Program-made: the position numbers and the translations under genes
The notes under the pieces: generated by a model
Database searches by the model: none
The model's input: the letters and a program-made list of their open reading frames with translations, nothing else
Told to the model about the DNA's origin: nothing
Part shown: one piece after another, positions 1-64,000 of the stretch
Numbering within the stretch: position 1 is the stretch's first letter
Layout of the letters: every line of letters starts with the position of its first letter
Assembly (NCBI GenBank): GCA_016928955.1
Contig: JAFGJV010000004.1
Location: 124,001 to 188,000 of the forward strand
Direction: 5' to 3'
DNA length: 64,000 nucleotides
Source of the DNA: Spirochaetales bacterium
Lineage (GTDB): Bacteria; Spirochaetota; Spirochaetia; Treponematales; UBA12059

Positions 1-229
1 TCCGTCCTTGGAAGAGGGACAGGAGAGCGCTTCGTCCGGCTATCTGGCCATGCTCAACGCAGAGCCTGCCGCCCTGCCCGAAGCCACTGCCACCAGGGCT
101 CCGTCCACCCGCGGACGCAAGCCGGCGGCCCGTGGCGTGGTAGACAGCGCCAAGCGCCCTGGGCGCAAGCCGGGCCCCAAGGCCGGTGGAAGGTCCCGCA
201 GGGACTCAGGCGGAGTACGCGAGCTTTGA
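1..229 (+). CDS. 3' end of an unidentified gene with a basic, AT-hook-like tail
   Basis: The frame is open to the left edge and stops at TGA 227-229, so only the last 75 or so codons are seen and the start lies outside the window. The visible tail is rich in Ala, Pro, Gly, Arg and Lys and contains two RGRKP/GRKPGPK-type clusters that resemble AT-hooks, which suggests nucleic-acid binding. No catalytic domain is visible, so the gene cannot be named. A stem-loop terminator begins 94 bases after the stop. Alternatively it is simply a low-complexity basic tail of a ribosome- or DNA-associated protein. Confidence 0.5.
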   Translation, partial: PSLEEGQESASSGYLAMLNAEPAALPEATATRAPSTRGRKPAARGVVDSAKRPGRKPGPKAGGRSRRDSGGVREL

Positions 230-322
230 TCGCGGTGACGCGCACGTGCTGAAACAGCGTGGCCGGGTGAACGTATCCGTTTCCCCGCCGCGCTAGAACA
301 GCGGCGCGCGAGTACCAAACCG

Positions 323-357
323 GGCGCCCCCACCGCTGTGGGGGCGCCTTATTTTTT
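323..357 (+). terminator. Strong intrinsic terminator ending the first transcript
   Basis: A perfect 11-bp GC-rich stem (323-333 with 338-348, loop CGCT) is followed by TTATTTTTT. This is a textbook Rho-independent terminator. Its final T-tract runs directly into the -35 box of the next promoter. Confidence 0.9.
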
Positions 358-384
358 GACAAAGAGGCGGAAACTATCTACTAT
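356..384 (+). promoter_or_regulatory. Strong sigma70-type promoter for the HPr-like/PPDK-like operon
   Basis: TTGACA (356-361), a 17-base spacer and TACTAT (379-384) match the consensus at 11 of 12 positions. The -35 overlaps the last bases of the preceding terminator's T-tract. Transcription should start near 391 and give a leader of about 170 bases before the start codon at 562. Confidence 0.85.
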
Positions 385-390
385 TATTCA

Positions 391-561
391 TCGTACCGGC
401 GGTCTTGCCGACGTGGCTGGTAAGCCCCGCGGATTGGCGTGAACGCAGGAAAGACCGCGACTGATGAACGGTCACCGAGTATGGCCAGTGGTTTTTAAAG
501 CGCGAGCATCAGAACGATTTGATTGGCTGTCCTTCCGGGCGGCCGTATGGAAGGGGTGGGC
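391..561 (+). other. Long, possibly structured 5' leader
   Basis: The roughly 170-base untranslated leader opens with an 8-base arm (GCGGTCTT, 399-406) that is exactly complementary to AAGACCGC at 451-458 and encloses 44 bases rich in short G/C complementarities. I could not match it to a known riboswitch family. It may be a regulatory leader or incidental structure in GC-rich DNA. No short ORF with a good ribosome site was seen in it. Confidence 0.4.
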
Positions 562-1596
562 ATGTTGGTCACAAACTACGTATTCGAGGCGTTAGGGTCG
601 CGGGAATCCTTCAATACCTCGGTTCGGCACGTCAAGGCGACCGTGGGGTTGTCGGAAAGGGTGGCGGGCGGCGAGAACCTGGCGGACGCCGTCAACACGC
701 TGCTGGACGAAAAGGCCCTGAGCTTGGACGAGGTGGCGCCGCTGGTGTCTATGTTGCTCGTGGACAAATTATCCTACGTGGCGGTATCCAGGAACCTGAG
801 CACCGTGACCACGGATCTGAAGGCCGTCCACGCCGCCGTAAAATCCTGGAACGCGGCTGATTTCGTCGTCCTGTACCATCATCCGGACCTCGGCTGCATA
901 CTGCTCAACCCCAAAAACGAGTCGCATCTGGCCCGGCTTGACCGGCTGAACAAATACGAGCTCATTACCGTATACGCCGGGGGCTTTGCCAAAGGGCTGG
1001 ACGCCGCGCTGGCGCGGAAGGCGGCACTTGCCCTGGTCGGGCTTTACGAGGGAGACAAACCCAAGGCAGACGCGTCCCTTGGCAAGGGACCGTTCTCGTA
1101 TCGCCAGCCCAAGCCCAAGGCGGCGCCCCGAGCGGAGCCTGCAAAGAAGGCGGGCAGAAAAGCCGCGCCTGCCCGGAAAGGCAAAAAGAAGGCGTCCGCC
1201 GGAACAGCGGTTGCCGAGCAGGCCGTGCGGGCACCCGCGCCGGCTGCTCAGGCACCCAAGATGGGCGCACGCATGACGCCCATGTACGCGGTTCCCGTCA
1301 GCAACGAATTGTTCCACAACGGAAACGTTGAGGCATGGAAGCGCATCATAGAAAGCTACAAGACCAAACACCCCGACCTGGAAGTGCTCGTGTACTACGA
1401 CGGCGAGCGCATCACGGATATCAACGCCCTCTTCAAATGGGGCAAGGTCAAGCACGGCAGCGTCATCCAGTTTGCGGTGGCCGGAGAGAATATCTGCGAT
1501 GTGGCCAAGCTGCAGCGCTATCTGGCCCAGGGCGCGAGCAAGATGTTCGAGGCTTTCCTCCGCGGACCCGTCAACAGCGTCCTTCCCCTGTTTTGA
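562..1596 (+). CDS. Unknown N-terminal domain joined by a Lys/Ala/Pro linker to an HPr-like C-terminal domain
   Basis: The protein is 344 aa. ATG 562 is chosen because GGAAGGGG lies just upstream; in-frame TTG 523 and ATG 547 lack a ribosome site. Residues 1-165 are an alpha/beta region I do not recognise. Residues 180-238 are a Lys/Ala/Pro linker. Residues 241-325 follow the beta-alpha-beta-beta-alpha-beta layout of the PTS phosphocarrier HPr, with His252 at the position of the phosphorylated histidine and a hydrophobic VIQFAVAGE strand where HPr has its SITIKAEGE strand. The Arg-Pro that normally follows the histidine is missing. The gene lies 14 bases before a PEP-utilising enzyme, so a phosphoryl-relay partnership is plausible. 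The HPr resemblance was judged by eye only. Confidence 0.75.
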   Translation: MLVTNYVFEALGSRESFNTSVRHVKATVGLSERVAGGENLADAVNTLLDEKALSLDEVAPLVSMLLVDKLSYVAVSRNLSTVTTDLKAVHAAVKSWNAADFVVLYHHPDLGCILLNPKNESHLARLDRLNKYELITVYAGGFAKGLDAALARKAALALVGLYEGDKPKADASLGKGPFSYRQPKPKAAPRAEPAKKAGRKAAPARKGKKKASAGTAVAEQAVRAPAPAAQAPKMGARMTPMYAVPVSNELFHNGNVEAWKRIIESYKTKHPDLEVLVYYDGERITDINALFKWGKVKHGSVIQFAVAGENICDVAKLQRYLAQGASKMFEAFLRGPVNSVLPLF

Positions 1597-1610
1597 GCAA
1601 GGAGCAGAGC

Positions 1611-4253
1611 ATGAAAGAGCATGTCCATTTTTTCAGCCAGAAAGACGTCATCAAAAAGGGTGTTGAACTAGAGACGCTCGGACAGCGCGGGCGCCAGGCC
1701 AACGAATTCGCGGAGCTTGGTTTTCCAATACTGCCCGGCTTTATCATTGATTCCGTGGTTGCGTCGCACCTGGCCAAGGAGAACGTCCTTGACGCCATCC
1801 GGGCGCCCATGAAAAAGGCAGACGCCGTGGTGGAAAAATCCTACGGCGACCCCAACGAGCCCCTGCTCATCAAGATTGTCATATCCCCGAACCTGGCCAT
1901 ATCCAACTATCCGGCCCTGCACAACTTTGGCCTTGCCAGAAAGACTGTGGGCGGTTTCACGCGCTTTGTGGGGGAGAACTTTGCAGCCCATGAAGTGGCT
2001 TTTCTTGCCAGGGGCATGCTCAAGATAGAGGAGCGCATAGCTGAGCTCGAGAACAGGGACAAGGACCTGGCCAAGATACGCCAGCGTATCGTGGCGGCAA
2101 GCGGAGTGATAGACGAGGCCAAGCCCGGACAGAAGGCCGAGGCGGTGATGGCTAGCTATGAGGCCTTCCTGCCCAAAGGTTTCTTTGACGACGCATGGGG
2201 ACAGCTGGACATAGCGCTCAAGCGCATATCGCACATGCTGGACCTGGACGACCAGGACGACGACGATACAGCCATACTGATCCAGCCCATGGTGTACGGC
2301 AACTACGGAAAGAATTCCGCTTCCGGCGCTTTCTACACGCGCAACGTGGTGAACGGCGAGAAGCGGCTCCAGGGAGAATTCTTCGTTGAGCGCTTCGACG
2401 AGATAGGCGCCGAGGGCAACGACATCAACAAGATCGCCCCTAAGCACCTCAAGGAACTGGAGCGCATAGCCCGTACGCTGGAGGACCGCCAGCGGGAGAT
2501 TCGCCAGATTCGTTTCACCGTCGAGAAGGACAAACTGTGGCTGATTGAGCAGCGGCAGGTGATGGCCAAAAGCACCCAGGCCGACCTGAAGCTGTACCTG
2601 GACCTCAACCAGCGCAAGGTTGTGGACGACGCGTTCGTGATCAACGCCATAAAACCGGGGCGGCTGAACGAGATACTGCATCCGGTGGTCGACATGGCGT
2701 CCGTCAAGAAGCTGGCCGGCGTGAGCGGCGGCATCACGGGAGCGCCCGGGGCCGCCATAGGCCGCGTGTTCTTCACCACGGAGAGCCTGCTTGAGGCCTA
2801 CCGCGTCGCCCAGCAGAAGGGAGAGGACAAACGCCTCATCCTCTGCATGCCCGCGACCTTTGCCGAGGACGTCAAGGCCATAGAAGTTGCATCGGGCGTT
2901 CTGTCCTGCGAGGGCGGCTACTCGGCGCACGCGTCGGTGGTGGCCAGGCAGTACGGCAAGGTGTCGCTCGTGAAGCCAGAGATGAAAATCCGCGGCAAGA
3001 AAGCCACGATCGGCCAGCTGACCGTCAATGAGGGCGATTTCATCACCATCAACGTGCCGTATTACGGGGATCCCCAGGTGTGGCTCGGGAAGGCATCCCT
3101 GATCGAGCCGGACCCTGCGGAATCAGGCCTGTTCGAGTTCATCGCCCTGGTCAAGAAGCACATGAAGCATTTCCACGTCCGCACCAACGCTGACAGCCCC
3201 AGGGACGCGGCACTGGCCCTGTCCTTTGGCGCGGAAGGCATAGGCCTGTGCCGGACAGAGCATATGTTCTTCAACGAGAAGCGCATCAACGTGTTCCGGG
3301 AAATGATCCTGGCAGACAGCCTGGCCGAGCGGGAAAAAGCCCTGGCCAAGCTCCAGGTTATGCAGCGGGAGGACTTCTACGGCCTGTTCAAGGTGATGGC
3401 GGGCAAGGACGTGACCATTCGCCTTCTGGACGCCCCTCTGCACGAATTCCTGCCGCACAACGAGGACGAGCTCGAGTCGTTCATGTCCCATCTCAATTCG
3501 GCCAAGAAGGGCGGCAAGGCTCTGTCCAAGGCCGAGATTCGGGCGCGCATGGACGGCCTGGCCGAATTCAACCCGATGCTCGGCCACCGGGGCTGCCGTA
3601 TCGCGGTGAGCTATCCGGAGATATACGCCATGCAGACGCGCGCTGTGTTCGAGGCGGCGTACAAGCTGCGCGAGGAGAAGGTGGACGTTCGGCCGGAAAT
3701 CATGATACCCATCGTGATGAACGCGTCCGAGCTCAGGCTCATCGTGTACGGCAAGAAAATAGAAGGTCGGACATACAAGGGCATCGTTGACATAGAGGAG
3801 GACGTGCGGCGCAAGCTCGGGGCCAGGGCTTTGCCATACCGCGTGGGAACCATGATAGAGCTTCCAGCCGCGGCCCTGACCGCGGGGGAAATCGCGCGCT
3901 ACAGCGAGTTCTTCAGCTTTGGCACAAACGACCTCACGCAGACGACCCTCGGCATAAGCCGCGATGACTTCAACAGCTTCATGCCGGACTATTCGACCTT
4001 TGACCTGATAGAAGGCAATCCTTTCTCCAGCCTGGCCCCGCCGGTCAAGGAACTGGTGGCCATGGCGGCCAGAAGGGGTCGCATGACGCGGCCGAGCCTT
4101 GAGATGGGCCTGTGCGGCGAGCATGGGGCCAATCCGGATAACGTGCGCTTCTGCATGGACGCCGGGCTGGACTATGTGTCGTGCTCACCGTATTCGGTGC
4201 CCATAGCCTGTCTGGCCGTGGCCCAGGCAGAGCTGGAGCGGGCAAAAGCCTGA
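1611..4253 (+). CDS. Pyruvate,phosphate dikinase-like PEP-utilising protein with a degenerate ATP-grasp domain
   Basis: The protein is 880 aa, the usual PPDK length. ATG 1611 has AAGGAG at 1599-1604. The central phosphohistidine domain is intact (EGGYSAHASVVAR, His440). The C-terminal PEP/pyruvate barrel is very well conserved: VRTNADSP, LLDAPLHEF, LGHRGCR, GTMIELPAAALT, FGTNDLTQ and GLCGEHG with catalytic Cys835. The N-terminal nucleotide-binding domain is not: the LGGKG loop reads LGQRG, the SVRSGAR segment reads IKIVISPNLA, and the QGEDVVAG segment reads IGAEGNDI. Known PPDK uses those residues to bind ATP. I infer an enzyme that takes phosphate from PEP through His440 but may pass it to another acceptor, such as the HPr-like protein just upstream, rather than to AMP. 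Confidence 0.85.
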   Translation: MKEHVHFFSQKDVIKKGVELETLGQRGRQANEFAELGFPILPGFIIDSVVASHLAKENVLDAIRAPMKKADAVVEKSYGDPNEPLLIKIVISPNLAISNYPALHNFGLARKTVGGFTRFVGENFAAHEVAFLARGMLKIEERIAELENRDKDLAKIRQRIVAASGVIDEAKPGQKAEAVMASYEAFLPKGFFDDAWGQLDIALKRISHMLDLDDQDDDDTAILIQPMVYGNYGKNSASGAFYTRNVVNGEKRLQGEFFVERFDEIGAEGNDINKIAPKHLKELERIARTLEDRQREIRQIRFTVEKDKLWLIEQRQVMAKSTQADLKLYLDLNQRKVVDDAFVINAIKPGRLNEILHPVVDMASVKKLAGVSGGITGAPGAAIGRVFFTTESLLEAYRVAQQKGEDKRLILCMPATFAEDVKAIEVASGVLSCEGGYSAHASVVARQYGKVSLVKPEMKIRGKKATIGQLTVNEGDFITINVPYYGDPQVWLGKASLIEPDPAESGLFEFIALVKKHMKHFHVRTNADSPRDAALALSFGAEGIGLCRTEHMFFNEKRINVFREMILADSLAEREKALAKLQVMQREDFYGLFKVMAGKDVTIRLLDAPLHEFLPHNEDELESFMSHLNSAKKGGKALSKAEIRARMDGLAEFNPMLGHRGCRIAVSYPEIYAMQTRAVFEAAYKLREEKVDVRPEIMIPIVMNASELRLIVYGKKIEGRTYKGIVDIEEDVRRKLGARALPYRVGTMIELPAAALTAGEIARYSEFFSFGTNDLTQTTLGISRDDFNSFMPDYSTFDLIEGNPFSSLAPPVKELVAMAARRGRMTRPSLEMGLCGEHGANPDNVRFCMDAGLDYVSCSPYSVPIACLAVAQAELERAKA

Positions 4254-4317
4254 CCGGATGTGAGGATCGAATTCGCGGAACGCAGGAAACGGCGCTCCCG
4301 CGCGTGAATGAATGTCA

Positions 4318-4345
4318 GCGGGGGACCCGAGTGCGGGCCCCCCGC
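4318..4345 (+). terminator. GC-rich stem-loop after the PPDK-like gene
   Basis: GCGGGGG (4318-4324) pairs with CCCCCGC (4339-4345), with an inner CCC/GGG after one mismatch. Only TTTGCGCT follows, so it is a weak intrinsic terminator or an mRNA-stabilising hairpin. Confidence 0.45.
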
Positions 4346-4386
4346 TTTGCGCTCGGACAAGCTCAATATGGTATGGAGATGAACGC

Positions 4387-6195
4387 ATGAATGTTATGGA
4401 TGGCCACGCGATATTCAATCTGTTCATGGCGGGAGCCAAAAGGGTCCATGAGCTCAGGCGGGAGCTTGACCGCATCAATGTGTTTCCGGTTCCTGACGGC
4501 GACACGGGGAGCAACATGTCGTTCACGCTGGCTGCCGCTGTTTCCGGGGCGCGTGCCGACAGGTCGGTCGCGGCTGTGGCGCGTTCCCTGGCTGATTCGG
4601 CCCTTGCTGGGGCGCGGGGCAACTCGGGCGTGATCGTCGCTCAGTTCATAACGGGTTTTGGAGAGGCAGTGGCGGACTCCGTCAGTCTGAGCCTCAGGCA
4701 GTTCGCCAGCTCCTGTGTCCACGCCAGCCGCAGGGCTCAGGACGCGATAGCACATCCTGCTGAAGGAACCATCCTGAGCGCCATCAAAGCGTGGGCTGCT
4801 GCCCTCGAGTCTTCGGTCACGGACAGTCCCACGCTGTCTCACCTGCTCGAGAAGGCGCATCCGAGCCTTGAGGAAGCCGTGAGGCGGGGCCCGGACAGGC
4901 TGCCGGAGCTCAAAGCGGCGGGAGTCGTGGACGCGGGTGCCAAGGGGTTTGAGGCTTTTGTGTCCGGCTTCAGGGACTTTGCCGAGGGCAGGATAGACCC
5001 GGGTGACCTTGCATCGGCCGCCTTCGGGTCTGTTGCACCGTCAATCGAGCCGGAGGCTGAGGCGCACGGATCGCGTCCAACGCTACGCTACTGCTGCGAA
5101 TTCCTGATGGAAGCGAGGCCAGAGCATTCTTTGGACCTTGACCGCCTGCGGGAGGAGCTGGACCAGGAAGGCGACTCCCTGATCGTGGCCGGTGGAAACA
5201 TGAAAGCCCGGGTGCATATCCACGCCGACGACCCGTCGCGCATAGCGGGTTTGCTGTCCGCCAAGGCTCGCCTGATCGAGCAGAAGGGGGACGACATGCT
5301 CCTGCAGTACCTGGACGCGCACGAGCGCCTGTCCGATGTGGCCATACTCACCGATTCTGCATGCGACCTGCCTGCCGAGCTTGCCCTCAAATACCGGATC
5401 CATCAGGTGCCCCTTTACGTTCGCTTTGGCGACGAGGAATACCTGGACAAGCTGACGGTTACGCCGGACAGCTTCTATGACCGCGCGGAGCGCGGTCCGT
5501 ATTTCCCAAAGAGCTCCCAGCCAACGGCGCTTGCATTCAGCCGAGCGTACGCGACACTTGCAAGCCATTACCGCTCCGTCATAGCCATCCATCTGGCGTC
5601 AACCATGAGCGGAACCTATGAGGCATCGCGCAGGGAAGCGGAAAGGGTCGCAGCGTCCGAGGGCGTCAGGATAGACGTGTTCGATTCCCGGCACCTGTCT
5701 GGCTCGCTCGGGCTTATCGTCCTGGAAGCTGCGCGCATGGCTGAAAGCGGGTCGTCCCACGAACAAATCATGGAGGCCCTGCCAAGGCTGTCCGCGGCCG
5801 CAGAGAACCTGGTCAGCGTGCGGACTCTGCGGTATATGGTGCTTGGAGGCAGGGTGAGTCCACTGAAAGGACTCATGGCCCGTGTCATGAACCTGAAACC
5901 CATCGTGTCCGTGGACAAGCAGGGAAAATCGGTCTTGTACGGCAAGGCGTTCAGCATCAAGGCCAACGAGAAAAAAATCCTCGATATGGCCAAAGGCTAC
6001 GCTGAGAGGAGCCCTCTAGCCAGCTGGGCCGTCGTGCACGCACATGCTGAGGCGGATGCCCGTGCCTTTGCCAGGAAAGCTTCCGCTGTCCTCGGGTCAG
6101 AGCCGGCGTACATGTGCGAAATATCCAGCATCATTGCGATGAATTCCGGCCGTGGAGCGGTGAGCTTTGTGTGCGTGAAAGGTCCCGGCGCCTAA
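4387..6195 (+). CDS. Fused fatty acid kinase: DhaL/FakA domain plus DegV/FakB lipid-binding domain
   Basis: The protein is 602 aa; ATG 4387 has GGAG at 4375-4378. Residues 1-200 are a DhaL-type ATP-binding domain with DGDTGSNM (37-44) and GARGNSG (75-81). A middle region carries the conserved Cys (YCCEF) and HIHADDP of FakA/YloV proteins. From about residue 318 it is a complete DegV domain (VAILTDSACDLP, IHLASTMSGTYE, LGGRVSP). In Firmicutes FakA and FakB are separate: FakB carries the fatty acid while FakA phosphorylates its carboxylate. Here both are one polypeptide, which would fix the stoichiometry and restrict the kinase to one binding domain. Domain calls are secure; the exact lipid is unknown. 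Confidence 0.9.
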   Translation: MNVMDGHAIFNLFMAGAKRVHELRRELDRINVFPVPDGDTGSNMSFTLAAAVSGARADRSVAAVARSLADSALAGARGNSGVIVAQFITGFGEAVADSVSLSLRQFASSCVHASRRAQDAIAHPAEGTILSAIKAWAAALESSVTDSPTLSHLLEKAHPSLEEAVRRGPDRLPELKAAGVVDAGAKGFEAFVSGFRDFAEGRIDPGDLASAAFGSVAPSIEPEAEAHGSRPTLRYCCEFLMEARPEHSLDLDRLREELDQEGDSLIVAGGNMKARVHIHADDPSRIAGLLSAKARLIEQKGDDMLLQYLDAHERLSDVAILTDSACDLPAELALKYRIHQVPLYVRFGDEEYLDKLTVTPDSFYDRAERGPYFPKSSQPTALAFSRAYATLASHYRSVIAIHLASTMSGTYEASRREAERVAASEGVRIDVFDSRHLSGSLGLIVLEAARMAESGSSHEQIMEALPRLSAAAENLVSVRTLRYMVLGGRVSPLKGLMARVMNLKPIVSVDKQGKSVLYGKAFSIKANEKKILDMAKGYAERSPLASWAVVHAHAEADARAFARKASAVLGSEPAYMCEISSIIAMNSGRGAVSFVCVKGPGA

Positions 6196-6213
6196 GAGCC
6201 CGCTGGCACAGCC

Positions 6214-6242
6214 GGTTGCTTTGCCAGCAACCTTCATTTTTT
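6214..6242 (+). terminator. Terminator of the fatty acid kinase gene
   Basis: GGTTGCT (6214-6220) pairs with AGCAACC (6226-6232) and is followed by TTCATTTTTT. It lies 18 bases after the stop codon. Confidence 0.7.
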
Positions 6243-6267
6243 CCCGCATACACTGCGACATGCTACG

Positions 6268-6319
6268 TTAAAAAAAAGAAAGCTCAGAGCAGGATGGTGA
6301 AAAGTATCCTGCTCTGAGC
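6268..6319 (-). terminator. Strong terminator of the minus-strand DUF1295 operon
   Basis: A perfect 14-bp stem (6282-6295 with 6306-6319, 10-base loop) is followed on the minus strand by TTTCTTTTTTTTTAA. It lies 17 bases past the DUF1295 stop. Together with the preceding element it separates two convergent transcripts. Confidence 0.9.
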
Positions 6320-6336
6320 GTCTAATCCAGGCGGTA

Positions 6337-7098
6337 TCAGCGGGAGTGTGGAGGCAGGAGAATGAAGACGCTGGTCCTGCGCTTGTAGTCGGCGTACTCG
6401 GGAAGGTGGCCGAATTTTTTGTCGGAAGCCTTCTCTAGCAGGGGTATGCCAGACACGAAGAGGAGGAGGGCGGTGATGCCCACGGGCGATACCAGGGCCG
6501 GAATTGTCCAAGCGCCTAGGTTCGGCAGGCAGAACAGGTAGACTCCAATCCACGCCAGGGACTCGCCAAAGTAGTTAGGGTGCCTTGACCATGACCACAG
6601 CCCTGTGGCAATGAAACCAGCGTCTCCGCGCTGACGGAAGGCCTTTTTCTGCTGGTCAGCCACCGTCTCGATGATAAGCCCGGCAGCCCACACGCACAGT
6701 CCCGCCGCGGCCAGAGCCGAAAAGGCCCCGGGCGCGGACATGGCAACGGCAGCGGGCACCAGCACGATTCCCACGGTCACGGCCTGGAGTATCCAGAAGC
6801 GGGCGAATTTGAGCGGCTTGTCCCTCATGGCGTCAAAGCGGTGGTCGACCTTGACCTTGATGATGCGCGTGAACAGGTACGAGCCCAGGCGTATTGCCCA
6901 CACGACCACCATGGCAGTGAGCGCAAGGCGGTAGGGGTCGGTGGCCCCGTTCAGCGCGGCCAAAGCCAAAGCCACGAGCGCGAACGACAGGCTGTAGGAC
7001 AGGTCCGTCACCACATCAGTCTTGCGTATCGCGGCATAGACGAAAAAGGCGGCGTTGACGGCAACGCTGATGACGAACGCGAGGAGGACAGGGTGCAT
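6337..7098 (-). CDS. DUF1295 family integral membrane protein (steroid 5-alpha-reductase/ICMT-like fold)
   Basis: The protein is 253 aa with about six or seven hydrophobic helices. The C-terminal half has the family signature WSWSRHPNYFGE followed by an acidic/aromatic region and YADYKRRTS near the end. Relatives belong to the superfamily of membrane reductases and isoprenylcysteine methyltransferases that use NADPH or SAM, but the substrate of DUF1295 proteins is not established. AGGAG sits just before ATG 7098. It is the second gene of an operon, 8 bases after the unknown gene at 7107-7667, so the two are probably co-translated. Confidence 0.85.
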   Translation of the reverse strand: MHPVLLAFVISVAVNAAFFVYAAIRKTDVVTDLSYSLSFALVALALAALNGATDPYRLALTAMVVVWAIRLGSYLFTRIIKVKVDHRFDAMRDKPLKFARFWILQAVTVGIVLVPAAVAMSAPGAFSALAAAGLCVWAAGLIIETVADQQKKAFRQRGDAGFIATGLWSWSRHPNYFGESLAWIGVYLFCLPNLGAWTIPALVSPVGITALLLFVSGIPLLEKASDKKFGHLPEYADYKRRTSVFILLPPHSR

Positions 7099-7106
7099 GG
7101 GAGCTC

Positions 7107-7667
7107 CTATTCAGTGGTGAATTCCCAGGTCAGGGTCTCTTCCACCTTCTTGGCTATCTGCTTGGCTATTTTTGACGCGTCCGCCATGGGCACGCCGGCT
7201 TCCCGGTTCAGCGTCTTTTCAAAGAACATGGCCATGCTGGCGTACATGTCTGGCAAGAAGAAAAAGGTGAACGCAAAATTGACACCCGTGGGCTTGACTA
7301 TGGTGAGCGAGGTGTAGGACAAGACGGCTTTTTTGCCCCAGTACACCTTGGTCTGGTTCTTGCAGGTGTGAAGCTCCAGCTCGTTGAAACGGTGAGGAAT
7401 CTGTTCGTGGCTGGTTCTGATGTAGGGTTCCTCGGACTTGTGCGCGTAGTTCATGGGTTCAACGAGTATGTACAGCTTCTTGCCGTCAGCCTGGAAGGTC
7501 AGGCCTTCCTCGGCGGGATAGATGGCCTTGACGTTGTTATAGGAAACTATCTCATAGCGGGAATACGCGGAATTGGGACTGAAGAACGATGAAACAATAT
7601 ACCCGTTTTCCTTGGGAAGCATATTCTTGCTGTACGCGTCATACAGGTCCATGGCCTTGGGGTTCAC
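7107..7667 (-). CDS. Conserved-looking protein of unknown function, first gene of the DUF1295 operon
   Basis: The protein is 186 aa. GTG 7667 is preferred over ATG 7652 because GAGGAGG lies 6 bases upstream. I recognise no motif. The protein is soluble-looking, with alternating beta-type segments and aromatic residues (YIVSSFF, YEIVSYNNVKAIY, LYILVEPMNYAH), and has a helical, Lys-rich C-terminus. No signal peptide or membrane helix is evident. It may act with the DUF1295 protein, since the genes are 8 bases apart and share the promoter at 7697-7725. Confidence 0.8.
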   Translation of the reverse strand: MNPKAMDLYDAYSKNMLPKENGYIVSSFFSPNSAYSRYEIVSYNNVKAIYPAEEGLTFQADGKKLYILVEPMNYAHKSEEPYIRTSHEQIPHRFNELELHTCKNQTKVYWGKKAVLSYTSLTIVKPTGVNFAFTFFFLPDMYASMAMFFEKTLNREAGVPMADASKIAKQIAKKVEETLTWEFTTE

Positions 7668-7696
7668 ACGCTACCTCCTCGTGGGACTATGACCAT

Positions 7697-7725
7697 AGCA
7701 TAGGCGATAATCGGCGGCTTCTCAA
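7697..7725 (-). promoter_or_regulatory. Promoter of the unknown gene/DUF1295 operon
   Basis: On the minus strand TTGAGA (7725-7720), a 17-base spacer and TATGCT (7702-7697) give a predicted start near 7690 and a leader of about 23 bases holding the strong GAGGAGG site. Confidence 0.55.
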
Positions 7726-7844
7726 GAAAAAACGGTTTCCGCAGTGCCTGCCGCGGCCTTTGGCCCTGCTTGGCAGGGTGTCAACAGTTCCCGTACTTTG
7801 ATTTTTGCATACCATGCCGTAAGGGACGCGAGTACTAATGAAAA

Positions 7845-7875
7845 CTGCTGGTAAAGCGACCTGTTATTCCAGCAG
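7845..7875 (-). terminator. Weak stem-loop at the end of the TPR gene
   Basis: CTGCTGG and CCAGCAG arms (7845-7851 and 7869-7875) lie just past the minus-strand stop at 7880. The minus-strand tail is TTTTCATT, so this is a modest intrinsic terminator at best. The rest of 7668-7879 holds only the promoter described separately. Confidence 0.4.
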
Positions 7876-7879
7876 CCTG

Positions 7880-9799
7880 TCAGCCAACCGGCTTGGAGCG
7901 GGAGCGGGGGCGTTCAAGCCCTGCCGCCTGGTTCCCAAATCGCTCAGCCAGCTCCGCTACTCCGGCCTTTCGGTATAGGCGCTCAAGGCCACGGAGCGGC
8001 CTCGGATCAGCGGGAGCGAGCTCGCTGGCTTTCATAAAGGCTTCAGCGGCTTTTTCGGCCTGCTTGGCCCGGTCGCGCAGGAAAGCGAGGGCAAGGTATG
8101 GAGCCGCTTCCTTGCGGAGGAAAGCGGCTCCCTTTTCCAGTAGCTCCGCGGCAACAGCCCTAGAGCCTGCCTTTTCCAGGCACCAGGCCAGCCCGAGAAG
8201 GAACTCCACGTTGCGGGGTTCGGCCCTCAGCAGGGTGCGATACTGGGCGGCGGCCTCGCGGAAGCGTCCAGCGTTGCGGTAGCACAGGGCCAAGGCACCG
8301 TCGGCTGATCTGCCCGCGACGCCGTATGCGTACCCTTCCTCAATGGCCGTGGCAGCCTCCGCCCACAGCCCGGAGGACATCAGGCGCGACACGTAATCCT
8401 TCCTGATGGCGTGGTTGTCTGGATAGTTGCCCAGGTAGTCAGCGTAGCGCTGGATGGCGTCCTGTTCGCGGCCGATCGACTCGGCGACGGATATCCGGTA
8501 CAGAAGGGCCATTTCATGGTCGGGCTGGACTGAGAGCACGTCGGTAAACCAGCCGTCGGCCAGCTCGGGCATACCCAGGCGATATTGGCATTCGGCCAAC
8601 GCGAACATCAGGCGGCTGTCTCCAGGGCGTGCCCTGAGAAGCACCTGGAGTCTCGGAAGGAGCGTGTTCGGAGCCGCCCCTTTTCTCGCGTCGCACAAGG
8701 CCAAGACGTAGTCGGCGTCCTCGGGACGGGCTCCCCTCGAGGCGGCTGCCCTGGCGGCTCGTTCCGCGCCTTCCTCGTCGCCGGCTTCCCACAAGGACAG
8801 GGCCAGGCCAAGCCTTAAGTCCACGGACGACGGGTCCGCTTCGCACGCCAGGGCATAATGGTTCGCGGCACGATCGTAGCGTCCGAGCTCATAGTTTGCC
8901 TGGGCTGCTATGGCCCTGATGGCAGGATCCTTGTCGCCCCGCTTGATGCACACATGGGCAGCGGCCAGGGCGGCCTTCATGTCCCCCCGGGACAGGGCAA
9001 GGGCAGCCCGCCACTTGTCCATGAGTTCCTCTGTCCACGGCGCGTCCCTCGGCAGCGGAAGCTCGGCTCCGGCTCGCTCGATGATGCCGAAGGCCTCGTC
9101 AGGCCGTCCGGAAGCCAGGCTCAAGGCGGCCGCCTGGGCGGCGATGGACACGTCATCAGGAGCCAGGGCAAGGGCTGCCTTGAGCTCGCCAGCCGCCTCC
9201 GCCAGCCGACCAAGGGAGCGCAGGGCGCGCGCCCGGTAGAGTCGCGCGGATGTGCCGTCACCCCCGTTTTTGACCACAAAATCCAGCATCTGGGCGGCCA
9301 GGTCGTCCTCGCCCCGGGCTTGCAGCCTGATGGCATGGACATACAGGGCGTTGGCATAGCCACGGAACACGCGAGCGTCGCCAGGGGCCAGGGTAACGGC
9401 CTTTTCAAGGCACTCGACCGCCTTGCCGCTTCTCCTGAGCTTGAGTTCTGACAGGCCAAGGAGGGCCCAGGTCTCAGCGTTATCCCGGCCGAGCTCCAGG
9501 GTTTTCCTGAAGCATTGGCCGGCGTGGCGGGCAAGGCCCAGGCCCATGTAACTCCTTCCGGCGTGGAACCAGCCGGAGGGATCGGAAGGCTTTATGGCCA
9601 GGTAGCGGCGGAACGCAGCCATGGCCCTGTCCGGATCGCCGGACGCGTGCCGCGCCCTGCCGAGATATAGCCATGCTTCCGGAATGGTGTCCGTTTCGGA
9701 CAGCACGCGGGTGAGGATGTCTATTGCGGCGGGGTAATCGCGGGCATTGCCTGCGGCGACTGCCTCGTCCAGGAGCTTCTTATACGACGATCGGGCCAT
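7880..9799 (-). CDS. Large tetratricopeptide-repeat protein
   Basis: The protein is 639 aa. ATG 9799 is chosen because it begins the first helical repeat directly and a -10-like box lies 6 bases upstream; an upstream extension would be Pro-rich and would overlap the divergent gene. The protein is made almost wholly of TPR-type helix pairs, with repeats such as AWLYLGRARHASGDPDRAMAAF and NAETWALLGLSELKLRRSGK in the first 180 residues and more to the C-terminus. There is no signal peptide or transmembrane segment, so it is probably a cytoplasmic scaffold. It has a basic tail (LERPRSRSKPVG). Partner and pathway are unknown. It is divergent from the histidine kinase at 9880. Confidence 0.85.
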   Translation of the reverse strand: MARSSYKKLLDEAVAAGNARDYPAAIDILTRVLSETDTIPEAWLYLGRARHASGDPDRAMAAFRRYLAIKPSDPSGWFHAGRSYMGLGLARHAGQCFRKTLELGRDNAETWALLGLSELKLRRSGKAVECLEKAVTLAPGDARVFRGYANALYVHAIRLQARGEDDLAAQMLDFVVKNGGDGTSARLYRARALRSLGRLAEAAGELKAALALAPDDVSIAAQAAALSLASGRPDEAFGIIERAGAELPLPRDAPWTEELMDKWRAALALSRGDMKAALAAAHVCIKRGDKDPAIRAIAAQANYELGRYDRAANHYALACEADPSSVDLRLGLALSLWEAGDEEGAERAARAAASRGARPEDADYVLALCDARKGAAPNTLLPRLQVLLRARPGDSRLMFALAECQYRLGMPELADGWFTDVLSVQPDHEMALLYRISVAESIGREQDAIQRYADYLGNYPDNHAIRKDYVSRLMSSGLWAEAATAIEEGYAYGVAGRSADGALALCYRNAGRFREAAAQYRTLLRAEPRNVEFLLGLAWCLEKAGSRAVAAELLEKGAAFLRKEAAPYLALAFLRDRAKQAEKAAEAFMKASELAPADPRPLRGLERLYRKAGVAELAERFGNQAAGLERPRSRSKPVG

Positions 9800-9805
9800 G
9801 CGACC

Positions 9806-9834
9806 ATGGTATCCGAGCTGGCGTCGCTGGGCAA
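9806..9834 (-). promoter_or_regulatory. Leaderless-type promoter of the TPR gene
   Basis: Minus strand: TTGCCC (9834-9829), 17 bases, TACCAT (9811-9806), then only 6 bases to ATG 9799. No Shine-Dalgarno sequence is present, so the mRNA probably begins at or next to the start codon. Confidence 0.5.
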
Positions 9835-9844
9835 GCGCAATAGA

Positions 9845-9873
9845 TTGTGCTTTGGGCGGGGCCGGCGTACACT
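9845..9873 (+). promoter_or_regulatory. Leaderless-type promoter of the histidine kinase gene
   Basis: TTGTGC (9845-9850), 17 bases, TACACT (9868-9873), then 6 bases to ATG 9880. The predicted start of transcription falls on or beside the start codon. Only a weak GGGA precedes the ATG. Confidence 0.5.
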
Positions 9874-9879
9874 GGGAAC

Positions 9880-11148
9880 ATGGGATTTCGTATCGACAAG
9901 GAACGGGTTCTCTATCCGCTGGTATCGGGCCTGTTGGTAGCCGCCCTGGTGCTGACCGTATGGGCCCTAGCCCTGAGGGAGCGGCGGTCAAAGCACACCG
10001 TGCTGGAATTCGAGGCCCACAGGACTATTACCGCCCTGGTCGAGCTGTCGCGCTTCGCAGAGCCCACTGGCGATGACCTCAGGCTGGTTGTGGGCTTTGG
10101 CCTGTACGACGCCCAGGGCGCTTTTCTATATGGTTCAGGGAGCGCGCCGGATAGCCTGGATCCCGCGGCGGTCGACCAGCAACAGGGCGGATTTTCTATC
10201 GGCGCCGACAGCGTGACCATGGTACGGGCTCTTGGCGGAGACCTGCCCGGCCGGCGCATGAGCGGCATGATGGGCTTCCGCACAAGGCGGCCTGCTGGCG
10301 ACGAGGCGTTGTACGCCTTTCTTGAATACGGTCTCGGCACTTACCGCGCGGAGCAGGCCGTTATCCTCGGCTCGGCGGTCTTGGCCACGCTGGCCCTTGT
10401 GGTCCTGTACGCCGTCATACTCCGTCTCTTCAAAAGTTTCAGCGCCTACCGCGACCGTGAAGCCAGGGATAGGGAGCTGGTCGAGCTTGGGCAGGCGGCA
10501 CGGACCATAGCCCATGAAATAAAAAATCCCCTGGGCATCATCAGGATTCAGTGCGGCATCCTCAGGAAGGACGTAGACCGTTCCCGCGCGCCGAACGTCA
10601 GGGTGATAGAGGACGAGGTGGATAGGCTGGCGGCCATGGCGGACCGCATACGGGAGTACCTGCGCCGGGAACCCGGCCCCCAGGAACCGGTTGCCCTTTC
10701 AGGATTCCTCACAGGGCTGGCCGAGCGCTACGGGGGCAAGGTGGTGTTCCGCGACGAACTGGACCCAGCGGCAAGCGTGCTGGCGGATCCCGATGCCTTG
10801 AGGGCCGCCTTGGACAACCTTATCACCAACGCCGAGGACGCGCGGATGCGGGCTGGCTCGGACGAGGCGCCCTTTGTGGTATCCCGCCAGCACCGAGGGC
10901 GGCTTGTCGTCGACGTGCTTGACCGGGGAAACGGCATAGCGCCTGAGCACCGCTCGAGGATCTTCGAGCCGTTTTTCACGACCAAGGAAAAGGGTAGCGG
11001 TCTGGGGCTGGCCCTGGCCCGGAAAAACGTGGAGAGCATGGGCGGCACCCTTGCCTACGCGGACCGGCCCGGCGGAGGGGCGGTGTTCACCGTCAGCCTG
11101 CCGGCCGCCAACGTGCCGGGCGACGCGCCCAGCACAGCGTCGGGTTAA
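9880..11148 (+). CDS. Membrane sensor histidine kinase
   Basis: The protein is 422 aa. Two transmembrane helices (about residues 12-32 and 159-182) flank a periplasmic sensor region of about 125 residues that I do not recognise. The kinase core has an H box IAHEIKNPLG with His212 as the phosphoacceptor, an N box DNLITNAEDA, a G1 box DRGNGIAPEH, an F box IFEPFFTTK and a G2 box GSGLGLALA, so it should be active. It resembles the NtrB/ZraS class of kinases. No response regulator gene is adjacent, making it an orphan kinase in this window. It ends tail-to-tail with the HD-domain gene, sharing the palindromic TTAA as both stop codons. Confidence 0.9.
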   Translation: MGFRIDKERVLYPLVSGLLVAALVLTVWALALRERRSKHTVLEFEAHRTITALVELSRFAEPTGDDLRLVVGFGLYDAQGAFLYGSGSAPDSLDPAAVDQQQGGFSIGADSVTMVRALGGDLPGRRMSGMMGFRTRRPAGDEALYAFLEYGLGTYRAEQAVILGSAVLATLALVVLYAVILRLFKSFSAYRDREARDRELVELGQAARTIAHEIKNPLGIIRIQCGILRKDVDRSRAPNVRVIEDEVDRLAAMADRIREYLRREPGPQEPVALSGFLTGLAERYGGKVVFRDELDPAASVLADPDALRAALDNLITNAEDARMRAGSDEAPFVVSRQHRGRLVVDVLDRGNGIAPEHRSRIFEPFFTTKEKGSGLGLALARKNVESMGGTLAYADRPGGGAVFTVSLPAANVPGDAPSTASG

Positions 11149-11948
11149 CCCAGATACCTGCGGGGCGCCTGCCCGTCAACACGGCCGTACAGCTCGATGT
11201 ATTGCTTGATGGGGCTCATGGCCACCTTTTGAAGCAGGACTTCCTCAATCTGGAAAAAGCCCACGGACTCTTCCATGAGCACGTCTATGCGTATGGGAAG
11301 GCGCTCGCCCTTGCCTATGTCGACGCGTTTGATGGCGGCGGCCGAATACTGGTGGATGTCGCCCACGCGGGGTTCCGTTGACAGCATCATGGGAATGCGC
11401 GAGCGGCCTTTTTCCATGTCGCAGCCATCGGCCACCAGTATGAGACCGGCTTCAACCGAGTGGATCTTCTGCGTGGCCATGTGGCCTTCTATGCCCTCAA
11501 CGGCCATACTGCGTACGGCCACGCGCTTGCCGAGGTCGTTCGGGTAGAAGGCGTCCAATAGCCGGGTGATCACCGGCGTGCCGATGATGGCGCTGTTTAT
11601 CTCGTGGTTCTGGCGGCCAACGGACATGCCAACGTCATGCAGGAAAGCCGCTAGCATGACGGCCGCACGGCTGTCGTCCACGTCTCCCGCGTCGTCGTGC
11701 TCAAGGCTGGTTTTGATCCCGGCCTCGTGCAGCAGGTCCAGCATGGTCAGCGCGTTGATCAGAACCTTGCGCATGTGCACGGGTCCGTGGTCGTTGAAGT
11801 TCAGCCGCCGTATGGACACGATGTTGGCGTATTCCTGGAGTTCCTGGATTTCCTTGTCGTTGATGAGCATGGATGCCAGATCATGGGCCCTGCCCGTCGT
11901 CATGGCCAGTATGCGCTTGTCTAGGGAATTTTCTTTGGGACTTTTCAT
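11145..11948 (-). CDS. HD-domain phosphohydrolase-like protein
   Basis: The protein is 267 aa. GAAGG precedes ATG 11948. HD-superfamily metal ligands are visible in FNDHGPVHMRKV, AAFLHDVGMS and the following GRQNHE. The C-terminal third carries no recognised domain. HD proteins hydrolyse phosphoester bonds in nucleotides or cyclic dinucleotides; there is no HD-GYP motif, so cyclic-di-GMP hydrolysis cannot be assumed. It overlaps the end of the convergent histidine kinase gene by 4 bases. A TAGTAT box lies only 9 bases upstream, so the transcript leader must be very short. Confidence 0.8.
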   Translation of the reverse strand: MKSPKENSLDKRILAMTTGRAHDLASMLINDKEIQELQEYANIVSIRRLNFNDHGPVHMRKVLINALTMLDLLHEAGIKTSLEHDDAGDVDDSRAAVMLAAFLHDVGMSVGRQNHEINSAIIGTPVITRLLDAFYPNDLGKRVAVRSMAVEGIEGHMATQKIHSVEAGLILVADGCDMEKGRSRIPMMLSTEPRVGDIHQYSAAAIKRVDIGKGERLPIRIDVLMEESVGFFQIEEVLLQKVAMSPIKQYIELYGRVDGQAPRRYLG

Positions 11949-12000
11949 GCCTTCACAATACTACCAAAACGGCGCGCTGACAAACGCCCTGGCGGCGCGC

Positions 12001-12040
12001 AAAAAAATGCGGTCCCCGGCAAGCGGAGACCGCATTTTGG
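12001..12040 (-). terminator. Terminator of the ornithine aminotransferase gene
   Basis: ATGCGGTC (12007-12014) pairs with GACCGCAT (12028-12035), extended by AAAA/TTTT. On the minus strand the hairpin ends in TTTTTTT. It probably works in both directions. Confidence 0.85.
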
Positions 12041-12072
12041 GGGATGCGCGGTGGATACCGCGCGTTTTCCCG

Positions 12073-13272
12073 TCAGTAGGCCGACAGTACCTTGGATATG
12101 ATGCCGATGGCCTGGCGCAATTCGGCTTCCGTAATGACAAGCGGCGGGGCAAAGCGGATGATGTTGCCGTGCGTCTGCTTGGCAAGGAGTCCCGCGTCGC
12201 GCAGGGCCAGACACACGTTCCATGCCTCAAAGCCGTCTTTGAAGAGGACGGCGTTAAGGAGGCCCTTGCCCCTGACCTTGACCATGTTCTTGCACGGAAT
12301 CTTGGCCACTTCATCCCGGAATATCTTGCCGAGCTTCTCGGCGTGCTCGTCCAGTTTCTCGTCTTCCAGCACGTCCATGGCTGCTATGGCCACGGCGCTG
12401 GCAAGGGGATTGCCGCCAAAGGTCGAGCCGTGGGTGCCGGGAGTGAACACGTCCATGACCTTGTGGTCGGCGACTATGGCTGATACCGGCATGATGCCAC
12501 CGCCCAGGGCCTTGCCCAGGCACATCACGTCTGGGCGGGCTCCCTCGTGCTGCCAGGCAAAACGCTTGCCCGTCCTGCAGAAGCCCGTCTGCACCTCGTC
12601 GGCTATGAACAGGATGTTGTGCTTGTCGCACAGGGCGCGTATGTCGCGGAGATAGCCGTCATAGGGCACGCATACGCCGGCCTCGCCCTGTATGGGCTCC
12701 ACCAGGATGGCGACCGTGTTCTTGGTGACGGCCTTGGCCATGGCGTCGATGTCGGCGTAGGGCACGCGGACAAAGCCGGGAACGTACGGACCATAGTTAA
12801 CGGTGGATTCGGGGTCGCTGGACATGGATATGGCGCCAAGCGTGCGCCCGTGGAAGTTTTCGGCCACGCAGATGATTTCCTGCTTGCCGTTCTCAACGCC
12901 CTTGACCTCGACGCCCCAGCGCCTGGCGGCCTTGATGGCGGTCTCAACGGCTTCCGCGCCGGTGTTCATGGGCAGGGCCATCTCGTAGCCGGTGTATTCG
13001 CACAGGCGCTTGAGGAAACCTCCCATGCGGTCGTTGTGGAAAGCGCGGCTGGTCAGGGTGCACACCTGGGCCTGGTCAACGAGGGCCTTCACGATCTTGG
13101 GATGGCGGTGCCCCTGGTTCACGGCCGAGTAGGCGGACAGGAAGTCAAAGTATTCCTTGCCTTCCGGATCCTTGACCTTGACGCCCTGGGCCCAGGATAT
13201 CACCACGGGCAGCGGGTGATAATTGTGGGCGCCGTATTTTTCATCGAGTTCGATAAAGTCCTTCGTTGTCAT
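12073..13272 (-). CDS. rocD: Ornithine aminotransferase
   Basis: The protein is 399 aa, full length for the family. AAGGAGG lies 6 bases before ATG 13272. It is a class-III PLP aminotransferase with NTGAEAVETAIK (phosphate-binding turn), ENFHGRT, ADEVQTGFCRTG and the PLP-lysine segment CLGKALGGG at about residue 253. The reaction converts L-ornithine and 2-oxoglutarate to glutamate-5-semialdehyde and glutamate, linking arginine/ornithine with proline and glutamate. The N-terminal YGAHNYHPLPVV and STFGGNPLA segments are typical of ornithine rather than acetylornithine enzymes. It is near ddl-murE; ornithine is the murein diamino acid in treponemes, so this gene may help set the ornithine pool. 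Confidence 0.9.
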   Translation of the reverse strand: MTTKDFIELDEKYGAHNYHPLPVVISWAQGVKVKDPEGKEYFDFLSAYSAVNQGHRHPKIVKALVDQAQVCTLTSRAFHNDRMGGFLKRLCEYTGYEMALPMNTGAEAVETAIKAARRWGVEVKGVENGKQEIICVAENFHGRTLGAISMSSDPESTVNYGPYVPGFVRVPYADIDAMAKAVTKNTVAILVEPIQGEAGVCVPYDGYLRDIRALCDKHNILFIADEVQTGFCRTGKRFAWQHEGARPDVMCLGKALGGGIMPVSAIVADHKVMDVFTPGTHGSTFGGNPLASAVAIAAMDVLEDEKLDEHAEKLGKIFRDEVAKIPCKNMVKVRGKGLLNAVLFKDGFEAWNVCLALRDAGLLAKQTHGNIIRFAPPLVITEAELRQAIGIISKVLSAY

Positions 13273-13380
13273 GGAAGCCTCCTTTAGGTCGCGCGCCGCT
13301 TGAAGGCGCCTCCCGAGTATACACCCGGTTTTTCGGGAAGGCTAGGGGGCGAGGAAGAAAAAATGATGTAACTCTCTGCT

Positions 13381-13417
13381 GTATAAATAATTATACCGTA
13401 ATAACGCATAATTATGC
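13381..13417. promoter_or_regulatory. Tandem AT-rich palindromes upstream of ornithine aminotransferase
   Basis: GTATAA-ATAA-TTATAC (13381-13396) and the perfect 12-bp palindrome GCATAATTATGC (13406-13417) have centres 23 bp apart, about two helical turns. They stand out in an otherwise GC-rich chromosome. A minus-strand TATAAT (13395-13390) lies inside the first. They look like a paired operator; an ArgR/AhrC-type box is one candidate given the target gene, but the match to that consensus is only partial. The rest of 13273-13514 shows no gene. Confidence 0.5.
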
Positions 13418-13514
13418 ACGCGCGCGGTGAGCATGATGGCACGTCCGGAAAAAATGGGCGGCAGGTAGAATAGGCTTGGCGCCCGATCAACCTGCCGCAT
13501 GCATCACACAATGC

Positions 13515-14603
13515 TTACGAACGCGTGAACCTGAGCGCCTGCCGGAGGGAATGGCGCTCGATAGCCAGGCGGACGAGCTCTTCTATCAGGTCTTTGTAAA
13601 CCAAGCCTCCTGCCTCGCACATCTTGGGATACATGGATATGGACGTGAAGCCGGGCAGGGTGTTCACCTCGTTGATGTAAACTTCGCCGCTGGCCTTGTC
13701 GACAAAAAAATCCACTCGGGACAGGCCTTCAAGACCGAGCGCGATGTATGCACGGACAGCGAGGTCGCGCACGCGGTTGCGCGCATCTTCCGGTATATCC
13801 GCAGGTATGATCAGGGCCGCGCCGTCCGGATCGATGTATTTGGCGTCGTAATCGTAGAAATCGTGGGTGGGGGCCACCTCGCCTGGCTCAAAAGCCCTTG
13901 GCTTGTCGTTGCCGATAACGGAACACTCGATTTCCCGCGCCTGCACAAGGGGCTCGATCAGGACCTTGCTGTCGTAGCGGAAAGCATCCTCAACGGCGGC
14001 GGCAAAGGCCGAGCTGTCTCTGACAGCCGAGGCCCCCACGCTGGAACCGGTCCGGCAGGGTTTGACAAAGACGGGCCAGCCGAGGTTTTGTCGGCACTTT
14101 TCCAGTATTTCCGATAGGCGCTGCCTGTCCGCTGGCCGCAGGGTCACGGAAGGAAGGACGGGGAGGCCTGCGTGCCTCCACAACTCCTTGGCCAGGTCCT
14201 TGTCCATACCCAGGGCGCTGCCCGTCACGGACGCTCCCACGTAGGGGAGGCCCGCGCACTCAAGGAGGCCTTGCACCGTTCCATCTTCGCCAAAAGTACC
14301 GTGGAGCACAGGGAAGACCACGTCTGCGTGCACGGTGCTTGCCCCGTGGGCGCTCACGGCACGGAGCCCCGCCCCGGGCGCCACGAGGACGTCAGGGCAG
14401 TCGGTCCTGAGAGCCAGCGGACCCGAACCCAGGAGGGCGTCCTCACGCACGCTGTCAGGCTGCAGTTTCCATACGCCGTCTTTGGTGATGCCGATGAGCA
14501 CCAGCTTGTGCTTCTGGTCCGCGTTGCGAACGACGCTCGCCGCAGACGCGAGCGACACCTCGTGCTCGCCGGATCGTCCGCCGTAGAGAAGAGCAATCCT
14601 CAT
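13515..14603 (-). CDS. ddl: D-alanine-D-alanine ligase
   Basis: The protein is 362 aa. N-terminal LLYGGRSGEHEVSLASA is the family hallmark, followed by FPVLHGTFGEDGTVQGLLE, VKPCRTGSSVGAS (ATP-grasp) and YINEVNTLPGFT, which carries the metal ligands. It joins two D-alanines for the peptidoglycan stem peptide in the cytoplasm. ATG 14603 overlaps the murE stop as ATGA, so the two genes are translationally coupled in the order murE-ddl. It should be ADP-forming and D-Ala specific, although vancomycin-type D-Lac specificity was not tested by residue comparison. Confidence 0.95.
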   Translation of the reverse strand: MRIALLYGGRSGEHEVSLASAASVVRNADQKHKLVLIGITKDGVWKLQPDSVREDALLGSGPLALRTDCPDVLVAPGAGLRAVSAHGASTVHADVVFPVLHGTFGEDGTVQGLLECAGLPYVGASVTGSALGMDKDLAKELWRHAGLPVLPSVTLRPADRQRLSEILEKCRQNLGWPVFVKPCRTGSSVGASAVRDSSAFAAAVEDAFRYDSKVLIEPLVQAREIECSVIGNDKPRAFEPGEVAPTHDFYDYDAKYIDPDGAALIIPADIPEDARNRVRDLAVRAYIALGLEGLSRVDFFVDKASGEVYINEVNTLPGFTSISMYPKMCEAGGLVYKDLIEELVRLAIERHSLRQALRFTRS

Positions 14604-16156
14604 TTGACGTCTCCCGTCCAGCCGGCCTCAGCCAGCGCGCGCTCGGCCTCGGCAAGCTCGTTCCAGGGTATGGTACCCGACGCGTATATGATCGTGTCCT
14701 CGTGGCCCTTGCCGAGCAGGATGACGGCGTCGCCTGGCCCGGCCATGCCTATGGCCGCGCGTATGGCTTCAGCCCGGTTCGGGATCAGAAAGAGGTTTGT
14801 ACCCCGGGTTTTGCCAGCACATCCGGCGGCTATGTCCTCAAGCAGGGCCATGGGATCCTCGCCCCGAGGATCCTCGTCAGACAGGATGACGACGCCGCAG
14901 TGCTCGGCGGCTATCCTGCCTTGTTCAGGGCGCTTTTTGACGTCCCGTTCGCCGCCAGAGCCGAAGACGCATATAACCCGGCCGGACACTTGCTGGGCCA
15001 GAGGCGGCAGTATGGCTTCAAAACTGGACGGGGTATGCGCGTAATCCACCAATACCTGGAAGGGCTGGCCACGGTCCACCCGCGTCATGCGCCCGAGCAC
15101 GGGTTCAAGGCTCGGGAGGAGGGGCACAAGCGACGACACGGACCTGCCAGTCAGCTTGGATACGGCAACGACCGCCGCAAGCACATTCTCTACGTTGAAC
15201 CGGCCCGGTATGTTGATCCGGGCCTTGTGGCGCGGGCCGGCGGCCTCGACCACCACAAAATCAGCGCCCTCGTCGTCTGAGCGTATGTCCTCGGCCCACA
15301 GGTCCGCAGCCCCGGGGCTCAGCATGGAGTAGGTATATACGGGACGCCTGGTGGCAGCGCGGAAATAATCAGAGCTTTCGTCGTCCACACAGGCGACGCC
15401 GAAAGACGGTACCTCGGCCGCCTGTCCAGCTATGGCCTTTCCGTGGCCGTGGGCGTCCAAAGCCCTGAAAAGATTGGCCTTGTCGTCGCGGTAGCGCTCC
15501 CAGGTGCCGTGGAACTCCAGGTGTTCGTGCCGCACGTTGGTCATTATGCCAACGTCAAAGAGGACGCTTGCGAGGCGGCCAGTGCGCGGCGACAGGCCAT
15601 GGGACGACGACTCTATGACGGCGTAGGTCCGGCCAGACTCCACCATGGCCGCCAGGCGCTCGTGGACGGTTGTCGCCTCGGGAGTGGTCTGGTGGGCGGG
15701 GTTGGGCAGGACAGCATCGGCCACGCGGTATGCAACGGTGGACACAAAGCCGGCCTTTTCACCTGCCAGGTCGAGCAGGCGGTAGGTCAGCCACACGGTC
15801 GTGCTCTTGCCCTCGGTTCCGGTCACGCCCACCACCGCGAGCTTGGATGACGGCGATCCCCAAAACGCGTCGGCCACTGGGGACATGGCTAGCCTCGCGT
15901 CGGGAACCCGGAGGTAGGTCACCCCAGGGTCCCGGTGATCGAGCGGCTCGGAATGGATGACGGCCACGGCACCGCGGCCGATGGCGGCGTCTATGTACGC
16001 ATGGCCGTCGGCATGCATGCCGGGGAAGGCGAAAAAAAGCCAACCCGGCTGTATATCCCGGGAGTCGTACGCAAGCCCGGATACGGCACGGTCCGAGGGG
16101 CCGGCGCTTTCCAGGATATCAAGGCCAGATGTGATTTCGGAGAGTGGTCTCTGCAT
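14600..16156 (-). CDS. murE: UDP-MurNAc-L-Ala-D-Glu ligase adding the diamino acid (MurE)
   Basis: The protein is 518 aa. It has GLAYDSRDIQPGWLFFAFPG in the UMP-binding domain, GTEGKSTT (113-120) in the ATP-binding domain and LVDYAHTPSSFE typical of MurE. The motif that selects the third amino acid reads DEDPRGEDP (near residue 425) rather than the DNPR of meso-DAP enzymes. Spirochaete murein often contains L-ornithine at this position, so ornithine is a reasonable substrate guess, but the motif alone does not prove it. The start has a -10-like box 6 bases upstream and no ribosome site. Product feeds into ddl and MurF. Confidence 0.93.
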   Translation of the reverse strand: MQRPLSEITSGLDILESAGPSDRAVSGLAYDSRDIQPGWLFFAFPGMHADGHAYIDAAIGRGAVAVIHSEPLDHRDPGVTYLRVPDARLAMSPVADAFWGSPSSKLAVVGVTGTEGKSTTVWLTYRLLDLAGEKAGFVSTVAYRVADAVLPNPAHQTTPEATTVHERLAAMVESGRTYAVIESSSHGLSPRTGRLASVLFDVGIMTNVRHEHLEFHGTWERYRDDKANLFRALDAHGHGKAIAGQAAEVPSFGVACVDDESSDYFRAATRRPVYTYSMLSPGAADLWAEDIRSDDEGADFVVVEAAGPRHKARINIPGRFNVENVLAAVVAVSKLTGRSVSSLVPLLPSLEPVLGRMTRVDRGQPFQVLVDYAHTPSSFEAILPPLAQQVSGRVICVFGSGGERDVKKRPEQGRIAAEHCGVVILSDEDPRGEDPMALLEDIAAGCAGKTRGTNLFLIPNRAEAIRAAIGMAGPGDAVILLGKGHEDTIIYASGTIPWNELAEAERALAEAGWTGDVK

Positions 16157-16162
16157 GGCGAT

Positions 16163-16191
16163 ACTGTATCCACGGGCCCGTGCTTGCGCAA
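16163..16191 (-). promoter_or_regulatory. Leaderless-type promoter of murE-ddl
   Basis: Minus strand: TTGCGC (16191-16186), 17 bases, TACAGT (16168-16163), 6 bases, ATG 16156. No Shine-Dalgarno sequence precedes the start. Confidence 0.5.
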
Positions 16192-16223
16192 GGGATAGGG
16201 CTGTCAGGGCATGCTCGAATACG

Positions 16224-16254
16224 GGAACGGACGGCCTATCCGGCCGTCCGTTCC
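16224..16254 (-). terminator. Perfect 13-bp hairpin after the small outer-membrane-like gene
   Basis: GGAACGGACGGCC (16224-16236) and its exact complement (16242-16254) are separated by TATCC. It sits between the stop at 16281 and the murE promoter. No T-run follows on either strand, so it may act with Rho or as an mRNA 3' end stabiliser. Confidence 0.6.
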
Positions 16255-16280
16255 AATGGGTTTGCTACCGCGAATCGCCG

Positions 16281-16805
16281 TCAGAGCGGGAAGCTGAAGT
16301 GGATGGCTCCGTAGGCTATGAAGGGGAATACATCCTGGGTTTCCGACCCGATAAAGGTCATGAAACCGAGACCGAGCCTGGTAAAGCGGCCTAGCTTGAA
16401 CATGGCCGACAGGTCGGGGATGATGAAATGCACGTCAAGCATGCCGTTGCCAAGGGCACCGAAATACAGGAAGGCGCCACCGCCCACGGTGAGGTTGAGG
16501 ACGATGGGATCAAAATCCATCTCTGCCCACAGCACCGGCCAGCCCAGGCTTTCTATGATCAGCGTGTATGCTTTGATGCCTATGCCCGCCTTGATTATGC
16601 CCAGGTCCAGCTGGAAGGAGCCCTGTGCAAAGGGCAGGGGGATGAAGGAAGGCACGGCGACGGATTCGCCGGTGCTGGTCTCGCCGAACGACGATAAGCC
16701 GACGTACATGGGCGCGTCAAAACCAACATCGACACGGAACTGGGCCATGGCCGCCGGAGCGGCGACCAGCGCCAGCAAAACGGCGACAAGCGCGTACTTT
16801 CTCAT
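16281..16805 (-). CDS. Small exported, probably outer-membrane, protein
   Basis: The protein is 174 aa with a clear signal peptide (MRKYALVAVLLALVAAPAAMAQ, cleavage probably after AMA). The mature part has alternating hydrophobic/polar strands and ends in the aromatic strand AIHFSFPL, typical of small beta-barrels. No named family was recognised. AAGGAGG precedes ATG 16805, and the 14 bases around the start are identical to those of rocD. It is monocistronic, with a hairpin after it. It may be a structural or adhesin-like surface protein. Confidence 0.75.
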   Translation of the reverse strand: MRKYALVAVLLALVAAPAAMAQFRVDVGFDAPMYVGLSSFGETSTGESVAVPSFIPLPFAQGSFQLDLGIIKAGIGIKAYTLIIESLGWPVLWAEMDFDPIVLNLTVGGGAFLYFGALGNGMLDVHFIIPDLSAMFKLGRFTRLGLGFMTFIGSETQDVFPFIAYGAIHFSFPL

Positions 16806-16981
16806 GGAAGCCTCCTTGAGCGCGAGCGTCGATCAGCGCGATCGTCAAGCCCGCTACGGATAGTGTAGCGCGCTTTTGCCAAAAACGCTTCCCAAAACAG
16901 AATATTCGTTGCTTTTTAGCCGGGCTCGGGTCGGGGTGGCCCTGTGTGTTTTTCCGTGGCACGGACAGTCTCCGGGCGAGC

Positions 16982-17011
16982 TTGCCCGAGGGGCGTGCTT
17001 GCTGGTAGTAT
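16982..17011 (+). promoter_or_regulatory. Promoter of queD and the adenine methylase
   Basis: TTGCCC (16982-16987), 18 bases, TAGTAT (17006-17011). The leader is short, about 14 bases, and contains GGAG at 17019-17022. Confidence 0.5.
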
Positions 17012-17031
17012 CCCCCGTGGAGAGCAGTCGT

Positions 17032-17391
17032 ATGTACACAGTCAGGGTAGAGGCGGGATTTTCCGCCGCGCATTTTCTCACCGAGTACCACGGAAAATGC
17101 GAACGCATGCACGGACACAACTATCTGGTCCGCGCGTACGCCCGTGGCGGGGAACTGGACGCGGCGGGCATGCTGGTAGATTTCGGCGTGCTCAAACGCC
17201 ACCTGCGCGCCGTGGCCGAGTCCCTTGACCACAGGAACCTCAACGAGGTGCCCGAATTCGCCAATTCTCCGAGCGCCGAGCGCATAGCCAGGTACGTTTT
17301 TGAGTCCATGATGCTGGCCGACCCGTCCCTGCCGCTGTCGGCCGTGGAAGTGTTCGAAACAGACACCAGCGTAGCCCGGTATGAGCCCTGA
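17032..17391 (+). CDS. queD: 6-carboxytetrahydropterin synthase / 6-pyruvoyltetrahydropterin synthase-like (QueD)
   Basis: The protein is 119 aa, the normal QueD size. Zinc ligands His14, His27 and His29 (FSAAHFL, MHGHNYL) and catalytic Cys23 (GKCERMHGHN) are present, with LDHRNLNEVP and a C-terminal VEVFETDTSVARYE strand. The enzyme turns 7,8-dihydroneopterin triphosphate into 6-carboxytetrahydropterin, the second step to queuosine. No queC, queE or queF is nearby. ATG 17032 has GGAG upstream. Its 3' end overlaps the next gene by 11 bases. Confidence 0.9.
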   Translation: MYTVRVEAGFSAAHFLTEYHGKCERMHGHNYLVRAYARGGELDAAGMLVDFGVLKRHLRAVAESLDHRNLNEVPEFANSPSAERIARYVFESMMLADPSLPLSAVEVFETDTSVARYEP

Positions 17392-19111
17392 CGCCGAGGA
17401 GGCGTACCTCCGCAGGCAACTGATACCCTATCTGGGCAACAAGCGGAGTCTCCTCCCGGACCTGAAAGCTGTCTTTTTGTCCCTGGCCGAGCCTGGATCC
17501 ACGGTACGTTTTTTGGATGCCTTTTCCGGCTCGGGCGCCGTTGCCCGCCTTGCAAGGACGCTCGGATACTCGGTGGAGGCCAACGACTGGGAGCCGTACA
17601 GCCAAGCCCTGAACCGCTCGTGGCTGGTCCTTACTCCGGCCAGGCTGGAAGCGGCCTTTGGCGGTGCGGGCAAGCTGCGCGCATGCTTTGATGCCTGGAA
17701 CGCCATGTACAACGACCCGGGCTGGCTCGAGCGTTGTCCGGCCTACCTGGCTCGGTGGTACGCCCCTGCCGACACCGCACATCCGGATCCTGACGGGGAA
17801 CGCCTGTTTTACACGGCTGAGAACGCGGCCTTCCTTGACGCAGTGCGCAACAGGCTCGATAGCGAGTATCCGCCCAACGACGACGAAGGGCCAGTGGCGG
17901 ACGCCCGGGCCGCCCTGCTGGGGTCGGCGCTCCTTGAGGCCGCCGTACACACCAACACTTCCGGCGTTTTCAAGGCCTGCCACCGGGGTTTTGGAGGACA
18001 TAGCCACGACGCTTTGGGCCGCATCATGGCCAGGATGCAACTGGAAGCTCCCGCCGTTCCTCAAGCGTCGCCCGGCAAGGTTACCGGGATGGACGTTACG
18101 GATTTTCTGCGGTCGAGAACCGCGGATATTGCCTACCTGGATCCGCCCTATAACCAGCATCAGTACGGGTCAAACTACCACCTTTTGAACACCATCGTGC
18201 GCTGGGATTGCGTGCCCATGCCCCTTGTCCGGAACGCACGCGGTAAGCTGATCGGCAAAGGCGGCATACCGGAAGTGTGGAAGCGCACGTCGTCGCCCTT
18301 TTGCGGGAAAAACACGGCCAAGGGCGCCCTGGAAAAGCTTATCGCTACGGTTGACGCGCGCGCCATCGTCATGAGCTACAACGGTGATGGTCACGTTACA
18401 GCCCCGGAAATAGCGGCCATGCTGTCGGAACGCGGACGCCTGGAGCTCAGGTGCCTCGGCTATACGAGCTACCGCGGCGGCAGACAGTCGAATGCCCGGC
18501 GCCAGAGTACGCGCGAGTACGTGTTCGTCGTGCGTACCGACCTGCCCAGCACCGGACCCGAGGATGCCATACGGGCCATTCGGCTGGCCGAGAGCAGGGA
18601 TACGGCGCTCAAGGGTTTTTACGATCCCGACAAGCTCAGAGCTCATTTTACCATCAATGGCGACTCCTTGGTCGTCAGGGCGGGACCGGAAGCGGCCGAA
18701 TCTAGGATCGTTCTGCCCCTGTCCGGGCAGCGGCGTCTGGGGCGCGGCGCTGAAGAGGTGCTGGATGCCATGGGCGAGAGCGAGCGGGAAGATACCCTCA
18801 GGTTGTTGGGCTTCTGCGTCTGCCAATCCGTGGAGAGCAGGCTGGAAATCCTGGCTGGGCTCGCCGCGCAGCCTGACGGGCTCGGCCGGTCGGCACGCAA
18901 GGAGGCCTTGGTCCATTTGCGCAAACTGGCCCACCCGCGGCACAAGGATATTTTTTATCGACTCGCCGACCGTTTCAGGCGCGTGGCCGACGAGCAAAAT
19001 GACAAGGCAGTATTAGGCGGCCTTGACCTGCTTTTGGATCTCGCGGACAGACGTTTTGCCCATACGAGTGATCGGGCGACTGGCGACGCGTTGGGCCATG
19101 GTATACACTAG
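17381..19111 (+). CDS. Adenine-specific DNA methylase with an uncharacterised C-terminal extension
   Basis: The protein is 576 aa. The SAM-binding motif FLDAFSGSGAVAR (about 45-57) and catalytic DPPY (254-257, in DPPYNQHQYGSNYH) place it in the D12/COG3392 class of N6-adenine methylases. The first 390 residues make a full methylase, with YLGNKRSLL at the front. The last 185 residues, helical and rich in Arg/Glu, are not recognised. No restriction endonuclease or specificity gene is adjacent, so it is a solitary methylase here. It overlaps queD by 11 bases. Its stop (TAG 19109-19111) abuts repeat copy A, so the present C-terminus may have been altered by that insertion. Confidence 0.85.
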   Translation: MSPDAEEAYLRRQLIPYLGNKRSLLPDLKAVFLSLAEPGSTVRFLDAFSGSGAVARLARTLGYSVEANDWEPYSQALNRSWLVLTPARLEAAFGGAGKLRACFDAWNAMYNDPGWLERCPAYLARWYAPADTAHPDPDGERLFYTAENAAFLDAVRNRLDSEYPPNDDEGPVADARAALLGSALLEAAVHTNTSGVFKACHRGFGGHSHDALGRIMARMQLEAPAVPQASPGKVTGMDVTDFLRSRTADIAYLDPPYNQHQYGSNYHLLNTIVRWDCVPMPLVRNARGKLIGKGGIPEVWKRTSSPFCGKNTAKGALEKLIATVDARAIVMSYNGDGHVTAPEIAAMLSERGRLELRCLGYTSYRGGRQSNARRQSTREYVFVVRTDLPSTGPEDAIRAIRLAESRDTALKGFYDPDKLRAHFTINGDSLVVRAGPEAAESRIVLPLSGQRRLGRGAEEVLDAMGESEREDTLRLLGFCVCQSVESRLEILAGLAAQPDGLGRSARKEALVHLRKLAHPRHKDIFYRLADRFRRVADEQNDKAVLGGLDLLLDLADRRFAHTSDRATGDALGHGIH

Positions 19112-19112
19112 T

Positions 19113-19218
19113 GGTAACCTCAAAAAAACCTATGGTGACTAGAGGTTCCCTGTGTTTTCGGCCGAAGCACTAGGTTTTTAAGGTAACCCTCTAAAAACTG
19201 AAGTTTTTAGAGGCTCCC
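19113..19218 (+). repeat. Hairpin-rich MITE-like repeat, copy A (degenerate left end)
   Basis: About 106 bases match the reverse complement of 53509-53617 over nearly the whole length. The internal parts are an AGAGGTTCCC arm, a TTTCGGCCGAA palindrome (19152-19170) and a CTCTAAAAAC-TGAA-GTTTTTAGAG hairpin followed by GCTCCC. The left terminal repeat is eroded (GGTAACCTC). Flanking TAGT and TGGT are an imperfect 4-base duplication. It begins one base after the methylase stop codon. Confidence 0.8.
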
Positions 19219-19223
19219 TGGTA

Positions 19224-19261
19224 GGGGGTGCGTGCAAAGCTTCGCGTATGCGAGCATCCCC
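19224..19261 (+). other. Hairpin in the gap before the broken chemoreceptor gene
   Basis: GGGGGTGC (19224-19231) pairs with GCATCCCC (19254-19261), with one G-U, around a 22-base loop. The remainder of 19219-19377 has no gene. It contains cGTGCAAAGC, faintly like part of a cyclic-di-GMP riboswitch, but the rest of that structure is absent. Confidence 0.35.
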
Positions 19262-19377
19262 CGACTGTACACGAAGGTACGGCCGAGCAGCCTTGGCGGA
19301 AGGAGCGCCCCTTGTCCTGGTTATATCCTAAAAAGCACGCGGAGGCGTCCAGCGTAAGCGAACGCCAATAAGTACCC

Positions 19378-20936
19378 GTGCTGGTATCAATGAACATCCT
19401 CCTGGTAGCCTTCTTCGCGGTGTCGGGATTCAGCCGATATCAAGCCAAGCCCGATAGTTCCCTGCCGTTTTTCATAGCGATAAACACCACGAATGTGCTG
19501 TTCGTCGCCTCGCTGGTGTTTATACGAGTCAGAGCGTACATGCTCGCGTCGTTCATCACCACAAGCGGCATGCTCCTGAGCGCGGTATGGATGTCCGTGC
19601 TTCTCCCGTCAGAAGGGACCGTGGACGCATACCGGTTCATGGTATTCATGATAGCCTCGGGCATTGGAACGACCATCGTCGCGCTCAAACGCGTGCAGAT
19701 GGTCTTCTTTGTGATGGCCAGCTCATCCTCTACGGCCTTGTTGTGGCGTTGAGATTCGCGCCGGCGGCGGGAGGCTTTACCAGGGACAACACCTACGTGT
19801 ACGTCATCCTTTTGGTGCTGCTCAGCGCGACCAATGGAGCCTTGCTCATCAACAACCGGCTGAACAGGTCCCTGGTTGATGCCGCAGAGGGCGAAAGCCG
19901 AAAAAATGCCGAGCGTTCGTCAGCGCTCGCGACCCTGGTCGGGGAAGCAAAAGAAACGCTACGGGAAGGGCGGTCACTGGTCGGGGCGGCCGAAACGGTC
20001 ATGGCGGAGGGAGAGCGCATTCGTCATGAGATAGACATGACGAGGGACAGCGCGGCGAGCCTAGCCAAGCTGGCCGCCGTAGCCGATGAGGCGAACGAGG
20101 GCGCCCTTGCCTATGTGGAGGAATTCCGCTCCGGAGTGGAATCCCAGGACCAGGCGCTTGAGGGAGCCGAGCGCACCCTTGGCGGCATAGCGTCAATGAT
20201 ACAGACCATGGCTGGCACCGCAAGCTCTCGACGGGCCGATATGGACCAGGCATTGGGAAAAATGGACGAGCAGGCTAGCATGATAGCCAAGGTCGTGGAC
20301 GGGTTCAAACGCATCCAGGCAGCGGCAGCCCAGGTCATGCAGGTAGCCGCAGGAATAATGGACGTGTCGGAAAAAACCAACCTCCTGGCCATGAACGCTT
20401 CCATTGAGGCTGCTCACGCGGGCGCCGCTGGCAGGGGCTTTGGCGTCGTGGCGCACGAAATACGAAAGCTCTCCGAGGAAACCCACGAAGCCACCGAGTC
20501 CATACGAGAAGCGCTGGTCAAGAGCGGGGCCGTCATGGACGAGGCCGCGGCCATGATAGACCGTTTTGCTGGTGACATCGGGTCGGTGAACGACGCCGTC
20601 CGCTCGGCCTTCAAGGCCCTGAGCGAGCTGGTTGATGGACTCGGGCAGATGCAGGTGGGGGCGTCCGGCCTCACGGACGCCACCGGGCACATCATGGGCG
20701 TAAGCGAACGGAGCAAGGACGGTGTGCGCGGCGTTGCCGAGCGCATGGGTTCCAGTTCCGAAAGCGTGGCAGCCATGCACCAAAAATCAAGGGAGCTGAG
20801 CGACAGCATGGATCGCGTGGCCAAATCCTTTGCCTTGGTGGAAGAGGCCATTCGCGGGATCAGGGAAATTGGCGAGCGGAGCGTAAGCGGCCTGGACGCC
20901 CTGGAACGGGAATTGGCCAGGCTGGACGCCGACTGA
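19378..20936 (+). pseudogene. Methyl-accepting chemotaxis protein interrupted by a frameshift
   Basis: Codons from GTG 19378 (or ATG 19390) encode five hydrophobic helices, then the reading continues only after a one-base shift near 19715-19735, inside the fifth helix. The new frame gives the rest of that helix ([14 protein letters not shown]), a sixth helix and a full cytoplasmic signalling domain containing [18 protein letters not shown] and [12 protein letters not shown], ending at 20936. A stop codon lies three codons upstream of 19378, and no ribosome site was seen, so the 5' end may also be truncated. It lies downstream of repeat copy A. Either a true pseudogene or a sequencing error; the intact signalling domain fits recent damage. 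Confidence 0.75.
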
Positions 20937-20948
20937 ACGAAGCTCCGC

Positions 20949-22490
20949 TCAGTTAGCGGTGCCCGCGCCCGGTTTTTTGCCGTTAGCGCCCCTGCGGCGT
21001 GCATGGGGCCGCTTTTTGGAATCCGGGCCCGCATCTGGCTGTTTCCGTACGCTCCGAGCTTGGCTGTCGTGACGCCTGCCCTGTTCGCCAGAGCCGTGGG
21101 CGTCATGCCGCGGCCGCTCGCCGGGGGCTCTGTTCCCCCTGCTTGCCCCGGGCTCGGCAGCCTGCCTGTCCCTCCTGGGCCGCGGGGCATCCTGTCGAGG
21201 CGCTTGCCCGACAGGCCGCGTCCTGCCGCTAGCCGCGCTGGTTCTGGTCTGCCTGGGCCGCTGCCCTTGGCGATCCGGTTTCCGTGATGCCTCCAGCTTG
21301 ACATTTTTCCGCGCGGCCTCTTCCTCTTCGGCAACGGCGAAGAAATTTTCCGGCTCTATGTCATGGACCCTGCCGGATTCCATGATCTTGCATATAAAGC
21401 TGAAGCCGTACCGGGTGGCTATCTTGGATGCCCGTTTGAGCTCCACCAGGTCGGCCACGGCCACTGACACGCCACGGCACCCGGCTCGCCCGGTACGTCC
21501 AGCCCTGTGGACATAGACCGTGGGGTCTTCCGGCAGGTCAAAACTGATCACGTGGCTGACGTCTGCAATATCCAGGCCGCGCGCGCCGAGATCCGTGGTG
21601 ACGAGCCACCTGACCTCGCCTGACGAGAAAGATTCAAGGGCTGACTTGCGGTTCTGGGAATCGCGGTCTGACTTGAGCACGGCCATGGGGAAGCCCAGGT
21701 GCTCAAGTTTGCGGACGATGGCAAAGATGGCCGCGTTTGACGACGCGAACAAGAGACAGCGCTCCGGCTTTACCGCCGCCTCAAAGCGCCGCAGGAATTC
21801 TATCTTGGAACGGCTGGGCGCGTGGAAGCACCAGTGTTCTATGCTGGTCCGGAGCGATTCCGAGGAATCCAGGGCCAGGCGCGCCGCGTCCCTGAACCAG
21901 GGGGACGACCGCTCAACCGTGCGTTCGGGAATGGTTGCCGACACCAGGACGCGTGAACAGGTATCCGGAAGGGCGGCCAGGAACTGCCCGGTTATGTCGA
22001 TGCTCTCTTTCTCGAACAGCCTGTCGCCCTCGTCCAGCACCGCCCAGCGGAGATCAGCCGGAGCCAGGTGGCCGGACGTCACAAGGTCCCGGAGCCTACC
22101 CATGGATCCGACCACCACATGGGGCTTGTCGGCCAGCCGCTCGAGCTGGCGCGCGATAGGCATGGACCCAAGGGCTCGTGCCACCCGTATGCCCAGCCCT
22201 GACGCCTCGGCCAGGCGCTCGGCTTCGCGAGCAAGCTGGGAGGCCAGGTCGTGCGTGGGGGCGGCCACCACAAGCTGGACCCTCTGCAGGGTTGGGTCCA
22301 GGCGAGAGTATGCCGGGGCCAGGTAGGCTAGGGTCTTGCCCGTGCCCGTGGCCGACGACATGTAGGCGTCGCGCCCATCCAGAATGGAGGGCATGGCCAG
22401 GGCCTGTATGTCCGTTGGCGCTTCAAAGCCGTATGAAGCCAACGCCGCACACACCTCGGCCCTGAGGCCTAATTCTGAAAACGTGCTCAT
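20949..22490 (-). CDS. DEAD-box-type RNA helicase with a DEGD motif and long basic tail
   Basis: The protein is 513 aa. Q motif with Gln29 (PTDIQ), Walker A ATGTGKT (47-53), motif II reading VLDEGD (153-156) instead of DEAD, motif III SAT (184-186), ARGLDIADV and motif VI HRAGRTGRAG are all in order. From about residue 400 there is a highly basic, low-complexity tail rich in Arg, Gly, Pro and Gln, as used for RNA anchoring. Likely roles are ribosome assembly or mRNA turnover. GAGAGGA precedes ATG 22490. It ends 12 bases from the convergent chemoreceptor gene. The Ala-to-Gly change in motif II is conservative, so ATPase activity is expected. Confidence 0.9.
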   Translation of the reverse strand: MSTFSELGLRAEVCAALASYGFEAPTDIQALAMPSILDGRDAYMSSATGTGKTLAYLAPAYSRLDPTLQRVQLVVAAPTHDLASQLAREAERLAEASGLGIRVARALGSMPIARQLERLADKPHVVVGSMGRLRDLVTSGHLAPADLRWAVLDEGDRLFEKESIDITGQFLAALPDTCSRVLVSATIPERTVERSSPWFRDAARLALDSSESLRTSIEHWCFHAPSRSKIEFLRRFEAAVKPERCLLFASSNAAIFAIVRKLEHLGFPMAVLKSDRDSQNRKSALESFSSGEVRWLVTTDLGARGLDIADVSHVISFDLPEDPTVYVHRAGRTGRAGCRGVSVAVADLVELKRASKIATRYGFSFICKIMESGRVHDIEPENFFAVAEEEEAARKNVKLEASRKPDRQGQRPRQTRTSAASGRTRPVGQAPRQDAPRPRRDRQAAEPGASRGNRAPGERPRHDAHGSGEQGRRHDSQARSVRKQPDAGPDSKKRPHARRRGANGKKPGAGTAN

Positions 22491-22551
22491 TGATACATCC
22501 TCTCGATGCTAAGGCGTCGCTGTGCGACGCGGCAGCCAGCCCGGGCCGGCT

Positions 22552-23637
22552 TCAGTCGTGCGGGTTTGTCTCGTCCCGCAGGCGCGCGTAGCGGGGCTTG
22601 ATCACGTCAAAGATAATCCTGACCCGCTCCCCATAGGGAATAAACGCGCTTTTCATGGCATTGACCGACAAGCGCTCCACGTCGCGCAGGGTCAGGCCAA
22701 AATGCTCAACCGCCAGGGCAAACTCGTCGCTCAGGCTCGTGCTGCTCATGAGGCGGTTGTCCGTGCACAGGCTGACCCGAAAGTCGTTGCGGTAGTACAC
22801 GTTGAAGGGGTGCGACGAGTAGTCCGCGGCCGCTCCGGTCTGCACATTGGACGACAGGCAGCACTCCAGGGGGATGCGCCTGTCTCGTACGTAGGACGCA
22901 AGGCTGCCCATCTTGTCTATCCGCGTGCCCGTGCTGGCCATGTCCTCAACCAGGCGCGTGCCGTGGCCGATGCGGTGGGCGCCGCACACCTGCAGGGCCT
23001 GCCAGATCGATTCCGGCCCAAAGGCCTCTCCCGCGTGGATGGTGATATTGAAATTCTTGCCCCGGATGTACTGAAAAGCCTCCAGATGACGTTTTGGCGG
23101 ATGCCCGGACTCGTCGCCCGCCAGGTCAAAGCCCACCACGCCCCTGTCGCGGTACGAAACGGCGAGCTCGGCCGTTTCCAAAGACAAGGCTGGCGACATG
23201 TTGCGCATGGCGCAGAGTATGAGCCCGTATTCCGTGCCCGTGGTGCGTTTGCCGGCCTCCATGCCCCTGAGGGCTGCTTCCACGATGCTTTCCAGATCAA
23301 GGTCGTCACGTACATGCAGGATGGGGGCGAACCGGATTTCCGCGTACACAACGCCGTCAGCGGCAAGGTCCTCTATGGCCTCACGGGCCACCCGCTCTAT
23401 GGCATCCTTTGTTCGCATGACGGCCGTTGTCAGGGAAAAGCCTTCCAGGTACAGACCAAGGTTCTTGCGGCTGGCTCCCCTGTGCAGCCACGACGCCAGT
23501 TCCTCGGGTTCGGATGCAGGAAGGTCCAGGCCGTATTCGCCCGCCAGGTCTATGATGGTGGACGGGCGCAATCCCCCGTCAAGGTGGTCGTGCAACTCGA
23601 CCTTGGGCGCCCGCCTGAGCATGTCCTTGGTAACCAT
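22552..23637 (-). CDS. add: Adenosine deaminase
   Basis: The protein is 361 aa. Zinc-site HDH (16-18, ELHDHLDG), TIHAGE with the catalytic Glu, HRIGHG and SLCTDN complete the active site. The enzyme converts adenosine (and deoxyadenosine) to inosine in purine salvage in the cytoplasm. Start at ATG 23637 has TATACT 6 bases upstream and no ribosome site. It is divergent from rnz across a 93-bp gap that contains a large perfect palindrome. It may work with the BMP-type nucleoside-like transporter at 40.6-45 kb, but that is only inference. Confidence 0.93.
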   Translation of the reverse strand: MVTKDMLRRAPKVELHDHLDGGLRPSTIIDLAGEYGLDLPASEPEELASWLHRGASRKNLGLYLEGFSLTTAVMRTKDAIERVAREAIEDLAADGVVYAEIRFAPILHVRDDLDLESIVEAALRGMEAGKRTTGTEYGLILCAMRNMSPALSLETAELAVSYRDRGVVGFDLAGDESGHPPKRHLEAFQYIRGKNFNITIHAGEAFGPESIWQALQVCGAHRIGHGTRLVEDMASTGTRIDKMGSLASYVRDRRIPLECCLSSNVQTGAAADYSSHPFNVYYRNDFRVSLCTDNRLMSSTSLSDEFALAVEHFGLTLRDVERLSVNAMKSAFIPYGERVRIIFDVIKPRYARLRDETNPHD

Positions 23638-23643
23638 CCGTCA

Positions 23644-23672
23644 AGTATAACCGGAGCGGAGGGTTTTGGAAA
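23644..23672 (-). promoter_or_regulatory. Leaderless-type promoter of add
   Basis: Minus strand: TTTCCA (23672-23667), 17 bases, TATACT (23649-23644), 6 bases, ATG 23637. Confidence 0.55.
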
Positions 23673-23675
23673 GCG

Positions 23676-23710
23676 ATCCGCGGCCAGAGGCGTTGCCTCT
23701 GGCCGCGGAT
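23676..23710. promoter_or_regulatory. Perfect 16-bp palindrome between divergent add and rnz
   Basis: ATCCGCGGCCAGAGGC (23676-23691) and its exact complement (23695-23710) are separated by GTT. It covers the -35 region of rnz and abuts the -35 of add. It could be a shared operator, or a terminator-like hairpin blocking antisense transcription. A terminator between two diverging genes would be unusual. Confidence 0.7.
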
Positions 23711-23721
23711 TTTCGTATAGT
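23693..23721 (+). promoter_or_regulatory. Leaderless-type promoter of rnz
   Basis: TTGCCT (23693-23698), 17 bases, TATAGT (23716-23721), 9 bases, ATG 23731, with no Shine-Dalgarno sequence. The -35 is inside the palindrome at 23676-23710. Confidence 0.55.
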
Positions 23722-23730
23722 GTGGCCCAC

Positions 23731-24660
23731 ATGAATCTTGAAGCTTTCATACTCGGTTGCGGCGGAATGATGCCGCTCCCGCATAGGCATCTGACCAGCA
23801 TGTTGCTCAGGCGCGAGGGCGAGCTCTTTCTCTTCGACGCCGGTGAGGGAACCCAGGTGTCCTTGCGGCGCCTCAATCTGCGCTGGAAAAAGATCACGGC
23901 CATATTCGTCTCCCACACGCACGCCGACCACGTGACCGGGCTGCCGGGGCTGCTCATGCTGTCCAGCCAGGTGGACAGGGACGAACCTCTGTACATATAC
24001 GGCCCGCCACGCATAGCTGAGTACGTGGAATCCAGCCGCCGCGTGCTGGACATGTACATAAACTACGAGATCGTCGTGAAGGAAATCACAGCCCCGGCGG
24101 TATGCTACGAGGGACCGGACTTCCGTATTAGGGCCTTTCCGCTCAGGCACACCAAAACCTGCGTGGGCTACACGCTGGAGGAGGACTCGCGGCCGGGCGC
24201 GTTCCATCCCGAGCGGGCCCAGGCCCTGGGCGTTCCGGTGGGGCCCCTGTGGTCACGACTGCAGGCCGGACAGCCCGTGCAGGCCGCTGACGGAAGCACG
24301 GTCAGCCCCGAACAGGTGCTCGGACCGCCAAGGACAGGCCGCAAGGTCAGCTACGTGACAGACAGCCTGTATTTTCCCGACATAGCCCCGGAGGTGGCCG
24401 GTTCCGACCTCCTGGTATGCGAGGGCATGTTCGAGCGCTCGCTGGCCGATACGGCCGCCGAGAAAAAGCACATGACGGCGGAACAGGCCGCCATGATAGC
24501 CAGGGACGCCGGGGGCGTAAAAAGCCTCGGACTCATCCACTACAGCCCGCGCTATACGGACCGGGAGCTGAAAATTCTCCTGGACGAAGCCCAGGCGATC
24601 TTTCCGGACACCTTCCTGACCAAAGACAGGATGGCCTTGCCCGTGGAGTACGTGGACTAG
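23731..24660 (+). CDS. rnz: Ribonuclease Z (tRNA 3'-processing metallo-beta-lactamase)
   Basis: The protein is 309 aa, typical for the short form. It begins MNLEAFILGCGG with HRHLTS, then the zinc motif HTHADH (62-67), FPLRHTKTCVGY, YVTDSLYFPD and a final LGLIHYSPRY with the last metal histidine. The enzyme cuts the 3' trailer from tRNA precursors. The reading frame is open far upstream, but ATG 23731 is the family start and has a promoter immediately before it. The 24661-24750 gap to the ABC operon shows only GGAG before the next start. Confidence 0.93.
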   Translation: MNLEAFILGCGGMMPLPHRHLTSMLLRREGELFLFDAGEGTQVSLRRLNLRWKKITAIFVSHTHADHVTGLPGLLMLSSQVDRDEPLYIYGPPRIAEYVESSRRVLDMYINYEIVVKEITAPAVCYEGPDFRIRAFPLRHTKTCVGYTLEEDSRPGAFHPERAQALGVPVGPLWSRLQAGQPVQAADGSTVSPEQVLGPPRTGRKVSYVTDSLYFPDIAPEVAGSDLLVCEGMFERSLADTAAEKKHMTAEQAAMIARDAGGVKSLGLIHYSPRYTDRELKILLDEAQAIFPDTFLTKDRMALPVEYVD

Positions 24661-24750
24661 CAGGGGCCGGCGATAGTCCTTTGGTTTTCCATCAAGGAAG
24701 GCGTCCCAGCCCGTACAGGTTGGCCGCCGGATGCATAGACGGAGACGATC

Positions 24751-25704
24751 ATGATCCAGGCTGTAAACCTAAGCAAACGCTACGGCTCCTTTGAGGCTGT
24801 GCGCGGTGTCAGTTTTGACGTCGGTTCGGGGCGGGTGGTGGGCCTCCTCGGGCCGAACGGGGCTGGCAAAACCAGCATCATGAAGGTGCTGACTGGCTAC
24901 CACCGCCCAAGCTCCGGGCTTGTCACCATCAACGGCATCAACGTGGCCGACGATCCATTGGCCGTCAAAGCCATGGTCGGCTATCTGCCGGAAGGCGTGC
25001 CGCTGTACGTGGACATGACCGTGGGCGAATACCTGGGGTTTATCGCAGAAGCGCGCGGGCTTGCCCATGCGGACAGGGAAGGCGCCGCGCTCAAGGCGAT
25101 GGGCGCCTGCGGCTTGGACGGTATGTTCGACGTGCGCATAGACCATTTGTCCAAAGGGTACCGGCAGCGTGTGGGACTGGCCCAGGCCATCATACACGAC
25201 CCGCCCATCCTGATCCTGGACGAGCCTACCACAGGTTTGGACCCCAATCAGATTTTGGAGATCAGGTCCCTCATACGCTCTCTCGGTTCGCAGAAAACGG
25301 TCATTCTGTCCACCCACATACTTCAGGAGGTGGAGGCCCTGTGCTCGGAAGTACTCATCCTGAACGAGGGTCGTATCGTGGCGCAGGGGAGCGCGGCGCG
25401 CTTGGCCGAGCAGCTGCAGGGAGACGAACGGCTGGACGTGGTGCTGTCCGGAGCGCGCCTGCCCGAGTCGCCCGAGGAAAGCCTTGAGTCCCGCGCGGGC
25501 ATACTCGCGGCCGAGCGAGTCGAAGGGCCGGCCGGCCGCCTCAGGCTGAGGCTAACCGCCCCCGCAGGCTCGGGCGACACGGCGGCAGAAGCCGTATTCG
25601 ATTGGGCGGTGGAAAATAAGCTGAGAATACTCGAACTCAAAAGAGAACGCCTTTCACTTGAGGAGATTTTCGTGAAACTGACAGGGGAGGATACGGAAGC
25701 ATGA
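24751..25704 (+). CDS. ABC transporter ATPase, GldA type
   Basis: The protein is 317 aa. Walker A GPNGAGKTS, Q loop in VGYLPEGVPLY, signature LSKGYRQRVGLAQA, Walker B ILILDEPTTGLDP and H loop STHILQEVE are complete, so it should hydrolyse ATP. The C-terminal 100 residues are the accessory domain of GldA-like subunits. It is the first gene of four (ATPase, permease, GldG-like, DUF4340) that form one operon; the stop overlaps the next start as ATGA. In Bacteroidetes GldAFG supports gliding; elsewhere the cargo is unknown. Confidence 0.9.
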   Translation: MIQAVNLSKRYGSFEAVRGVSFDVGSGRVVGLLGPNGAGKTSIMKVLTGYHRPSSGLVTINGINVADDPLAVKAMVGYLPEGVPLYVDMTVGEYLGFIAEARGLAHADREGAALKAMGACGLDGMFDVRIDHLSKGYRQRVGLAQAIIHDPPILILDEPTTGLDPNQILEIRSLIRSLGSQKTVILSTHILQEVEALCSEVLILNEGRIVAQGSAARLAEQLQGDERLDVVLSGARLPESPEESLESRAGILAAERVEGPAGRLRLRLTAPAGSGDTAAEAVFDWAVENKLRILELKRERLSLEEIFVKLTGEDTEA

Positions 25705-26423
25705 GCCCCATACTGACCGTTGCCAGGCGGGAATTACGGGCCTATTTCAACTCCGCCCTTGCCTACGCCTTCATTGTCTCCTTTCTGGTGGTGTGCGGCG
25801 TGTTCTTCTTCTTCGTGAACGGCTTCTTTGCCGCCAACCAGGCCAGCATGAGGCTGTGGTTCGGCCTGATGCCCATCGTGCTGTCCGTGCTCCTGCCCGC
25901 CCTGACCATGAGGCTGTGGGCCGACGAGAAACGCCAGGGTACCTACGAGCTTTTGCGTACTCTGCCGTTCTCGGAAACCCAGCTCGTGCTGGGCAAGCAC
26001 CTGGCAGTGTTCGGCCTGATCGGCATCACGGCGCTGGCCAGCCTGCCTGTGCCTGCGCTGTGCTCGCTGTTTGGCCGCTTTGACACAGGCGTCATAGCGT
26101 CGTCCTATATCGGCCTGGTCCTGCTTGCCTCAGCGAGCGCGTCAGTTGGCCAGCTGGTGTCCGCCTTGAGCAAGAACCAGATCACCGCCTTTCTGGTGTC
26201 GGTGCTTGTCCTTCTAGCGCTCAACCTGACCCACGTGGTGACCACGTGGGCAGCCTTGCCGTCGTGGCTGGCAGCCATGTTCAACTGGCTGTCTCTCGGT
26301 TACCATTTCACCTCCTTCCTGCGCGGCGTGCTCGACACGCGGGACGTGGCGTATTTCGTGTTCCTGACCGCCGCAGGGTTGTATCTGGCGGTTAAGGAAC
26401 TGCGCTTTGCGGCGTGGAGGTAG
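25701..26423 (+). CDS. ABC transporter permease, GldF type
   Basis: The protein is 240 aa with six hydrophobic helices, beginning with the ABC-2 style SPILTVARRELRAYFNSALAY region and the loop RLWADEKRQGTYELLRTLPF, which is characteristic of GldF/NosY-like permeases. ATG 25701 overlaps the ATPase stop by 4 bases. It forms the membrane pore with the ATPase. GGAGG lies at the end of this gene for translation of the next one. Confidence 0.9.
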   Translation: MSPILTVARRELRAYFNSALAYAFIVSFLVVCGVFFFFVNGFFAANQASMRLWFGLMPIVLSVLLPALTMRLWADEKRQGTYELLRTLPFSETQLVLGKHLAVFGLIGITALASLPVPALCSLFGRFDTGVIASSYIGLVLLASASASVGQLVSALSKNQITAFLVSVLVLLALNLTHVVTTWAALPSWLAAMFNWLSLGYHFTSFLRGVLDTRDVAYFVFLTAAGLYLAVKELRFAAWR

Positions 26424-26426
26424 GAA

Positions 26427-28043
26427 ATGAAACATTCGGGAAAAAACGCGGAGCGCGCCCTGTTTTGGCTGGGCCTTATGGCCCTTGTCCTGTCGGCTGC
26501 CGTCTCGGCGCTATTCTGGCTCAGGGCCGACCTGAGCTCCGGCCAGGTCAACTCCTTGTCCAAGGCCGCGCGCGAGCTCTGGAGGGAAATACCGGAGAGC
26601 GTACGCGTCAGTTACTACCTGAGCCCCACGCTCAGGGACAAGCATCCGGGCCCGCGCGCCGTGGAGGATTTCCTGCACGGACTTGAGTCGGTATCGCGCG
26701 GCCGCATTAGCGCGCGAACGGTGGATCCCACGGAAGATCCCAGCGAGCCCGAGGCCTTCGGCGTGTCGCCGCAGCAGCTCCAGGTGATAGAAAAGTCCGA
26801 GCAGCGCGTGGCCCTTGTGTACGCCGGCATCGTCATCGAGTATCTGGACAGGCACGCGACCCTGCCCGCGGTGGTCACGGCGGATACCCTTGAGTACGAG
26901 CTGGTCAAGGCCATCCGCTCTCTGGTGACCGAACGCGCTCCTTTGGCGGGTATTCTGCTGGGTGACGACGACACTGGCCTGGACAGCCACTACAGGACCC
27001 TGACCGCGGCCCTGGAGTCGTCCGGCTACGCGGTACGTCAACAGGAACGCGGCGTACCGGTGGAAAGCGACGTTACCGTGCTGTTTGTGCTGGGCAACGC
27101 AGGCATGGACCGCTATGACTCATTTTTTGTGGACAGCTACCTGATGCGCGGCGGCAGGGTGTTCTTTGCCGTGAAGGGCGTGCGGGTTGACCAGGCCCGG
27201 GGTCTTGCGGCAACGGCCGTACCGGAAGGCGGCCTCCTTGGGATGCTGGAAGCATACGGCTTCAGGGTGGGCAGGGAGCTGGTGCTGGACGACTCGAACA
27301 TAACCGTGCCCTTCCAGACCCAGGACATGATGGGCGCGCGCAGTATCCAGTGGGTGAGGTACCCGCACTGGATCGTGGTGGACAGGGCCTTTGTCAACGA
27401 GGATCACCCAATAAGCTCAGCCTTTTCCGGGCTCGACCTTTTCTGGCCCAGCCCCCTGGCCATCCAGGCCAAGGAAGGCGTTTCCTACACCGAGCTGGCC
27501 AGGACAACGCCCAACGCGTGGACCCAGAAGAACATCCTGGCCACGTCCCCGGACCAGGCCGCCATGTTCGAGTACGAACGCCCGGACACCGAACGGCAGT
27601 ACCTGCTGGCGGCCGTTGCCTCGGGTAGCCTACCGAGCGCCTTTGCTAACGGAGACCTGCCGTCCAGAACAGGCGGCCATGCTCTGGAACAGCCGCAACC
27701 GAGAGCGGAGAACGCGCGTATCGTCGTGGTGTCGTCCACGGATTTCCTGTCAGACCTCATGGGCTCAAGCGGGTCCACCTTCAACGCCGCCTTTGCCGTG
27801 AGCGCGGCCGACTGGCTATCGTCAGACGATGACCTGGCCGCCATCAGGATGCGTGTTGCTGGCGACACCCGGCTCAACAGGATAAAGGATGAGGGCGCAA
27901 GAGCTACCCTGGTGAATCTAAGCTACGTGGTGAACCTCGGGCTCGTGCCCCTGGCCGTATTGCTCTACGGTCTCCTCCGGGCGCGGAACAGGAGCCGCAG
28001 GGAGGACGCGGCCAGGTCGGCGTCGGCCGGGGGAGCGGCATGA
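26427..28043 (+). CDS. GldG-like membrane-anchored auxiliary protein of the ABC operon
   Basis: The protein is 538 aa with one N-terminal helix (about 15-35), a large periplasmic region and a C-terminal helix (LVNLSYVVNLGLVPLAVLLYG). It contains NSLSKAARELW, VEYYLSP-like VSYYLSPTLRD and a GILLGDDD segment as in the GldG/IFT52-fold family of uncharacterised ABC components. It starts 3 bases after the permease stop and its own stop overlaps the next start. It is likely part of the exported-side complex. Exact role unknown. Confidence 0.85.
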   Translation: MKHSGKNAERALFWLGLMALVLSAAVSALFWLRADLSSGQVNSLSKAARELWREIPESVRVSYYLSPTLRDKHPGPRAVEDFLHGLESVSRGRISARTVDPTEDPSEPEAFGVSPQQLQVIEKSEQRVALVYAGIVIEYLDRHATLPAVVTADTLEYELVKAIRSLVTERAPLAGILLGDDDTGLDSHYRTLTAALESSGYAVRQQERGVPVESDVTVLFVLGNAGMDRYDSFFVDSYLMRGGRVFFAVKGVRVDQARGLAATAVPEGGLLGMLEAYGFRVGRELVLDDSNITVPFQTQDMMGARSIQWVRYPHWIVVDRAFVNEDHPISSAFSGLDLFWPSPLAIQAKEGVSYTELARTTPNAWTQKNILATSPDQAAMFEYERPDTERQYLLAAVASGSLPSAFANGDLPSRTGGHALEQPQPRAENARIVVVSSTDFLSDLMGSSGSTFNAAFAVSAADWLSSDDDLAAIRMRVAGDTRLNRIKDEGARATLVNLSYVVNLGLVPLAVLLYGLLRARNRSRREDAARSASAGGAA

Positions 28044-29002
28044 TGGACTACACGAAGAAAATACGGCGCTTGGTCGGGGTGGATGTCGTTCTGGGCCTGG
28101 TCCTGGTTTCTGGAATTTTGGCCAGGGGTTCGGGCAAGGCTGCTGCCTTGGGCGAGCGCAGGGAGCTATTGAAGGACCCGGCTGCCGTCCACTCCATACG
28201 CGTTGGCGCGGAGGAGACCTTCAGCCTGTCCAAGGCCGCTGGCTGCTGGGTACTGGACAGCGGGGCGGCAGGGCTTCCCGCGGACGCAGAGCGCGTGGCT
28301 GCCTTCCTGGACGCGCTGGCCTCGGTTGACCGGCTGGAACAGGTGGCCTCGTCCGCCGATTCGAAGGCGTCGCTTGGACTGACAGGAACGGAAACCGTAA
28401 GCCTTGAGCTGACTGGTTCCGACGGCACGGTCCTTTTGTCCCTCAACTGCGGTGCCTACGCCCCGTCTGGCTCGCGCGTATATCTGGCCTTCCCCGGCTC
28501 GGACGCGTCCTACTCCGCCCCCGCCGGCTTTGCGTCGTACCTGAAGGCGGGCAGGAAGCGCTGGCTTGACCTCAGGGCCTTTCCCGGCCAGGTGCAGGTA
28601 GCGGACATTGAGGAAATCCGGGCTTCCGGGTCCATCGTCCTGGCAGACGGCTCCGTGCGCAGCTTGTCATACACGCTCCGCCGCTCGGGCGGCGGCTGGG
28701 AAGGCGGGACCGGCGTTGCCGACCCGGCCACGGTAGACGCCATGGCCAGGAGCCTTGTGTCCATAAAGGGCGACGACTGGTTCACTGACGGCCGTGTCCT
28801 GGGCGAGCCGGACGCCGTTATCGAGCTCAGCCTGGGCAATTCGGATACCATCACCCTCAGTCTGTACCGCATGGCGTCGCTCTACGACCTTGCAGACGAC
28901 AGCTACCTGGCTGTTTCATCGGAACGGGTCCTGCCCCTTGTGGTATCGGCATGGACGGTTGCGGACACGTTCAAGGACGCCCAGGCGCTGGCAGGATCCT
29001 GA
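28040..29002 (+). CDS. DUF4340-type protein, last gene of the ABC operon
   Basis: The protein is 320 aa with an N-terminal membrane helix (VDVVLGLVLVSGILA) and a long beta-rich periplasmic region containing repeats such as SIRVGAEETFSLSKAAGCWVL and GYAYAPSG-like CGAYAPSGSRVYLAF. This order (GldG-like then DUF4340) is common in GldA-type ABC operons. ATG 28040 overlaps the previous stop. It ends 16 bases from the convergent GGDEF-like gene. The family has no proven function. Confidence 0.8.
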   Translation: MMDYTKKIRRLVGVDVVLGLVLVSGILARGSGKAAALGERRELLKDPAAVHSIRVGAEETFSLSKAAGCWVLDSGAAGLPADAERVAAFLDALASVDRLEQVASSADSKASLGLTGTETVSLELTGSDGTVLLSLNCGAYAPSGSRVYLAFPGSDASYSAPAGFASYLKAGRKRWLDLRAFPGQVQVADIEEIRASGSIVLADGSVRSLSYTLRRSGGGWEGGTGVADPATVDAMARSLVSIKGDDWFTDGRVLGEPDAVIELSLGNSDTITLSLYRMASLYDLADDSYLAVSSERVLPLVVSAWTVADTFKDAQALAGS

Positions 29003-29018
29003 ACGGCGATACGCGTGC

Positions 29019-30473
29019 CTACTGGCCGGCCAGGAAAGCCCTGAATTTCTCGGGATCGGGGCGGAACGCCATGATATGGGTGTCCCGTTCCTCCCTGGCT
29101 TTTCTCAGGGCTGCCATGGCCTCGCTAACCATACGGTCGGCGGATACCAAGCGGCCGGTGCGGGAGCTCAAGCCCATGAACAATTCCAGGTAATTGGCGC
29201 CGCCGTGGCGGCCCTGCAGCTGGAACGTCAGTTTCTTGAGCAGTTCCTCGCTCATGCGTATGGCGTGGTCTATGTCCATGTTCGGAAGTATCACGGCCAC
29301 GCCGGAGTCGCCAAACTCAAAGGACAGGTCCTTAAAACTGAAGAACTCCTGGGTGAGCCGGCTGAATATGGAAAAATCCTCCCGGCCGCGCTCGCTGTCG
29401 TCCAAGGACGCAATGAACAGGCAGATATCCTGCTCAAAGGACGCCGAGCGCTTGAGCTCTGCGTCAAGCCTGTCCCTGAGGTATGCTTCCCAGCCCAGCC
29501 CCGTGTCAGGATCGAACAGGCCCGGCGGTCCTGATTTGGGCTCAAGAGGTGCGTCCTGGCGTTCCAGCGGAGACATGCCATCGCGCGGGGAGGCGGGCGG
29601 AGGCTCAAGCTCAAAATCTATGCGTTCGTCTATCAGGAGCTCCATGCCGTCATCATCATCCGACGTCGAGCGGCGCTGGAAGCCGTAACGGGGTTCTCGT
29701 TTCGGGACGGGGAATGTTTCAGGCGCACCAGCGCCATCGTCATAGTCCGGTAGCCCATCATCCATTACGGGTCCGGCAGCTTCGGCCTCGCCTGCCACCC
29801 GGTCGGACGGCTCATAGGCAGGTTCAGACGCGTGCTGGAAGGGAGGCGAGCGGACGGCGACAAAGGCACCCGTCTCGGACGGACTTTTGTATGCAGGAGC
29901 GGCATCATGAAGGTATGCGGCGGCCGTTGCAGGCCTGGGAGCCTTTGCTCCGGCCAGGGCGACCAACCAGGCTACCGCGACCACCAGGACGGCCAGGTAT
30001 GAGAGCAAGGCCAGTCGGATGGACACGAACGCGTCGTGCTGGCTGAGCGTCGCGAACAACGCGTGCAGGGTCATGCCCGACGATAGCGAGCCGGAAAACA
30101 GTTCGACGCTTGGCGGCAGCGCCACAAAAAGCCCGTCAGGGGATAGTCCAGCAGCGTCGGGAGCGGGGCGGTAATAGGGCGACGCGTCGGGCAGGGCGTA
30201 GAGGACCGTACCTTCATCGTCCCGAACAACGAGGGCCAGAAGACGGCTGTCGCGTTTCCAGGTTCCCAGTGCCATGGACGTCCAGTCCGCCCGCGCCAAG
30301 TCCTTTTCCGTCGGCACCGTGTTGATGGCCACCCTCCTGAGGTCGGAGAACGACTCGCGCGACGCGTGCACCCCGTCTTGCCATGAACGGTAGGCGCGGT
30401 ACGCTGGGACGGCTGTGGCTGATACAAGAGCAAGCACGAACAAAAAGGCGACGAACGCGGCACCATGTCTCAT
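29019..30473 (-). CDS. Membrane protein with a degenerate GGDEF-like domain
   Basis: The protein is 484 aa. Two transmembrane helices (about 5-25 and 165-190) enclose a periplasmic sensor of about 140 residues. A long acidic/Pro-rich linker follows, then a C-terminal domain of about 170 residues with the GGDEF layout: GLGWEAYLRDRLDAEL, DICLFIASLDD and FEFGDSGVAVILPN, where FGDSG replaces GGDEF. The catalytic residues are gone, so it is probably a sensor or protein-protein module, not a cyclase. ATG 30473 has a TATACT box 8 bases upstream and no ribosome site. It is divergent from the MEMO-family gene. Confidence 0.8.
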   Translation of the reverse strand: MRHGAAFVAFLFVLALVSATAVPAYRAYRSWQDGVHASRESFSDLRRVAINTVPTEKDLARADWTSMALGTWKRDSRLLALVVRDDEGTVLYALPDASPYYRPAPDAAGLSPDGLFVALPPSVELFSGSLSSGMTLHALFATLSQHDAFVSIRLALLSYLAVLVVAVAWLVALAGAKAPRPATAAAYLHDAAPAYKSPSETGAFVAVRSPPFQHASEPAYEPSDRVAGEAEAAGPVMDDGLPDYDDGAGAPETFPVPKREPRYGFQRRSTSDDDDGMELLIDERIDFELEPPPASPRDGMSPLERQDAPLEPKSGPPGLFDPDTGLGWEAYLRDRLDAELKRSASFEQDICLFIASLDDSERGREDFSIFSRLTQEFFSFKDLSFEFGDSGVAVILPNMDIDHAIRMSEELLKKLTFQLQGRHGGANYLELFMGLSSRTGRLVSADRMVSEAMAALRKAREERDTHIMAFRPDPEKFRAFLAGQ

Positions 30474-30481
30474 GGTTTGAC

Positions 30482-30510
30482 AGTATAATCGCACTTGACC
30501 AGTTTTGGAA
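30482..30510 (-). promoter_or_regulatory. Leaderless-type promoter of the GGDEF-like gene, overlapping a plus-strand TATAAT
   Basis: Minus strand: TTCCAA (30510-30505), 17 bases, TATACT (30487-30482), 8 bases, ATG 30473. The same bases hold a plus-strand TATAAT (30484-30489) that could serve the MEMO gene, so the two -10 boxes overlap on opposite strands. No good plus-strand -35 was found. Confidence 0.5.
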
Positions 30511-30537
30511 TGCCGATATGCGGTCAAGGAGGATGCC

Positions 30538-31362
30538 ATGGCCATACGCGAGCGGGAATTGCCTGTCGGCTGGTATCCCGGGGACAAGTCGGGGGTCCTG
30601 TCCATGATCAGGGAGTTCGAAAGCGCCTGGGGATCGCCACCATGGGCAGGATCCGCCCTGGCATGCATCGCCCCGCACGCGGGCTGGGCCTTCTCGGGTG
30701 CCCTCGCCTGGGCGGCATGGATGGCAGCTGACACTCCGGACACGGCCGTGATCGTCGGAGGCCATCTGCCCGGCGGCTTTGGTTTTTTATCTGCTCCCGC
30801 GGACGGCTTTGAAACGCCCTTAGGCGTTGTACGTCTGGACGTGGACATAAACCAGAAGGTTTCAAAAATTCTAGGAGCCCGGCCAGACAAGGCGGTGGAC
30901 AATACCGTTGAGATCCATCTGCCACTTCTGGCCGCCCGCTTCCCGAACGCGAGCGTGGCCTGGTTCAGGGCGCCCAACGGGCCTGAGGCCGGGGACCTGG
31001 GACGAGCGCTGTCGGATTACGCTGACGAGACGGGAAAAAAACTTTTTGTGCTCGGCTCAACTGACCTGACGCACTACGGGCCGAATTACGGTTGGTCGCC
31101 CGGAGGCACAGGCGAGCAGGGCCGATCCTGGGCAGGAGACGCAGACAAGGCCATGGCTGAAGCTTTCGTCGCCATGGATATACCCGGAGCTCTGGCCTTG
31201 GCGGATGAAAAAGCTTCAGCGTGTTCAGTCGGGGCGGGTATAGCCGCTTTGAGCTACGCCCAGGCCCGCGGCAGGACGCGCGGAACCCTGCTGGGCAGGG
31301 CGTCCAGCGCGGATTTGGCCCCCGGACCCTCCTTTGTGGGCTATTGCGCAGTGGCGTATTAA
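30538..31362 (+). CDS. MEMO-family protein (AmmeMemoRadiSam system protein B-like)
   Basis: The protein is 274 aa. ATG 30538 has AAGGAGG at 30526-30532. Family features are IAPHAGWAFSG with His47, the VDNTVEIHLPLL segment and GSTDLTHYGPNYG, with a final VGYCAVAY strand. MEMO proteins share the fold of class III extradiol dioxygenases and usually sit beside AMMECR1 and a radical SAM gene; neither is present here. Function in bacteria is unsettled. It ends 7 bases from convergent murD. Confidence 0.88.
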   Translation: MAIRERELPVGWYPGDKSGVLSMIREFESAWGSPPWAGSALACIAPHAGWAFSGALAWAAWMAADTPDTAVIVGGHLPGGFGFLSAPADGFETPLGVVRLDVDINQKVSKILGARPDKAVDNTVEIHLPLLAARFPNASVAWFRAPNGPEAGDLGRALSDYADETGKKLFVLGSTDLTHYGPNYGWSPGGTGEQGRSWAGDADKAMAEAFVAMDIPGALALADEKASACSVGAGIAALSYAQARGRTRGTLLGRASSADLAPGPSFVGYCAVAY

Positions 31363-31369
31363 CGGCCTG

Positions 31370-32755
31370 TCAAGGGAGTCCTGCGACGGCGGTCTTGAAG
31401 CTGCGCCCGCGGTCGAACTCGTTTTTAAACATGCCAAACGACGTGCAGCCCGGGGAAAGGATGACCACGTGGCCCGGAGCAGCAAGATTATCTGCCGTCT
31501 GGACCGCTTCAATGAAATCCGCGTATGGACCGTGATACGGCACGCCGTCCTCGTCCAGAAGGGCGCGCAGTTTTTCTGTACCCGTACCCGAGAGGAGGAT
31601 AAGCTCCTTGGCTTTTCTGTAGGCGGCCCTGACAGGCCTGAAGTCCAGGTTTTTGTCCGTGCCGCCGGTAATCAGTACGATGGGCTCTGAAAACGCGTCG
31701 AGGGCGGCCGCTACCGCCTCTGGTACCGTGGCGGCCGAGTCGTTGTACCACCGTGACCCGTTCCTGTCCGCGAAATGCTCCAGCCGGTGCTCAACGCCGG
31801 GAAAGGTTTCCATCGCGGCGGCCAGTCCACCGGGCTCCGCCCCGGCAGCCCAGGCGGCCAGAGCGGCGGCGGCCATGTTACGCCGGTTGTGGGCGCCGGG
31901 AACGGGAACGACGGCCGGGACCAAAGGAAATTTCTCGGTGCCGGGCAGTTGTCCCCACCACGAGCCGTCAGGAGCCAGCCGCGCGCCACAGGCATCCAAG
32001 GGCGGCCGCGAACCGTACCAGAGGACCCCCGCCTTGGTCTCGGCCGCAAAACTCCGGCCGTAGGGATCGTCGGCGTCGCACAAGGTCCACTGGCTGGGGC
32101 CCTGGTCGGCGTATATCAGGCGCTTGTCAGCCACATACTCGTCCATGCCCGCGTATCGGTCCAGGTGGTCTGGGACGATGCGCGTCAGCACGGCCACCAG
32201 CGGTTTGAGAACGCCCCTGCCTTTGAGGTCGCCGAGCTGCCAGCTGGATAGCTCAAGGACCACGCGGTCAGAGGGCGAGAGCTCGGACAGGAAACTGAGC
32301 GGAGACATGGTTATGTTGCCGCCGAGGTAGGCATTAATGCCCGATGCCCGAAGGACATGCGCAAGGGCACTGGACGTGGTCGACTTGCCCTTGGAACCGG
32401 TAACCGCCAACACGGGAGCAGGGCACAAGCCCAGGAATATGGACAGGTCCGTCTCTACGCGACGCGACAGGGCCAGGTACTCGTTGTCGGGGCGGACGGC
32501 GGGGTTTTTCACCACCAGGTCCGCCGAGGAAAAATTGCCGCGCTCGTGCCTGCCGAGCACGAACCGTATGCCAAGGCCGTCGAGCGCTGACACGGACTCC
32601 GCAAGGGCTGACTCGTCCTTCATGTCGGTGACCGTAACCAAGGCTCCGGCTTTGGCCAGGAAGCGGGCGGTGGGAACGCCGCCGCCGTTGAGTCCCAGTC
32701 CCATGACCGTTACGCGGGCTCCGCGCAGGTCGTCAGTGTTCAGTGGTTTCAGCAT
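31370..32755 (-). CDS. murD: UDP-N-acetylmuramoylalanine-D-glutamate ligase
   Basis: The protein is 461 aa. ATG 32755 begins the Rossmann-like GARVTVMGLGLNGGG; further upstream codons do not fit the family. ATP site VTGSKGKSTTSSAL, central ELSSWQL, RIVPDHLDRY, AHNRRNMAAA and NDSAATVPEAV are present. It adds D-Glu to UDP-MurNAc-L-Ala in the cytoplasm. The start lies inside the upstream unknown gene (23-base overlap), so it is translated as the second gene of a two-gene operon. Confidence 0.95.
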   Translation of the reverse strand: MLKPLNTDDLRGARVTVMGLGLNGGGVPTARFLAKAGALVTVTDMKDESALAESVSALDGLGIRFVLGRHERGNFSSADLVVKNPAVRPDNEYLALSRRVETDLSIFLGLCPAPVLAVTGSKGKSTTSSALAHVLRASGINAYLGGNITMSPLSFLSELSPSDRVVLELSSWQLGDLKGRGVLKPLVAVLTRIVPDHLDRYAGMDEYVADKRLIYADQGPSQWTLCDADDPYGRSFAAETKAGVLWYGSRPPLDACGARLAPDGSWWGQLPGTEKFPLVPAVVPVPGAHNRRNMAAAALAAWAAGAEPGGLAAAMETFPGVEHRLEHFADRNGSRWYNDSAATVPEAVAAALDAFSEPIVLITGGTDKNLDFRPVRAAYRKAKELILLSGTGTEKLRALLDEDGVPYHGPYADFIEAVQTADNLAAPGHVVILSPGCTSFGMFKNEFDRGRSFKTAVAGLP

Positions 32756-33695
32756 GATCGAGGGCGTACTCCTTCTGGTCTCGGTCGTTGAGGTAGGGAT
32801 GGACGGTGAAACGTGACAAGAGGGCCTTCCATGTGTCCGGTATGGAGCCCCCGAGCGAGCGGAATTCCTCCATATCCTCGCTGAACGATGAGTTGCGCAG
32901 GGCTTTCTGCACGGCGTCCATTTCAGGCTTGAGACGCTTGACCGCGTAATGAAGGAGCGGCACAAAGCTCCTCCTGCCGTCCGGCGATAGGACGGGAGGA
33001 AAGGCGCACAGGGTCTTGTATTTGCAGAACAGGGGATAGTAGGGATAGATGCGGCGACCGGGTTCAAGGAACAGCTTGGTGAAAAATTTTGAAAGGTCGC
33101 TGTCCATCCATATACCGCGAACCATGTAGCCCTTTCCCGTCTCTCCTATCCAGGTCTGCGACACCAGCTGGCGGATGCGGAAAGCCATGACGCGGCCAGA
33201 TTCCCACATGACGGCGTCCAAGGGAATGAGTTCGGATTCCAGAAATACCCGCCTGGTTGTGTACGCCGCAGTAAGGTCGTTAGTACCCGGCTGGACGACG
33301 TCGGACTCGAAGGGCCGCGGCAAAAGATCCAGCCTGAGCAGGTAGAGGTATACGTCATCGTCAACCTTGTACATGCGGTAGAAACAGGGTTTGAGGATTT
33401 CAGCAGGGTCGAAAAAATAGGTGAGGCCGTCAAAGCATTCGGGCAGGATGGACGCGAGCTGGGCCACAACATCGCGGATGCTGCTGATGTACGGCGCGTC
33501 GGGTACGGAGCGTCGTATGTCGTGGTGGATGGGCAACCTGGGCACGGCCAGGGCCGTGGGCAGTTCGACGAAATACTCCTCGCCCTGGGTCAGGCGCATG
33601 GCGTAGGGGACGTTCTGTCCGGACACTGTGGATATCGCCGCGTTGACGCTGGCGTCTATGTACGCTATCCGGATTTCGTTGAGGAGCTGTTCCAC
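32733..33695 (-). CDS. Protein of unknown function, operon partner of murD
   Basis: The protein is 320 aa and starts at GTG 33695. No signal peptide or membrane helix is visible. I recognise no domain. Features are many aromatic segments (LTYFFDPAEILKPCFYRMY, YPYYPLFCKYKTLCAF) and an acidic tail (LDHAETTEH). The gene overlaps murD by 23 bases and has a good promoter immediately before it, so it is the leading gene of the murD transcript. A role in envelope growth is possible only by association. Confidence 0.8.
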   Translation of the reverse strand: MEQLLNEIRIAYIDASVNAAISTVSGQNVPYAMRLTQGEEYFVELPTALAVPRLPIHHDIRRSVPDAPYISSIRDVVAQLASILPECFDGLTYFFDPAEILKPCFYRMYKVDDDVYLYLLRLDLLPRPFESDVVQPGTNDLTAAYTTRRVFLESELIPLDAVMWESGRVMAFRIRQLVSQTWIGETGKGYMVRGIWMDSDLSKFFTKLFLEPGRRIYPYYPLFCKYKTLCAFPPVLSPDGRRSFVPLLHYAVKRLKPEMDAVQKALRNSSFSEDMEEFRSLGGSIPDTWKALLSRFTVHPYLNDRDQKEYALDHAETTEH

Positions 33696-33703
33696 TGGAC
33701 GTT

Positions 33704-33732
33704 AGTATATCCGGGGCGGGTGGCTAAATCAA
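33704..33732 (-). promoter_or_regulatory. Leaderless-type promoter of the unknown gene-murD operon
   Basis: Minus strand: TTGATT (33732-33727), 17 bases, TATACT (33709-33704), 8 bases, GTG 33695. No Shine-Dalgarno sequence. Confidence 0.6.
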
Positions 33733-33779
33733 CGAGGGGCGCCCGGATAGGGGCTGCCCCTCGTGTCGTGTGTATCAGG

Positions 33780-35561
33780 TCAACCCGCTTGGCCCAGATG
33801 CTCCTCTATGAAGGAACGGTACGCGGGATTATCCAGAAGCTCTTCGTGCGTACCAAAGCCAAGAGCCTTGCCCCCGTCTATGAAAAGCACCTTGTCCACG
33901 TATTGAAGGGTGGACAGGCGGTGCGACACGATGACGAAGGACAGGTCCCGTGACATGGCGTCTAAAGCGCGCATCAGGCGCTCCTCGTTGGTGGCGTCCA
34001 GGCTCGCCGTTATGTCGTCAAAGAGCATGAGTTCAGGCCTACGGGCCACCGCGCGGGCTATGGCCATGCGCTGTTTCTGGCCTCCCGACAGGCTGATGCC
34101 GCGCTGTCCCACCACGGTATTCTGGCCGTCGCCGAAGGACGCTATTTCTTCGGACATCTGGGCGGCGTCTACGGCCAGCTTGAAGGTGTCGTCGCTCGGC
34201 TGGTCTGTGCCCAGGTCGACGTTCTCCCGCAGGGTGCCGGAGAACAACAGCGCTTCCTGCGGCACGTAACCCACGCGGGACCGGTACTCGGTCAGGTCAA
34301 GGTCCTTGAGGTCCACGCCGTTGACGCTTACGCTGCCGCCTTCGGGAGTCAAGAGACCGAGCATGGATTTGATGAGCGTGGACTTGCCCGAGCCGACGGG
34401 CCCTATCACGCCAAGCCGCTCGCCGCGCTTCAAGGTCAGGCTGACTCCGTCAAGGGCCCTGCCGACGCGGTCGCCATAGGAGAAGGACAGATCCTTGATC
34501 TCAAGGGCGCGGAATTCCCCGCTCGGCTTCGGCTCGGCCGGCCGCCGGGCGTCGGGATGCGCCGCCATTTCCTCCAGGCGATCCATGTTCACAAAGGCCC
34601 GCTTTCCGGACACGAACAGCTGGGGGATGTCCAGGATGGGGAACACCAGCATGCGGAGGTAGGTGTAGAAGGCGTAGAACGTGCCTATGGTGATGGCCCC
34701 GTTCACGGCCATGGCTCCTCCGGCTATCACGATGCCGGCCAGGGCTATGTACTCGATGTTCTGGAAGAACAGGTGCAGGATGACCTCCAGCTTGGCCACG
34801 GCCAGCTCGGTCTTCTTGCGGGTGTCCAGCACGTCCTGGAAAAAGCGCTTGTACTTGTCCTCGCAGGCGTAGGCCTTGATGATACGCACCCCAGAGAAGC
34901 TCATCTCAAGCTGGGCGTTGATCGCGCTGATGGCCGCCTGGTTCTTCTCAAAAGTGTCGTAGATGCGGTTCTGCGTCACGTAGAAGATGGCGATCATGAT
35001 GGGTATGGGTATCAGGGAAAACAGCGTCAGCTTGGTGTCAAGGAGGAACATGGCCGTCAGGCAGAAAGCCACCTTGCTGATTGATTCCACGGCGCGGAAG
35101 ATACCCGAGCACAGGAACCACGACAGCTTTGGGAAGTCGTACAGGTCGTCTGTGAGCCGGGTCACTATGTCGCCGGAGGCAAAGCGGGAAAAGAAGCTGT
35201 GGTCCTTGGCCATCACCTTGCGGAAGAACTTGCCGCGTATCGAATGCTCGAACACGGAATTGGTCATGCCCCTGATGCCGGGGAAGATGGACGACACGAG
35301 CTCTGCAAGCCCCACGGCCACGAACACCAGCAGGATACGGTCCACCTTGGCCATGCCCGTGCCGTCGTCCGGCCTGGACAGGTGGTCCATGATGGTGTCC
35401 AGAAGCTGCTTGGTGAGATAGGGATAGGTGATGGCCACCGCGCTCGACAGCAGGGTGAGGAAAAAGAGAAAGAGTATCAGCCAGTATTTTTCCGCCCAGA
35501 CGCGGCGGATCCATGCTATGTGGTTGACGCGTATGGCGTCTGGTCTATTAGTGTCACTCAT
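33780..35561 (-). CDS. ABC exporter half-subunit with a degenerate catalytic site
   Basis: The protein is 593 aa: six transmembrane helices (about 30-330) and one nucleotide-binding domain with Walker A GPVGSGKST, canonical signature LSGGQKQR and H loop VSHRLS. Walker B reads LMLFDD, with Asp in place of the catalytic Glu. Such a subunit is expected to pair with a partner having a good Glu, as in TM287/288 or TmrAB. It starts inside the stop of the upstream partner (4-base overlap) and is the second gene. Substrate unknown; multidrug, lipid or peptide export are all possible. Confidence 0.9.
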   Translation of the reverse strand: MSDTNRPDAIRVNHIAWIRRVWAEKYWLILFLFFLTLLSSAVAITYPYLTKQLLDTIMDHLSRPDDGTGMAKVDRILLVFVAVGLAELVSSIFPGIRGMTNSVFEHSIRGKFFRKVMAKDHSFFSRFASGDIVTRLTDDLYDFPKLSWFLCSGIFRAVESISKVAFCLTAMFLLDTKLTLFSLIPIPIMIAIFYVTQNRIYDTFEKNQAAISAINAQLEMSFSGVRIIKAYACEDKYKRFFQDVLDTRKKTELAVAKLEVILHLFFQNIEYIALAGIVIAGGAMAVNGAITIGTFYAFYTYLRMLVFPILDIPQLFVSGKRAFVNMDRLEEMAAHPDARRPAEPKPSGEFRALEIKDLSFSYGDRVGRALDGVSLTLKRGERLGVIGPVGSGKSTLIKSMLGLLTPEGGSVSVNGVDLKDLDLTEYRSRVGYVPQEALLFSGTLRENVDLGTDQPSDDTFKLAVDAAQMSEEIASFGDGQNTVVGQRGISLSGGQKQRMAIARAVARRPELMLFDDITASLDATNEERLMRALDAMSRDLSFVIVSHRLSTLQYVDKVLFIDGGKALGFGTHEELLDNPAYRSFIEEHLGQAG

Positions 35562-37354
35562 GCTACGGTCTCCGCCGTCTGGGCCCCGTCCGCCGTACGC
35601 TCGGCGTCCAGGTCTGGGAACTGAAGGCGCACCAGCTCTCCGTATTCCGGGAGCGAGGACAGAAGCTCCTCGTGGGTGCCCTGCGCTATGATGCGGCCGT
35701 CCTTGAAGAACAGGATCTTGTCCGCCTTGAGTATGGACGACAGCCTGTGGGCCACGATGATGGCCGTGCGCCCTTTCAGCATGTCAGCCATGCTTTTCTG
35801 AATGCGTCTCTCCGTGGCAACGTCCACGCTGGCCGTGGCCTCGTCCATGATGACGATGTCCGCGTCAAAAGCCACGGCACGCGCGAACGAAAGGAGCTGT
35901 TTCTCCCCCATGGACAGGTTTGACCCGCGTTCGTGGAGGCTGGTCCTCACGTCATTGGGCAGGCGACGCACAAAGTCGGCCGCGTGCACCGTCTTCAGGG
36001 CGGCGAACACGTCAGGCTCGTGGATCGCGTCGTCGTACACGCGGACGTTTTCCAGAATGGTTCCCGGGAAGAGGTATACGTCCTGAAGGACGAGTCCTAT
36101 GGTGCGTCTCCAGGCATGGAGGTCGATCTCGGTCAGGTCGCGGCCGTCCACCAGGATCGTGCCGGACCCTATCGGATAGAATCTGCACAGCAGACTCACC
36201 GTTGTGGTTTTGCCCGAACCGGAAGCGCCCACCAGGGCAAGGGTCTGCCCCTTCTTGACCGTAAACGAAACGTTGTCCAGGACCGGCTCGCCATCCTTGT
36301 AGGAGAAGCTCACGTTCCTGAATTCGATTTCCTGGCTGAAGGACGGAGACGCCCCCGACCCCTTGGGTTCCGGTAGCTCGTCCATGATCCCGAACACGCG
36401 GCCAAGCGCCACGCGGGCCTGCTGGATTCCGCGTATGTTCTCACCGATGGAGAACAGGGGCTCAAAGAGGGTCATGCCGTATTCGATGAACACCAGCAGG
36501 GCACCTACGGTCAGCGCTCCCTGGAAGATGCCGGGCGCAATGAGCCGTATGATCAGTACCAGGAACAAGGTGCCAGCCATGAAGCGGAGCACGCCCATGA
36601 AGCTGTATTCGACGAGGCCAGCCTTGATTTCCACGTCGCGCTTTTCCTTGCTGGCTTCTTCCAGCCTGCGCGACGCGTGTTCGGTGCGGTTGAACGCCTG
36701 CAGCACCTCTATGCCCTGCACGAACTCGGTGGCCACCGCCGTGATCTTGGCGTAGGTCTTGCGGGCTTTTTCGTAGAGGGGACGGAGCTTGTCGAACACA
36801 AAGATGAAGGCGAACATCAGGAACGGCAGGGGAATCAGCATGACGCCCGTGGCGTTCGGATTTTTGCTGAACAGCACAAGGAAGACGCCCACAAAGTACG
36901 CCACGTTGGAGATAAGCATGACGCCTGTTTCGCTGAATATGTTCTTGGCTTTCTCCGTGTCGTTTTCAACGCGGGCCATCAGCTCGCCAACCTGATGCTT
37001 GTCAAAATAGGACACGGGCAGGGTCAACAGGTGCGAGAAGAGGTCCTCCTTGATTTTGGTGACCACTGACAAGCCGAGGCGAACGATCAGCATGGTCTGG
37101 AAATAGGTGCCCACGGCCATGAAGGCTATGAGACCCAGGTAGGACAGGGCATACCTGAGCATGAGCGACATGTCGCCAGCCGGTATGGCCTTGTCTATAA
37201 CCTGCTGAAGGATGAGCGGGAGTGCGAGCTTGGCTCCCGTTGCCGCGAGCATGGCCACCGTGCCGGCCGCGAAGAGGCCCCAGTACGGCGCCATGTAGCC
37301 CAGGAACCTGGACAGGCTCCCCCTTGGCTTGGGGAGCTGTGCGTGTCGTTTCAT
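35558..37354 (-). CDS. ABC exporter half-subunit with the competent Walker B
   Basis: The protein is 598 aa: six transmembrane helices then a nucleotide-binding domain with Walker A GASGSGKTT, Walker B IVIMDEATASVD (catalytic Glu present), H loop VAHRLS and an atypical signature LSMGEKQ. Its Walker site and the partner's LSGGQ would make the one active ATP site; its LSMGE with the partner's Asp would make the inactive one. The two coding regions overlap as ATGA. ATG 37354 has no clear ribosome site. The 37355-37578 gap shows no gene. Confidence 0.9.
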   Translation of the reverse strand: MKRHAQLPKPRGSLSRFLGYMAPYWGLFAAGTVAMLAATGAKLALPLILQQVIDKAIPAGDMSLMLRYALSYLGLIAFMAVGTYFQTMLIVRLGLSVVTKIKEDLFSHLLTLPVSYFDKHQVGELMARVENDTEKAKNIFSETGVMLISNVAYFVGVFLVLFSKNPNATGVMLIPLPFLMFAFIFVFDKLRPLYEKARKTYAKITAVATEFVQGIEVLQAFNRTEHASRRLEEASKEKRDVEIKAGLVEYSFMGVLRFMAGTLFLVLIIRLIAPGIFQGALTVGALLVFIEYGMTLFEPLFSIGENIRGIQQARVALGRVFGIMDELPEPKGSGASPSFSQEIEFRNVSFSYKDGEPVLDNVSFTVKKGQTLALVGASGSGKTTTVSLLCRFYPIGSGTILVDGRDLTEIDLHAWRRTIGLVLQDVYLFPGTILENVRVYDDAIHEPDVFAALKTVHAADFVRRLPNDVRTSLHERGSNLSMGEKQLLSFARAVAFDADIVIMDEATASVDVATERRIQKSMADMLKGRTAIIVAHRLSSILKADKILFFKDGRIIAQGTHEELLSSLPEYGELVRLQFPDLDAERTADGAQTAETVA

Positions 37355-37578
37355 AGTCAGTCATTTCAGCGCGATGCGCTACCAGTGTTCTTCGGCCCCG
37401 GACGGAATCCCGCTCCGGCACAGCGCCCTGCGGGGCCCTTATCGGCATCCCCCACGGCCTATGACCGAACCTTCAACGCTACCGCTCAAATAATAGCGAA
37501 AGCGAACGGGCTGGTAAAGCGGAAAGAACAGCTAAAACAGATTGTGCCAGACAGTGGTTTTCTGTGCTCGCCCGCGGG

Positions 37579-38541
37579 TCACAGCCCGAGCAGGAACCCA
37601 AGGGCCGGTATGGAGGCAAGGGACAGCACCGTGGACACGAAAACCAACGCGCTGGCGCTGACCGTGTCGCCACCGTATACGCCGGCCAGGATGGTCGTGT
37701 TTGCCGCCACCGGCATGGCGGTAATCAAGACGGGCACAGCCAGCTCGATGCCGGAAAGCCCGAGAGCGCGCGCCAAGACGTAGATCAGGAGAGGATGGAT
37801 AGCCAGCCGCCATCCTGACGTGACCCAAAGCCGCCAGTCGGAGAGGACGCCGCGCAGGGATGTCCCCCCAAGCACCGCGCCGATCACTGCCATGGCCAGG
37901 GGCGTGGTGGTATGACCCAGTATGTCCAGGGCGCCGTATACAGGTTCGGGTATCCTGGCGGACAGCAGGAAGAGGGCAAAGCCGAGCAGGGCGGATGCAA
38001 CGGCCGGGTTCATGAAGGGTTTGAGGACGCTCAGGAACCTTCCGCCCGACCCCTTGGCTGGCGAGGGAGGGCGAGGCGACGGCCCGCGGATAAGGGCGGC
38101 GCCTACCGAGAACGCCAGTATCTGAAACGGAATGTTGTACGCGGCCACCATGAAGAGGCTCTCTGGCCCCAGGATGGACTCGGCCACCGGAAAGCCCATG
38201 AAGCCGACATTGGAGAAGCAGAGGGCAAAGCGGTGGACGCCAACGCGCTTTGAGTCGGCTCCTTTGTAGGCAGCGGTCACCAGGTAGGCAAGCGGAAAGG
38301 ACAGGGCATAGGCAAGGGCCGACATGCCGAGAACGCGCAGGGCCTGGTCGCGCACGTCGGCCGTAAAAGGTTTCTGCATGGATATCAGCACCAGGGCAGG
38401 GAGGCTGAAATCCAGGATGAAGCGGGACAGCCCGCGGATCGATTCGTCGCCGAGTACCCGCGTCTTCCGGGCAACAAATCCAACGGCAAGAAGAAGGAAG
38501 AGTATCAGGCTCTGTGACAGGGACGCGGGCAGTCCGTCCAT
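37579..38541 (-). CDS. AEC (auxin efflux carrier) family permease
   Basis: The protein is 320 aa with about ten hydrophobic helices, beginning SLILFLLLAVGFVARKTRVL and containing the family segments DFSLPALVLISM, FSNVGFMGFPVAESILG and AMPVAANTTILAG. A basic cytoplasmic loop sits mid-protein (GPSPRPPSPAKGSGG). AEC proteins export or exchange small carboxylates or amino-acid-like compounds. TGATG overlaps the kinase stop with this start. It is the last gene of merR-kinase-permease. Confidence 0.85.
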   Translation of the reverse strand: MDGLPASLSQSLILFLLLAVGFVARKTRVLGDESIRGLSRFILDFSLPALVLISMQKPFTADVRDQALRVLGMSALAYALSFPLAYLVTAAYKGADSKRVGVHRFALCFSNVGFMGFPVAESILGPESLFMVAAYNIPFQILAFSVGAALIRGPSPRPPSPAKGSGGRFLSVLKPFMNPAVASALLGFALFLLSARIPEPVYGALDILGHTTTPLAMAVIGAVLGGTSLRGVLSDWRLWVTSGWRLAIHPLLIYVLARALGLSGIELAVPVLITAMPVAANTTILAGVYGGDTVSASALVFVSTVLSLASIPALGFLLGL

Positions 38542-39968
38542 CAGCGACGCTCCGTGGGGGGAAGCGCCAGGGATGAGTCCAGTGCCGCTTTCCAGCGGGC
38601 ATAGGCCCCTTCGTACGCGGCAGCCTTGCTCGGGTTGGGTGCGTGGCGGAAGCCGATCCGGACCATGTCCGCCGACGCTTCAGCAACGCCAGAATGGCGA
38701 CCCAGGGCCACGGACGCAGCGCACGCGTCGCCCAGGGTCTCGCAATCGGGCACCTGGAGGGTTTCGACCGGTACGCCGAGCACGTCGGCCTTGATGCCGC
38801 ACAGGGCGCTGTCCGTGGCGGCACCTCCGGAGCAGCGTATGGCGGATATCGAATTGCCGTTTTCACGCATGATGTCGGCCGCCACCCTGAGGCCGTAGGC
38901 CAGGGCTTCAACGGCCGCCCGGGCAAAATCGCGGCGCTCGTGCCCGAGGGAAACGCCGTGGAAGGACGCCCTGAGGTCCGGATTCCATAGGGGCGCCCTC
39001 TCGCCGGCCAGGTAGGGCAGGAAGGACAGGCCGCGGGCGCCCGGCTCGCCGGCGGACACGTCGTCCCGGATCGCCTGCGCGTCGGCATAACCGAAGGTTT
39101 TGGCGAACCAGGCCAGGGCTGCTCCAGACGTGGACAGGCCGCCGGACAGGTTCCATAGGCCGGGAACGGCGTGGGGAAGGCTGAATAGCCGCTGGTCTGG
39201 GCAGGGGCCGCTGGCGCACAGGTTCAGGGCTTCGGAGCTGCCCGAGCGGTCGCATGCAATGCCGGGCTCGACGCTGCCTGATCCGAGCAGGGCGGCCAGG
39301 AAATCAGGGTACGCCGACGCTATTGGCGTGCCACGTTTCAGTCCAAATGCGGCAGCCTGCAGATCGCCAACCCTGCCTATGCGCTGTCCCGGCCCTACAT
39401 AGGGCGGGAACAAAGCAGCGGACAGCCCCAGTTTTTGGGCGGTGGCCACGTCCCAAACGTAGGTTTCGTAATAGGGATCGGGCAGGTAGGAGCAGGCGTC
39501 TGCGCCAAGCCTGTACGCCAGGTATTCTGGTCCGGAAAAAAAACGTGTCACCGTGCGGCCATCAGGGCCTTCCAGCACGCTTAGGGCTTTTGGAAGATAA
39601 AATGAAGGATCAACGGCGCGGCCTGCCGCGGCGCTTATGCGCTCGGCTTGGCCCACCGCCCTGCGGTCCAGCCAGGACAGGGCGCCGCCCACGGGTCTGC
39701 CCGATGCGTCCACCGCCACCAAGGTCGGGCCGTTGCCGCTTACGGCCACGGCGTCCACGTCCCCAGGACTCTGGCCCGACAGCCTGAATGCATCCGCTAT
39801 GGCAAGGGCGCAGGCACGTTCCCATTCCGCAGGATCTGAAAGTGCCGCTCCCGACGAATCGTCGCGGCGGAGGGACACCGGGCTCCGGCCCGAGCCTAGG
39901 GGCTGGCCGTTGTCGGCAAACAGGGTGCATTTGAGGGACGACGTGCCAAGGTCTATGCCGCAAAGCAT
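38541..39968 (-). CDS. FGGY-family carbohydrate kinase (xylulokinase-like)
   Basis: The protein is 475 aa. ATG 39968 begins LCGIDLGTSSLKCTLF, the first phosphate-binding loop; an upstream extension would run into merR. Also present are VSGNGPTLVAVD, GLSTSGAALAWF, AGERAPLWNPDLRASFHGVS and CSGGAATDSALCGIKADVLG as in xylulokinase. FGGY kinases phosphorylate sugars or polyols; the exact sugar is not decided by sequence alone. It starts one base after the MerR stop, so it is under the same control. Xylulose, ribulose or a polyol are the likeliest substrates. Confidence 0.88.
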   Translation of the reverse strand: MLCGIDLGTSSLKCTLFADNGQPLGSGRSPVSLRRDDSSGAALSDPAEWERACALAIADAFRLSGQSPGDVDAVAVSGNGPTLVAVDASGRPVGGALSWLDRRAVGQAERISAAAGRAVDPSFYLPKALSVLEGPDGRTVTRFFSGPEYLAYRLGADACSYLPDPYYETYVWDVATAQKLGLSAALFPPYVGPGQRIGRVGDLQAAAFGLKRGTPIASAYPDFLAALLGSGSVEPGIACDRSGSSEALNLCASGPCPDQRLFSLPHAVPGLWNLSGGLSTSGAALAWFAKTFGYADAQAIRDDVSAGEPGARGLSFLPYLAGERAPLWNPDLRASFHGVSLGHERRDFARAAVEALAYGLRVAADIMRENGNSISAIRCSGGAATDSALCGIKADVLGVPVETLQVPDCETLGDACAASVALGRHSGVAEASADMVRIGFRHAPNPSKAAAYEGAYARWKAALDSSLALPPTERR

Positions 39969-39969
39969 G

Positions 39970-40434
39970 TCAGCTGTCCTCGGCCACGAGAAGCCGCATG
40001 TCGCAGCGATCGGCCCAGGGGCAGGTGGCGCAGGCGGGCCCGGGACAGCCAAAGAAGTCGCTCACCCGCTCCAGCTGGTCTATGTGCCAGGACAGGTCGT
40101 CTATATACGCTTCTATGGAAGCCTTGCGCCGTCTGGCGTCCGCCAGCCTGCTCCGGTATTTCTCCGCCAGGCTGGTGCGCACCTTTTCGCCGGAGCGGTC
40201 GACGCGGGCAAGCTCGAACAGCTCCCGAATTTCCGCCAGGGACAGGCCGTAGTCCTTGAGCTGCTGTATGCGCTTGAGGCGGACTACGTTGCGCGACGAA
40301 TAGCGCCTGTGCTCGGGACCGTCGCGGTCGCCCGACGACAGAAGGCCCAGCTCGTCGTAATACCTGATGGTTCTGGCGGTAATACCAAACATGCGGGCCA
40401 GGTCCCCGATTTTGTAGGTTCGCGCTTCCTGCAT
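39970..40434 (-). CDS. MerR-family regulator with a C-terminal cysteine cluster
   Basis: The protein is 154 aa. The N-terminal winged helix (YKIGDLARMFGITARTIRYY, EHRRYSSRNVVRLKRI) is followed by a dimerisation helix and the cluster Cys130, 135, 138 and 144 (CX4CX2CX5C), which could bind an Fe-S cluster or metal. It is the first gene of the kinase-permease operon, so it probably regulates that operon and itself. CTTTAACGTAAAC just upstream (40444-40456) is a candidate operator, but its symmetry is poor. Redox or metal signal is inferred from the cysteines only. Confidence 0.85.
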   Translation of the reverse strand: MQEARTYKIGDLARMFGITARTIRYYDELGLLSSGDRDGPEHRRYSSRNVVRLKRIQQLKDYGLSLAEIRELFELARVDRSGEKVRTSLAEKYRSRLADARRRKASIEAYIDDLSWHIDQLERVSDFFGCPGPACATCPWADRCDMRLLVAEDS

Positions 40435-40501
40435 GCAAATTGACCTTTAACGTAAACTTTGCGGCGCGACAGGTTACCGGGCGCGACCGTGGTTCAGCTC
40501 A

Positions 40502-40513
40502 CCAGTATACTGG
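40502..40513. promoter_or_regulatory. Perfect palindrome CCAGTATACTGG in the divergent gap merR / BMP operon
   Basis: The 12-bp palindrome carries TATACT on both strands, so it could be two overlapping -10 boxes. No clear -35 partner was found on the plus strand. It may be an operator. The gap 40435-40612 otherwise holds only GGAGG before the next start. Confidence 0.35.
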
Positions 40514-40612
40514 CCCAGCGCGCCCGTGAAAAGTCGGCGTACCGCGTCCTCGAACTGAGGCGCCGGGGTTATTGTACACGCATGCTGAAGGCGCGCCCGT
40601 GGAGGAAGTCGT

Positions 40613-41614
40613 ATGAAACGCATAGTGTTTTTGGCGCTGGCCGTGGCTGGTCTTTGGTCCTGCGGGGGCACGGGCGGTAGTCCTGCCAAACCGGCCTCGG
40701 TGGCCGTATTCGTCCCCGGCGTGGCGTCGGGCAGTCCCATCTACGAAATGCTGGTCTCCGGGGCTGCTCGGGCCGTGGAAGAGCGGCCAGGTACCGAGTT
40801 CAAGGTGATAGAGGGTGGATACGACCAGTCTGGCTGGCTCGACGCCCTGAAGGCCATAGCCGCGTCCGGCGAGTTCGACCTGATCGTCACGTCCAACCCG
40901 GCCCTGCCCGAACTGTGCGTCAAGGTGGCGGCCGAGTATCCTGAAGTCCGCTTTTTCGTCGCCGACGCATACATGGATGGCCAGCGGGCCATACACACGG
41001 TACTCTACAACCAGCTTGAACAGGGCTACCTGGTCGGTTACCTGGCCGGGGCTCTATCGGTTCACAAAGGATCAAACAGGGCGGGCCTGATAGCCGCCCA
41101 GCGCTACCCGACCCTGGACAGGCTCATACAGCCCGGCTTTGAAGCAGGCCTCTTGGCCGCCGATCCGGGCATGAAGCTTGAGTATCGCGAGATAGGCAAC
41201 TGGTACGACGCCAACCGCGCGGCCGAGCTGGCCGCTTCCCTGTACAATGACGATGTCGAGGTTATCCTGGCCGTGGCCGGAGGGGCTGGGCAGGGCGTCA
41301 TAGCCGCCGCGGGCTCAGCCGGCGCTTCGGTGGTGTGGCTGGACGGGGCCGGATACCAGCTGGGGCCAGACGTTGTGGTTGGTTGCGCAACCCTGGCGCA
41401 GGACCGACTCGTGTACGAGCGGGTATCAGCCCTCCTTGACGGGAAAGACCTCTGGGGCGTGGCTGACATAGTGGGAGCCACCGACGGATACGTCGGTTTT
41501 GACCGGGATGGCCCGGCATACAAGGCTCTGCCGGAATCCCTGCGGGCGGAAATGGACACGGTCATGGCCAAGCTTGCCGAAGGCAAGCCGGCCTTTACCC
41601 TGGATTCCTTTTAA
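40613..41614 (+). CDS. BMP-family substrate-binding lipoprotein (TmpC/PnrA-like)
   Basis: The protein is 333 aa with a lipoprotein signal ending LWSC (Cys17). GGAGG precedes ATG 40613. Mature part matches the BMP family: SVAVFVPGVASGSPIYEM, FDLIVTSNPALPE, NQLEQGYLVGYLAGALS and AGGAGQGVIAAA. Related treponemal proteins bind purine nucleosides (PnrA) or riboflavin (RfuA), and I cannot tell which from sequence alone. It is the first gene of a four-gene ABC operon. Confidence 0.9.
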   Translation: MKRIVFLALAVAGLWSCGGTGGSPAKPASVAVFVPGVASGSPIYEMLVSGAARAVEERPGTEFKVIEGGYDQSGWLDALKAIAASGEFDLIVTSNPALPELCVKVAAEYPEVRFFVADAYMDGQRAIHTVLYNQLEQGYLVGYLAGALSVHKGSNRAGLIAAQRYPTLDRLIQPGFEAGLLAADPGMKLEYREIGNWYDANRAAELAASLYNDDVEVILAVAGGAGQGVIAAAGSAGASVVWLDGAGYQLGPDVVVGCATLAQDRLVYERVSALLDGKDLWGVADIVGATDGYVGFDRDGPAYKALPESLRAEMDTVMAKLAEGKPAFTLDSF

Positions 41615-41629
41615 GCATATTTTAGCGCA

Positions 41630-43099
41630 ATGGACGCGCTCGCCCTTGTCGGCATACACAAGTCCTTTCCCGACACGGGTACTGTTGCCCTCTCCGGTGC
41701 CGACCTGCGCGTGGCCCGGGGAGAAATACATGCCCTGGTAGGAGAGAACGGCGCCGGCAAGTCCACGCTTGCCCGTATAGCCTGCGGCATGCTTGCCCCG
41801 GATAGGGGTGGAATAGAAGTCAGGGGCTCGGCCGTTGCCTTCCGGTCGCGGAGGGACGCCGAGCGGGCGGGCATAGGCCTTGTGCCCCAGTATTCCATGC
41901 TCGCCGAGGGACTTACCGTGGCCCAGAACATCAGCCTGGGCCACGAGCCGCGCCGACTGGGCTTGTTCTACGACAGCCGCCGAGCTGAGTATGAGGCGGC
42001 CATGCTGGCCCAGCGATACGGTTTCTCCGTCCCCGCGGACGCGGTGGTTGCCGCCCTCGGTCCCAGCCAGAGGCGCGAGGCGGAAATACTGCGGGCCATG
42101 GCGCGCGGCGCCGACATTCTGGTCCTGGACGAGCCGACCAGCATCCTGGACGAGTCCGAAACAAGGACCTTGTTCGATCTGTTGCGACGACTCAGGGCCG
42201 CCGGCGCCGCTATCGTGTACATTTCACACCGCGCCAGGGAAATCCTGGACCTGGCAGACAGGGTAACCGTGCTCAGGGACGGAGTCGCCCTGACTACGCT
42301 TGCCGCCGGCCAGCTGGACGAGTGCGGGCTCGCCGAGCTCATTGCGCCCACCGGAGCCTGCGCATCCGGACGTGACGGCGCGTCGGCTCCGGGCCAGCCC
42401 GTCCTCCAGTTCCTGGGCGCCGAGGCGGGACCCCTGGGGCCCGTGGACCTGGTCGTGCGTTCTGGGGAGATCGTGGGCGTGGCTGCCTTTGCCGGCAACG
42501 CCATGGACACGCTCGAGGACCTATCGGCGGGCGTGAGGCTCCCGGATCGAGGCACGGTGGCGGCGTTCGGCTTGAGCATGGATAGACTCAGGCGCCGCGG
42601 CCACCGCATTGCCTATATCCCAACCGACAGGGAAGGCCGCGGCATGTCGCTCCGCTCGTCGCTCAGGGACAATGTGCTGGCCGGGCGACTGTCCGGCTAC
42701 TCGCCGGTGGAATACGCGGCCAGGAAAACGCCGCATGCCGACGCCCTGGCGCTTGCAAAATCGATGGACGTGCAGGGCCACATGGCGGCGCCGGCTGAAG
42801 CCCTGTCCGGCGGTAACCGGCAAAGGCTGGTGCTTGCCAGGGAATTGGACAAGCGGCCCGAGCTTGTCGTTGTCGCCAATCCCAGCCAGGGCCTGGATCC
42901 CGCCGCGCGCTCAAAGGCTTTGGGCGCCATCCGCAAGGCCAGGGACCAGGGGGCTGCCGTACTCGTGCTCAGCCAGGATCCGGACGATATACGAGACCTT
43001 GCTGACAGGGCTTTTGTCCTGTACCGCGGCAAGCTCAAGCCGATAGACTCCGAAGAGGCCGGTGGCCTGTCCGCCTTGCTGACGGGAGCTCGGACTTGA
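41630..43099 (+). CDS. ABC ATPase with two nucleotide-binding domains (BMP/nucleoside-type transporter)
   Basis: The protein is 489 aa, two fused ATPase domains. Domain one has Walker A GENGAGKST (38-46), an unusual signature LGPSQRRE and Walker B ILVLDEPTS. Domain two has a good LSGGNRQR signature but no Walker A lysine (AFAGNAMDTLED) and VVVANPSQGLD for Walker B, as is common for this class. Thus one site is active. There is no ribosome site before ATG 41630, but a TATTTT box 6 bases upstream hints at an internal leaderless promoter. Confidence 0.9.
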   Translation: MDALALVGIHKSFPDTGTVALSGADLRVARGEIHALVGENGAGKSTLARIACGMLAPDRGGIEVRGSAVAFRSRRDAERAGIGLVPQYSMLAEGLTVAQNISLGHEPRRLGLFYDSRRAEYEAAMLAQRYGFSVPADAVVAALGPSQRREAEILRAMARGADILVLDEPTSILDESETRTLFDLLRRLRAAGAAIVYISHRAREILDLADRVTVLRDGVALTTLAAGQLDECGLAELIAPTGACASGRDGASAPGQPVLQFLGAEAGPLGPVDLVVRSGEIVGVAAFAGNAMDTLEDLSAGVRLPDRGTVAAFGLSMDRLRRRGHRIAYIPTDREGRGMSLRSSLRDNVLAGRLSGYSPVEYAARKTPHADALALAKSMDVQGHMAAPAEALSGGNRQRLVLARELDKRPELVVVANPSQGLDPAARSKALGAIRKARDQGAAVLVLSQDPDDIRDLADRAFVLYRGKLKPIDSEEAGGLSALLTGART

Positions 43100-44163
43100 A
43101 CGAGCTGTGTGCCCTTCCGCCCCCTCCCCAGTCGAGGGCATGGGAAGCTTTGCGGCGCCTGGCCCTGTCGTCCGGACTGGCTTTGGTTTTGGTGTTCATG
43201 GTGTCCGTACTTGTGTCGGACGAGCCGCTCAAGGCCTTCCGCGCCTTCTCGCTGGGGCCGCTGAACTCAGCCAGGGCCCTGGCGACCCTGCTCGAGGCCG
43301 CGGCTCCTCTGATGCTGTCCGCGACGGGCGCCCTGGTCGCCTTCAAGGCCGGTCACTTTACCCTTGGCGGAGAAGGGCAGGTATACGCCGGCGCTTTCAT
43401 GGCTGCCCTCGCAGGCGCATGGTGTCCGGAGGGCAGCTTTGGCTTGCTTGCGGCCGTAATGGCTGGCGTTCTGGGCGGAACCTTGGTGGCGGCCCCGGCA
43501 GCCGCCGGCAAACGCTGGGCGGGAGCGGATGTGCTCCTTGTGACTTTCCTGCTTTCACAAGCGGCACTCCATGTGGTGGACTGGGCCATCAGCGGTCCCT
43601 TCCGCGACGCCGGAAACAATCTTATAGCCATGGACCCGATACCACAGGCGTCGCTCCTTCCAAGGCTTGTCCACAACCTGCCGCTCACCCCCGTACCTCT
43701 TGTGGCAGGACTCGTATCCGTTGGCGTATGGATATTCCTGTCCAGGACTCGCTGTGGCACCATGCTGGCCCTGTATGGCAGGAATTCACGCTTTGCCGCC
43801 CTGCAGAATTTCCCGGTACGTAGCTTTGAATGGGCGCCCATAATCTTTGCCGGGGCTATGCACGGCCTGGCGGGTGCTGCGCTGTCGCTCGGCTCGAACG
43901 GAACCGCGGTTCGGGGGATATCGGGGGGGCTGGGCTGGAACGCCATAGGCGCCGCCCTGGTGGCCGGCGGGGAACCCTTGGCGGTCGTACCTGCGGCCGT
44001 ACTCTTCTCCTGGCTGGACTCAGGCGCCCGGCAGGCGGCCATTTTCACCGAGCTTCCTCCCGACGCGGCTATGATCATCAAGGCTCTAGTGATAATGGCG
44101 GCGACGGCCAAGCCGGCATACACCAGGCTTAAGGCGCTCTTGGGCGGGAGGAAACGGACGTGA
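43096..44163 (+). CDS. ABC permease 1 of the BMP-type transporter
   Basis: The protein is 355 aa. TTG 43096 overlaps the ATPase stop as TTGA. There are about nine helices, including the family segments LLEAAAPLMLSATGALVAFKAGHFTLGGEGQ and ADVLLVTFLLSQAALHVVDW. Loop FEWAPIIFAGAMHGLAGAALSLGSNG is typical of nucleoside/riboflavin ABC permeases. Last stop overlaps the next start. Confidence 0.9.
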   Translation: MNELCALPPPPQSRAWEALRRLALSSGLALVLVFMVSVLVSDEPLKAFRAFSLGPLNSARALATLLEAAAPLMLSATGALVAFKAGHFTLGGEGQVYAGAFMAALAGAWCPEGSFGLLAAVMAGVLGGTLVAAPAAAGKRWAGADVLLVTFLLSQAALHVVDWAISGPFRDAGNNLIAMDPIPQASLLPRLVHNLPLTPVPLVAGLVSVGVWIFLSRTRCGTMLALYGRNSRFAALQNFPVRSFEWAPIIFAGAMHGLAGAALSLGSNGTAVRGISGGLGWNAIGAALVAGGEPLAVVPAAVLFSWLDSGARQAAIFTELPPDAAMIIKALVIMAATAKPAYTRLKALLGGRKRT

Positions 44164-45059
44164 ATTCCTTCTTGCCGGAAGTAGCCATGGTCACCATTGC
44201 CGCCCTTGCCCCCATTTTGGCGGCAGCCCTCGGGGGGCTTGCCACTGAATATGTGGGCGTCCTCAACATAGCGCTTGAGGGCCTTATAATGGCCGGGGGC
44301 TTTGCCTATGTGGCCGTTGGCGGCACCTGGGGCCCAGCGGCAGGCATGGTTGCGGCCATAACCGTGCCTGCGGTTTTGGCCCTTGCCCAGGATGGTTTTG
44401 CCCGCAAGGCGCGGGCTGACGCTTTTGTGGTCGGGCTTGCCATGAACATGCTGATACCCGGCGCCGCGTCCGTGATGTCGGAACTGATCTTTGGCACCAA
44501 AGGCGTTGTGGCCCTGAGCGCCCTGGCTTCTGGCACGCTTGCCCCTGGCGCTGTGCATGTGCCAGTTGTCGGACCGGTGCTGTTCTCCCAGCGTTGGAGC
44601 GACATCCTTGCCCTTCTGGCATCGGCGGTAGTCGCCCTTGGGCTGGCCTTGACGCCTTTTGGGCTCAGGCTCAGGGCGGCGGGCATGAAGCCAGAATCAG
44701 TGGAGTTGGCTGGCCTGAGCCCGGGGAGATTGCGCGACGGTGCCTATGCCCTGTCTGGGGCGGCCTGCGGGGTTGCCGGAATGGCCATGGCCGCGGCCAT
44801 AGGCGCGTGGGTGCCAAACCTGAGCGCAGGGCGGGGGTGGATAGCCCTGGTCGCCATATACCTGGGGAGGAAACGTCTCAAAGGAACCTTCCTGGCCTCA
44901 TTGAGCTTTGCCGCGCTTTTGGCCTTGGCTACTCTGGCTCAGGCCGTGCCTAGCCTGCCAGCCGGCCTTCTGGGGGCAGTGCCTTACCTGGTAACCGCGG
45001 TTGCCGTGATATTGGGTTCCGCCGCTCGCGGGCAGTACGCGCGGAAAATCAAAGCGTAG
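44160..45059 (+). CDS. ABC permease 2 of the BMP-type transporter
   Basis: The protein is 299 aa. GTG 44160 overlaps the previous stop as GTGA. It has the paired permease features TEYVGVLNIALEGLIMAGG, FVVGLAMNMLIPG and GAACGVAGMAMAAAIGAWVPNLSAGRGWIALVAIYLG. Two permeases plus a double ATPase and one lipoprotein complete the importer. The stop lies about 75 bases before the Rrf2 gene, with a new promoter between. Confidence 0.9.
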   Translation: MNSFLPEVAMVTIAALAPILAAALGGLATEYVGVLNIALEGLIMAGGFAYVAVGGTWGPAAGMVAAITVPAVLALAQDGFARKARADAFVVGLAMNMLIPGAASVMSELIFGTKGVVALSALASGTLAPGAVHVPVVGPVLFSQRWSDILALLASAVVALGLALTPFGLRLRAAGMKPESVELAGLSPGRLRDGAYALSGAACGVAGMAMAAAIGAWVPNLSAGRGWIALVAIYLGRKRLKGTFLASLSFAALLALATLAQAVPSLPAGLLGAVPYLVTAVAVILGSAARGQYARKIKA

Positions 45060-45074
45060 CCCGTACATCAACGC

Positions 45075-45104
45075 TTGACACCGAGCCCGTAGGGCGGATA
45101 TATT
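45075..45104 (+). promoter_or_regulatory. Promoter of the Rrf2-nifS-nifU operon
   Basis: TTGACA (45075-45080), 18 bases, TATATT (45099-45104). Transcription should start near 45111, inside the operator dyad described next. The leader carries CGGAG before GTG 45137. Confidence 0.8.
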
Positions 45105-45124
45105 CCTACTATCCAGATAGGAAT
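45102..45124. promoter_or_regulatory. Inverted-repeat operator overlapping the -10 and transcript start
   Basis: Perfect arms ATTCCTA (45102-45108) and TAGGAAT (45118-45124) flank 9 bases; inside lies CTATC-CA-GATAG (45109-45120). It resembles Rrf2-type (IscR/CymR-like) sites. Its place over the start of transcription fits repression of the operon by its own first gene. Confidence 0.7.
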
Positions 45125-45136
45125 TACGGAGTTGCC

Positions 45137-45547
45137 GTGTTTTCGGTGTCAGCTAGAACCCAGTACGCAATCCGCGCCATGGTGCACTTGGCCATGAGGG
45201 AAGGCCACACGGCTACCGCTGCGGAAATATCCGCGGCGGAGCATATACCCGCAAAATACCTTGAAGGCATCATGTCACGGCTTAAGCTGTCCGCCTTGGT
45301 GGACAGCGAGCGCGGCAAGAACGGCGGCTACAGGCTGGCCGGCAGGCCGGAGGACATCAGCATGCTGGCCGTTATCGAGGCCATGGACGGATCGGTACGG
45401 CCGGTCAGTTGCCTGGGTTCCCAGACGAACTGCTCGGCAACGGCCGCCGGACCGAGTTGCCTGCCAAAAAAATTCTGGGGCGGACTCAAAGAAGCCATAG
45501 ACGCGTACCTGGGCTCAAAGACGATCAGGGACGTGGTGGAGGGATGA
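45137..45547 (+). CDS. Rrf2-family iron-sulfur-responsive repressor (IscR-like)
   Basis: The protein is 136 aa. GTG 45137 has GGAG upstream. It has the Rrf2 winged helix (SVSARTQYAIRAMVHLA, IPAKYLEGIMSRLKLSALVDS, GKNGGYRLA) and three cysteines, Cys92, Cys99 and Cys108 (CX6CX8C), near the IscR spacing CX5CX5C, able to hold an Fe-S cluster. It heads an operon with nifS and nifU, so it most likely senses Fe-S status and represses itself. Its TGA overlaps the next gene's first in-frame ATG, and GGAGGG then serves ATG 45553. Confidence 0.9.
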   Translation: MFSVSARTQYAIRAMVHLAMREGHTATAAEISAAEHIPAKYLEGIMSRLKLSALVDSERGKNGGYRLAGRPEDISMLAVIEAMDGSVRPVSCLGSQTNCSATAAGPSCLPKKFWGGLKEAIDAYLGSKTIRDVVEG

Positions 45548-45552
45548 CACGC

Positions 45553-46716
45553 ATGGACAAACGAACGGTATATATGGATTACAACGCTACCACGCCCCTC
45601 CGCGCCGAGGTCAAGGAAGCCATGAAGGCCGATCTTGACGTATACGCCAACGCGTCCAGCATGCACGAGCTCGGCCGCCTGGCCCGAGCCCGGGTCGAGG
45701 AAGCCAGGGCAGACGTGGCGTCGATCATAGGAGCCGGAAGCGACGACGTGATCTTCACCAGCGGCGGCTCCGAGTCCAACAACACCGTGTTTGCCACCAT
45801 GTTCCACCGTGGCAGAAGGGGCGGCCGCACGGGTGTGGTCACCACCAAGATCGAGCATCCCTGCGTGCTGAACGCGGCGCGCTGGTTGGAGGACGAGGGC
45901 TTTCCCGTCCGATTCCTGGACGTGGACAACACGGGCAGGGTCGATATGGACCAGCTGGCCCGGGCGCTCGGGCCGGACACGCTTTTGGTGTCCGTCATGG
46001 CGGCCAATAACGAGATAGGCACCATCCAGGACATGGAGGCCATCGGCGCTTTGGCAAAGAAGGCCGGGGCGTATTTCCACACGGACGCCACGCAGGCCGT
46101 GGGAAAGATTCCCGTGGACGTGGACCGTTGGCAGGCCGATTACCTGACGCTGTCCTGCCACAAACTCTACGGACCGAAGGGCGTTGGAGGCCTCTTTATC
46201 AGAAAGGGCGCTCCCATAGAGCCGCTCATACGCGGCGGGCACCAGGAGCACGGCCACCGCGCCGGCACCTACAACAACCCGGGAATCCTGGGCTTTGGCT
46301 TGGCCGCCCGGCTGGCAAAGTCCGAGCTGGACGACTACGAGGCCAAAACCCGGGCGCTCAGAAACCGCCTCAGGGACGGCCTCCTGAGCGCCATACCCAA
46401 AATCAGGATAAACGGGCACCCGGACTTTGTCCTTCCGAACACTCTGAACGTGTCCTTCCCCGGGGCTGAGGGCGAAGCCATACTGCTGTACATGGACCTT
46501 GCGGGCATAGAGGTGTCCACCGGGTCGGCATGCGCGTCAGGCAGCCTGGATCCTAGCCACGTGCTTCTGGCCACGGGCCTGGGGCCGGAGCTGGCCCACG
46601 GATCCATACGCTTCAGCCTGGGCAGGGACAGCACGGAAGATGACGTGGATTACGTCCTGGGGCACCTGCCGGGCATCATAGCCAGGCTCAGGGCCATGAG
46701 TACGGTGGACGCGTAA
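45553..46716 (+). CDS. nifS: Cysteine desulfurase
   Basis: The protein is 387 aa. ATG 45553 is preferred over 45544 because GGAGGG (45538-45543) is spaced 9 bases from it. PLP-binding Lys204 (SCHKLYGPKG) and the sulfur-carrying Cys327 (VSTGSACASG) are intact, with MDYNATTPL at the N-terminus and HTDATQAVGKIPVD. It removes sulfur from cysteine as a persulfide and hands it to the scaffold NifU. Operon: Rrf2-nifS-nifU. Confidence 0.95.
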   Translation: MDKRTVYMDYNATTPLRAEVKEAMKADLDVYANASSMHELGRLARARVEEARADVASIIGAGSDDVIFTSGGSESNNTVFATMFHRGRRGGRTGVVTTKIEHPCVLNAARWLEDEGFPVRFLDVDNTGRVDMDQLARALGPDTLLVSVMAANNEIGTIQDMEAIGALAKKAGAYFHTDATQAVGKIPVDVDRWQADYLTLSCHKLYGPKGVGGLFIRKGAPIEPLIRGGHQEHGHRAGTYNNPGILGFGLAARLAKSELDDYEAKTRALRNRLRDGLLSAIPKIRINGHPDFVLPNTLNVSFPGAEGEAILLYMDLAGIEVSTGSACASGSLDPSHVLLATGLGPELAHGSIRFSLGRDSTEDDVDYVLGHLPGIIARLRAMSTVDA

Positions 46717-46771
46717 GGGATTCAAAGCTGGACAGCTACCCGTGAGGAACGCCCCGGGCAGCCATACGCTG

Positions 46772-46789
46772 GCGCGTGCGCACACGCGC
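46772..46789 (+). other. GC hairpin touching the nifU ribosome site
   Basis: GCGCGTG (46772-46778), loop CGCA, CACGCGC (46783-46789), immediately followed by GGAGG (46790-46794). It could tune nifU translation or be an mRNA processing site. Confidence 0.5.
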
Positions 46790-46799
46790 GGAGGATAGG

Positions 46800-47402
46800 A
46801 TGACAAGCGCTTTTTCCTGGTTGTATTCAGACGTGGTCAAGGACCATTTTACCAATCCCCGGAACGTATTCTCGCCGGACGAGGACTTTAAGGCCGATGC
46901 CGAGGGCATGACCGGCAACGTCAAGTGCGGCGACCAGATGCTGTTCATGCTCAAGGTTGAAGACGATGTCATCAAGGACGTGCGCTGGAAGACGTACGGT
47001 TGCGCCAGCGCCATTGCCAGCACGTCCATGCTGTCGGACGTGATAAAAGGCATGACCATACGCGACGCGTACAACATCAAGCCTGAGGACATAGCCACTC
47101 GCCTTGGAGGCCTGCCGGACAACAAGATCCACTGCTCGGTGCTTGGCGACAAGGCCCTGCGCGCCGCCATTGACAACTACCTGGAAAAAACCGGGCGGGC
47201 GGGAGCCTTCAGGAACGAGGGAGCCAAGATTGTGTGCACCTGCCTTAATATTTCGGACCGCGACATAGAGGAAGCGGTCAAGCAGGGCGCCCGCGACTGG
47301 GAAGGTCTCCAGGAACGCACCAAGATAGGTACCGTGTGCGGCGGCTGCCGCAAGGAGGCGGAGGAGCTTTTGCACGACTACGTCCACATTTTTGGGGACT
47401 AG
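46800..47402 (+). CDS. nifU: Fe-S cluster scaffold NifU (N-domain plus BFD-like ferredoxin domain)
   Basis: The protein is 200 aa. The scaffold domain has Cys43, Cys68 and Cys112 (VKCGDQ, YGCASA, HCSVLG). A second domain has Cys146, Cys148, Cys180 and Cys183 (VCTC and VCGGC), a BFD-like [2Fe-2S] module as in the centre of classical NifU. The C-terminal Nfu domain of full NifU is absent, so this is a two-domain version. It accepts sulfur from NifS and builds clusters. GGAGG sits 5 bases before ATG 46800. Confidence 0.92.
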   Translation: MTSAFSWLYSDVVKDHFTNPRNVFSPDEDFKADAEGMTGNVKCGDQMLFMLKVEDDVIKDVRWKTYGCASAIASTSMLSDVIKGMTIRDAYNIKPEDIATRLGGLPDNKIHCSVLGDKALRAAIDNYLEKTGRAGAFRNEGAKIVCTCLNISDRDIEEAVKQGARDWEGLQERTKIGTVCGGCRKEAEELLHDYVHIFGD

Positions 47403-47461
47403 CGGCGGGAGCGCCCTTCTCAGCCGCCGCGCGTTGGGCCAACGGCTCAGCAAGCGGCGTA

Positions 47462-47490
47462 TTGTGGATACGACCATCCTCGCGTATAGT
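47462..47490 (+). promoter_or_regulatory. Promoter of the 7TM chemoreceptor gene
   Basis: TTGTGG (47462-47467), 17 bases, TATAGT (47485-47490); predicted start near 47497 with a leader of about 60 bases ending in GGTGGAG. A short GC hairpin (47402-47430) without T-run follows nifU just upstream. Confidence 0.6.
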
Positions 47491-47555
47491 AGGTAGCACA
47501 GCGGCGTGACGAGCGCGCCGGCCCGAACCCCTGTCGTCAACCGGTGGAGCCTACT

Positions 47556-49760
47556 ATGAAAACCCGTATAGCCGTCCTGATCCTGGCGCTTGTCCTGAGT
47601 TCAGGGGCCTTACTATCAGCCCAGGACAGATTTTTCACTCCGGTCAATGAAGGCTGGCGCTTCACCTTGGGCGACGATATGGCCTGGGCGGATCCTGCCC
47701 ATGACGACTCGGGCTGGGAAGCCGTGAGCCTCCCGACCAGGTTAAAGCTATCCGGGGCCGGGCAGTATTTCTGGCTGCGGGCCGAGCTTGCCGTGCCGGG
47801 CGAGCTGTCCGGCACGAATGTGTGGTTCGAGACGGGCAAGGCCATGTCTGCCTTTGACTTGTATGCCGACGGCGTGTACCTAGGCACTCGTGGGCGGCTT
47901 CCTCCGGAGTACTACTCCCGGCCTCAGGCAAACCAGACCATACTCATACCGGCAAACCTCCTGGAAGACGGTTCGGTGACCATAGCGCTCCGGTGCTACT
48001 ACAACGGCTCGGAGGCCTATTTCCCGGGCTTCAGGCTGGTCGACGACCGCCAGTCCGAATTCGTCATGCACCTCCAGAACCTGTTCAACATGCGGGTGTA
48101 CGTGATCCTGGCCGTACTCTGCCTGTTCCTTGGCGCGTATTTCATATCGCAGTTCATATCCCGGCCGGATGACAAAGCCAGCATTTTCTTTGCCCTGTCG
48201 CTCTTGTTCATAGCCATTTACTTTTACGACATGGGTGCCGAGCGGGTATTGGTTGACCCCCTGGTGCAGCGAGCGGTCGGCAGGGCTTCCCTGAGCGTTT
48301 CCATAGGCTTCTTGATGCTGTTTCTCATGAGTTTTTTCAAGTCTCCGGGCTATAAATTGGCGACGATACTGGTGCCCGCAGATATAGCCGTGTTCGGTCT
48401 GGCTTTCATGCTCAACGCCCACGACGACAGCGCCATAGACTTTGTGTTCAACCTGAGCCTTGGGCCCATTTTCCTGGTAGTCATCCTCGGCGTGCTCATA
48501 GTCCTCAGGGCGGTCAAGCTCAAGCAGAAAGACGCATGGCCTATCTTTGTGGGCCTTATCGTGGGCGTGGGTTTTGGGGTGCACGATATAATCTACCAGG
48601 TCACCGGTAACGATCCCTTTGCCTGGCTGCAAGGCTTCACGTTCTTTTCTATAGACCTTGCGGTGTTCGTGGCTATGGCGTCGCGGTCTTCCAGGTTCCA
48701 GCGCGAGCTGGACGGCTACATGCGCGAGACGTCGGAACAGCGCGACCGGTTGAGCAGCCTGGTGGCAAGCGCGGAAAAACTGGCTACCGATACGTCAGAG
48801 CTGGCCAAGGCCCTGGACTCGGCGGTGGCCGGCATGGCCTCGTCGGCGGAAAGCTCGGCGGAGGAAGCCAAGGCCATAGGCCAGGCCGTGCAGAGGCAGA
48901 CGCGCAGCGTGAGCGCCGCCGGGGAGGCGGTGTCCGGACTGGTAGCGTCGCTCAGGGAAGTAAACCACGAGCTTGAGGACGAGGCGGCCAGCATAGCCAA
49001 GACGGCGGGAGAGACGGGCGGACTGATAGAGGCCTTCCAGACCGTCGGCGAGGGCATAGACGGGGCGGCCAGTTTTGCCACGGGCCTTGACGGCCTGACC
49101 TCAGGCGGCCGCAAGGACATGGAGCTTCTGGCGGACGCAATGGGCAAGGTCAAGGATTACTCGTCAGAGATTCTGGGCGTGGTGGAAGCCGTGAACGATT
49201 TTGCCGAGCGCACCAATCTCTTGGCCATGAACGCGTCCATAGAGGCGGCCCATGCAGGCAGCTCCGGAAGAGGGTTCGGTGTTATAGCCCAGGAAATCAA
49301 GAAGCTGGCGGCCGCCAGCGCAGACCGGGCGGCCCGCATAGGCGAGATAGCCACGACCATAGACAGCGCCGTTGGCCAGGGCTTCGAACTGAGCATCAGG
49401 GTACGCGACGCCCTCACCAGGATAGCAGCAGAGGCCAGCGGCACGGCCAGCCGCGTCAAGGAAGCGGCGGCCGGCATGACGCGCCAGCGGGAATCGGGGG
49501 CGCGCATAGCGTCAGAGTCCGAGCGCCTGGCCGAGGCAGCCGCGCGCATGCGCGAGGAGGGCTCGCGCCAGACCGAGTATTCGGACCGGGTGAGCGCCAG
49601 CATGAACGAGCTGTCGGGCGCCGCCGGCGAGGTGGGCCTGGCCGCCGAGCTTATCGTCGCCAGAAACGTGGAACTGGCGGAACGGGCGGTGGCGCTGCGG
49701 GACCTGGCAACCAAGGCCAGGGGCGCGGCCGAGGACCTGGCGGCCATCATGAGGTCGTGA
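47556..49760 (+). CDS. Chemoreceptor with exported beta-sandwich sensor, 7TM-DISM region and MCP signalling domain
   Basis: The protein is 734 aa. ATG 47556 has GGTGGAG upstream. Signal peptide (MKTRIAVLILALVLSSGALLSA) precedes a ligand domain of about 150 residues that resembles the galactose-binding/glycosidase N-domain fold (WRFTLGDDMAWADPAHDDSGWEAV). Residues about 180-378 hold seven transmembrane helices of the 7TM-DISM type. The C-terminal half is a methyl-accepting signalling domain with the hairpin tip [18 protein letters not shown] (about 550). The sensor may bind a sugar or sugar-derived ligand. It ends 16 bases before the MutY-like gene. Confidence 0.9.
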   Translation: MKTRIAVLILALVLSSGALLSAQDRFFTPVNEGWRFTLGDDMAWADPAHDDSGWEAVSLPTRLKLSGAGQYFWLRAELAVPGELSGTNVWFETGKAMSAFDLYADGVYLGTRGRLPPEYYSRPQANQTILIPANLLEDGSVTIALRCYYNGSEAYFPGFRLVDDRQSEFVMHLQNLFNMRVYVILAVLCLFLGAYFISQFISRPDDKASIFFALSLLFIAIYFYDMGAERVLVDPLVQRAVGRASLSVSIGFLMLFLMSFFKSPGYKLATILVPADIAVFGLAFMLNAHDDSAIDFVFNLSLGPIFLVVILGVLIVLRAVKLKQKDAWPIFVGLIVGVGFGVHDIIYQVTGNDPFAWLQGFTFFSIDLAVFVAMASRSSRFQRELDGYMRETSEQRDRLSSLVASAEKLATDTSELAKALDSAVAGMASSAESSAEEAKAIGQAVQRQTRSVSAAGEAVSGLVASLREVNHELEDEAASIAKTAGETGGLIEAFQTVGEGIDGAASFATGLDGLTSGGRKDMELLADAMGKVKDYSSEILGVVEAVNDFAERTNLLAMNASIEAAHAGSSGRGFGVIAQEIKKLAAASADRAARIGEIATTIDSAVGQGFELSIRVRDALTRIAAEASGTASRVKEAAAGMTRQRESGARIASESERLAEAAARMREEGSRQTEYSDRVSASMNELSGAAGEVGLAAELIVARNVELAERAVALRDLATKARGAAEDLAAIMRS

Positions 49761-49776
49761 GGCAAAGACGCATCCC

Positions 49777-50625
49777 ATGAAAGACAACGGCGTGCCTCAA
49801 GGACTGCCAAGCAGGGAGCAGGCTGACGAATTCCGCAAGGCGGTGCTCGGACATTACCGGGATAAGGGGCGCGATTTTCCCTGGCGCCGCACGCGCGACC
49901 CGTGGCGCATCCTGGTATCAGAGTTCATGCTTCAGCAAACCCAGACGGACAGGGTGGTTCCTCGGTACGAGGCCTGGTTCCTGCGTTTCCCGGACGCGGC
50001 GTCGCTCGCCACGGCTTCACTGGCGGACGTGTATGGGCAATGGAAGGGCCTGGGGTACAATTCCCGCGCCCTGCGCCTGCGTGACAGCGCGCGCGCGGTA
50101 TGTTCCGATTTTGGAGGCAGGGTTCCTGACACGGAGGGCGAACTGAGAAGCCTGCCGGGGGTGGGTCCGTACACGGCCCGAGCCGTGCTTGCGTTTGCCT
50201 TTAACCGGCCGACGCTTGTGCTGGAAACCAATATCAGGGCCGCCCTTATCTTCCATTTTTTCCCTGACGCGGCTGTGGTAACGGACAGGGAACTAGAACC
50301 GGTAGCCATGGCTGTATTGGATAGGGACCAGCCGGGCCGCTGGTACCAGGCCCTCATGGACTACGGCGCCTGGCTGAAAAAACGCGAGCCCAACCCAAGC
50401 CGCAAAAGCGCGGCATATTCAAGGCAGTCGGCGTTCAAAGGCTCGCTCAGGCAGGCCAGGGGAGCCATCCTGCGCTGTCTGTCGGACTCGGGCGGCGGGA
50501 TAACGCTGACAATGGCGCGCGATGCAAGCGGGCTGGACTACGGCCGCCTAGAGCGGGCGGCTATGGCCCTGGCCGCCGAGGGTTTGGTGAGCTACGCGGA
50601 CGGCCTTGTCAGTTTTTCGGCGTAA
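49777..50625 (+). CDS. MutY-like HhH-GPD DNA glycosylase lacking the Fe-S cluster
   Basis: The protein is 282 aa. It has the family core: DFPWRRTRDPWRILVSEFMLQQTQ, the helix-hairpin-helix LPGVGPYTARAVLAFAF and MDYGAWLKK. Catalytic Asp (ILDGNV in MutY) is replaced by Glu in LVLETNIRAAL. The Cys ligands of the usual 4Fe-4S loop are absent. The C-terminal part looks like a winged helix (ITLTMARDASGLDYGRLERAA). MutY removes adenine opposite 8-oxoguanine; this variant's activity is uncertain. It overlaps convergent dacA by 17 bases. Confidence 0.82.
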   Translation: MKDNGVPQGLPSREQADEFRKAVLGHYRDKGRDFPWRRTRDPWRILVSEFMLQQTQTDRVVPRYEAWFLRFPDAASLATASLADVYGQWKGLGYNSRALRLRDSARAVCSDFGGRVPDTEGELRSLPGVGPYTARAVLAFAFNRPTLVLETNIRAALIFHFFPDAAVVTDRELEPVAMAVLDRDQPGRWYQALMDYGAWLKKREPNPSRKSAAYSRQSAFKGSLRQARGAILRCLSDSGGGITLTMARDASGLDYGRLERAAMALAAEGLVSYADGLVSFSA

Positions 50626-51841
50626 ATAAGCGGCTGAAGAATTTCAGGATGGCGTCCTTGAGGCGCTGAAGCACGTTGCCCTTGGGCACGTCGCGCGCCG
50701 CGACGATATCCACGCGCCGTATGACCTGGTCGCCCCGCGTGAAGGTCAGGGTGCCGAGTTTGTCGCCCCTGGACACGGGCGCGTCTGCGTCGGGTTCCAG
50801 GTCGACGCGGCTGTCTATGCCCGCGGCCAGGTCAGCGGGCACCGTAAAAGCCGGTACCACGGCCAGTTCCAGATCGACATGGGAGCTGGCGCCTCCCCAC
50901 ACGCGCAGGGACGGAAGCTCGGGGGCCTGTGGCCTGACCGTTGTCCAGGTGGCAAACGCCCAATCCAGGATGGCCGCCCCGTCCCGAGCCCGCGTTTCCT
51001 TGCCGCCCGAACCTCCTAGGGTGACCACGATAACACGCGTGCCGTCACGCTCGGCCGTGGCTATCAGGTTGTACCCCGACTCGTCTATAAAGCCCGTCTT
51101 GAGCCCGTCGCAACCCTCATAGCGGCGTACAAGCTCGTTGCGGTTGCGCAGGACGATGCGCTGGTCCGGCGGCGGCACGCCAACCGGCATCACCTCGGGC
51201 CGGGGGAATTCCATGCTCGGGCGGCCGTGGTATGAATCCAGGGCGTCCGGGTGCAGGTTCAGGTACAGGCGCGCGAACTCGGCCATGTCACGGGCCGTGG
51301 TGATGTTCTGCTCGGACAGCCCCGAGGGTTCGACAAAGCGCGTGTGGCTGAGTCCGAGCGCGCGCGCCTCGTCGTTCATCATGCGGGCAAATTCCTCGCT
51401 TGACCCGGCCAGGACCCTGGCCACAGCAAAGGCAGCGTCGTTGCCGGACACCACGGCCATGCCCCGCAGCAGGTCGTCAAAGGTGACGCGCATGCCGGGT
51501 TCCAGGTACATGAGGGACGAGCCGTAGGGCAGGATGGGCGAGGTTTCCTCCGGGAGTATGGTGATAATGTCCGACAAGCCTATAGTGCCCAGTTCCACGG
51601 CCTTTAAGGCAACGTGCATGGTCATGAGCTTGGTAAGGCTGGCGGGGGGGATGTACAGGTCGGCGTTGCGCTCATAGAGGACATCGCCCTGGGCGTAGTC
51701 CAAGACGACAACGGCGCGGGCGTCAACGGCCGGCGGATCGGGCTGGTCGTAGGCCGCGGCGTGGGCAAGAGGGCCGGCCGCCGTCCCCAGAACGAGGGCG
51801 GCGGCCAGGATGGCTGAGAGGCGAAAGGACGCTGACCTCAT
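50609..51841 (-). CDS. dacA: D-alanyl-D-alanine carboxypeptidase (PBP5/6 type)
   Basis: The protein is 410 aa. ATG 51841 begins a good signal peptide (MRSASFRLSAILAAALVLG); upstream ATG 51895 lies within asnS. Active-site motifs SLTK (68-71), SGND (132-135) and GLKTGF are intact. A C-terminal beta domain and an amphipathic helix (LQRLKDAILKFFSRLF) that would anchor it to the outer face of the inner membrane follow. It trims the last D-Ala of stem peptides. It starts 7 bases after the asnS stop, so the two form an operon. Confidence 0.93.
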   Translation of the reverse strand: MRSASFRLSAILAAALVLGTAAGPLAHAAAYDQPDPPAVDARAVVVLDYAQGDVLYERNADLYIPPASLTKLMTMHVALKAVELGTIGLSDIITILPEETSPILPYGSSLMYLEPGMRVTFDDLLRGMAVVSGNDAAFAVARVLAGSSEEFARMMNDEARALGLSHTRFVEPSGLSEQNITTARDMAEFARLYLNLHPDALDSYHGRPSMEFPRPEVMPVGVPPPDQRIVLRNRNELVRRYEGCDGLKTGFIDESGYNLIATAERDGTRVIVVTLGGSGGKETRARDGAAILDWAFATWTTVRPQAPELPSLRVWGGASSHVDLELAVVPAFTVPADLAAGIDSRVDLEPDADAPVSRGDKLGTLTFTRGDQVIRRVDIVAARDVPKGNVLQRLKDAILKFFSRLFTPKN

Positions 51842-51848
51842 CGTCGAC

Positions 51849-53237
51849 CTAGAAATCCGCCTGCTTGGGCGCCCTGGGGAACGGAATGACGTCACGGATG
51901 TTCTCCATGCCCGTAACGTAGCGCATCAGCCGCTCAAAGCCCAGGCCAAAGCCCGAATGCGGCGCCGAGCCGTAGCGCCTGAGGTCCAGGTACCACCAGT
52001 ACGACGCGGGGTCCAGATGCTTGTCCTTCATGGCGTCAAGGAGCACGTCATGACGGTACTCGCGCTCGGAACCGCCTATGATCTCGCCGATGCGCGGCAC
52101 GAGCACGTCCATGGCGCGTACGGTCTCGCCGTCGTCGTTGCGCCTCATATAGAAGGCCTTGAGGTCCCGCGGGTAATCGGTGACGATGAGCGGTCCCTTG
52201 ACCACGGTTTCCGTAAGGTAGCGCTCGTGCTCGGTCTGGAGGTCGCAGCCCCAGAAGGGCTTGAACTCAAAGTCGTCCTTACGGGCTTCCAGCTCCTTGA
52301 CGGCGTCCGTGTAGCTCATGTGGGCGAACGTGGACGACCGGACCGAGTCCAGCATGGCTATGAGGCCGGGCTGGATGCGCTTGTCGAAGAAGGCAAGATC
52401 ATCCCCGCAACGCTCGAGCGCCCAGGACAACAGGTGCTTGATGAAGGCCTCGGCCAGGTCCATGTTCTCCGGCAGTTCTGCAAAGGCCATCTCGGGCTCT
52501 ATCATCCAGAACTCCGACAGGTGCCGCGGCGTGTTGGAATTCTCGGCCCGGAAAGTCGGCCCGAAGGTATACACGCGGCCCAGGGCCATGCAGTACGTTT
52601 CCACGTTCAGCTGGCCGGACACGGATAGATACGCGCGCTTGCCGAAAAAGTCCTTGGTCCAGTCCACCGGCTCGCCGCGCTTGGCTATGGCGTCCAGGTC
52701 CAGCGTGGTCACCTGGAACATCTCACCGGCGCCCTCGCAGTCGCTGGCCGTGATGATGGGCGTGTGGACGTACTGGAAGCCGCGCTCCTGGAAGAAGCTG
52801 TGCACGGCGAACGCCATCTGGTTGCGTACCCTTGCCACCGCGCCAAAGCTGTTGGTGCGCGGTCGCAAATGGGCTATCTCCCGGAGGAACTCGAACGAAT
52901 GGGCTTTTTTCTGGAGCGGGTAGCTGTCGGCGGGGCTCGGACCGTACACGGTCAGGCCGCTGGCCTTGAGCTCCACGGGCTGGCCTGCCGCTGGGGACTC
53001 GACCAGGACGCCGGCCACAGCCACGGCCGCGCCGGTGGATACCTGCGCCAGGGAGGCGCGCGCTGCGTCGTCCAGAGAGGCGGCGTCGAACACGCACTGG
53101 AGACCGTTGAAGCAGGATCCGTCATTCAGCTCCACAAACACGGCGTTTTTGGTGTCCCTCCGGGTGCGTACCCAGCCTTTGGCCGTGATCGACGCGCCGG
53201 GTTTTGTGTCCCGGAGCACGCTTCTGATGTCCTGCAT
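51849..53237 (-). CDS. asnS: Asparaginyl-tRNA synthetase
   Basis: The protein is 462 aa. AAGGAG precedes ATG 53237. Anticodon-binding OB domain ([22 protein letters not shown]) then class II motifs: [21 protein letters not shown] (motif 2) and [15 protein letters not shown] (motif 3). Contains the AsnRS-specific [23 protein letters not shown] segment. It charges tRNA-Asn; no aspartyl-specific features seen. A 110-base leader is predicted. Confidence 0.96.
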
Positions 53238-53354
53238 ACGAGTCTCCTTGATCCGGTCCCTGGCGGCGCGGTTCAGTGACGAAGTGCCCTGCCGGAACGC
53301 GGTATCCTTGCGGATGTGTCCCAGGCAAGTATGACCCTGAAACACTCCACCACT

Positions 53355-53384
53355 TTCATAGCATTTTATCGGCTGAAAGGTCAA
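53355..53384 (-). promoter_or_regulatory. Promoter of asnS-dacA
   Basis: Minus strand: TTGACC (53384-53379), 18 bases, TATGAA (53360-53355). The predicted transcript has a leader of about 110 bases in which I see no T-box. Confidence 0.5.
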
Positions 53385-53508
53385 AGGGATGATAAGTACA
53401 CAGATCGGAAAAAAAAGAGTATCATAGAGCTACATATTGAGACGTGATGTGCGTGGCGCTTGCGAAATCTGCAAGCAACCGCGAGCAATCGCAAAGCCAA
53501 TTTCAGAA

Positions 53509-53617
53509 GGGAGCCTCTAAAAACTTCAGTTTTTAGAGGGTTACCTTAAAAAAATCTAGCGTTTTCGGCCGAAAACGCAGGGAACCTCTAATAACCATGG
53601 GGTTTTTAGAGGTTCCC
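53509..53617 (-). repeat. Hairpin-rich MITE-like repeat, copy B (intact ends)
   Basis: The 109-bp element has terminal inverted repeats GGGAGCCTCTAAAAAC and GGGAACCTCTAAAAAC (15 of 16 identical), a perfect 20-bp palindrome GCGTTTTCGGCCGAAAACGC (53560-53579) and two hairpins. AGAA flanks it on both sides (53505-53508 and 53618-53621), a likely 4-base target duplication. It is inverted relative to copy A at 19113-19218. It encodes no protein and sits in the asnS/TM2 divergent gap; 53385-53508 and 53622-53747 hold no gene. Confidence 0.85.
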
Positions 53618-53747
53618 AGAAGTAACAGACTTTTGGAATTGGCTCCATACAGAATGTAGAAAGGGTGCCGTCCGCGGAGGCAGCCTGGGAACGCAGGAAG
53701 CCGCGCCCGCACGGGGCGGCCGAAGACCAAGCATCGGAGTTGACGCA

Positions 53748-54248
53748 ATGTATTACAACGTATTTGTGGCCTATCTGCTCTTTTTTGTAGGCGGTGTTCT
53801 TGGCATACACCGTTTTTACCTCAGGAAGATACCCACCGGCATACTGTGGGCATGCAGCCTTGGTTTGGGCGGCCTGGGCCTTCTGTACGATTTCTTCACC
53901 CTGCCTGACCAGGTACGCAAAGCCAACGCCCTGCTTGCAGCGCAGGGAGGCCTGTTGCGGCCGGGTCCCGTGTACATCATCCAGAACGGCGCCGCAAAAC
54001 CAGAAGCGCCGGCCAAAAAAGAAAGCATAGAAAAAATCGCGCTGGGCATAGCGGCCCGGCACGGAGGGCTCGTAAGTCCCGGCGAGGTGGCCCTGGAAAG
54101 CGACTATACCAGCGACGCCGCCCGTTCCGCCCTGGAAAAAATGGCGGGCAAGGGCCTGTGCGAAATGCGCGTGAGGACGAGTGGCGTGATTGTGTTCAGG
54201 TTTCCTGAGTTTGACCGAGGAGAGGCAGGATTTGAGCCGGGTTTATGA
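53748..54248 (+). CDS. TM2-domain membrane protein with a possible winged-helix tail
   Basis: The protein is 166 aa. Residues 1-55 are a TM2 domain: two helices around GIHRFYLRKIPTGILW and GLGLLYDFF. The remaining 100 residues include IEKIALGIAARHGGLVSPGEVALESDYTSDAARSALEKMAGKG, which has the length and pattern of a winged helix. TM2 proteins are widespread and their function is not settled. GGAG sits 8 bases before ATG 53748. The tail may make it a membrane-bound regulator. Confidence 0.8.
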   Translation: MYYNVFVAYLLFFVGGVLGIHRFYLRKIPTGILWACSLGLGGLGLLYDFFTLPDQVRKANALLAAQGGLLRPGPVYIIQNGAAKPEAPAKKESIEKIALGIAARHGGLVSPGEVALESDYTSDAARSALEKMAGKGLCEMRVRTSGVIVFRFPEFDRGEAGFEPGL

Positions 54249-54349
54249 TAGGTTCCCGGCACAAGCGCCCGAGAAACGCAATCAAGCAGAGCCAGTTGAG
54301 CGTAGTAGGAAAGCGGGCCGCCCGTGGCTGGGGCACGGCGGCTCCCCTA

Positions 54350-54388
54350 ACAGGCTGTTGGAAAGCTGTGAGGTTTTCAGCAGCCTGT
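54350..54388 (+). other. Long imperfect hairpin after the TM2 gene
   Basis: ACAGGCTG (54350-54357) pairs with CAGCCTGT (54381-54388), and the stem continues inward to about 15 pairs with two G-U. No T-run follows, so it is a weak terminator or a small repeat unit. It lies just before the PC4-like gene. Confidence 0.5.
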
Positions 54389-54417
54389 AGATAAACCTGT
54401 GACGGACGGAGGCGGGC

Positions 54418-54648
54418 ATGGACAGACAGGGCGACGTTATCGAGTTCAGGATCGAGAAGCACCTTGCCGTGCTGGGCGAGGGCAAGGGCGGCTGGAAGAC
54501 GGAACTCAACCTGGTCAGCTGGAACAACCGGGAACCCAAATACGACCTCCGGGCTTGGGACCCCGAGCATAAGAAGATGGGCAAGGGCATAACCCTGAAC
54601 TCAATCGAAGCAACCCGCCTGCGTGACGCCCTGTCCGCCTGCCTGTAG
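54418..54648 (+). CDS. Small PC4/YdbC-like single-stranded DNA-binding protein
   Basis: The protein is 76 aa. GGAGG (54408-54412) precedes ATG 54418. Sequence such as VLGEGKGGWKTELNLVSWNN and KYDLRAWDPEHKKMGKGITL matches the YdbC family, which has the PC4/Whirly-related single-strand DNA-binding fold. Probable role in DNA replication, repair or transcription; the biological job is not known. It ends just before a strong hairpin. Confidence 0.85.
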   Translation: MDRQGDVIEFRIEKHLAVLGEGKGGWKTELNLVSWNNREPKYDLRAWDPEHKKMGKGITLNSIEATRLRDALSACL

Positions 54649-54654
54649 ACTCAA

Positions 54655-54690
54655 GGGAGCATCCAAAAACTGATGTTTTTGGATGCTCCT
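54655..54690. terminator. Bidirectional stem-loop between convergent genes, related to the hairpin repeat
   Basis: GGAGCATCCAAAAAC (54656-54670) pairs perfectly with GTTTTTGGATGCTCC (54675-54689), with loop TGAT. The arms mirror the GGGAGCCTCTAAAAAC arm of the repeat at 53509, with changes on both sides of the stem. It can end transcripts from both directions. Confidence 0.8.
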
Positions 54691-54694
54691 TCAG

Positions 54695-55606
54695 CTAGTT
54701 GTCGGCAAAGAGCAAACCGTACTCGCGCGGGCTCCCGGTTACGTGGGGGTGATAGTCTGCGTATTGGCCGTTGTCGTAATCGTCAGCAACCCACTGGTTC
54801 CACTGGATTTGTATATTGACGGCGGTGAAGGCAAAAAGCTCCGTGGTGGTGATGAGGCCGTCCCTGTCGGCGTCGGCGTAGCCGGGAGCTTGAAGCAGAA
54901 AGCCTGTGAAAATCCCGTGCGTGCTTGTTTCCCAGGAAAAATCCCCGGCGCCGGCGGCGGACAGGACTATATAGTCGCCGTAGCTCGCACTTGCCGCATA
55001 CGCGGCTATGGCGTCCCCGGTGGCGGGTAACTGCCAGGTGTACATGATGGAGCCGTCCGGGGTCTCGTTGGGGCCAAAGAGGGGCGGCACGCCGTCCGTG
55101 GTCGCTCCTTCCATAACAAAGCCTCCCGAGTGGCAACTGTCCAGGATCACCACCACGTGCTTAAGGCCGGCGGCCTCAAAGGCTGAGAAGAGCTCTGCTG
55201 GGTAGAAAGCCTCCAACAAGTCCAAAGAACCTCCGGTGGTAATCGAACCCCGCGGAAGTATGTACGTCGTTCCGTCGAAATCGTAAGTTCCATGCCCGGA
55301 ATAGTAGAACACGACCAGCCCATCGAAACCGGCCATGCTCGAAATATCAGCCAGAATGGCGGATTTCGTGGCATCTGCATCGGTTCTCAGGGTTGTGAGC
55401 CAGCCTTGTGTGCCAAGCATGGCGGCCATATCCTCGGCGTCGTTATCAGCTAAAGATAGATTTGGATAGGAACCTTCAGGCAAGCTGTCATCGTAGATGG
55501 ACACCCCATATAGCAACGCCACGCGGGCAGGCGCTTCGGGGATGGCGCAAGATGATAAGGCAAGAGCTAGGAGCACGGCCAGCGCTCGGCTATGTGAACG
55601 CTTCAT
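54695..55606 (-). CDS. Caspase-like (peptidase C14) lipoprotein
   Basis: The protein is 303 aa. GGAGG precedes ATG 55606. A lipoprotein signal ends at SSC (Cys20). The caspase fold has ARVALLYGVSIYDD, VVFYYSGHGTYDF with His105, and VVVILDSCHSGG with nucleophile Cys158, followed by YGDYIVLSAAGAGD and the final HVTGSPREYGLLF. Catalytic dyad is intact. Being a lipoprotein, it acts at the envelope, unlike most bacterial metacaspases. Its ATG overlaps the stop of the barrel-like gene upstream, so they are an operon. Confidence 0.88.
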   Translation of the reverse strand: MKRSHSRALAVLLALALSSCAIPEAPARVALLYGVSIYDDSLPEGSYPNLSLADNDAEDMAAMLGTQGWLTTLRTDADATKSAILADISSMAGFDGLVVFYYSGHGTYDFDGTTYILPRGSITTGGSLDLLEAFYPAELFSAFEAAGLKHVVVILDSCHSGGFVMEGATTDGVPPLFGPNETPDGSIMYTWQLPATGDAIAAYAASASYGDYIVLSAAGAGDFSWETSTHGIFTGFLLQAPGYADADRDGLITTTELFAFTAVNIQIQWNQWVADDYDNGQYADYHPHVTGSPREYGLLFADN

Positions 55607-56163
55607 GTGTTTCCTCCACCGGTAGTCCACGACACCGTGAACACGGCTTCAAAGCCTGCCGTAAAAGCGTCCGCCCTGAAATACAAAGGCAGGGACAGGC
55701 CTGCGTCCAGGGTCCAGCCAGAACCCAACCTGAAGGCGGGATAGTCGATGTCAAAGGACAGGCGCGGGTAATAGAAAAACGAGTACGAAAGGTCGTAGCG
55801 GGCCACAAAACCGCCCAGGGACAGGCCAAACCGGATACCCCCAAGGTCAGTCGGCTGGAACGACGCGCCCAGCGACAAGCCCAGCGAGGCAAAGCCCCGG
55901 TAGCGGTACCACGCGTCTGAGTAGGCGGACGGGGCCGCCCATGAGTAGCTTAGTGCCAGGTCCATGGACCAGGGCTGCCACAGCGACAGGCTCAGGGAAC
56001 CGCCCACGGTTGCATGGTTCAAGGTGTCGTATCCCGGTTCCGATGTTGCGAGCACGCCCGTATCCAGGCCGATAGACAGCCTGGCCGGCATGTCGCCGGC
56101 AAAGCCCGGGCTGAGAAAGACGAGGGTGGTTATGCAGGCTAAAAGCTGTCGGGTGGTACGCAT
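55603..56163 (-). CDS. Exported barrel-like protein, operon partner of the caspase-like lipoprotein
   Basis: The protein is 186 aa. ATG 56163 starts a good signal peptide (MRTTRQLLACITTLVFLSPG); ATG 56178 is an alternative. The mature part has regular amphipathic strands (SLSLSLWQPWSMDLALSY, GFASLGLSLGASFQP, FTAGFEAVFTVSW), as in an outer-membrane beta-barrel. No family recognised. Coupled to the caspase-like gene by ATGA overlap. Confidence 0.75.
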   Translation of the reverse strand: MRTTRQLLACITTLVFLSPGFAGDMPARLSIGLDTGVLATSEPGYDTLNHATVGGSLSLSLWQPWSMDLALSYSWAAPSAYSDAWYRYRGFASLGLSLGASFQPTDLGGIRFGLSLGGFVARYDLSYSFFYYPRLSFDIDYPAFRLGSGWTLDAGLSLPLYFRADAFTAGFEAVFTVSWTTGGGNT

Positions 56164-56252
56164 GTTGGCCTTCAACATGCCCCGGTTTTGAGCTAAAATC
56201 AAGCGAAAAGCGACGCGTTAGCGGACGGCGGCAACTTAAGGGGTGTACGGCG

Positions 56253-56624
56253 ATGGGAAGAAGTGCTCTGGTGATGGTTCTGGCGGGTATGTGCGCCGTT
56301 ATCATGGCGTCGTGTGCAGAAAGAGCGCCCGACCTTCGGCTGGAAACCACGCCGCTGATATCGGGCGGGCTTGGCTGGGTCGTGGTGGACATAGCGTACG
56401 CGCGTCTAGGAGCTGAGCCTTCATTTGAGGCCGCGGATTCAGGATACGCCCGCAGGGGCGACGTGCTCAGGATAGAGGGCAGGGACGTGGTCCACGGGGA
56501 TTCGGACCAGGGGCTGTGGTACCGCGTGGAAACGCCCGGCGGATCGGGTTGGGTCCACTGGTCGCAGGTCAGCGTGTACCAGTCACGCGAGCTTGCAGAA
56601 AAGGCAGCGGAGAGCCGCCCATGA
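56253..56624 (+). CDS. Lipoprotein with an SH3-like domain
   Basis: The protein is 123 aa. AAGGGG precedes ATG 56253. Lipobox IMASC at Cys21. The rest looks like an SH3b-type domain: YARRGDVLRIEGRD, GLWYRVETPGGSGWVHWSQV. SH3b domains often bind peptidoglycan peptides. Its last codons overlap the DUF445 start as ATGA, so it is probably co-translated with it. Confidence 0.8.
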   Translation: MGRSALVMVLAGMCAVIMASCAERAPDLRLETTPLISGGLGWVVVDIAYARLGAEPSFEAADSGYARRGDVLRIEGRDVVHGDSDQGLWYRVETPGGSGWVHWSQVSVYQSRELAEKAAESRP

Positions 56625-58177
56625 ACGAGTACGCGTGGCTTCGTTTCGTCCTTCCTCCCCTGATTGGCGCGGTCATAGGGCTCTTTACCAACTGGCTGGC
56701 CATCAAGATGCTGTTCAGGCCCCTGAAAGCCTACCGCGTGCTGGGCGTGCGCGTTCCCTTTACACCTGGCATTCTGCCCCGCGAGCGCGAAGGCATAGCA
56801 AAGTCGCTTGGCGACACCGTGTCCAAAGACCTGCTCACCGAGGAAGTGGTTGGATCGCGTCTTCGATCCCAGGAATTCAAGCATGGTCTTGAGAGCGCCC
56901 TGTGTCAGGCCGGCACGCATCTTTTGGACGCGCGGCCAGAGCAGCTGGGCGAGGGCTTCAGCCCAGAGCTTGGCTCAGCCCTCAAGGATGCGGGCCACAC
57001 GCTTCTGGGGTCGATCACCGGCTCGGATGCCTTCAGGATGGCCACGGACGCGGCGCTAGCCGTGGCTATTAGGGAACTTGGCCCCTTGAGCCTGGGCGAC
57101 CTGGCCAAGACCCCGGGAAAGCTTCCGGCCGCCGTCGGTATGCGGCCCGAATTCAAGGACGCCCTGTCCAAGGCAGTGGCAAACGCCCTTATGGCCTGCC
57201 TGGACGCCGCGCGGGCAAACGGCGGCTCCCTGTCTGCCATACTGCCAAAGGTTGCCTTGGTGTCACTGTCAGCAAAGGCGGCCAATGCGTCCTATCCGGC
57301 TTTGAGCCATGCCATAGCCGGCGTGCTCACCGATCCAGCCATCAGGACAAACCTGGAGAAGGCTGGCGCCCGCCTGGTCAGGTCCACCCTGGAGCGCTTT
57401 TCAGCCTTCCAGCGCTTCTTCATCACCCTGGGACGCTATGACGAGGCCATCCTTGAGAAAATGCCAGAGACCATAGCCGATTTTACCAGCGCGGTACAGG
57501 GAATCCTGGATGACGAGTCCACACGGAAGGCGGCGGTCAGCCATGTGGCGGCGGCCGTGGAAGGCATCCTGGACAAGCCCCTGGACCAGTGGAAGGCTTT
57601 TTCCAGCCCGGAAGCTCTTGCCCAAAGCGCGGCCAAGCTCCAAGCCATGATCCGCTCCGCGCTGGACACCCCTCCGCCCCCGGCCAGCCCGTTTAAAGCC
57701 GTCCTGGGCTGCGTGCGCGTGGACACGGTGCTTGGGGCGTTCCCCGGCATACAGGAAGCCCTCAGCCGGTCTGCGGCCGCCTGGCTGGCATCCGTGCTTG
57801 CCCCCGGGGACGACGCCGCGCCCGCGGCCAAGGTGCTGTCTTCCATCGCGGCGTCGTTCGCGGATGCTTTTGCCCGGGGGGCCAGCGGCCACTCGCTGGC
57901 CGAGCTGTCGGGACTGGACGATGCCTGGGTGAGGAGGGTGGCGGGAGCGGCCTCAGGAGGCTTGGCAGATCTGGCCGCGCGGGAAAGCGGCGCCATACTC
58001 AAGTCGCTGGACGTGCGGAATGTGGTCGTCAACAAGGTCAATTCCCTCGAACTCATAGAGGTGGAGCGCATGCTCCTGCGGGTTATCGACCGCGAGCTCA
58101 GGGCTGTCACCTGGTTCGGCGGCGTGCTGGGTCTCCTCATAGGGGGGTCGCAGAGCCTTGTAGCCCTGTTCTGGTGA
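56621..58177 (+). CDS. DUF445 family membrane protein
   Basis: The protein is 518 aa. An N-terminal membrane helix (FVLPPLIGAVIGLFTNWLAIKML) with the DUF445 signature TNWLAIKMLFRP and VPFTPGILPRER is followed by a long helical body, and a second membrane helix closes the C-terminus (TWFGGVLGLLIGGSQSLVALF). Function unknown; it often co-occurs with envelope genes. The start overlaps the SH3 lipoprotein stop. Confidence 0.88.
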   Translation: MNEYAWLRFVLPPLIGAVIGLFTNWLAIKMLFRPLKAYRVLGVRVPFTPGILPREREGIAKSLGDTVSKDLLTEEVVGSRLRSQEFKHGLESALCQAGTHLLDARPEQLGEGFSPELGSALKDAGHTLLGSITGSDAFRMATDAALAVAIRELGPLSLGDLAKTPGKLPAAVGMRPEFKDALSKAVANALMACLDAARANGGSLSAILPKVALVSLSAKAANASYPALSHAIAGVLTDPAIRTNLEKAGARLVRSTLERFSAFQRFFITLGRYDEAILEKMPETIADFTSAVQGILDDESTRKAAVSHVAAAVEGILDKPLDQWKAFSSPEALAQSAAKLQAMIRSALDTPPPPASPFKAVLGCVRVDTVLGAFPGIQEALSRSAAAWLASVLAPGDDAAPAAKVLSSIAASFADAFARGASGHSLAELSGLDDAWVRRVAGAASGGLADLAARESGAILKSLDVRNVVVNKVNSLELIEVERMLLRVIDRELRAVTWFGGVLGLLIGGSQSLVALFW

Positions 58178-58301
58178 AAACGCCTGGCGCTGAGCTCCGA
58201 AGGCAGGAGGGACCAAAGGATGGCTTTCCGCTATGGCGAACCGGTACAGGATTCACTATACTGGCTCGTGGGCCCGGGCCGCAGCCCGGAGCGGGGCGGT
58301 G

Positions 58302-59330
58302 ATGGAAAATCCAGCGCGTATATTGATAGTAGACGATGATAAAACAAATCTAGACGCAGCCAGGGCCTCGTGCGGCTCCGATATCGAGTTTCGCCTGGCG
58401 ACCCTGTCCCGGGACGCCATGGAGGAACTTGAAGGATGGAATCCTGCCATCGTGTTCCTTGCCCTGGATCTTCCTGACGATCCACGCAGGGAATTGTGCT
58501 CGCGAATGCGCGCTGCCCGCGCTCGCATGCCCCTCCAGATAGTACTCATGTCCGCCACCGAGCACGCGGAGTCGCTGGACTCCATCCTGTGCACGGGCGC
58601 CGACGATTTCATCCGCACGCCCTTTGAGGGACTGGAATTCGCGCTCAGGCTTAAAGCCGCCACCATGCGACTTGCCGCCCAGGAGCAGTTGGTAGCCGAG
58701 CGGGAGTTTTACAGGCAGGCGGTCAGACAGGAAGAGGAGCTGTCCAGCAAGCTGTTGGACAAGCAAATGAACCTGAGGGAAACCCTTGCAGTCTTTACGC
58801 AGAAAAAGCGCGTCGTGGACACGGAGGACAAACGGCTGGCCGCGGACGCTCGCTACGACGTGCTGACCGGCCTTTTGTCCCGCCAGAGCCTTGCCTCGCG
58901 CATAGAGCTCGAGGTGCGGCGCGCCGGGACCGAGGACCATCCTCTGTGCGGCATCATGGTCGACCTAGACCGCTTCAAGTCAGTAAACGACGACTATGGC
59001 ACCCTGGCGGGCGACGAGACCCTGCGTTCAGTGGGCGAGGCCGTCCGCGCGAGCCTCCGGAAAGGCGACTACGCCGGCCGATTTGGCGGGGAGGAATTCT
59101 TTGCCATACTGCCGGGAGCCAGGCTTGACGTGGCCCTTACCGTGGCTGAACGCATACGCTCGCGCGTGGAGGCGGGCAAGATACGGCATGAGGGCAAAAC
59201 CTTCCAGGTGACCGTATCCCTGGGCGTGGCCGAACTCAAACCGCGGGAAGTGCCCGGTGAGTGGGTGGCACGGGCGGACTCGGCCATGTACCGGTCAAAA
59301 CAGCTTGGCCGCAACCGCGTGGAAGCCTGA
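58302..59330 (+). CDS. Response regulator-like diguanylate cyclase
   Basis: The protein is 342 aa. GGAG lies before ATG 58302. Receiver domain: ILIVDDDKTN, Asp56 (ALDLPDD) as the phosphoacceptor, but the usual switch Lys is changed (DDFIRTPFE). A coiled linker leads to a GGDEF domain with active-site GGEEF and an RxxD inhibitory site (RKGD, five residues before it). It should make cyclic-di-GMP with product inhibition. A TATACT box (58256-58261) may be its -10. Confidence 0.92.
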   Translation: MENPARILIVDDDKTNLDAARASCGSDIEFRLATLSRDAMEELEGWNPAIVFLALDLPDDPRRELCSRMRAARARMPLQIVLMSATEHAESLDSILCTGADDFIRTPFEGLEFALRLKAATMRLAAQEQLVAEREFYRQAVRQEEELSSKLLDKQMNLRETLAVFTQKKRVVDTEDKRLAADARYDVLTGLLSRQSLASRIELEVRRAGTEDHPLCGIMVDLDRFKSVNDDYGTLAGDETLRSVGEAVRASLRKGDYAGRFGGEEFFAILPGARLDVALTVAERIRSRVEAGKIRHEGKTFQVTVSLGVAELKPREVPGEWVARADSAMYRSKQLGRNRVEA

Positions 59331-59361
59331 CCGACCATCCAGCGGGTAGGCAGCCCGTCCA

Positions 59362-60681
59362 TCATCGTTCCTTGAGTACCATGGCAGCCTCCGCGCAGAG
59401 ATAGAAGGAACCGGTGACCAGGAGGGGAAGCCCTTCCTGAACAGCAGTATCCATGGCGGCTTGCACGGCCTGCCGCGTGTCCTCCATGGCGCGTACAGAA
59501 TATCCGCGCTCCTCAAAGGCCTTCGTTATTCTCGGAAGGTCGCTTTCCTTGAACGTGCCCGGTTTCGTTACGACCACCATGGATGCCACCTCCGACAGGG
59601 CATCGGCCATGGCTTCGGGGTTCTTGTCCTTGGCGCAGCCAAAGAGGAGTACGGCGCGGCCGCCGAACACGGTCTTAAAATCCGATGCGCAGGCGGCCAC
59701 GGAGTCAGGGGTATGGGCTCCGTCAAGGATGACGTCCGGCGTGCCGCGCATGATTTCAAAGCGGGCGCTGAGGCGGGCTTCAGCGAGCCCGCGCCTAATG
59801 GTATCGTCGTCCACGCCCAGGCCCCGGGCGCACAGTGCGGCCACGGCTGCGTTCCTGGCCTGCACGGTCCCCACCAACGGCGTTCTCAGGCGGAGCCCCG
59901 ACCACGAAGCGTCTTTGGGGCTGAGGGTAAACTCGGTGCCGTCCGGACTCAGGCGCAGGTCGGTGATGCTAATCTCGTCGTCAAGCACATGGACGGGCGC
60001 GTCCAGGCCGCGGGCCGTGGACCGTATGACGTCCAGGGCGTCAGGACGCAGGGCGCTCACATATACAGGAATTCCTGGTTTTATGATGCCGGCCTTCTCG
60101 GACGCGATCTTCGGTATGGTGTCGCCCAGGATTTCCGTATGCTCAAGCTCTATGGGCGTAATGACGCAGGCCTCGGGCTGAATGACGTTGGTCGAGTCCA
60201 GCCTGCCTCCGAGTCCGACCTCGATGACGGCACGGCCGCAGCCCGCCCGCCTGAACGACAGGAAGGCCAGCAGGGTAAGAAGCTCGAAATACGTGGGCGA
60301 GTCGCCACCCGGGTAGTCCGACGGAACGCGGCTCTCTATGCCGGACGCCAGCTCTGTGGCGGCGGGCAGAAGGACGTCATCCCGAACCGGTGCTCCCGCT
60401 ATTCCTATTCGTTCGGTGAAGGACAGAAGATGGGGAGAGGTATACAGCCCGACGGGAGGATCGTGGCGTTGCAGGATGGCCGCCAGCATGGTGGCCGTGG
60501 ACCCCTTGCCTTTGGATCCGGCCACGTGGACAAGGCGCATGCCTGAGTCCGGGCGCCCGAAAAGGTCGCGGAGCTGGCGCATGCGGTCCAGGCGGTAGGC
60601 CACCGGGTCAAGCTTGCGCTCCATGTTCAGAAAACCGTTCAGGTATGCGTACACGTCATCAGAATTCCGGAACCGCCCCAT
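59362..60681 (-). CDS. folC: Folylpolyglutamate synthase / dihydrofolate synthase
   Basis: The protein is 439 aa. AAAGGA precedes ATG 60681. MurC-F/FolC fold with GSKGKGST (55-62), LYTSPHLLSFTERI, GLGGRLDSTN, SLEHTEILGDT-like ELEHTEILGDTIPKIASEKAGI, and VILDGAHTPDSV. It adds glutamate to folates. It lies 19 bases after the RimK-like gene, so likely in an operon with it. Confidence 0.94.
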   Translation of the reverse strand: MGRFRNSDDVYAYLNGFLNMERKLDPVAYRLDRMRQLRDLFGRPDSGMRLVHVAGSKGKGSTATMLAAILQRHDPPVGLYTSPHLLSFTERIGIAGAPVRDDVLLPAATELASGIESRVPSDYPGGDSPTYFELLTLLAFLSFRRAGCGRAVIEVGLGGRLDSTNVIQPEACVITPIELEHTEILGDTIPKIASEKAGIIKPGIPVYVSALRPDALDVIRSTARGLDAPVHVLDDEISITDLRLSPDGTEFTLSPKDASWSGLRLRTPLVGTVQARNAAVAALCARGLGVDDDTIRRGLAEARLSARFEIMRGTPDVILDGAHTPDSVAACASDFKTVFGGRAVLLFGCAKDKNPEAMADALSEVASMVVVTKPGTFKESDLPRITKAFEERGYSVRAMEDTRQAVQAAMDTAVQEGLPLLVTGSFYLCAEAAMVLKER

Positions 60682-60700
60682 ACCGAGTCCTTTCACGAAT

Positions 60701-61540
60701 CTATGCCAGCCCCAGGACGGAGCGCAGGATGGCGGACGCCGCGTCGAGGCCCGTGGCCCGCTCCAGTTCCTCAAAGCCGGGGCAGGAATTGAGCTCGCAT
60801 ACCGAGAAGCCGCCGTCAGCTTCAAACAAGAAATCCACCGTGCCGTATACCAGTTTGGACTGGAGGAATATCCTCCTTGCCTCAGTATCGAGCCAGTCCG
60901 GCGGCGTATACCTGTCCATAATGGCGCCTGCGTGGGCGTTGGACAAGAAGCCGCCGCCCTGCCTGCGGACGCATACGGGATTGCCGGTTCCTTCCCAGGC
61001 AGCGAAAAAAAACCTCAGGTCGCGACCCTCGGTGGACGGGAGGAATTCCTGGATGATTACCCCGTCCTCCGACGCGTGTTCGCCCAGCCACTCGGACCAC
61101 CGGCCCAGGTTCTCTATCAGGGCGACGCCTCTGCCCATTTTCCCGTAGCGTGGTTTGGCTACAAAGGGAAAGGGCAAAAGCGCATCCGACGGAGACATGA
61201 TCAGGGCCGTGGACGGGTGGCGCGCTCCTATGCTCCGAAAAAAAACCGCGCTGGCCGCCTTGTCCCGCGCCAGGGCATGGGCGCAAGCGGGATTGACGCA
61301 GGGTATCCTGGCGTCCTCAAGCATGCGGTAGATATCTGTCGACAGCTCGCCACGGAGCAGGGCCGTATGACCAGAGCACGCCTTGACCACAGGCCGTGGG
61401 TCAGCCCAGGGAGGCAGGATCATGGCGTCAAAATCAAGCCCCAGTTTTGCAGCCGCCTCAAAAAGCCTCCTGGCCGGATAGAATTGTCTGAGCCAGGACG
61501 CGTCGTCGGTTTTGAGTCCGTACAATAAACGTGTGCCCAT
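60701..61540 (-). CDS. RimK-like ATP-grasp ligase
   Basis: The protein is 279 aa. ATP-grasp features: FPFVAKPRYGKMGRGVALI, VIIQEFLPSTEGRDLRFF and VCELNSCPGFEELERATG. RimK proteins add amino acids to a C-terminus or coenzyme; substrate here unknown. Adjacent folC is also a glutamate ligase. There is no ribosome site clear to me before ATG 61540. Confidence 0.88.
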   Translation of the reverse strand: MGTRLLYGLKTDDASWLRQFYPARRLFEAAAKLGLDFDAMILPPWADPRPVVKACSGHTALLRGELSTDIYRMLEDARIPCVNPACAHALARDKAASAVFFRSIGARHPSTALIMSPSDALLPFPFVAKPRYGKMGRGVALIENLGRWSEWLGEHASEDGVIIQEFLPSTEGRDLRFFFAAWEGTGNPVCVRRQGGGFLSNAHAGAIMDRYTPPDWLDTEARRIFLQSKLVYGTVDFLFEADGGFSVCELNSCPGFEELERATGLDAASAILRSVLGLA

Positions 61541-61552
61541 GGGAGAACGCTC

Positions 61553-63742
61553 CTAGGAACGGGCGGCGGCAACGAGCCACGCCGTCGGCCAGGAGATCGG
61601 CCCCGCCAAGACCGATGTCTTGAGGGCAAGCCGAACTCGTTCCAGTTCGTCGGCCGTCATGGCGGCTGCCATGGCAGCTCCGTAGGCTGAAGTTGAGGAC
61701 AGCCAGGCATCCACGTCCTTGCCGGCCAGCTCTCTGGGGTAGCTACGGGCGACGCTGTCGATGGAATCCACGGCAAGGCCGGCCTTTTCCAGGGTGGCAC
61801 GGAAGGCGTCGGCGTCCAGCTGGGCGGATTTCAGGCCGGTATAGAAAGCGCTGTCGGCATGAGCCCACGCATCTGCGAGCCCGGCGTCGATGGCAGGCGC
61901 GGCCAGCGAGGGAAGCAGTCCGGCTGCGGCGGGCATGCGTTCCGCCAGCACAAACCGTGCGCCGCTGAAAGCCGACGCCACGGCCGACAGGGCGCGTACG
62001 GGGTCCGTGGCGGACGACAAGAATCCTATGCCAAGCACGGCCGCAACGGACGACGCGTACGGGGCCTGCTTGGCGGCATCGGCGGCTGCATCGGGGACAC
62101 AGGTCAGCACCGCGGGCTTGTGCATATCCTCCACATCACGGAAGAGGAAGGATAGGCGCTCGGCGGCGTCGGAGCCGGACACCAGTGCGCACACCGATCC
62201 CTCCGTACACAAGCGCGTCGCCTCCCTGGCAAGAAGGCCATTATCAGCGTTCAAAATTAGGACATGGTCTGTATTTGCAAGACGTGCAGCCTTGAAAACT
62301 GCATCCTTGAGTCCCTGGAACACGTGGGCCGACCCTGCCTCGGCGCGCTCGGTCCAGGCGCCCTGGCCCTTGCCTGCCATGGCTTCACCAGACAGCCAGG
62401 CGGCCAATTGGGCGTCCCGGCGGACGAGCACCTTCTCGCGAACCGCGGACTCGTACCCTTCGGCGCCCGGCTGGTAAAACAGGGCGTCGCCAAGGCTTGA
62501 TGGCAGGTAGCGCTGGGCTATCCAGTGGCCCTTGTACGCGTGCGGGTAGAGGTAGCCCTGGCCGTGTCCCAGGCCATCCGCGTCTCGGCTTGCGTCCTTC
62601 AGGTGGTCGGGAACCTCAGCGCGCTCGCGCTCTACGGCGGCAAGGGCGTCGAAATAGGCCATGGCAGAGTTGGATTTTGGCGCCGTTGCCAGGTACAGGG
62701 CGGCCTCGGCAAGGTGGAACTGGCCCTCCGGCAGGCCTATGCGCTCGTACGCTGCGGCGCACGCGTTGACCACGCCTATGGCCGACGGATCTGCAAGTCC
62801 CACGTCCTCGGCCGCCGATATGAGAAGGCGGCGGAACAGGAATCTGGGATCCTCGCCGGCGTATACCATGCGGGCCGTCCAGTACAGGGCGGCGTCCGGG
62901 TCCGAGCCTCGTATGCTTTTGATCAGGGCGCTGGCCGCGTCATAGTGGTAGTCGCCGTCCCGGTCGTACAGCACGGCCCGCTTCTGTATGCTCTCCTCGG
63001 CCGCGGCCATGGTGACCAGAATGGCTGAGCCGTCCGGTGGGGGCCAGGAGCTGGCGCTTGTTTCAACTGCCAGCTCCAGGGCGTTGAGCAAGGAGCGAGC
63101 GTCGCCGTCGGACACGTCCACCAGGTGTTCCAGGGCCCCGTCGTCAAACGCGACCTTCCAGCGGCCATAGCCGCGCTCGGCATCGGCAAGGGCCTGGGCG
63201 GCGGCCTTGGCAAGCTCGCCTGGGCCCAAGGACGCGAGCTGGAACACCCGGGAGCGGCTGACCAGCGCACGGTTGACCTCGAAATACGGGTTCTCCGTGG
63301 TGGCGCCGATCAGGATGATGGTGCCGTTCTCCACCCAGGGCAGGAGCGCATCCTGCTGGGCCTTGTTCCAGCGGTGCACCTCGTCGACGAACAAGATGGT
63401 GCGCCGGTCGTATAGATCGCGCTCGCGAGTGGCCGATTCTATGGCGTCGCGTATGGCCTGGACGCCGGACAGCACCGCGTTGATGGACACAAAACGGGAG
63501 CTGGTGCTGTTGGCTATGATCCTGGCCAGGGTGGTTTTGCCCGTACCCGGAGGGCCTGACAGGATTATGGACGACAGCCTGTCCCGCTGTATGGCCCTGC
63601 GGAGGAGCTTGCCTGGCCCGACGATGTGTTCCTGGCCTATGAATTCGTCCAGGGTGCGTGGCCGCATGCGATCGGCCAGGGGCGCGGACGTTCCGGATAC
63701 GGAACCGCCGCCCGGTGGGGCGGCGGAAAAAAGGTCGCTCAC
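61553..63742 (-). CDS. rarA: RarA/MgsA-type AAA+ ATPase fused to a methyltransferase-like domain
   Basis: The protein is 729 aa. GTG 63742 is chosen over ATG 63790, which would overlap the upstream gene. Walker A GPPGTGKT (63-70), Walker B ILFVDEVHR and GATTENPYFE are of the RarA family, which acts at stalled forks. From about residue 460 a second domain has VLILNADNGLLAREA, reminiscent of a SAM-binding loop but lacking its acidic consensus, and ends VPW-like ISWPTAWLVAAA. Such fusions also occur in cyanobacteria. The enzyme activity of the second half is doubtful. Confidence 0.88.
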   Translation of the reverse strand: MSDLFSAAPPGGGSVSGTSAPLADRMRPRTLDEFIGQEHIVGPGKLLRRAIQRDRLSSIILSGPPGTGKTTLARIIANSTSSRFVSINAVLSGVQAIRDAIESATRERDLYDRRTILFVDEVHRWNKAQQDALLPWVENGTIILIGATTENPYFEVNRALVSRSRVFQLASLGPGELAKAAAQALADAERGYGRWKVAFDDGALEHLVDVSDGDARSLLNALELAVETSASSWPPPDGSAILVTMAAAEESIQKRAVLYDRDGDYHYDAASALIKSIRGSDPDAALYWTARMVYAGEDPRFLFRRLLISAAEDVGLADPSAIGVVNACAAAYERIGLPEGQFHLAEAALYLATAPKSNSAMAYFDALAAVERERAEVPDHLKDASRDADGLGHGQGYLYPHAYKGHWIAQRYLPSSLGDALFYQPGAEGYESAVREKVLVRRDAQLAAWLSGEAMAGKGQGAWTERAEAGSAHVFQGLKDAVFKAARLANTDHVLILNADNGLLAREATRLCTEGSVCALVSGSDAAERLSFLFRDVEDMHKPAVLTCVPDAAADAAKQAPYASSVAAVLGIGFLSSATDPVRALSAVASAFSGARFVLAERMPAAAGLLPSLAAPAIDAGLADAWAHADSAFYTGLKSAQLDADAFRATLEKAGLAVDSIDSVARSYPRELAGKDVDAWLSSTSAYGAAMAAAMTADELERVRLALKTSVLAGPISWPTAWLVAAARS

Positions 63743-63752
63743 GGGGCTTGTG

Positions 63753-64000
63753 CTACTCCCTGCGCCAGCCGGTCCACACAGAGCCGTCATGGTAGTTTGA
63801 CCACAGGCCGTTGCCGTCAGTCAGGGCAAAGAGCGATGTGCCCGTGCCTTCCTGCAGGCTGACGATGGACTTGATGGACGCCTTGTCCAGGGTAATGGCG
63901 TAGTTCGTTGGCCAGGACACCAGGTCACGGTCGGCGTTGGGGGTGGCCGTGGCCACATCAAAGCCGGTCGCGGCGAATTCCAGGTAGCCGCCTGGCGGGG
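63753..64000 (-). CDS. 3' end of an unidentified gene
   Basis: The frame is open to the right edge; only the last 82 codons are visible and the start lies outside. Sequence such as LDKASIKSIVSLQEGTGTSL and ALTDGNGLWSNYHDGSVW is beta-rich. No family recognised. It stops 10 bases before the RarA-fusion start, so they may form one transcript. Confidence 0.6.
   Translation of the reverse strand, partial: PPGGYLEFAATGFDVATATPNADRDLVSWPTNYAITLDKASIKSIVSLQEGTGTSLFALTDGNGLWSNYHDGSVWTGWRRE

Follow-up and report, generated by a model that had tools for sequence, protein, structure and literature searches.

The 'pyruvate phosphate dikinase' that many spirochaetes encode without an ATP site is suggested by our analysis to be a phosphate relay fuelled by PEP, and not the energy enzyme of its annotation. 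We consider it probable that the protein forms, together with an HPr-like partner, a dikinase-derived relay similar to the PTS, from PEP to His440 and from there to His252, serving the CfpA filament; both the phosphotransfer and the function for CfpA are inferred, with no biochemical data. The two genes lie on the forward strand of the window, a stretch of 64,000 nucleotides from a Spirochaetales bacterium. The first (562..1596, ATG at 562, stop at 1596) encodes the HPr-like protein of 344 amino acids, and the second (1611..4253, ATG at 1611, stop at 4253) a PPDK paralogue of 880 amino acids. Both reading frames, as well as His252, His440 and Cys835, are found exactly where an earlier note on this DNA had placed them.

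The PPDK-like enzyme is homologous to PPDK structures over its full length (best structural match 5jvl, E 9.9e-63). In its former nucleotide-binding (ATP-grasp) domain (1611..2660, + strand), K22 is changed to R26, D321 to Q299, E323 to R301 and Q335 to E313, and R92 is lost. An alignment of 93 full-length orthologues with 18 canonical spirochaete PPDKs establishes that these five positions are replaced in 93/93 of the former and in 0/18 of the latter, all of which keep them intact, so that chance is excluded. Positions G101, R135 and E279 are replaced as well, and the charge of the acidic position 323 is reversed to Arg or Lys in nearly all orthologues. All 25 distant orthologues lack K22, R92 and E323; their D321 has become E, N, Q, R, W or Y, and the outcome at column 335 varies with the alignment. 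At the level of motifs, the earlier note had listed three ATP-binding segments as lost: this stands for SVRSGAR, replaced by KIVISPNLA, and for QGEDVVAG, replaced by EIGAEGNDI, but LGGKG is only altered to LGQRG (Lys to Arg) and not wholly gone. No ATP residues were conserved at shifted places.

The rest of the catalytic machinery is retained, as the earlier note had also proposed. The swivel-domain phosphohistidine, His440 (codon 2928..2930, +; His455 of C. symbiosum PPDK), is followed by the PEP/pyruvate-binding barrel (3123..4250, +) with R548, R604, E750, N773, D774 and C835 in place, the codon of the last at 4113..4115 (+; Cys831 of C. symbiosum PPDK). In C. symbiosum numbering, H455 and each of R561, R617, E745, N768, D769 and C831 are kept in 93/93 orthologues, and likewise in distant orthologues across the phylum. 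The window enzyme scores 648 bits against the NCBIfam PPDK model TIGR01828 and a T. pallidum-like enzyme 609, both below the cut-off of 843, while a canonical paralogue reaches 1318; the enzyme I model TIGR01417 gives 91 bits against a cut-off of 341.7, and PF05524 (the EIN HPr-binding domain) has no match in the window enzyme. The lineage is one ancient monophyletic clade. Its former ATP domain is still strongly conserved in its own right. One complete genome (G034) encodes a version of about 587 amino acids with the whole ATP-grasp domain deleted and the HPr-like partner retained, the ATG of the shortened enzyme overlapping the stop codon of the HPr-like gene.

The partner consists of an N-terminal alpha/beta domain (residues ~10-165), a low-confidence linker rich in Ala, Pro and Lys (residues ~166-233) and an HPr-shaped domain (1264..1593, +; residues 234-344) recognised with AlphaFold and Foldseek. 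The AlphaFold model of the C-terminal domain displays the strand and helix order of HPr (beta-alpha-beta-beta-alpha-beta-alpha), with His252 (codon 1315..1317, +) just before helix 255-269, where the first helix begins, which is the position of the active-site histidine in HPr. His252, the proposed phosphate acceptor, is invariant in all intact homologues examined, and the segments NELFHNGNVEAWK and LFKWGKVK of this domain are invariant in 41 sequences. Conservation of the protein peaks at His252 with the first helix after it and at the second helix; in HPr, these two segments make up the docking face for enzyme I and EIIA. In place of HxRP the histidine lies in H-N-G-N in all sequences compared; to our knowledge, Arg-Pro after the active histidine is nearly universal among HPr proteins.

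Foldseek against the PDB returned HPr chains as the majority of the top 33 matches, with probabilities up to 0.99 and TM-scores (on target) up to 0.70, but weakly by E-value (all at least 0.07, none below 0.001). Pfam HPr (PF00381) did not match the protein at E <= 1, HHalign profile comparison gave no support for HPr homology, and hmmsearch against PDB chains gave no sequence proof of it; the best PDB sequence match, an RxLR effector (4.5e-4), was partial and weak and was judged to be chance. The likeness to HPr agrees with the earlier note as a matter of predicted structure only, without support from sequence profiles; the missing Arg-Pro agrees with the note as well. The N-terminal domain had no Pfam match and no convincing Foldseek match. 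Its His107 was considered as an alternative acceptor and is disfavoured because, although invariant in close relatives, it is lost in several distant ones.

To follow the distribution of the two genes we surveyed 295 spirochaete genomes, without correcting the counts for phylogeny. Both genes occur in an identical set of 93/295 genomes, even when split across contigs (G075, G079 and G096), and adjoin each other in 79 of 80 named loci, which establishes the pairing that the earlier note had proposed. Families f3, f5, f8, f10 and f12 each contain genomes with and without the pair. Since the source genome encodes canonical PPDK (G000:C1:286390-289026), enzyme I and HPr elsewhere, the two genes form a separate pair outside the canonical PTS, again as proposed. 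The pair could instead feed that system, its enzyme phosphorylating, or being phosphorylated by, canonical HPr or EIIA, with the HPr-like protein as an accessory, and canonical HPr and enzyme I do share genomes with it. We give this little credence: canonical HPr is found in nearly all relatives, whether the pair is present or absent, so that the distribution provides no link to it, and it is to the HPr-like protein that the enzyme is linked.

A majority of the pair-bearing genomes also encode a canonical PPDK, and the canonical copies that were aligned keep every residue. PDRP (PF03618), sought as a sign of canonical PPDK regulation, was uninformative, being absent in 15/15 genomes. The canonical copies bear on the reading in which the enzyme still makes ATP (or PEP) as a pyruvate phosphate dikinase through a diverged nucleotide site, with the HPr-like protein as its regulator. 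Besides full-length homology to PPDK structures, this reading can draw on the T. pallidum-sized genome G032, in which neither pyruvate kinase nor canonical PPDK was found and where something should therefore convert PEP to pyruvate. The lineage of the pair apparently also includes TP0746, annotated ppdK in Treponema pallidum, the agent of syphilis, within a genome in which those two enzymes were not found, and treated in the literature as an ATP-forming PPDK (PMC10013896, PMC8525777). We nevertheless find a surviving dikinase improbable, given that none of K22, R92, G101, R135, E279, D321, E323 and Q335 is retained (E323 gives way to Arg or Lys in nearly all), that a natural version without the ATP domain exists, and that most carriers own a canonical PPDK, with its residues intact where aligned.

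The proposed connection to the filament comes from the upstream neighbour of the pair, cfpA (cytoplasmic filament protein A), whose 3' end, only ~75 final codons, falls inside the window (1..229, +; whole gene G000:C1:122175-124223), so that the earlier note could not see this third member. A CfpA alignment profile finds the source-genome copy at 1348 bits, and the L047 orthologue meets the NF040882 cut-off of 500 bits with 1227. A terminator-like intrinsic hairpin (322..349, +; 12 bp, of which 10 are G-C, followed by a run of T) lies between cfpA and the pair, as does a sigma-70-like promoter, TTGACA-17-TACTAT (356..384, +), which is a consensus match only; the hairpin, by separating them, speaks against the link. 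Across the 295 genomes, cfpA is present in 92 of the 93 that carry the pair and in two others, and in ten co-carrying genomes the two are unlinked. Against the link stand G129 and G267, which lack the pair but encode CfpA or a divergent CfpA-like protein. This co-inheritance is established, and it is silent on what a relay would do to the filament; we found no link between CfpA and a phosphorelay in the open-licence literature.

Such strict co-inheritance would also suit a structural or pseudoenzyme pair that bridges or anchors the filament ribbon, with His440 and His252 serving regulation or ligand binding instead of phosphotransfer. The strong conservation of the former ATP domain fits this reading, and a 2004 tomography study of treponemal filaments by Izard reportedly names novel bridging and anchoring components in its title. 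Still, we regard a purely structural role as unlikely, because the phosphohistidine and all checked PEP-site residues, catalytic Cys835 included, are conserved, arguing for retained catalysis.

Two further neighbours were followed. A 186-amino-acid protein of unknown family (7107..7667, - strand) has a distribution that follows the pair (73 of its 74 genomes carry it) and is a possible further member of the system. Since this neighbour itself tracks the pair, the DAK2-DegV fusion (FakA-FakB-like; 4387-6195), downstream of the pair, served as the negative control for co-distribution: over the 295 genomes it does not follow the pair (23/55 observed against 17 expected), nor is it a conserved neighbour, and most genomes with the pair, G032 and G024 among them, lack it. 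HPr-type domains are also used by PEP-dependent dihydroxyacetone kinases, and the presence of this fusion in the window could point to a PEP-dependent small-molecule or lipid kinase resembling DhaM/DhaL, with DAK2-DegV as the last step. We rejected such a DhaKLM-like relay as scarcely credible, because the gene is neither a conserved neighbour nor co-distributed.

Mechanistically, in the PTS-like relay that we favour, the barrel (with its Cys835 site) would draw phosphate from PEP, and His440 of the swivel domain would receive it. With the nucleotide site gone, the phosphate could not pass to AMP/PPi and would instead go from the swivel domain to His252 in the HPr-shaped domain. The flexible linker would tether this domain to the N-terminal domain, which probably sets the target or the place, a role that is inferred like the transfer steps. 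By a further inference, the relay would probably serve the CfpA filament, for example through assembly, anchoring or turnover tuned to the PEP supply. Its origin would be independent of PTS enzyme I.

The identical occurrence of the pair in 93 genomes and its co-inheritance with cfpA are new, and no earlier description of the pair was found in the open-licence literature. If the relay is real, PEP-dependent protein phosphorylation arose here independently, from a metabolic enzyme minus its ATP half, and the CfpA cytoplasmic filaments of treponemes gain their first candidate regulators; these filaments have been linked to cell division and, in mice infected with T. denticola as a model, are required for bone loss (PMC3398590). 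A broader proposal remains tentative, and we hold it at somewhat less than an even chance: that spirochaetes evolved from PPDK, apart from the PTS, a PEP-to-protein phosphorelay coupling the state of the intermediate-filament-like CfpA ribbon to glycolytic PEP, and that the T. pallidum 'PPDK' is this regulator, which would leave the ATP-yielding step from PEP to pyruvate in that organism without an assigned enzyme. In that case, the annotation beneath T. pallidum metabolic models, TP0746 as ATP-forming PPDK, would need correction.

Compared with known systems, the window enzyme shares with PPDK (EC 2.7.9.1, TIGR01828) the full-length three-domain architecture, the swivel phosphohistidine and the PEP barrel, but differs in its replaced nucleotide site, its score below the cut-off, its obligate HPr-like partner and its own clade. 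The proposed working, from PEP to a swivel histidine and then to a histidine on a small HPr-shaped carrier, resembles that of enzyme I/HPr of the PTS and of EINtr/NPr of PTSNtr. Unlike enzyme I, the enzyme is derived from PPDK and lacks the EIN HPr-binding helical domain; unlike HPr, the carrier lacks HxRP, has an additional N-terminal domain and linker, and is missed by PF00381. VadK (Rv1127c) of M. tuberculosis, also PPDK-derived, keeps the ATP half and is not known to have the PEP barrel, which would make it the mirror image of the window enzyme in the half retained. It is described as an autophosphorylating regulatory histidine kinase that has left central-carbon metabolism (PMC13400623). 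Rifampin phosphotransferase similarly turns a dikinase-type His-swivel architecture to a new acceptor; it uses ATP to phosphorylate the antibiotic, and a rifampin-binding domain stands where the PEP barrel would be (PMC4844700). Finally, the CfpA cytoplasmic filament system of Treponema is connected to the pair through cfpA, which adjoins it upstream and is inherited with it.

The HPr-like gene (562-1596) and the PPDK-like gene (1611-4253) lie on the forward strand, 14 bp apart; both positions, as well as His252, His440 and Cys835, were correctly placed in the earlier note. The HPr-like gene is immediately upstream of its partner in 79 of 80 named loci, the remaining locus stopping at a contig edge, and also in close relatives where sequence covers that spot. 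In family f40 the genes are on separate contigs, and in family f41 they share a strand several kb apart, the stretch from the HPr-like gene down to the PPDK-like gene holding genes for a ~240-aa protein, a vWA-domain protein and a ~870-aa protein (loci L216 881-5512, L229 912-4689, L227 5020-9048 and L218 5011-9454). These intervening proteins are candidates for further relay partners; the ~870-aa protein had no Pfam match, and the ~240-aa protein a weak match to DUF6602.

The two genes occupy an identical set of 93 of the 295 genomes of the phylum (results headed PAIRING AND SEPARATENESS). The window's genome additionally has canonical PPDK, enzyme I and HPr, indicating that the pair is a separate relay, outside the canonical PTS as had been proposed.

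In the window enzyme, Pfam recognizes the PEP barrel (5.9e-69) and the mobile His domain (4.7e-8), while the ATP-binding domain falls below cut-off (24.7 versus 27 bits) and the NCBIfam PPDK model gives 648 bits, under its 843 cut-off. In the separate survey of the 295 genomes, orthologues are clearly set apart from canonical paralogues by score, reaching at least 814 bits (the lowest being a truncated enzyme) against at most 663. In the tree they form one long-stemmed clade (support 0.99) apart from canonical spirochaete PPDKs, pointing to one ancient conversion. In L251 (1894-4577, reverse strand; genome G251) and L108 (3049-5741, forward strand) the gene is broken into two frames that overlap, the break falling at a different point in each; this reflects either sequencing errors or decay. 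Orthologue frames in L212, L213 and L226 reach 965-971 aa, with roughly 80-90 additional residues inside or beside the former ATP-grasp domain.

One alignment took in 93 full-length orthologues, 18 canonical spirochaete PPDKs and C. symbiosum PPDK, whose numbering is used here. The degenerate ATP-grasp site described in the earlier note was confirmed: catalytic residues uniform in canonical PPDKs are replaced in the orthologues. K22 is Arg in 93/93, the VRSGA loop reads VISPNL with loss of Arg92, R135 is lost, E279 is non-acidic and D321 is Gln in most, E323 is Arg in 92/93, and Q335 is Glu or Asp. Plant PPDK Arg95 and Glu324, which are reported to take a direct part in binding ATP (PMC5507339), should correspond by position to R92 and E323. 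Distant orthologues (13, plus 12 in another alignment) carry the same replacements, with the caveat that their Q335 column moves between runs. The phosphohistidine and PEP-barrel residues are retained as claimed, H455, R561, R617, E745, N768, D769 and C831 each in 93/93. The former ATP-grasp domain is not drifting and carries invariant residues of its own, and was thus converted rather than abandoned. In the complete, single-contig genome G034 this domain is entirely missing; the enzyme (about 587 residues) retains its His and PEP domains, and its ATG overlaps the HPr-like gene's stop codon (TGATG).

The HPr likeness of the upstream protein went undetected by sequence methods alone. An AlphaFold model (54-sequence alignment; pLDDT 82.6 overall, lowest in the linker) predicts an N-terminal alpha/beta domain, an Ala/Pro/Lys-rich linker and a C-terminal domain whose elements (strand 242-245, helix 255-269, strands 274-279 and 282-284, helix 287-292, strand 301-308, helix 314-323) follow the HPr order. 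Foldseek against the PDB returned HPr of many species as top matches (probability up to 0.99; TM-score 0.70 on E. coli HPr), with E-values starting at 0.07; together with the topology, this supports the proposed HPr-shaped domain. The HxRP motif is absent, so that no Arg-Pro follows His252, as noted earlier. Across 41 sequences spanning the phylum, NELFHNGNVEAWK, which contains His252, and LFKWGKVK are invariant, on the first and second helices of the fold respectively; in HPr, this face binds enzyme I and EIIA partners. Almost every HPr-like protein has Leu-Phe as its very last two residues (residues 335-344 of P0001, the window's protein, and homologues), which looks like a docking tail; that of G034 extends six residues further.

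The gene next upstream of the pair, whose last codons take up 1-229, is cfpA, encoding the cytoplasmic filament protein. The intervening stretch contains a strong hairpin resembling a terminator (322-349), then a promoter-like sequence (356-384), making separate transcripts likely in the window. CfpA (NF040882; 1227 bits for the orthologue in L047) is a same-strand neighbour in 94 of 101 loci and is present in 94 of 295 genomes, namely 92 of the 93 pair genomes and two others. The exceptions are G028, whose contig starts at the HPr-like gene; G129, a draft genome of 93% completeness whose congeners have all three genes; and G267, which has no pair but encodes a divergent CfpA-like protein (one 813-aa frame, L252 3899-6337, reverse strand), offering a lead to filaments independent of the relay. 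CfpA and the pair co-occur though unlinked in ten genomes, and families f3, f5, f8, f10 and f12 each include genomes with all three genes and genomes with none, suggesting several independent joint losses. These counts are uncorrected on the species tree.

As a negative control we took the gene immediately downstream, a FakA-FakB-like DAK2-DegV fusion (4387-6195, forward strand), possibly a one-chain fatty acid kinase. It occurs in 55 genomes, 23 with the pair versus 17 expected; its occurrence across the phylum is patchy and shows no relation to the pair. A second DAK2 match lies in a 615-aa frame at G000:C25:1579-2502. The gene for a 186-aa protein of unknown family (7107-7667, reverse strand; no NCBIfam match) was also intended as a control, yet 73 of its 74 genomes carry the pair. 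It occurs almost only with CfpA and the pair, even when unlinked, and may be a further part of the module.

The single-contig genome G032 (1.14 Mb), which we infer from its size and these coordinates to be T. pallidum, has the PPDK-like enzyme (810740-813367) beside the HPr-like gene and cfpA. The enzyme's position is that published for TP0746 'ppdK', which contains nt 810772 and 811414 (PMC10013896); cfpA is TPANIC_0748 (PMC8525777). Neither pyruvate kinase (PF00224 search), nor canonical PPDK, nor the 186-aa gene was found in this genome. Should the ATP site prove to be inactive, the PPDK step currently accepted for T. pallidum would have to be re-examined.

Our best reading, in which the sequence features are observed and the phosphotransfer steps and target inferred, is that phosphate would pass from PEP to His440, to His252 and on to an unknown target, the swivel domain delivering it to the HPr-shaped carrier and not to a nucleotide. 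The linker would give the carrier domain freedom to move, with the N-terminal domain keeping hold of a fixed partner. What remains of the ATP-grasp domain may serve as a docking site for the carrier; G034, which has lost it, suggests that it can be dispensable. Given the co-inheritance with CfpA, the likely beneficiary is the filament or something bound to it. CfpA filaments span the whole cell length, and mutation of cfpA in T. denticola is accompanied by chromosome condensation and filamentation (PMC13398306, PMC3398590).

The conversion of a PPDK into a histidine kinase has a published case in VadK of M. tuberculosis (PMC13400623). The pair described here is proposed to work like enzyme I and HPr and is a member of neither family; its enzyme is of PPDK ancestry but falls short of the defining features of PPDK catalysis. 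VadK reportedly retains the ATP half, in which case the two enzymes have kept opposite halves of their ancestor.

Follow-up and report, generated by a model that had tools for sequence, protein, structure and literature searches.

Bacterial caspase homologues are common. Most are of unknown role, and discussion of them usually centres on cell death or defence. The metacaspases and prokaryotic orthocaspases (C14B) have a p20 fold, a His/Cys dyad and a DxC motif in common with the spirochaete caspase described here. However, the spirochaete protein is a predicted lipoprotein with a very short tether, is accompanied by a near-obligatory barrel gene, and carries an EF-hand-like loop that is nearly universal in the family (36/37). 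The EACC1-caspase system (NF047832), as outlined in PMC7159879, has a 5' membrane component gene and a 3' caspase gene, as does the spirochaete pair. All 27 spirochaete caspases compared with the NF047832 profile show similarity to it, but the partner in spirochaetes is a predicted 8-stranded barrel and not the single-TM EACC1 protein, and the variable C-terminal effectors outlined for that system are absent. The locus is not an EACC1 system, because the window protein scores 61.8 bits where 140 are required and its barrel partner is unlike EACC1. A 2012 survey of prokaryotic metacaspases (PMC3501461) finds that 14 operons out of 217 carry OmpA domains and leaves 70 operons without an assigned function; its operon section makes no mention of a caspase-barrel pair. 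The caspase-like domains in polymorphic toxins, as outlined in PMC3482391, have a different architecture. A first-pass annotation of the locus had considered the module to be new, and no description of a caspase lipoprotein-barrel pair was found in the literature searched. C14 proteases that have a membrane partner of their own are a known kind of system; the lipid anchor and the predicted 8-stranded barrel set this one apart.

Two further systems bear on how such a pair might work. Dentilisin (PrcB-PrcA-PrtP) of Treponema denticola is outlined in PMC8167434 as a protease complex of outer-membrane lipoproteins that this spirochaete encodes in one operon and that depends on a partner: PrcB, the product of the first gene, is required for PrtP. 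It is a precedent for a caspase-barrel unit; it differs in that the protease is of the subtilisin family and the partners are lipoproteins, with no barrel among the components outlined there. RcsF is an outer-membrane lipoprotein which works with a barrel protein as an envelope sensor, according to PMC4942254 and PMC7553776; in the latter it binds the periplasmic domain of OmpA and not the OmpA barrel. The barrel described here has no periplasmic domain, and to that extent the RcsF-OmpA case counts against a lipoprotein-barrel complex of this kind. RcsF is, to our knowledge, not a protease.

The window (the whole stretch of 64,000 nucleotides that was analysed) contains the pair on its minus strand. 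The first gene (55603..56163) encodes an exported small barrel protein of 186 aa, counted from its ATG, with a signal peptide at about residues 1-23 and eight predicted strands between residues 27 and 180; the assignment draws on the ORF, an AlphaFold2 model, fold matches and family alignments. The second gene (54695..55606) encodes a caspase-like (peptidase C14) lipoprotein of 303 aa, also counted from ATG and assigned from the ORF, PF00656, alignments, an AlphaFold2 model and fold matches; the ORF as called mechanically starts eight codons earlier, with GTG at 55630. The gene overlap claimed in the first-pass annotation amounts to four bases: the barrel stop and the caspase start have an ATGA in common (55603..55606, minus strand). 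A GGAGG inside the barrel gene ends six bases before the caspase ATG. The caspase begins with a lipoprotein signal peptide and lipobox, LSSC (55547..55606, minus strand), in which Cys20, the predicted acylation site, lies at 55547-55549. Also on the minus strand are the catalytic His105 of the SGHG motif (55292..55294), Asp156-Ser-Cys158, which supplies the catalytic Cys together with the Asp that a basic S1 pocket would call for (55133..55141), and the EF-hand-like loop DADRDGLITTTE (residues 245-256; 54839..54874). The gene coordinates, the dyad H105/C158 and the lipobox C20 agree in position with the earlier annotation. Genes, overlap, intact dyad, lipobox and conserved pairing are established at the level of sequence.

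The window caspase matches PF00656 (peptidase C14) at 6.2e-15, scoring 56 bits (cut-off 21.4), and is the sole C14 match in the 2.87-Mb genome. Matches to PF00656 were found in 24/24 aligned caspase sequences at E<=0.1 (best 5.5e-22). A family profile search matched GSU0716 (6e-18), metacaspases 4 and 9, metacaspase MCA2 and MALT1. The caspase fold is predicted with confidence: the AlphaFold2 model has a pLDDT of 83.9 and resembles MALT1, AtMCA-IIf and GSU0716 at E ~1e-10. Residues C20, H105, D156, C158, D245 and E256 are invariant in 24/24 sequences from the order and in 27/27 of a second, overlapping set. The SGHG and DxCxS motifs are present in all 37 distinct caspase sequences. The dyad and the lipoprotein signal, both put forward in the first-pass annotation from the one protein, recur in the family: the dyad is found in 37/37 and the lipobox Cys in every sequence of the two sets. 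The lipobox of L026 falls outside the search pattern and was counted by eye. Loci L006, L016, L020, L022, L027 and L029 are not in the order-level caspase alignment (A1); alignment A4 omits L053, L065, L078 and the contig-end loci L046, L058 and L069.

D156 occupies what we take to be the position of the Asp of the basic S1 pocket in metacaspases. The DxC motif and the EF-hand-like loop together suggest a Ca2+-dependent, Arg/Lys-specific, metacaspase-like protease rather than an Asp-specific one. Substrates with either Arg/Lys or Asp had been proposed earlier; the invariant DxC and the nearest relatives (metacaspases and MALT1) favour the first and count against the second. C14B proteases cleave after Arg or Lys (PMC4357240). 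The EF-hand-like loop is found in 36/37 distinct spirochaete caspases against 13/48 relatives from other phyla, and its presence in those 13 other C14 proteins means that it may be ordinary p10 structure.

The pairing of the two genes is near-obligatory and old. A barrel gene lies just upstream of the caspase in 28/30 order-level caspase loci, the other two being cut by contig ends; one barrel was found per locus in those 28, using an HMM iterated over the ORFs of the 30 loci. In a second collection of 80 caspase loci (32 spirochaetal and 48 from other phyla), the barrel is beside the caspase in 29/32 spirochaete loci and in 0/48 of the others. The three misses start at contig ends, and two of them, L046 and L058, hold a truncated barrel end, as an open-ended scan showed. 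The barrel HMM was iterated on the same order-level loci, and the independent test is therefore the 14 newly found spirochaete loci outside its training set, in all of which (14/14) a barrel is present. Loci were collected with an alignment-based contig search; a single-protein query gave no matches. The first-pass annotation had named homologues without the pairing as evidence against its proposal of an envelope caspase-type lipoprotein coupled to a barrel protein. Since the pairing is nearly obligatory, that objection fails and the coupling is supported. The recurrence of the same pair across the phylum places the observation well beyond chance, and an annotation artefact is likewise ruled out, as both genes recur across spirochaete loci.

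Searching from the barrel side, an adjacent caspase was found in 40/48 loci. Among the remainder, L133, L150 and L165 are at contig ends; in genomes G659 and G661 (L156, L157) the caspase is 2.8 kb downstream of the barrel; in G613 and G551 (L163, L165) it is on another contig; and L166 and L168 are weak barrel hits which resemble other membrane proteins and have no nearby caspase. In L055 a TrkA_C-domain membrane gene (2982-3821) lies directly 3' of the barrel and parts it from the caspase. A membrane gene likewise lies between barrel and caspase in L156 and L157; the TrkA_C domain assignment comes from L055. In L160, L162 and L164, which are from single-contig genomes of one genus, two more divergent caspase genes stand in tandem after the barrel.

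Overlaps of 4-11 bases occur in 38/42 distinct pairs; the possible start overlaps are 4 bases in 31 pairs, 8 in one and 11 in six. In the other four, the genes abut (L047), are parted by the TrkA_C gene (L055), form one frame (L006) or include a broken caspase frame (L022). L006, in which a barrel without its own stop reads into the caspase (1498-2934, minus strand), was excluded from the overlap classes; L020, L053 and L065 were missed at first, and L020 and L065 were recovered later. The frame anomalies of L006 and L022 are either assembly error or decay. Two genera of the class carry the genes unlinked or at a distance from each other; co-translation is therefore not essential. Pairwise distances of barrel and caspase are correlated after allowing for SH3, TM2 and DUF445 (partial r 0.45, 0.35 and 0.55; 35, 22 and 27 loci, respectively), which is a weak sign of co-evolution as the pairs are not independent.

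The pair is not present in every genome. In the window's family, a short lipo-caspase (>140 bits) was found in 13/23 genomes, 12 of which have the barrel; the thirteenth (G015) is truncated where its contig ends, and the other ten have neither gene. Across 390 genomes of the order, 41 have the caspase (E<=1e-15), 42 the barrel (E<=1e-10) and 40 have both, at thresholds set after the lists had been viewed. At E<=0.001 the barrel is found in 45/390 genomes and the caspase in 127/390; the latter list is larger because longer C14 proteins are also found. Most sampled genomes of the order lack the pair, and its function is thus dispensable within the order. Rectinema subterraneum, a named isolate, has the pair, so complex formation, specificity and location are directly testable.

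The preferred reading, which is held tentatively, is that the two-gene operon encodes an outer-membrane protease-barrel complex of spirochaetes for regulated envelope proteolysis. The first product would be a small exported 8-stranded barrel, and the second a cysteine protease of metacaspase type, tied to the membrane through its lipid and a tether of ~8-18 residues. Made together from overlapping genes, they would most likely work as a complex in which the barrel, as partner or sensor, positions and controls the protease; the protease would face the conserved outer rim of the barrel. The protease would cut envelope or surface proteins after Arg or Lys, probably when Ca2+ fills the EF-hand-like loop. 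In the 36 sequences that could be parsed, the tether from the lipid-bearing Cys to the first strand measures 8-18 residues, and the lipobox Cys is followed by Ser, Ala, Glu, Thr, Gln or Lys but never by Asp; together these place the enzyme close to the membrane. That membrane is most likely the outer one, by the lipoprotein sorting rule on the residue after the Cys, a rule which comes from E. coli. Metacaspase-type proteases mature by cleavage after basic residues of the linker. In this family such residues vary in number, with none in the window protein and 0-5 in the 31 of 37 sequences that could be parsed; in those 31 (six were left out) basic-residue density is 0.035 per residue in the linker against ~0.06 elsewhere. 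The lipid anchor of the protease, its near-obligatory partner in the outer membrane and the conserved chromosomal block around the pair point to a core envelope job. An envelope stress or proteolysis role of the pair, as raised in the first-pass annotation, is possible.

The same lipoprotein features allow another explanation, in which the protease hangs on the outer membrane's inner leaflet, faces the periplasm and either trims misfolded envelope proteins or degrades them, with the barrel as its membrane anchor or as a signal of assembly stress. Quality control of this kind is the default reading for a lipoprotein with these residues at +2 (36 sequences), and DacA and a divergent SH3 lipoprotein are among the neighbours. 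However, general degraders cleave widely, whereas proteases of the metacaspase type are limited to few sites, and the conserved barrel residues are at the presumed extracellular end and not in the periplasmic turns; this explanation is rather doubtful.

The barrel protein itself has no match in Pfam, NCBIfam or PHROG; OMP_b-brl is touched by 3/27 of its relatives, with a best E of 0.0097. Loci L006, L013 and L016 are not in the barrel alignment A2. The barrel fold, like that of the caspase, is predicted with confidence. Structural prediction had been suggested as a check on what was then called a small barrel-like protein, and the AlphaFold2 model, made from 30 aligned sequences, has eight strands and a pLDDT of 90.6. 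VIA-align ranks NspA first (Z 18.5, rmsd 2.2 over 142 residues), followed by OmpA (16.9), OmpW (16.3) and PagL (15.6), and Foldseek agrees; PagP gives Z 11.7. The protein is thus predicted to be an 8-stranded outer-membrane barrel with a signal peptide. Its modelled fold (Z 11.8-18.5) and signal peptide are common to NspA, the OmpA barrel, OmpX/Ail and OmpW; in contrast to these, it has no detectable sequence family, and its outer loops are short and conserved.

The outer loops are the most variable part of typical outer-membrane proteins. In this barrel family, the most conserved residues (41 sequences mapped on the model) are S79, Y88, R89, F/W91, Y123, T/S126, P133 and R163. Four of them, S79, Y88, R89 and F91, are in loop 2 and the start of strand 4 (residues 77-91; 55891..55935, minus strand). 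All are at the presumed extracellular end of the model, assuming the usual topology with both termini periplasmic. Mean JSD is 0.36 for outer loops and strand halves against 0.26 for inner ones (Mann-Whitney p 8e-7, for this barrel family alone). This concentration of conservation suggests that the outer rim is the working part of the barrel. It is also the basis for a bolder and doubtful proposal, in which the caspase-type protease is displayed on the surface with its own outer-membrane receptor: the conserved barrel rim would hold or sense a ligand, or sense damage at the surface, and turn on the lipid-anchored protease beside it. Spirochaetes would then have a proteolytic signalling complex outside the cell, and protease action at the outer surface would be a kind of caspase use with no description in the literature searched.

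The barrel might instead be the substrate, clipped by the protease after conserved basic residues of its outer loops so that the state of the barrel is altered. R89 and R163 both lie within predicted outer loops; position 89 is R in 35/41 sequences and K in 3/41, position 163 is R in 31/41 and K in 3/41, and an Arg/Lys preference is expected of the protease. However, barrel rims commonly carry basic residues for other purposes, such as lipid or ligand contact, and Y88 and W/F91, which flank R89, look structural. Such clipping is improbable.

The genes around the pair are largely conserved. Among 41 distinct loci with upstream sequence, the flanks contain a divergent SH3-like lipoprotein gene in 38, DUF445 in 30, TM2 in 25 and asnS in 24; DacA and FolC are also recurrent neighbours. 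Synteny with housekeeping genes indicates vertical inheritance, and the pair looks like a vertically inherited envelope function, which would be a housekeeping or stress one, rather than a mobile competition module. The first-pass annotation had offered competition as one role. This part of it is not upheld, since the pair is single-copy in this genome, lacks variable toxin/immunity parts and sits in a block with FolC, DUF445, the SH3 lipoprotein, TM2, AsnS and DacA; the keeping of neighbour genes across loci likewise rules out a mobile or competition island. A defence, suicide or competition module comparable to other bacterial caspase pairs does find some support in a match to the PADLOC 'caspase' model (33.3 bits) and in the EACC1-caspase pairs, likewise outlined as two-gene membrane systems (PMC7159879). 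It is nonetheless very unlikely: the chromosomal block is conserved over genera and the pair is single-copy in the window genome, the protease (303 aa) has no variable effector domains and is exported rather than cytoplasmic, and no phage-type family match was found. It is more improbable still that the barrel is a PagL/PagP-like lipid-acting outer-membrane enzyme matured or limited by the protease: the fold is like that of PagL (Z 15.6) and PagP (Z 11.7) and the outer rim, where the active sites of such enzymes lie, is conserved, but the 41 barrel sequences have no conserved Ser-His-acid set and no invariant Ser/His pair (position 50 is Q in 18 and H in 13), and only Y88 is nearly invariant.

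In the window, the SH3-like lipoprotein gene (56253..56624, plus strand; a weak SH3_3 match) adjoins the pair and diverges from it. It overlaps the DUF445 gene (56253-58177 together, plus strand), and both diverge from the pair in most relatives; the two may have a common function. A promoter-like element, TTGATTTTA..AAA..GGCATGTTGAAG (TTGAWTTTA..AAA..GGCATNTTNAAG; 56170..56202, minus strand), lies right before the barrel start and is common to relatives; its placement leaves almost no leader before the barrel gene. A sigma-70 scan of the minus strand at the locus found no promoter-like site. TTGAWTY occurs in 21/41 upstream regions; a crude pair shuffle gives 8%. The long form of the element has a single match in its own genome, at this site, and a regulon sharing the element is therefore ruled out. 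A small PC4-like (PF02229) ORF lies between the TM2 and caspase genes (54418-54648, plus strand), and tblastn matches to it are found in seven loci, the window included.
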